Origin: Candidatus Aminicenantota bacterium
Lineage (GTDB): Bacteria; Acidobacteriota; Aminicenantia; UBA2199
DNA length: 12,342 nucleotides
Direction of reading: 5' to 3'
Assembly: GCA_020355945.1 (NCBI GenBank)
Contig: CP070627.1
Location: 776,791-789,132 of the forward strand
Notes under the pieces: generated by a model
Told to the model about the DNA's origin: nothing
The model's database searches: none
The model's input: the letters and a program-made list of their open reading frames with translations, nothing else
Part shown: positions 1 to 12,342 of the stretch, piece after piece
Numbering within the stretch: position 1 is the stretch's first letter
How the letters are laid out: every line of letters begins with the position of its first letter
Position numbers and translations under genes: made by a program

Positions 1-307
1 AATATAGTGAGTGAGCCATTTCCATATTCTCAATTGAACTGGTAATTAACTCTTTTAACTCTTCATCATTTACACCGTAAATCTCCGCAAGTTCTATCTT
101 TTTCAAAAACGCCTGATAATCACTATTTGACTGCAAAAAGAAGCCTGCCGCATCTATAGACAACTGCCCCAGGGAGCTTTTATCTGAGTTCTCCGGCGGG
201 CATTGACCATTATATAGAAGACAGGGCCAATTATAAACAATCCTTCCATGAGATAAGACACTCAATAATGAAATTATGAAGAGTATTGAAATGATGATTC
301 TTTTCAT
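1..307 (-). CDS. Secreted hypothetical protein, C-terminus outside window
   Basis: The frame stays open from an ATG at 307 to the window edge (102 codons), so the C-terminus is missing. The first 21 or so residues (MKRIIISILFIISLLSVLSHG) have the charged start, hydrophobic core and small-residue end of a Sec signal peptide, implying export. The mature part starts with a Cys-containing stretch (NWPCLLYNGQCPPE) and continues as amphipathic helices rich in Asp, Glu, Leu and Lys. I recognise no family. The start is well supported: AGGAG lies 7 bases upstream of the ATG, and a promoter at 434-462 points at it. The two cysteines 8 residues apart could form a disulphide in the periplasm; this is inference. 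Confidence 0.72.
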   Translation of the reverse strand, partial: MKRIIISILFIISLLSVLSHGRIVYNWPCLLYNGQCPPENSDKSSLGQLSIDAAGFFLQSNSDYQAFLKKIELAEIYGVNDEELKELITSSIENMEMAHSLY

Positions 308-380
308 GGTTATTTCTCCTTTTTTGGTTTTTTGGTTTTTGTTATTTTTAGGTTGACCTGAAAGTTTAATCCTAACAAAA

Positions 381-398
381 TCACCATCGTTTTACCAT
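381..398 (-). CDS. Possible 5-codon leader ORF (MVKRW)
   Basis: A near-perfect ribosome-binding sequence, AAGGAGG at 411-417, sits just downstream of the predicted transcription start. It lies about 100 nt upstream of the real start codon at 307. The nearest ATG, 12 nt downstream, opens a five-codon frame ending in TGA. A second ATG at 387 opens a 25-residue frame that stops at 310, just before the secreted protein. Either could be a translated leader coupled to the downstream gene, or the site could be left over from a lost gene. Only position and the ribosome-binding match support it. Confidence 0.22.
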   Translation of the reverse strand: MVKRW

Positions 399-433
399 AG
401 CCTGATAGCACCTCCTTAATGAGATGATAGAAA

Positions 434-462
434 ATTATACAGCAAATGTTAACAAAATGCAA
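434..462 (-). promoter_or_regulatory. Sigma-70-type promoter for the secreted protein
   Basis: On the minus strand TTGCAT (457-462) and TATAAT (434-439) are separated by exactly 17 bases. The -10 box is a perfect match and the -35 box matches 4 of 6. Transcription would start near 427, giving a leader of about 120 nt before the ATG at 307. Confidence 0.6.
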
Positions 463-870
463 ATAAAAAAAATACCTTGCCGGACCGATCCGGGAGCTAT
501 CCGGGGGCTTTCGATTACTGTTTCGGGTTCCGCACCGGGAACGATGCCTGAAAATGTAAAAATTTTTACCACCCACCAATTTCCTCAGAAAAAATCAGCC
601 TCATTTTTCATTCCTCACTTTCAGTAATTTGTTTACATTAAAGATTTCCTGATTTCCGAAAAAACCTGGGAGGAAAAAAGTCACCGGTCATTGGTCATTT
701 TAAAGGTAGATAGGGAATATATTTAAAAACAAAGAGGAACAAAGAGTAAATCCATTGAAAAAAAAGGAGGGAGATTGTATATGAAGCCCGATGATTTAAA
801 AAGGTGACAGGTGCGTTATAACGGTTCCAGGTGCAAGCGAAAACAGGGGCTCAATTTCTGCTGAAAATGT
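463..870. other. Gene-poor spacer with degenerate elements
   Basis: I see no convincing gene here. From left to right it holds: a GC-rich patch at about 480-550 in otherwise AT-rich DNA, containing ATCCGGG twice, 11 bases apart; a perfect 14-bp palindrome, GTAAAAATTTTTAC, at 556-569; a short ATGACC-type repeat at 681-699; and a strong ribosome-binding site (AAGGAGG, 764-770) followed by an ATG at 781 whose frame stops after 8 codons (807). Read on the minus strand, the GC-rich patch gives a protein-like 40-residue frame without a good start, so it may be a gene remnant. Confidence 0.4.
681..699. repeat. Short ATGACC-type intergenic repeat, copy 1
   Basis: The plus strand reads tcaccggtcattggtcatt, which on the minus strand is two successive units of AATGACC followed by GGTGA. 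Bases 681-695 match 2381-2395 at 14 of 15 positions. A related run (gatcatcggtcatcggttat) lies at 3076-3095. Confidence 0.4.
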
Positions 871-899
871 TGACAAATAAAGATTATTGATATATATTA
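871..899 (+). promoter_or_regulatory. Near-consensus promoter for the coiled-coil gene
   Basis: TTGACA at 871-876, a 17-base spacer, and TATATT at 894-899. The -35 box is a perfect sigma-70 match and the -10 box matches 5 of 6. Transcription should start near 905-907, only about 11 nt before the ATG at 917 and at the edge of its ribosome-binding site (GAGAGGA, 903-909). This excludes the upstream in-frame ATG at 887, which lies within the promoter. Confidence 0.7.
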
Positions 900-916
900 A
901 TAGAGAGGAAAACATA

Positions 917-1285
917 ATGGAAATAAAAAAAGCCATAGCAAATGCACTGAAAGAAATGGTTGTACCGGAACTGACTAAAATCAAAGAGGATGTAAACCAT
1001 GTAAAAGGGGTACTTGAACTCACAAATAAAAGACTTGACGATATTAATTTGCACCTCGCCGACCACAGTAGACGCATAGATGAAACAAATAAAAAAATCG
1101 ATTCAACAAGAGAAGAATTGGGACAGAGAATAGATGAAACCAATAGAAGGATAGATGAAACCAATGATAGACTGAACCGCCTCTATGAAGTAATTGTGCG
1201 CAGAGAGGAACACAACACCCTCGGCCAAAAGGTACTGACACTTGAACGAGACGTTCAAGAACTAAAACTAAAAATGGCCGTTTAA
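917..1285 (+). CDS. Small coiled-coil protein with RIDETN heptad repeats
   Basis: This 122-residue protein starts MEIKKAIANALKEM and is predicted to be almost entirely helical. It has no signal peptide or membrane segment, so it is probably cytoplasmic. From about residue 50 the sequence R-R/K-I-D-E/S-T-N/R recurs in heptad register four times (about residues 51-82). The periodic Ile/Leu positions and the final block LERDVQELKLKM fit a parallel oligomeric coiled coil. The ATG at 917 was chosen over the longer in-frame ATG at 887 because a ribosome-binding site lies 7 bases upstream of it and the promoter overlaps the earlier codon. Related small coiled-coil proteins are usually unannotated. 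A scaffold or trimer-forming role is possible but unproven. It is the only plus-strand gene, convergent with the AI-2E-family gene 50 bp away. Confidence 0.8.
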   Translation: MEIKKAIANALKEMVVPELTKIKEDVNHVKGVLELTNKRLDDINLHLADHSRRIDETNKKIDSTREELGQRIDETNRRIDETNDRLNRLYEVIVRREEHNTLGQKVLTLERDVQELKLKMAV

Positions 1286-1335
1286 TAAAAAGGGGAAACC
1301 GGGAAAGGACGCTTATAGGCTCCTGGTGGCAGGGG

Positions 1336-2391
1336 CTACTCGGCGCTGATTATTTCGGCAATAGGCTTTAATACCGGGATGTTCTGGAAAATTATTTTAA
1401 TGGCTGATGTTAAAGGAACCGCCAACATCATTCCTACAATTCCCCATACATAACCCCAAAAGATCAACGAAATTAAAATCACAATAGGAGACAAATTAAG
1501 ACTCTTACCGGTTATCCGGGGTTCCAAAATGTTACCGATAATAAATTGGGTTAACATCAATCCAACTGCCACCAAAAGCACCCGAAACGTAAATCCGAAT
1601 TTTAAAAGACCGATCAATATCGGAAAAAAAGTGGCAATGATGGAACCAAAATTGGGGATGAAATTTAATACAAAAATTAATAAAGCAGAAAATATGATAA
1701 AGTCGAATCTGCCGGCAAATAGAATTATCCCACCGATTATCCCGGTTAAAAGACTGACAAAAGTTTTGATTAAGAGGTATTGCTGGACCTGGTTTTCAAT
1801 GGAATTAATCATATATTTTATTTTATCGGCTTGTTCGGCGTCAAATGCCTTGGTGATCCGCCCACTTAAAGCAGTGCGCCCCGCCAACATAAACATCAAA
1901 AAAACCAATACCAACACCAAATTGCCAATAAACGTGGCAAAAGAACCGAACGTAGACGATATAATGGATGTGATGGCAGAAGTGTCTATACTTTTGGTCC
2001 AATCAAAATTCTCAATGTACTTGCTCAAATCGGCTACAGGGGTTTTAAGTTGCTCGAAAATATTTCTTACAATTTCTGTAATTTTGTCACTGTAGGCAGG
2101 AAATTTATCGATAAAAGAGGAGATACCGTAGTAAATCAATACCCCGAAAAAGTAAAAAACAATAAATATAAATACCAACAAAAACGTCAAAACAAAGACT
2201 TTAGGAACCCTTAATTTCAGTAATCGCTTCACCACCCCATTGAAGAAAAAATAGAGTAATAGGGCCATACAAAAGGGCAGGAATATGCTCTTCAACTCCC
2301 TGAAGATAATCACTATAATAACCGCAGCAATAAAGCCAACAAAAATCTTGATTTGAGCCAGGTCACTGGTCTCTTTGGTTTCACCAGTCAT
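1336..2391 (-). CDS. AI-2E family membrane transporter
   Basis: This 351-residue polytopic inner-membrane protein has the full family architecture. Two hydrophobic hairpins lie at about 15-50 and 65-92, a soluble central segment at about 93-150, a helix at 150-172, and a C-terminal membrane block at about 207-345. The family signatures are present: NFIPNFGS (243-250) and NILEPRITGKSLNLSP (287-302), followed by FWGYVWGIVGMMLAVPLT. The family is named after TqsA of E. coli, but members move various substrates, including sodium-proton exchange in some, so autoinducer-2 export should not be assumed. The start is supported by AAAGGAG 8 bases upstream of the ATG. The gene upstream (2490-2954) is 98 bp away with no clear terminator between them, so they may be cotranscribed. 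The first codons coincide with a short repeat also found at 681-695. Confidence 0.93.
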   Translation of the reverse strand: MTGETKETSDLAQIKIFVGFIAAVIIVIIFRELKSIFLPFCMALLLYFFFNGVVKRLLKLRVPKVFVLTFLLVFIFIVFYFFGVLIYYGISSFIDKFPAYSDKITEIVRNIFEQLKTPVADLSKYIENFDWTKSIDTSAITSIISSTFGSFATFIGNLVLVLVFLMFMLAGRTALSGRITKAFDAEQADKIKYMINSIENQVQQYLLIKTFVSLLTGIIGGIILFAGRFDFIIFSALLIFVLNFIPNFGSIIATFFPILIGLLKFGFTFRVLLVAVGLMLTQFIIGNILEPRITGKSLNLSPIVILISLIFWGYVWGIVGMMLAVPLTSAIKIIFQNIPVLKPIAEIISAE

Positions 2392-2489
2392 TGGTTTACT
2401 CCTTTATTGTCTTTATCCATTATCCGGTTGAAACTGCTAAAAGGGAACGATACATTTTTATCCCAATGATCTATTATCCCGTTTACCGT

Positions 2490-2954
2490 TTAATTATAAT
2501 TTAGAACTTCATCTTCGATGGAATAGCGTGCTGTGGATTTGAATAATATCAAGTTAATTTCATCAACATAATCCACGTGAAACCAAACTTTGGCGCCCTT
2601 TTGTCTGACTTCAACTTTGATTCGGGTGGCCATGGATTCTTTTCCAATTCCCGCATCATCCCCGGATTCACTTTCATATTCGTCTTCTTCGCCTTCTTCA
2701 CCGACATCGACTTCTTCCTCGCGAAACAGGTCATATTCCTTCAGGACTTCCCGGATGACTCGTTCGCCTCTTTCGATGGTAAAATCCGGTCCCCGGATAT
2801 ACCCGAATTTATCAACGATCTCATTTTTTATCTGGGATTTGGTAAGGCGGGAGGTAACGATTTTAAATGCCACAAATCCTCCATAAAAAAGCACCAGGAA
2901 AATCAGGATACTGCCGATGGTAATTTTTCCCTTTTGGATTGCTTTGCTTTTCAT
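2490..2954 (-). CDS. Membrane-anchored protein, DUF4845-like architecture
   Basis: This 154-residue protein has a basic N-terminus (MKSKAIQKGK), one membrane helix at about 11-31 and a C-terminal soluble domain that should face the periplasm. The soluble part splits into a helical segment (about 38-78), a very acidic stretch (79-100, mostly Glu and Asp) and a beta-rich end (about 109-154, IKVEVRQKGAKVWFHVDYV). A short anchor followed by such a domain resembles the DUF4845 group, but I cannot confirm this without a profile search. An ATG at 2969 opens the same frame. The ATG at 2954 is preferred because GGAGG (2963-2967) is 8 bases upstream of it and overlaps the earlier start. It has its own promoter at 3011-3039 and precedes the AI-2E-family gene. 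Confidence 0.78.
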   Translation of the reverse strand: MKSKAIQKGKITIGSILIFLVLFYGGFVAFKIVTSRLTKSQIKNEIVDKFGYIRGPDFTIERGERVIREVLKEYDLFREEEVDVGEEGEEDEYESESGDDAGIGKESMATRIKVEVRQKGAKVWFHVDYVDEINLILFKSTARYSIEDEVLNYN

Positions 2955-3010
2955 TTTTTTAACCTCCATAATAATTTTTTTACTTTTGCCCGTATATTGG
3001 CTGCAAATTT

Positions 3011-3039
3011 ATTATAATACGAATCGGATAATAATTCAA
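3011..3039 (-). promoter_or_regulatory. Sigma-70-type promoter upstream of the 2490-2954 gene
   Basis: On the minus strand TTGAAT (3034-3039) and a perfect TATAAT (3011-3016) are separated by 17 bases. Transcription would start near 3004, giving a leader of about 50 nt, and probably continues into the AI-2E-family gene. Confidence 0.65.
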
Positions 3040-3075
3040 TCAAATAAGGGTGGTCTTCTTTAGATTTTAGCCTTT

Positions 3076-3095
3076 GATCATCGGTCATCGGTTAT
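3076..3095. repeat. Short ATGACC-type intergenic repeat, copy 2
   Basis: The plus strand reads gatcatcggtcatcggttat. On the minus strand this is ATAACCG, ATGACCG, ATGATC: three degenerate 7-base units starting directly after the stop codon of the FHA-GGDEF gene. It resembles copy 1 at 681-699 and lies between the gene end and the promoter at 3011-3039. Confidence 0.4.
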
Positions 3096-4133
3096 CTAGT
3101 GGGCGATGGGGCTTTTTTTGTTATGACGCACTGATGCCGCGGAGAGGTCTAACGATCCTGACGAATCTGGCAGGGCGGCTTTAATGACCTTGTTTTTCCC
3201 TGATTGTTTGGCTTTGTACAAGGCCTGGTCTGCCCAATGAAATAGGGTGTGGGCATCGGTATTAAGCTCGTACTGACTAACACCGGCACTGATGGTGGCG
3301 GAGATGGCATTGCCTTTATAAATGAGTGGGGTTTCCCGGATGTACTCCCTGATGCGGTTAGCCAGGTGAAACGCTCCATCTATATCGGTTTCCGGCAAAA
3401 TAATTAAAAATTCCTCTCCTCCCACTCGGCCCGGGATATCCTGCTCCCGTAACGAATGATTGATAATAAAAGCAACCTTTTTTAAATACTCATCCCCTGC
3501 CGGATGCCCATAGGTGTCATTGACCCGCTTAAAATCATCAATGTCTATAATCACCACACTGTACACCCGGTTATTGCGTTTGGCAATTTTATGCTGGTTG
3601 TCCAGTTCATTGAGAATATATCTTCGATTGTAAAGACCGGTTAACGCATCAGTAGCAGCAAAGGTAAAAAGCTTTGAATGATATTCCTCCTCGATTTCAT
3701 CATTATAACTAAACCGCAGCACGGTTTCCCCAACGGAAATCTTATCCCCGGAAGTTAAAATCCGCTGCTGGACCAATTCACCATTGACATACGTACCGTT
3801 GGTGGACCCCAAATCCTTTATGACAATCTGCTCCAGGTCATTGGTTTTTATCGTACTGATTTCGCAGTGGACCTTACTGACTTTTGCGTCATTCACCGCG
3901 ATGGTATTCTTTTTCTGATCCCTGCCGATGCGAATACAATCCTTGATGAAATTGTAGGTTTTACCAAAATCAATTTCACTGCCCTGTATAACAGTGAGCA
4001 TGATGTTGAGCCTGGTCTTTTGTTTCTCTTTTAAAAAGGCAGCCCTCTTTTTGTCGAGTAACGTCATTTCATCAGTATCCAGGGTATCTGTGTCCACTAT
4101 TTTGGGTTTTTTAGCCATTTTTATATTTGCCAT
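3096..4133 (-). CDS. Diguanylate cyclase with N-terminal FHA domain
   Basis: This 345-residue soluble protein has no membrane segment and probably makes cyclic di-GMP from GTP in the cytoplasm. An FHA domain spans about 45-140, with its phosphothreonine-binding signatures GRD (70-72), SKVH (86-89) and GSTNGTYVNG (109-118). The GGDEF domain spans about 160-315: DALTGLYNRR (162-171), the catalytic loop as GGEEF (238-242), and an RxxD inhibitory site (Arg229-Asp232) at the canonical five-residue distance. Both activity and product inhibition therefore look intact. FHA domains bind phosphothreonine peptides, so a Ser/Thr kinase may feed into it; no kinase is visible nearby. The start is uncertain. 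GTG 4145, ATG 4133 and ATG 4118 are in frame, none has a ribosome-binding site, and a palindromic repeat begins just upstream at 4140. Confidence 0.93.
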   Translation of the reverse strand: MANIKMAKKPKIVDTDTLDTDEMTLLDKKRAAFLKEKQKTRLNIMLTVIQGSEIDFGKTYNFIKDCIRIGRDQKKNTIAVNDAKVSKVHCEISTIKTNDLEQIVIKDLGSTNGTYVNGELVQQRILTSGDKISVGETVLRFSYNDEIEEEYHSKLFTFAATDALTGLYNRRYILNELDNQHKIAKRNNRVYSVVIIDIDDFKRVNDTYGHPAGDEYLKKVAFIINHSLREQDIPGRVGGEEFLIILPETDIDGAFHLANRIREYIRETPLIYKGNAISATISAGVSQYELNTDAHTLFHWADQALYKAKQSGKNKVIKAALPDSSGSLDLSAASVRHNKKSPIAH

Positions 4134-4205
4134 AAAAAAGCCCACAGATTACACAGATTGGCACAGATTAAAAAAAAATCAGTGTAATCAGTGTAATTTG
4201 TGGGC
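4134..4205 (-). terminator. Probable terminator of sucCD formed by the palindromic repeat
   Basis: In the sucCD direction the palindrome ends in GTGGGC followed by six T, the form of an intrinsic terminator with a very long stem. In the opposite direction the other arm is followed by ATC and seven T, so it could act both ways. Its placement between sucD and the diguanylate cyclase gene fits this role. Confidence 0.55.
4140..4205. repeat. 66-bp palindromic CACAGATTA-type intergenic repeat
   Basis: Imperfect inverted arms of about 30 bases (gcccacagattacacagatt at 4140-4159, and aatcagtgtaatttgtgggc at 4186-4205) flank an A-rich loop. Within the left arm CACAGATT recurs three times at 9- to 11-base steps. 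Sequences of the type 'cacagattacacagatt' are, from general knowledge, frequent in intergenic DNA of several uncultured bacterial phyla and often give spurious predicted peptides. No coding function is likely. Confidence 0.8.
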
Positions 4206-4265
4206 ATCTTTTTTTCATCGTCTCCGGGCAAGGCGGCAGCATCATGAGAGACTGCCACTGTTATG

Positions 4266-5138
4266 TTATCCCTTCAATACGTTTTTAAGGGTGATACCGA
4301 TTTCTGCGGGATTTTCCACTACGTGGATGCCGTTTTCTTTTAGCACACGCATTTTTTCCGCGGCAGTTCCTTTGCCGCCGGAAATAATGGCACCAGCATG
4401 CCCCATTCGCCTTCCCGGGGGCGCGGTCTGACCGGAAATAAACGAAACAACAGGTTTGTTGAAATTCTCTTTTATATATACGGCCGCCTGTTCTTCCGCA
4501 GAGCCGCCAATTTCGCCGATCAAAACAACAGCTTCGGTTTCCGGGTCTTCATTGAATAACTTTAATATATCAATGAAATTGGAACCAATAATGGGGTCTC
4601 CACCAATACCCACGGCTGTGGATTGACCCATTCCCAGGGTAGTGATTTGATTCACAGCCTCATAAGTTAAGGTGCCCGAGCGGGATACAATGCCGATTTT
4701 TCCTTTTTGATGAATACGCGCCGGCATGATCCCCACTTTGCACTCTCCTGGGGTGATTACACCAGGGCAGTTGGGTCCCACCAGCCTGGATTTGGTGGTT
4801 TTCAGGAAGTTCCAGGCCCTGACCATATCCAGGGTGGGTATACCTTCGGTAATACATACGATGACTTCAATTCCTGCAGTGGCAGCCTCCATAACGGCAT
4901 CCACGCAAAAGGCCGCGGGCACAAAGATTACTGATACATTGGCCTCGACATTTCTTACTGCTTCTTCAACAGTATTAAAAACGGGTCTGTCCAGGTGGGT
5001 CTGCCCACCTTTGCCCGGGGTGACCCCGGCCACGATGTTGGTGCCGTATTCCAACATCCCGGTGGAGTGAAAGGTGCCTTCATTCCCGGTAAACCCCTGG
5101 ACAACCACACGTGATTCTTTATTGATAAGTATCGACAT
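4266..5138 (-). CDS. sucD: Succinyl-CoA synthetase alpha subunit
   Basis: This 290-residue protein has the usual length for the family. With SucC it interconverts succinyl-CoA, ADP (or GDP) and phosphate with succinate, ATP and CoA in the TCA cycle. The N-terminal CoA-binding Rossmann domain carries [10 protein letters not shown] (15-24) and GGQTH (44-48). The ligase half has [11 protein letters not shown] (121-131) and SRSGTLTYE (152-160). The phospho-histidine loop [14 protein letters not shown] places the active-site His at 247, equivalent to E. coli His246. The ATG is preceded by GGAGTAAGCC, and sucC ends only 10 bases upstream, so the two are cotranslated from one mRNA. The operon is followed by a long palindromic repeat. 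In an anaerobe the enzyme may run towards substrate-level ATP formation; this is inference. Confidence 0.97.
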
Positions 5139-5148
5139 GGCTTACTCC

Positions 5149-6318
5149 TTACACTTCTTTTCCACTGACCAATTCCACTACTTTTTTGGCAGCATCGGGC
5201 AAACTGGTTTCAGCGATAAAATTCATTCCTGACTCCTCGATGATTCGCCTGCCTTCTTCCTCGTTGGTTCCCACCAGGCGGATCACAATCGGGACCTTCA
5301 CCTCCATACCTTTGATGGCATTGACAATGCCTTTGGCTACCAGGTCCGTACGCACAATACCACCGAAAATATTGACAAAAACAGCCTGGGTATTGGGATC
5401 GCCCAGTAGTATTTTAAAGGCTTCCTTGACCCGGTCCTCTGATGTGCTGCCACCTACATCCAGGAAATTGGCCGGTTCACCACCGTAATATTTGATGATG
5501 TCCATGGTGGCCATGGCTAAACCGGCACCGTTTACCATACAACCGATGTTTCCATCTAACTTAATGTAATTGAGATCGTATTTGGACGCCTCTACTTCCA
5601 ACGGTTCCTCTTCGTGGATGTCCCGCATCTCCACCGCATCCGGGTGCCGGAACAAGCCGTTGTCATCAAAATTGACTTTACCATCCAGGGCAATGACTTC
5701 GTCGGTTTCGGTTATGATCAAAGGATTGATCTCCACCAGCGAAGCATCCTTTTCCACGAACAGGCGAAACAGGTTCTGCACCAATTTAAAGAAATGCTTC
5801 TGCTGCACCTTATTCAGTCCCAGGTTAAATGCCAGGTGACGGATATGGTAACCGCTCAAACCGGTGATGGGATGAATGTGTACTTTGTAGATCAATTCCG
5901 GGGTCCGGGCAGCCACTTCCTCGATTTCCACACCGCCTTCCGTGGAAGCCATAATCACTGGCATCCCGGCTTCCCTGTCCACGATAATGGCCAGGTATAA
6001 CTCTTTGGCGATAGCTAAACCCTGTTCCACCAGGACCTTATGCACCAGTTTTCCTTCAGCCCCGGTTTGTGGACTGATCAACCTCATGCCCACAATGGCA
6101 TCGGCATATTTCCTGGCTTCATCACTGTTTTTGGCCAGCTTAACACCACCGGCCTTTCCTCGACCACCAGCATGAATCTGGGCCTTGATCACGCAAGGAT
6201 AACCCAACTCTTCGGCAATACGCCAGGCATCCTCCTTGGTCTCTGCCATCGAACCTTCCGGCACCGGTACATCAAACTGCTTAAACAATTGCTTGGCTTG
6301 ATACTCGTGTATTTTCAT
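5149..6318 (-). CDS. sucC: Succinyl-CoA synthetase beta subunit (ADP-forming type)
   Basis: This 389-residue protein is one residue longer than the E. coli enzyme. The N-terminal ATP-grasp domain starts MKIHEYQAKQLF and contains the glycine-rich nucleotide loop GGRGKAGGVKLAK (51-63). Magnesium ligands are visible as Asn198 in VEINPLIIT and Asp212 in LDGK. The C-terminal CoA-ligase domain holds GAGLAMATMD (264-273), FLDVGG (285-290) and NIFGGIVRTDLVAKGI (316-331). The ATG is supported by GAGGAAGG just upstream. It is the first gene of a two-gene operon, with sucD 10 bases downstream, in the usual sucC-sucD order. No sdh or sucAB genes are adjacent. Nucleotide preference (ADP or GDP) cannot be settled from sequence alone. 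Confidence 0.97.
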   Translation of the reverse strand: MKIHEYQAKQLFKQFDVPVPEGSMAETKEDAWRIAEELGYPCVIKAQIHAGGRGKAGGVKLAKNSDEARKYADAIVGMRLISPQTGAEGKLVHKVLVEQGLAIAKELYLAIIVDREAGMPVIMASTEGGVEIEEVAARTPELIYKVHIHPITGLSGYHIRHLAFNLGLNKVQQKHFFKLVQNLFRLFVEKDASLVEINPLIITETDEVIALDGKVNFDDNGLFRHPDAVEMRDIHEEEPLEVEASKYDLNYIKLDGNIGCMVNGAGLAMATMDIIKYYGGEPANFLDVGGSTSEDRVKEAFKILLGDPNTQAVFVNIFGGIVRTDLVAKGIVNAIKGMEVKVPIVIRLVGTNEEEGRRIIEESGMNFIAETSLPDAAKKVVELVSGKEV

Positions 6319-6443
6319 TTTCCTTCCTCGTTAATATTTTTGTCATCATATCTTTTGCCTCCGGCGGGCCCGCGGCGTGGGCACCCTATTAGGGGGCTCT
6401 TTTGTAACGGCCTGGAGCCCGGAGCCTGGGGTAGGACCTTTTA
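6319..6443. other. GC-rich structured spacer upstream of sucC
   Basis: This 125-bp gene-free stretch is far more GC-rich than the rest of the window. On the minus strand it has a tandem-like GGCTCCGGGCTCC, a GGGCTC...GAGCCC hairpin with a 17-base loop, CCCTAATAGGG (a short hairpin), and a GCGGGCCCGC palindrome. It lies between the end of the propeller gene and the sucC start. It could slow or stop the preceding transcript, but it lacks a T run after the stems. No clear -35/-10 pair for sucCD is visible; TATGAT near 6343 is a weak candidate. Confidence 0.4.
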
Positions 6444-8609
6444 TCAAAATTCCTCCTGGAATACTTTACAGTTCTCAAATTCATCCATGACTCTCAAAAA
6501 AATAAATTTCTTCGCCTGGAGGTTTCCCGGACTAAAATCAAAATTCTCAGTTTTCGAATCATTGATCGTATCCACAGGAAACACCGGGTACCACAGTTTA
6601 CCGTCAAAAGAATAAAACACATTGGCAATGATGGAGGTTTTATCTTCTACGGTAAAACGAATGCGATTGCCAGCGACAGAAAAACCGGATACCTCCGGTG
6701 CCGTGGAATCGATCAAAAAAGGTGAGGAAACCAGGTCATTGGACTTAGCCATCGAGGGAGGGTTGGACAGGGAATCATCCGCCTCCACCCGCAGCACATA
6801 CTTCCCATCCTGGTACAACTGGACATCCAGTTCCAGCTTTTTCTCGGTGATATCCTCTTTAATCAGGATCCAATTCCGGGCATTATATTTTTTTATGTAA
6901 ATATTGTACTTTAATTTATCTTTGTTCAGGTCTTTGGCTTCCCACAAAACCGTTAAATAATTAGTATTCCTGGCCTTTTCAGGAGTGGTTTTGGTTTTTC
7001 CACTGGCATTATAAACCCTAACCGCTGGTTTTGAGGTTGGCTTCTTAATTTCTATCTTTTTTAATTGGGGCCCCAGGTTGGATTGGACATAAAAAATTTT
7101 AAAATGCTCCAGGTAGGGCGTTTCCGTGGCATTTTTAGAGGTTAATACCGCTTTCACCTGGAAATAACGGCAGCCGGAAATATTAAGGGAAGAATTCTCA
7201 GGGTTGGTAAAAGGAGCAGACCACTGGGTCCAGGTATTGTCCGGCACATTGGAATTACCAGTGCGTATAAACAGCAGCACTTCCGTTTGCAGGCTGGTGT
7301 TGGCTTCCCAATAGATGCGCCCCAACCTGGACTGGATTTGCAGGTCAAAAATATCCGAATAGTAAATCCCTTTGTTATTCAAGATATCCTGGATTTCAAC
7401 GATGCCAGCGGTGTTGTTGGTGAGAAGTGTAAACCCATTATCCGCATTTTTTTTCTTTCCCGCGATCTTGAAAACCTGTGCGGAATCACTTTCGTAAATG
7501 ATGGCGAAACTGCCGTCTGGTTTTACACTGTATAACCGCCCGGCATCACCGGTTCCAATGATCACACTGTTGTTCTTGCTATCATAAAACGCCGAATAAA
7601 TATACTCGGTTTCAGACGCCCAGATTTTTTCAACAATTCCATCAGTGTGCAAACAATACAACACACTCTTTTCCACTGTCTTCGTCTCTTCTGTTTCTTT
7701 TTCTTTCTTTTTTAAGAAGAGAGGTTTTTCATCGGAACGTTGGATGCGAATTTGACTGGTGAGATATATCTCTTTAGTGGCAGAAAAATAGATATTGCCT
7801 TCGTTGTCTTCGCAAATACCCCGGATTTCTTCAAAGGGAGAATCAAAAAGAACTTTGACTTTTCGGTTATCGATCCGGTAAAGGATGCCCCGATCGCCGC
7901 TTCCAGCCAGTATGGAATTGCTCCTGGTGATATACAGGGAGATGATATGGGTATCCTCGGAGGCGAATATTTGCACGGCCTGCCCGGTAGAGGGAGCAAC
8001 CTGGTACACACCGCCGCTGTTGCCCACGGCACAGATAATATTCTCGGTTCTATCTTCCTTTAAATCCCAGATAAACTTTTCATCCGGGTTAAAAAATTCC
8101 TTTCGGCCTTTATTCTTGGTGATTTTATAAACCTTTCCGTCCGGCGATGTAGCTGCATAAACCGTTTCATTACCGGACCTCGTCACCAGTACCGCGTATA
8201 CATCAAGGTCCTCATCCGATTCAAAAATCATTTCAACGTTGTTGGGTTGATTGGAGAAAGCGCCAGGCGCATCGGACCCAGGCGGGGTCACTGCAGTGGG
8301 GCTTATCCTGTACACCGATGCTTGATGACCGGTCCCCACATAAATATCCCCATTGGCAGCCGTATCAAGAGATAAATAGTACTCTCTGCCAGGCCTGGCA
8401 ATATCCTTAATCCGGGGACCGATAAAAAGACGTCCTTTACTATCCAGGGCAGTACCTTTGAACTGCCCCTCCTGGAAATCATCAAACCGACGTATCTCTA
8501 TCTTTTTCACTTCTACCCCATAGAGATTCAAAGCCGCAGTCGTTACCATTACCAGGAAAACCAACCAAAATAGAACATATACTGGAGTAACACTTGTTTT
8601 ATTGATCAT
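6444..8609 (-). CDS. Membrane-anchored beta-propeller / beta-sandwich protein
   Basis: This 721-residue protein has a hydrophobic N-terminal segment (about 10-29) that is a signal peptide or anchor; the rest should be outside the inner membrane. Residues about 50-410 contain propeller-like blades with recurring motifs such as GDIYVGTG, ETVYAATSPDGKVYKI, SILAGSGDRGILYRI and SVIIGTGDAGRLYSVKPDG. A lysine/glutamate-rich insert (300-314) interrupts one blade. A conserved-looking sandwich domain follows (about 424-515; SRLGRIYWEA, IRTGNSNVPDNTWTQWS, RYFQVKAVL), then a fibronectin-III-like region (about 525-635) and a final sandwich (638-721, with FYSFDGKLWYPVFPVD). I infer ligand or protein binding, not catalysis. 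The start overlaps the end of the S55 gene by 11 bp (8599-8609), with GAGAGG just upstream, so translation is coupled and the two products probably work together. Confidence 0.85.
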   Translation of the reverse strand: MINKTSVTPVYVLFWLVFLVMVTTAALNLYGVEVKKIEIRRFDDFQEGQFKGTALDSKGRLFIGPRIKDIARPGREYYLSLDTAANGDIYVGTGHQASVYRISPTAVTPPGSDAPGAFSNQPNNVEMIFESDEDLDVYAVLVTRSGNETVYAATSPDGKVYKITKNKGRKEFFNPDEKFIWDLKEDRTENIICAVGNSGGVYQVAPSTGQAVQIFASEDTHIISLYITRSNSILAGSGDRGILYRIDNRKVKVLFDSPFEEIRGICEDNEGNIYFSATKEIYLTSQIRIQRSDEKPLFLKKKEKETEETKTVEKSVLYCLHTDGIVEKIWASETEYIYSAFYDSKNNSVIIGTGDAGRLYSVKPDGSFAIIYESDSAQVFKIAGKKKNADNGFTLLTNNTAGIVEIQDILNNKGIYYSDIFDLQIQSRLGRIYWEANTSLQTEVLLFIRTGNSNVPDNTWTQWSAPFTNPENSSLNISGCRYFQVKAVLTSKNATETPYLEHFKIFYVQSNLGPQLKKIEIKKPTSKPAVRVYNASGKTKTTPEKARNTNYLTVLWEAKDLNKDKLKYNIYIKKYNARNWILIKEDITEKKLELDVQLYQDGKYVLRVEADDSLSNPPSMAKSNDLVSSPFLIDSTAPEVSGFSVAGNRIRFTVEDKTSIIANVFYSFDGKLWYPVFPVDTINDSKTENFDFSPGNLQAKKFIFLRVMDEFENCKVFQEEF

Positions 8610-10422
8610 CTGTCCTCTCTTTAATTTTTAATTTAAACAGTTTTTTACCCCTCACCACACTGGGAAATTCCAACTGGTATTCTTTGATGGTGGAATATTT
8701 GATTTGGGACTGATCGCCAGGGGATACGCCCTGGATGGGTGTTGAATTATAAGTAAACACATTTTGCAAACTGTCGGGGAGGTTAGGGTACTCATGGCCC
8801 TTGACGAACAATCCTTTGCTGGGGGTCATTAATTTAAAATACATGCGGTTATTCTTTCTTAAGTTATTGATGGCACGAATTAAAAAGCTTAACTTTGTAG
8901 GGAAATAGGAGGTTCTTACATTTTTAGCATCGAATTGGACCATTTCCTGGTTGTCCGCCACCATCAGGTAAAATTCCGAACTGGCTTTCAGATTAGGGGC
9001 TTTAAGTTGTATGCTCTCTGAAAAAGCCCTGCCCCGTTCATTCCTTAAATAGACAGTGATATTCATGATCTCGCCAGGGTAAAAGGAGGTTTTGTCCATC
9101 AAAACGTTTTCAAGGTTTGCCTGCCGCAGGATTTCAGAACCGCGTATTTCAAAGTCCATCTTTTGAATTTTGATGTTCTTTTCATTGTTGTTCATAAGAA
9201 AATAATTGATGACCAATAACAAATTGCTGAAATTTATAAACGAGTCCTGTCCGCTGAACAGGTCGTCGATTACAATATTTTTTTCACCTTCGATGAATAT
9301 TTTTCCATCGACTTTTATGGATTGAAACCCCACCTGTTGGTATTCGGAGGTCAATACATTAAGAATAGAAAAAGCCGAGAGTAGAGGGGTTAATAGGGGA
9401 TGGTTGACCAATTCGATATTGAACCGGTGATCCCGGTTTCTTAAAAAGATCTTCAGGGGAATCAGGTAAGGAGGTTTTCCCAGTTCTCCCTGGACTGCGG
9501 AGAACCGGTCTTGCACCACCCGGCCCACCATATTCCTGGTGGATACCAATTTGAAGGATTCCTGGAAAGAGGGAACCACGGAAATCACCTCGCCCTTGTG
9601 CATAGGAAAATCCACGGTGCCAAGATTAAAGAAGGGATGACCGAAGGCGTAAATCTTATCTCCATCAACGTGGGTTACGCTGCCGTAGGCGGCATATTCA
9701 AAGTCACCTTTTATCAAGGGGATGGTAACCACATCAGCAGGAGAAATCTTTAACGGGTCGGCCGTAAAAGTGGTGGACGCGTCGGCATTGGTATTGGTGG
9801 TAATTTTGAGGCTGTCACCCGCTGAAAACGCAGGCTTTAAAAAAGGGAAATAAGAAAACGTTGACGGTCTGAACCCTCGCTGGATACCAAGCAAAGGAAT
9901 CGGACTAAACGACTCGTGGGGAGTAAAATTGAGCCGATGGGCTAACTCTTCCCGGATCAACTCCGATATAAATGACAGGTTTTTCTTGTCAAACTCCATC
10001 TTTATGGTAGAAATATCAATGGAAAAGGTGGGGGTATTGTATTCCGATGTTTCCAGGATATCTTCAATCGGCGTAATACCGCCGATGGGTTTCTTTGAAA
10101 AGAGAAATCCATAAGCAATGGCCCCGATCAATTTTCCATCGATATACGCCGGACTTCCGCTCATACCGGATATGATCCCGCTGTCATTCAGGGCCGGTGC
10201 GTCCAATTCCACTATGATCAAGTCTTTGTTAGGCGAAAATTTCTCAATAATTCCCAATACTTTAAAGGGAAAGGTCTCAATCTTCGTACCCTGGAAAATA
10301 GTCTTTCCCATGCCTTCCATGCCGGTTTTGATCTCCGATACCTTCATTATCTCCACGGCCTGGAGGCAAAAGCAAAAGAACAGGCTTATTATAGTTATTG
10401 TTATGACGGTTAATTTTCTCAT
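8599..10422 (-). CDS. Secreted SpoIVB-like (S55) peptidase-domain protein
   Basis: This 607-residue protein has a signal peptide at about 1-22 (MRKLTVITITIISLFFCFC). An S55-type serine half follows: GMEGMGKTIFQG (34-45) and GMSGSPAYIDGKLIGAIAY (86-104), with Ser88 the likely nucleophile and Asp74, 14 residues before it, a candidate acid. A second conserved block lies at about 247-318, with GDKIYAFGHPFFNLG (254-268; His262) and KGEVIS. It resembles the histidine region of SpoIVB, but there it precedes the serine motif. No histidine occurs before Ser88; the first is His162. There is no recognisable PDZ domain. Residues about 440-607 look like beta-sandwich domains. In Bacillus, SpoIVB is a secreted signalling protease of sporulation; no sporulation genes are visible here. 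The start codon overlaps the regulator's stop as ATGA, and the gene downstream overlaps by 11 bp. Confidence 0.87.
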   Translation of the reverse strand: MRKLTVITITIISLFFCFCLQAVEIMKVSEIKTGMEGMGKTIFQGTKIETFPFKVLGIIEKFSPNKDLIIVELDAPALNDSGIISGMSGSPAYIDGKLIGAIAYGFLFSKKPIGGITPIEDILETSEYNTPTFSIDISTIKMEFDKKNLSFISELIREELAHRLNFTPHESFSPIPLLGIQRGFRPSTFSYFPFLKPAFSAGDSLKITTNTNADASTTFTADPLKISPADVVTIPLIKGDFEYAAYGSVTHVDGDKIYAFGHPFFNLGTVDFPMHKGEVISVVPSFQESFKLVSTRNMVGRVVQDRFSAVQGELGKPPYLIPLKIFLRNRDHRFNIELVNHPLLTPLLSAFSILNVLTSEYQQVGFQSIKVDGKIFIEGEKNIVIDDLFSGQDSFINFSNLLLVINYFLMNNNEKNIKIQKMDFEIRGSEILRQANLENVLMDKTSFYPGEIMNITVYLRNERGRAFSESIQLKAPNLKASSEFYLMVADNQEMVQFDAKNVRTSYFPTKLSFLIRAINNLRKNNRMYFKLMTPSKGLFVKGHEYPNLPDSLQNVFTYNSTPIQGVSPGDQSQIKYSTIKEYQLEFPSVVRGKKLFKLKIKERTDDQ

Positions 10423-10790
10423 TCAATCTCCAAAAATTTTTTGATACTTTCCATGAAATCGTTGACTTGAAAGGGTTTAAAAATGATCCCATCGGCACCG
10501 ATTTCTTTCAAATAATCATCACTACACTGCTGATCTCCGGTTAATATCACCAGGGGAACATCTTTTTTGTGCTTTCTAATCTGGGCAATGAGGTCTTCGG
10601 CTTTCATTTTTCCCAGGTTTCGATCCAACAAAATAAGATCGAAATTGTCTTCAGCCATCAGTTTAAGACCCTGGACAGCGGTTTCAGCGCTGGCACACCG
10701 GACACCACTCAGCTCAAGGAAATCTTTGATCAGTTCCCTGATGAAATCTTCATCATCAATGACCAATACTTTTTTTTCTTTTTTGCTCAT
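10419..10790 (-). CDS. Single-domain response regulator (receiver only)
   Basis: From the ATG at 10790 this is a 123-residue CheY-like receiver with no output domain. All phosphorylation residues are present: Asp12-Asp13 (VLVIDDED), the phospho-acceptor Asp56 (LILLDRNLG), Thr84 (VILTGD) and Lys105 (IFKPF). It should be phosphorylated by a histidine kinase and act through protein contacts; no kinase gene is in the window. An ATG at 10814 would add 8 residues (MIRQPSEK). It is rejected because it lies inside the -10 box of the best promoter candidate, and MSKKEKKVLVIDDE is a typical start for the family. Its stop overlaps the ATG of the S55 gene by 4 bp, making it the first gene of a translationally coupled three-gene operon, an unusual setting for a receiver-only protein. 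Confidence 0.92.
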   Translation of the reverse strand: MSKKEKKVLVIDDEDFIRELIKDFLELSGVRCASAETAVQGLKLMAEDNFDLILLDRNLGKMKAEDLIAQIRKHKKDVPLVILTGDQQCSDDYLKEIGADGIIFKPFQVNDFMESIKKFLEIE

Positions 10791-10809
10791 TTTTTCGCTC
10801 GGTTGTCTT

Positions 10810-10838
10810 ATCATAATAGAAATTCACAAAAAAATCAA
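10810..10838 (-). promoter_or_regulatory. Promoter of the regulator-S55-propeller operon
   Basis: On the minus strand TTGATT (10833-10838) and TATGAT (10810-10815) are 17 bases apart. Transcription would begin near 10803, only about 13 nt before the ATG at 10790. An alternative pairing (TTGACT with TATTAT, 19-base spacing) overlaps it. Confidence 0.5.
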
Positions 10839-10915
10839 GTCAAAAATTTCCAGCATTTCTTTTACCAATTTGAATCAATGTAAATATCTTATTCGTAATT
10901 TCAGGTGGTAATATT

Positions 10916-11089
10916 TTAGTAAATATACTGGTCGTCTTTTTTTTCAATCTTCCGTTTTACTCTTTTAAAGCTGCCGCCGATCATATCTTCAAAGATGGCT
11001 TTTCCCACTACGTATAGGACAAACCACACGATTCCACCCAAAACCACGACACCAATCAACAGACTTAAATTTGCCCATATTTTCAACAT
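10916..11089 (-). CDS. 57-residue single-pass membrane protein
   Basis: Reading the minus strand by hand gives a 57-residue ORF. It starts MLKIWANLSLL, has one strong membrane helix at about 8-29 (ending VWFVLYVVGK), then a short amphipathic piece (AIFEDMIGGS) and a highly charged tail (FKRVKRKIEKKDDQYIY). Basic residues after the helix suggest a cytoplasmic C-terminus. The composition is far from random and the frame lacks rare features, so I think it is a real small gene, though no clear ribosome-binding site precedes the ATG at 11089. The same frame is open for 19 hydrophobic codons further upstream, to a stop at 11147-11149. It lies between the sulfatase and the regulator operon, 72 bp after the sulfatase stop, and may be cotranscribed with the sulfatase. 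I recognise no family. Confidence 0.6.
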   Translation of the reverse strand: MLKIWANLSLLIGVVVLGGIVWFVLYVVGKAIFEDMIGGSFKRVKRKIEKKDDQYIY

Positions 11090-11161
11090 CTTACCAATTA
11101 AATACCATATCGGAAACCAAAAAACAAGCCCGAAGGCAAAAAATTTTTAAAATTTTTTGAA

Positions 11162-12342
11162 TTATAAATATCCCAACGATTTTAACATTTCTATTTGCCT
11201 GGGCGTCAGTTTTGTTCTCTTATGCTTCCCGATTAACTTCTTTCCCTTTTTGAAATAAAATTCAAACCATTGATAAAGTGATTTTCTATACTCGGCGATC
11301 TTGTCTTTATGAGCGTGAACGCCATCAAACTGAAGTAAATTTTTATTCATCTCCATATCTTGCTTCAAATCATAGAGTTCATCAAGATTTGAATTTTTTC
11401 GTTGGGTGTTCAATCTTGAGTGGATTTTATTTTCCAGTTTCTTTAATCCGTTGGAATAGTTTGCAAATTCTTGTTCGGAGAGGAAGGAATATTCTATATT
11501 TTTCAATTTTGTCCCCGGCGGCACAAAAAAGTTTATTTTCAATTCACGCCTATCCTGCGACGTAACCGGGTGAAACACTGTCAAATGTCCTGTTTTTTCA
11601 ATTTTAATCAATTCGGTCTTCAGTCTTTTATTAAATATCACTCTCATCCTTTTTTTTAAATTTTTTTCTTCCAAATTAACCTTCACCACCACGTAATAAA
11701 GATTTTCCCGGAATTGGTCAGGGAAATCAACGATCAATTGATTAAATGTCTTGCTCTGCTCTATACGCAGATTTTCTTTTTTTATTTTTTTGAACAAATT
11801 CCCGGGAACAATTTCTTTTTTAGAAATATACCAATATTTATAGAACCGGTCAAAATTTAAAATATAGCTCAACGGTAAGCGGATGAGCTGCAGTGACTTT
11901 ATATTCCAGGGATTGCCGATAATTAAAAAATCCCTATCTATATTGGAACGATTTCCTGATGCCAGCAAATTAATGCCTTCCGTTTTATAATTAAATTTTA
12001 AACCGGCAGTAGATAACAATGTTTCAGCGATATCCATGGTTGAAACAAAATCCTCTTTTATCTTATTTCTGGGGATGCCGCAGCCATGAAATATTAATGG
12101 AACAAAGGTGTTCTCCGAATAAAAGTCATAATGAACTCCCCGAAAACCGTGTTCGCCGTGCTGCTCACCATGGTCTGCCGTAATGCAGGTTACCAGTTTT
12201 TTTGTTAAACCATGGGTTTGTAAACAATCCATCAACTGCTTAATCGCCTCATCCGTATACCTTATCTCGGTATCGTACCGCCTGATATTTTCCAGGTATT
12301 TGGGCGAATTGCCTTCATATCGGCGCGGGAGTTTTTCTTTAA
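11162..12342 (-). CDS. Sulfatase-family protein, C-terminal 392 residues
   Basis: The frame is open from the window edge to a TAA at 11162, so the N-terminus, including the formylglycine (C/S-x-P-x-R) site, is outside. The visible part starts with RRYDTEIRYTDEAIKQLMD, typical of alkaline-phosphatase-superfamily sulfatases. The metal-binding signature TADHGEQHGEHG follows (about 54-65), then a His-containing segment (GVHYDFYSENTFVPLIFHG). These ligands are intact. The last 200 or so residues are lysine-rich, partly helical and unlike the compact C-terminal domain of standard sulfatases. The protein ends TPRQIEMLKSLGYL, a tail I associate with sulfatases of Acidobacteriota relatives. Substrate cannot be predicted; a phosphoesterase or phosphotransferase of the same fold is possible. 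A TTG at 12235 is an internal codon, not the start. Confidence 0.88.
   Translation of the reverse strand, partial: KEKLPRRYEGNSPKYLENIRRYDTEIRYTDEAIKQLMDCLQTHGLTKKLVTCITADHGEQHGEHGFRGVHYDFYSENTFVPLIFHGCGIPRNKIKEDFVSTMDIAETLLSTAGLKFNYKTEGINLLASGNRSNIDRDFLIIGNPWNIKSLQLIRLPLSYILNFDRFYKYWYISKKEIVPGNLFKKIKKENLRIEQSKTFNQLIVDFPDQFRENLYYVVVKVNLEEKNLKKRMRVIFNKRLKTELIKIEKTGHLTVFHPVTSQDRRELKINFFVPPGTKLKNIEYSFLSEQEFANYSNGLKKLENKIHSRLNTQRKNSNLDELYDLKQDMEMNKNLLQFDGVHAHKDKIAEYRKSLYQWFEFYFKKGKKLIGKHKRTKLTPRQIEMLKSLGYL

What the first reader, a model, noticed from the sequence alone, without database searches (positions are those of the whole stretch)
8599..10422. S55 protein with serine and histidine motifs in reversed order
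The sequence shows GMSGSPAY (Ser88) near the N-terminus with no histidine before it, while the AFGHPF block (His262) lies about 170 residues later. In Bacillus SpoIVB, as I know it, the GALGH histidine block precedes GMSGSP. Flanking residues also fit a swapped order: the text around His262 (G-x-V-T-H-V-D-G-D-K-I-Y-A-F-G-H, then KGEV) resembles the N-terminal half of the SpoIVB domain, and the text around Ser88 resembles its C-terminal half. This suggests a circular permutation, or a pseudo-protease keeping only part of the site.
Basis: partly seen in the sequence, partly recalled or inferred. Interest (0 to 1): 0.75.

Follow-up and report, generated by a model that had tools for sequence, protein, structure and literature searches.

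The report
Barrel-swapped SpoIVB-like protease
This gene encodes a probably secreted bacterial protein built from the two halves of a sporulation-type serine protease joined in the reverse order; its predicted active-site residues were unchanged in the relatives examined, so it is probably a working, naturally rearranged protease whose job is unknown.

Summary
The gene (minus strand, 8599-10422, 607 aa) has GMSGSP (Ser88) about 170 residues before AFGHPF (His262), the reverse of SpoIVB. Residues 21-107 match only the second half of the S55 profile (108-195 of 210). Residues 225-345 match SpoIVB's His barrel: barely by HMMER, but clearly by profile-profile alignment with shuffle controls, also with the His block masked. 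So both barrels are present in swapped order: a circular permutation.

It looks active. In 144 aligned rows His262, Asp240 and Asp305 never vary; Ser88 never varies in the 142 rows that have it (part of them fetched by its motif). Asp305 lies where chymotrypsin has Asp102 (recalled) and probably aligns with SpoIVB Asn290 (Asn in 87 of 88 rows of a narrow sample); SpoIVB's crystal structure left its third catalytic residue unsettled.

PF05580 matches 363 of 396 genomes of the phylum of L019 (Acidobacteriota, name inferred); all listed matches are half-profile. A propeller-like gene lies within 1 kb downstream in 62 of 74 loci with enough sequence. Not shown: the Ser88-His262 distance (no coordinates) and proteolysis itself.

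The parts
8599..10422 (-). whole gene: S55-like protein of 607 aa with barrels in swapped order
   Evidence: ORF; PF05580 over its cut-off (36.3 vs 25 bits); AF2 model mean pLDDT 90.8, pTM 0.88
10357..10422 (-). residues 1-22: hydrophobic N-terminus, probable signal peptide or anchor
   Evidence: read from the sequence; helix 2-17 in the model; no signal-peptide program was run
10042..10347 (-). residues 26-127: Ser-bearing barrel plus short helix, equivalent to SpoIVB about 318-413 (its C-terminal barrel)
10159..10161 (-). Ser88, predicted nucleophile (GMSGSP)
   Evidence: 102 of 102 rows, though 66 of these were fetched with patterns that include GMSGSP; 40 of 40 further rows that have the region
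9751..10041 (-). residues 128-224: linker that joins the end of the Ser barrel to the start of the His barrel
   Evidence: lower pLDDT at about 190-220; no match to SpoIVB
9442..9750 (-). residues 225-327: His-bearing barrel, equivalent to SpoIVB about 198-316 (its N-terminal barrel)
   Evidence: hhalign to the SpoIVB His-barrel profile with shuffle tests; best ungapped blocks; residues 225-345 fold alone at pLDDT 95.4
9703..9705 (-). Asp240, invariant; equivalent to SpoIVB Asp213 (D/E)
   Evidence: 144 of 144 rows; SpoIVB D 69, E 19 of 88
9637..9639 (-). His262, predicted catalytic base; equivalent to SpoIVB His236
   Evidence: 144 of 144 rows; register
9508..9510 (-). Asp305, predicted catalytic acid; at the Asp102 topological position (recalled); probably equivalent to SpoIVB Asn290
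   Evidence: 144 of 144 rows; strand order; ungapped block 298-314 with 283-299, tied top of 11,639 window pairs; the gapped alignment pairs it otherwise
8602..9441 (-). residues 328-607: C-terminal domain without a named match, includes an INNLRKNNR motif
   Evidence: no Pfam match; confidently modelled; not folded or searched apart
6444..8609 (-). downstream partner gene, 721 aa, hydrophobic N-terminus, propeller-like; overlaps the protease gene by 11 bases
   Evidence: Reg_prop 25.4 vs cut-off 20.4 bits over 19 residues, fn3 below cut-off; within 1 kb downstream of the protease gene in 62 of 74 loci with at least 800 bases downstream

Best explanation
It is a protein of the SpoIVB (S55) type, most likely a secreted serine protease, in which the two beta-barrels of the chymotrypsin-like fold come in the reverse order: Ser barrel, linker of about 100 residues, His barrel, then a C-terminal domain. 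The break lies in what is the inter-barrel stretch of SpoIVB, and the old ends are bridged by the new linker. The barrels are inferred to pack as in SpoIVB, so that Ser88 (nucleophile), His262 (base) and Asp305 (acid) form one active site. The N-terminus probably sends it out of the cytoplasm. Its partner or substrate is probably the propeller-like protein encoded next to it. Shown: order, homology of both halves, invariance of the residues, wide distribution, gene pairing. Inferred: export, the shared active site, Asp305 as the acid, catalysis, the role of the partner.
For: Ser half: PF05580 108-195/210, 9lnf E 3.5e-05, hhalign E 5.7e-16 to the SpoIVB Ser barrel but 0.081 to its His barrel. 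His half: hhalign to the SpoIVB His barrel with GTVT and GH in register, E 0.0027; global score 16.8 against a maximum of 11.7 in 499 column shuffles, local 23.2 reached by 1 of 499; with residues 256-272 masked, 0 of 200 shuffles reach the local or the global score. Of 11,639 ungapped 17-column window pairs the two top registers (tied) are collinear and flank H262=H236. Two of 20 isolated His halves scanned alone match PF05580 below its cut-off, in its first half: 12-93 (E 0.014) and 13-38 (E 0.071). Of residues other than Gly, Pro and hydrophobics only S88, S90, D240, H262 and D305 are invariant in 102 rows. Model pTM 0.88. In the His half His262 follows the third strand and Asp305 ends the fifth, and most VIA rows for it are PA-clan barrels.
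Confidence: 0.74

Rival explanations
1. Permuted fold but not a protease: a binding or scaffold protein that keeps the site for structural reasons.
For: No activity shown; the Thr393 position is lost; no acid is proven. The SpoIVB crystal paper itself finds no acid in place near His236 (PMC12502668).
Against: His262, Asp305 and Asp240 never vary in 144 rows, Ser88 in 142, including 8 divergent members that PF05580 missed; no member with one of these residues replaced was found among those rows.
Confidence: 0.14
2. The barrels are swapped between molecules: the Ser barrel of one chain completes the site with the His barrel of a second chain (domain-swapped dimer), with the long linker allowing it.
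For: The linker of about 100 residues has low confidence at about 200-220.
Against: The single-chain model has pTM 0.88, which suggests a defined barrel packing in the monomer; no dimer was modelled.
Confidence: 0.1
3. No permutation: only the Ser half is of S55 origin, and the later half is an unrelated small barrel with a GHPF motif.
For: HMMER alone barely links the His half to S55; a local match of comparable strength is the AIGNPFG hairpin of HtrA C-barrels, score 28.1, E 0.00038, reached by 0 of 200 shuffles.
Against: The match to the SpoIVB His barrel covers about 100 columns, beats the global shuffles and survives masking of the GHPF block; the HtrA match is 18 columns only.
Confidence: 0.07
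4. Assembly or annotation artefact.
For: None.
Against: 3230 homologues at E up to 0.001 among 7996 scored; same order in 34 of 34 PF05580 loci read.
Confidence: 0.01

Closest known systems
SpoIVB, peptidase family S55 (Bacillus subtilis; PDB 9lnf; PMC12502668)
   Same: Both barrels homologous; GMSGSP Ser; GH His; GTxT and G-x4-[DN]-x6-G blocks; a similar IExxL segment after the Ser barrel
   Different: Barrel order reversed; no PDZ domain detected; Asp305 where SpoIVB probably has Asn290; Ala/Ser instead of Thr393; extra linker and C-terminal domain; found in Acidobacteriota and others
HtrA/Deg proteases (PA clan, Trypsin_2)
   Different: No PF13365 match at E up to 1; order His before Ser in HtrA (the loci were chosen so; general order recalled); sequence profiles do not align beyond one hairpin
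Circularly permuted NlpC/P60 papain-like enzymes (PMC3142127; start of the abstract seen in a listing)
   Same: A natural circular permutation of an enzyme fold that moves the catalytic nucleophile to the other end of the chain
   Different: Cysteine nucleophile, papain-like fold

Membership tests
Peptidase S55 (PF05580) | match over the curated cut-off | tested here: met
   36.3 vs 25 bits, but only profile 108-195 of 210
Peptidase S55 (PF05580) | His barrel before Ser barrel, collinear with the profile | tested here: not met
   Ser half first; the later half aligns with the first part of the domain
Peptidase S55 (PF05580) | Ser nucleophile in GMSGSP and a conserved His | tested here: met
SpoIVB equivalog (TIGR02860) | curated cut-off 305.25 bits | tested here: not met
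   32.8 bits
SpoIVB equivalog (TIGR02860) | PDZ domain before the protease domain | tested here: not met
   no PDZ family at E up to 1; by sequence only
SpoIVB equivalog (TIGR02860) | Thr393 near the site | tested here: not met
   Ala 70, Ser 31, Gly 1 of 102
SpoIVB equivalog (TIGR02860) | role in sporulation | not tested
   no sporulation genes were looked for
PA clan, chymotrypsin-like fold | two beta-barrels | tested here: met
PA clan, chymotrypsin-like fold | Ser, His and acid meet between the barrels | not testable with these tools
   no coordinates are returned
PA clan, chymotrypsin-like fold | sequence order His-Asp-Ser (recalled) | tested here: not met
   order Ser88-His262-Asp305
HtrA/Trypsin_2 (PF13365) | Pfam match | tested here: not met
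   no match at E up to 1
Serine protease | proteolytic activity | not testable with these tools
   needs the bench

The most novel reading that the evidence does not exclude
A natural circular permutation that exchanges the two whole barrels of a chymotrypsin-like protease, spread through most of a phylum and paired with its own propeller-like protein. It keeps a full Ser-His-Asp triad (Ser88, His262, Asp305) of which the sporulation protease SpoIVB has lost the acid (Asn290), which would explain why SpoIVB's third residue has been unclear.
Probability: 0.5. Interest if true: 0.85.

Novelty: new variant of a known kind. Interest (0 to 1): 0.72.

Why it matters
Permuted papain-like enzymes are in print, but the listings seen here show no natural barrel-swapped chymotrypsin-like protease (and 15 of 238 papers). 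If active, this shows that the two-barrel active site can assemble with the barrels in the other order, and gives a large natural set for studying it. It points to a testable acid position (Asp305, probably Asn290 in SpoIVB). It also names a widespread, mostly single-copy two-gene module in Acidobacteriota for which I found no study; where sources name the protein at all they mostly write hypothetical protein, now and then SpoIVB peptidase S55 domain-containing protein.

Tried and rejected
Asp74 as part of the site: rejected, not conserved. Pseudo-protease: not supported. Search for degenerate members: 20 of the 33 genomes without a PF05580 match (the 20 that one search lists) were searched with A2; 8 had a member, 12 had none; all 8 keep H262, D240 and D305, and Ser is kept in the 6 whose open frame has the region. 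Tandem or canonical-order intermediates: none among the 34 loci read; the three open frames of about 1000 residues there hold one Ser block each, and L105 has a second GISGGP after its FGH. HtrA as a bridge family: a profile of 18 HtrA sequences (18 of 30 loci fetched; 12 dropped because my motif test failed on them) aligned with neither half beyond noise, except an 18-column match of the GHPF hairpin to AIGNPFG of the HtrA C-barrel (0 of 200 shuffles); this is unexplained and counted against. The same HtrA profile did not clearly match SpoIVB either, so it does not tell which barrel is which. A first hhalign/hmmsearch with only Bacillus-type SpoIVB gave no significant His-half match. The His-half profile against PDB sequences did not list 9lnf. 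9lnf is also not among the 50 VIA rows of the His half. NCBIfam on isolated His halves gave only scattered hits of other families. Masking the His block raised the scores against SpoIVB instead of lowering them; I have no full account of that, but the shuffles were masked in the same way. Own-genome search: no genome held.
Full report
What is there. The gene lies on the minus strand at 8599-10422 and encodes 607 residues from an ATG. Upstream, a 131-residue response regulator overlaps it by 4 bases. Downstream, a 721-residue protein overlaps it by 11 bases. Two genes with succinyl-CoA ligase domains follow.

His half. Here sequence evidence had to be built up. HMMER with isolated His halves gives PF05580 as the family matched by most members, but only 8 of 67 at E up to 10, best E 0.013, and not the window's own. 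Of 20 members scanned one by one, two matched, both under the cut-off: L064 on profile 12-93 (E 0.014) and L021 on 13-38 (E 0.071), that is, on the first half of the profile. Against a Bacillus-type SpoIVB profile nothing was significant. With clostridial sequences added (88 rows picked from the 244 at hand, mostly Sedimentibacter-like and Bacillus-like) hhalign aligns the His half with the SpoIVB His barrel, with GTVT and GH in register (local E 0.0027), better than with the Ser barrel (0.011) or the PDZ part (0.071). In 499 column shuffles the global score (16.8) was never reached (maximum 11.7) and the local score (23.2) was reached once. With residues 256-272, the His block itself, masked, the scores were 32.4 local and 23.7 global, against maxima of 20.0 and 12.1 in 200 equally masked shuffles. 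Among 11,639 ungapped 17-column window pairs the two top registers, tied, were 298-314 with SpoIVB 283-299 and 242-258 with 214-230. They are collinear, and the GH block lies between them in both proteins. So both halves of the S55 domain are present, in swapped order.

Active site. In 102 rows (102 of 199 sequences at hand, chosen at 75% identity) the invariant residues other than Gly, Pro and hydrophobics are Ser88, Ser90, Asp240, His262 and Asp305. The 66 locus rows were fetched by patterns that include GMSGSP, so Ser88 is partly chosen; His and Asp are not. In 42 further rows (34 fetched by PF05580, of which five come from genomes already sampled, and 8 divergent ones that PF05580 missed) His262, Asp240 and Asp305 are present in 42 of 42, and Ser88 in 40 of the 40 that have letters there. 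Asp74 varies. In the 88 SpoIVB rows the position paired with Asp305 by the ungapped blocks is Asn in 87 and Ser in 1, and that of Asp240 is Asp in 69 and Glu in 19. The SpoIVB crystal paper (PMC12502668: abstract, passages, sections 14 and 16 read) reports Asp363 about 24 A from His236 and proposes Thr393 as third residue. Here the Thr393 position is Ala 70, Ser 31, Gly 1. I take Asp305 as the more likely acid and Asp240 as second choice. The gapped hhalign alignment pairs Asp305 with a different SpoIVB residue than the ungapped blocks do, so the Asn290 equivalence is likely, not certain.

Distribution. In the phylum of L019 (a record titled Candidatus Aminicenantes; the sample also holds the genome of Acidobacteria bacterium Mor1, so I call it Acidobacteriota) PF05580 matches 363 of 396 genomes; 14 of these show two matches by my count, the rest one; every match in the capped list begins at profile position 102 or later. 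In the phylum of L064 (titled Planctomycetota) it is 19 of 79, and in that of L056 (titled Gemmatimonadetes; the sample also holds L035's genome, titled Latescibacterota) 16 of 16, all listed matches half-profile. Of 20 of the 33 genomes without a match, 8 hold a divergent member found with the alignment. The 34 fetched PF05580 loci all show S then H. The window's own genome is not held; the nearest records are titled Candidatus Aminicenantes.

Partner. The 721-residue gene has relatives on the same strand within 1 kb downstream of the protease gene in 63 of 79 loci, 62 of the 74 with at least 800 bases downstream; in four of these the gap exceeds 700 bases, so another gene could lie between. 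It is the only neighbour so conserved (59 of 80 loci including the window in the stricter clustering; the next family has 12). The 12 loci without it include Pyrinomonadaceae and Blastocatellia records. One Reg_prop stretch over its cut-off (25.4 vs 20.4 bits) and an fn3 match below its cut-off are the Pfam evidence. A shared function is inferred from pairing alone.

Literature. Searches for SpoIVB with peptidase S55 (no paper), circular permutation with chymotrypsin-like serine protease (4 papers), SpoIVB with Acidobacteria, circularly permuted trypsin-like protease (15 of 238 listed), S55 names, PA clan with permuted and chymotrypsin fold with circular permutation showed no report of this permutation in their titles and abstract starts; most of these papers were not opened. 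Passages of PMC8841776, PMC6411480 and PMC6581720 were read. The first states that SpoIVB peptidase (S55) is absent in two Acanthopleuribacteraceae but widely detected in other acidobacteria; the passage does not mention the order. PMC6581720 reports that SpoIVB S378A has no proper catalytic triad or oxyanion hole. The library holds open-licence papers only.

Verdict. The finding is real. It is best called a new, permuted variant of the S55 protease domain, most likely active. The claim of a shared active site and of the acid awaits coordinates and mutants.

Noticed in passing
window 8599-8609 and 10419-10422: The response regulator, protease and propeller-like genes overlap by 4 and 11 bases, suggesting one transcript with coupled translation; the response regulator has relatives in only 5 of 79 loci.
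   Followed up: partly
window 9613-9666 (residues 253-270): This stretch with GHPF resembles the AIGNPFG hairpin of HtrA C-terminal barrels over 18 columns, score reached by 0 of 200 shuffles; unexplained.
   Followed up: partly
PDB 9lnf chain A: The chain sequence reads GMAGAP where my SpoIVB sequence has GMSGSP, so both serines appear as Ala although the entry is named S378A only.
   Followed up: no
SpoIVB alignment, position 380: The second Ser of GMSGSP is Cys in 46 of the 88 SpoIVB rows, while it is Ser in all 102 rows of the permuted family (66 of them fetched by that motif).
   Followed up: no
window 8839-8880 (residues 515-528): The INNLRKNNRMY block in the C-terminal domain is among the best conserved parts of the family; no named match. 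It was one of the two fetch patterns.
   Followed up: no
window 6444-8609: Propeller-like partner family with a conserved Gly/Trp pattern (59 sequences); function not known to me.
   Followed up: partly
window 3096-4145: FHA domain fused to a GGDEF diguanylate cyclase domain.
   Followed up: no
L117 (NZ_CP142397.1): A 13.7 kb record labelled plasmid carries recN, spoIVB and spo0A; the same protein also sits on a 3.0 Mb contig (P0241), so it may be a chromosome piece.
   Followed up: no
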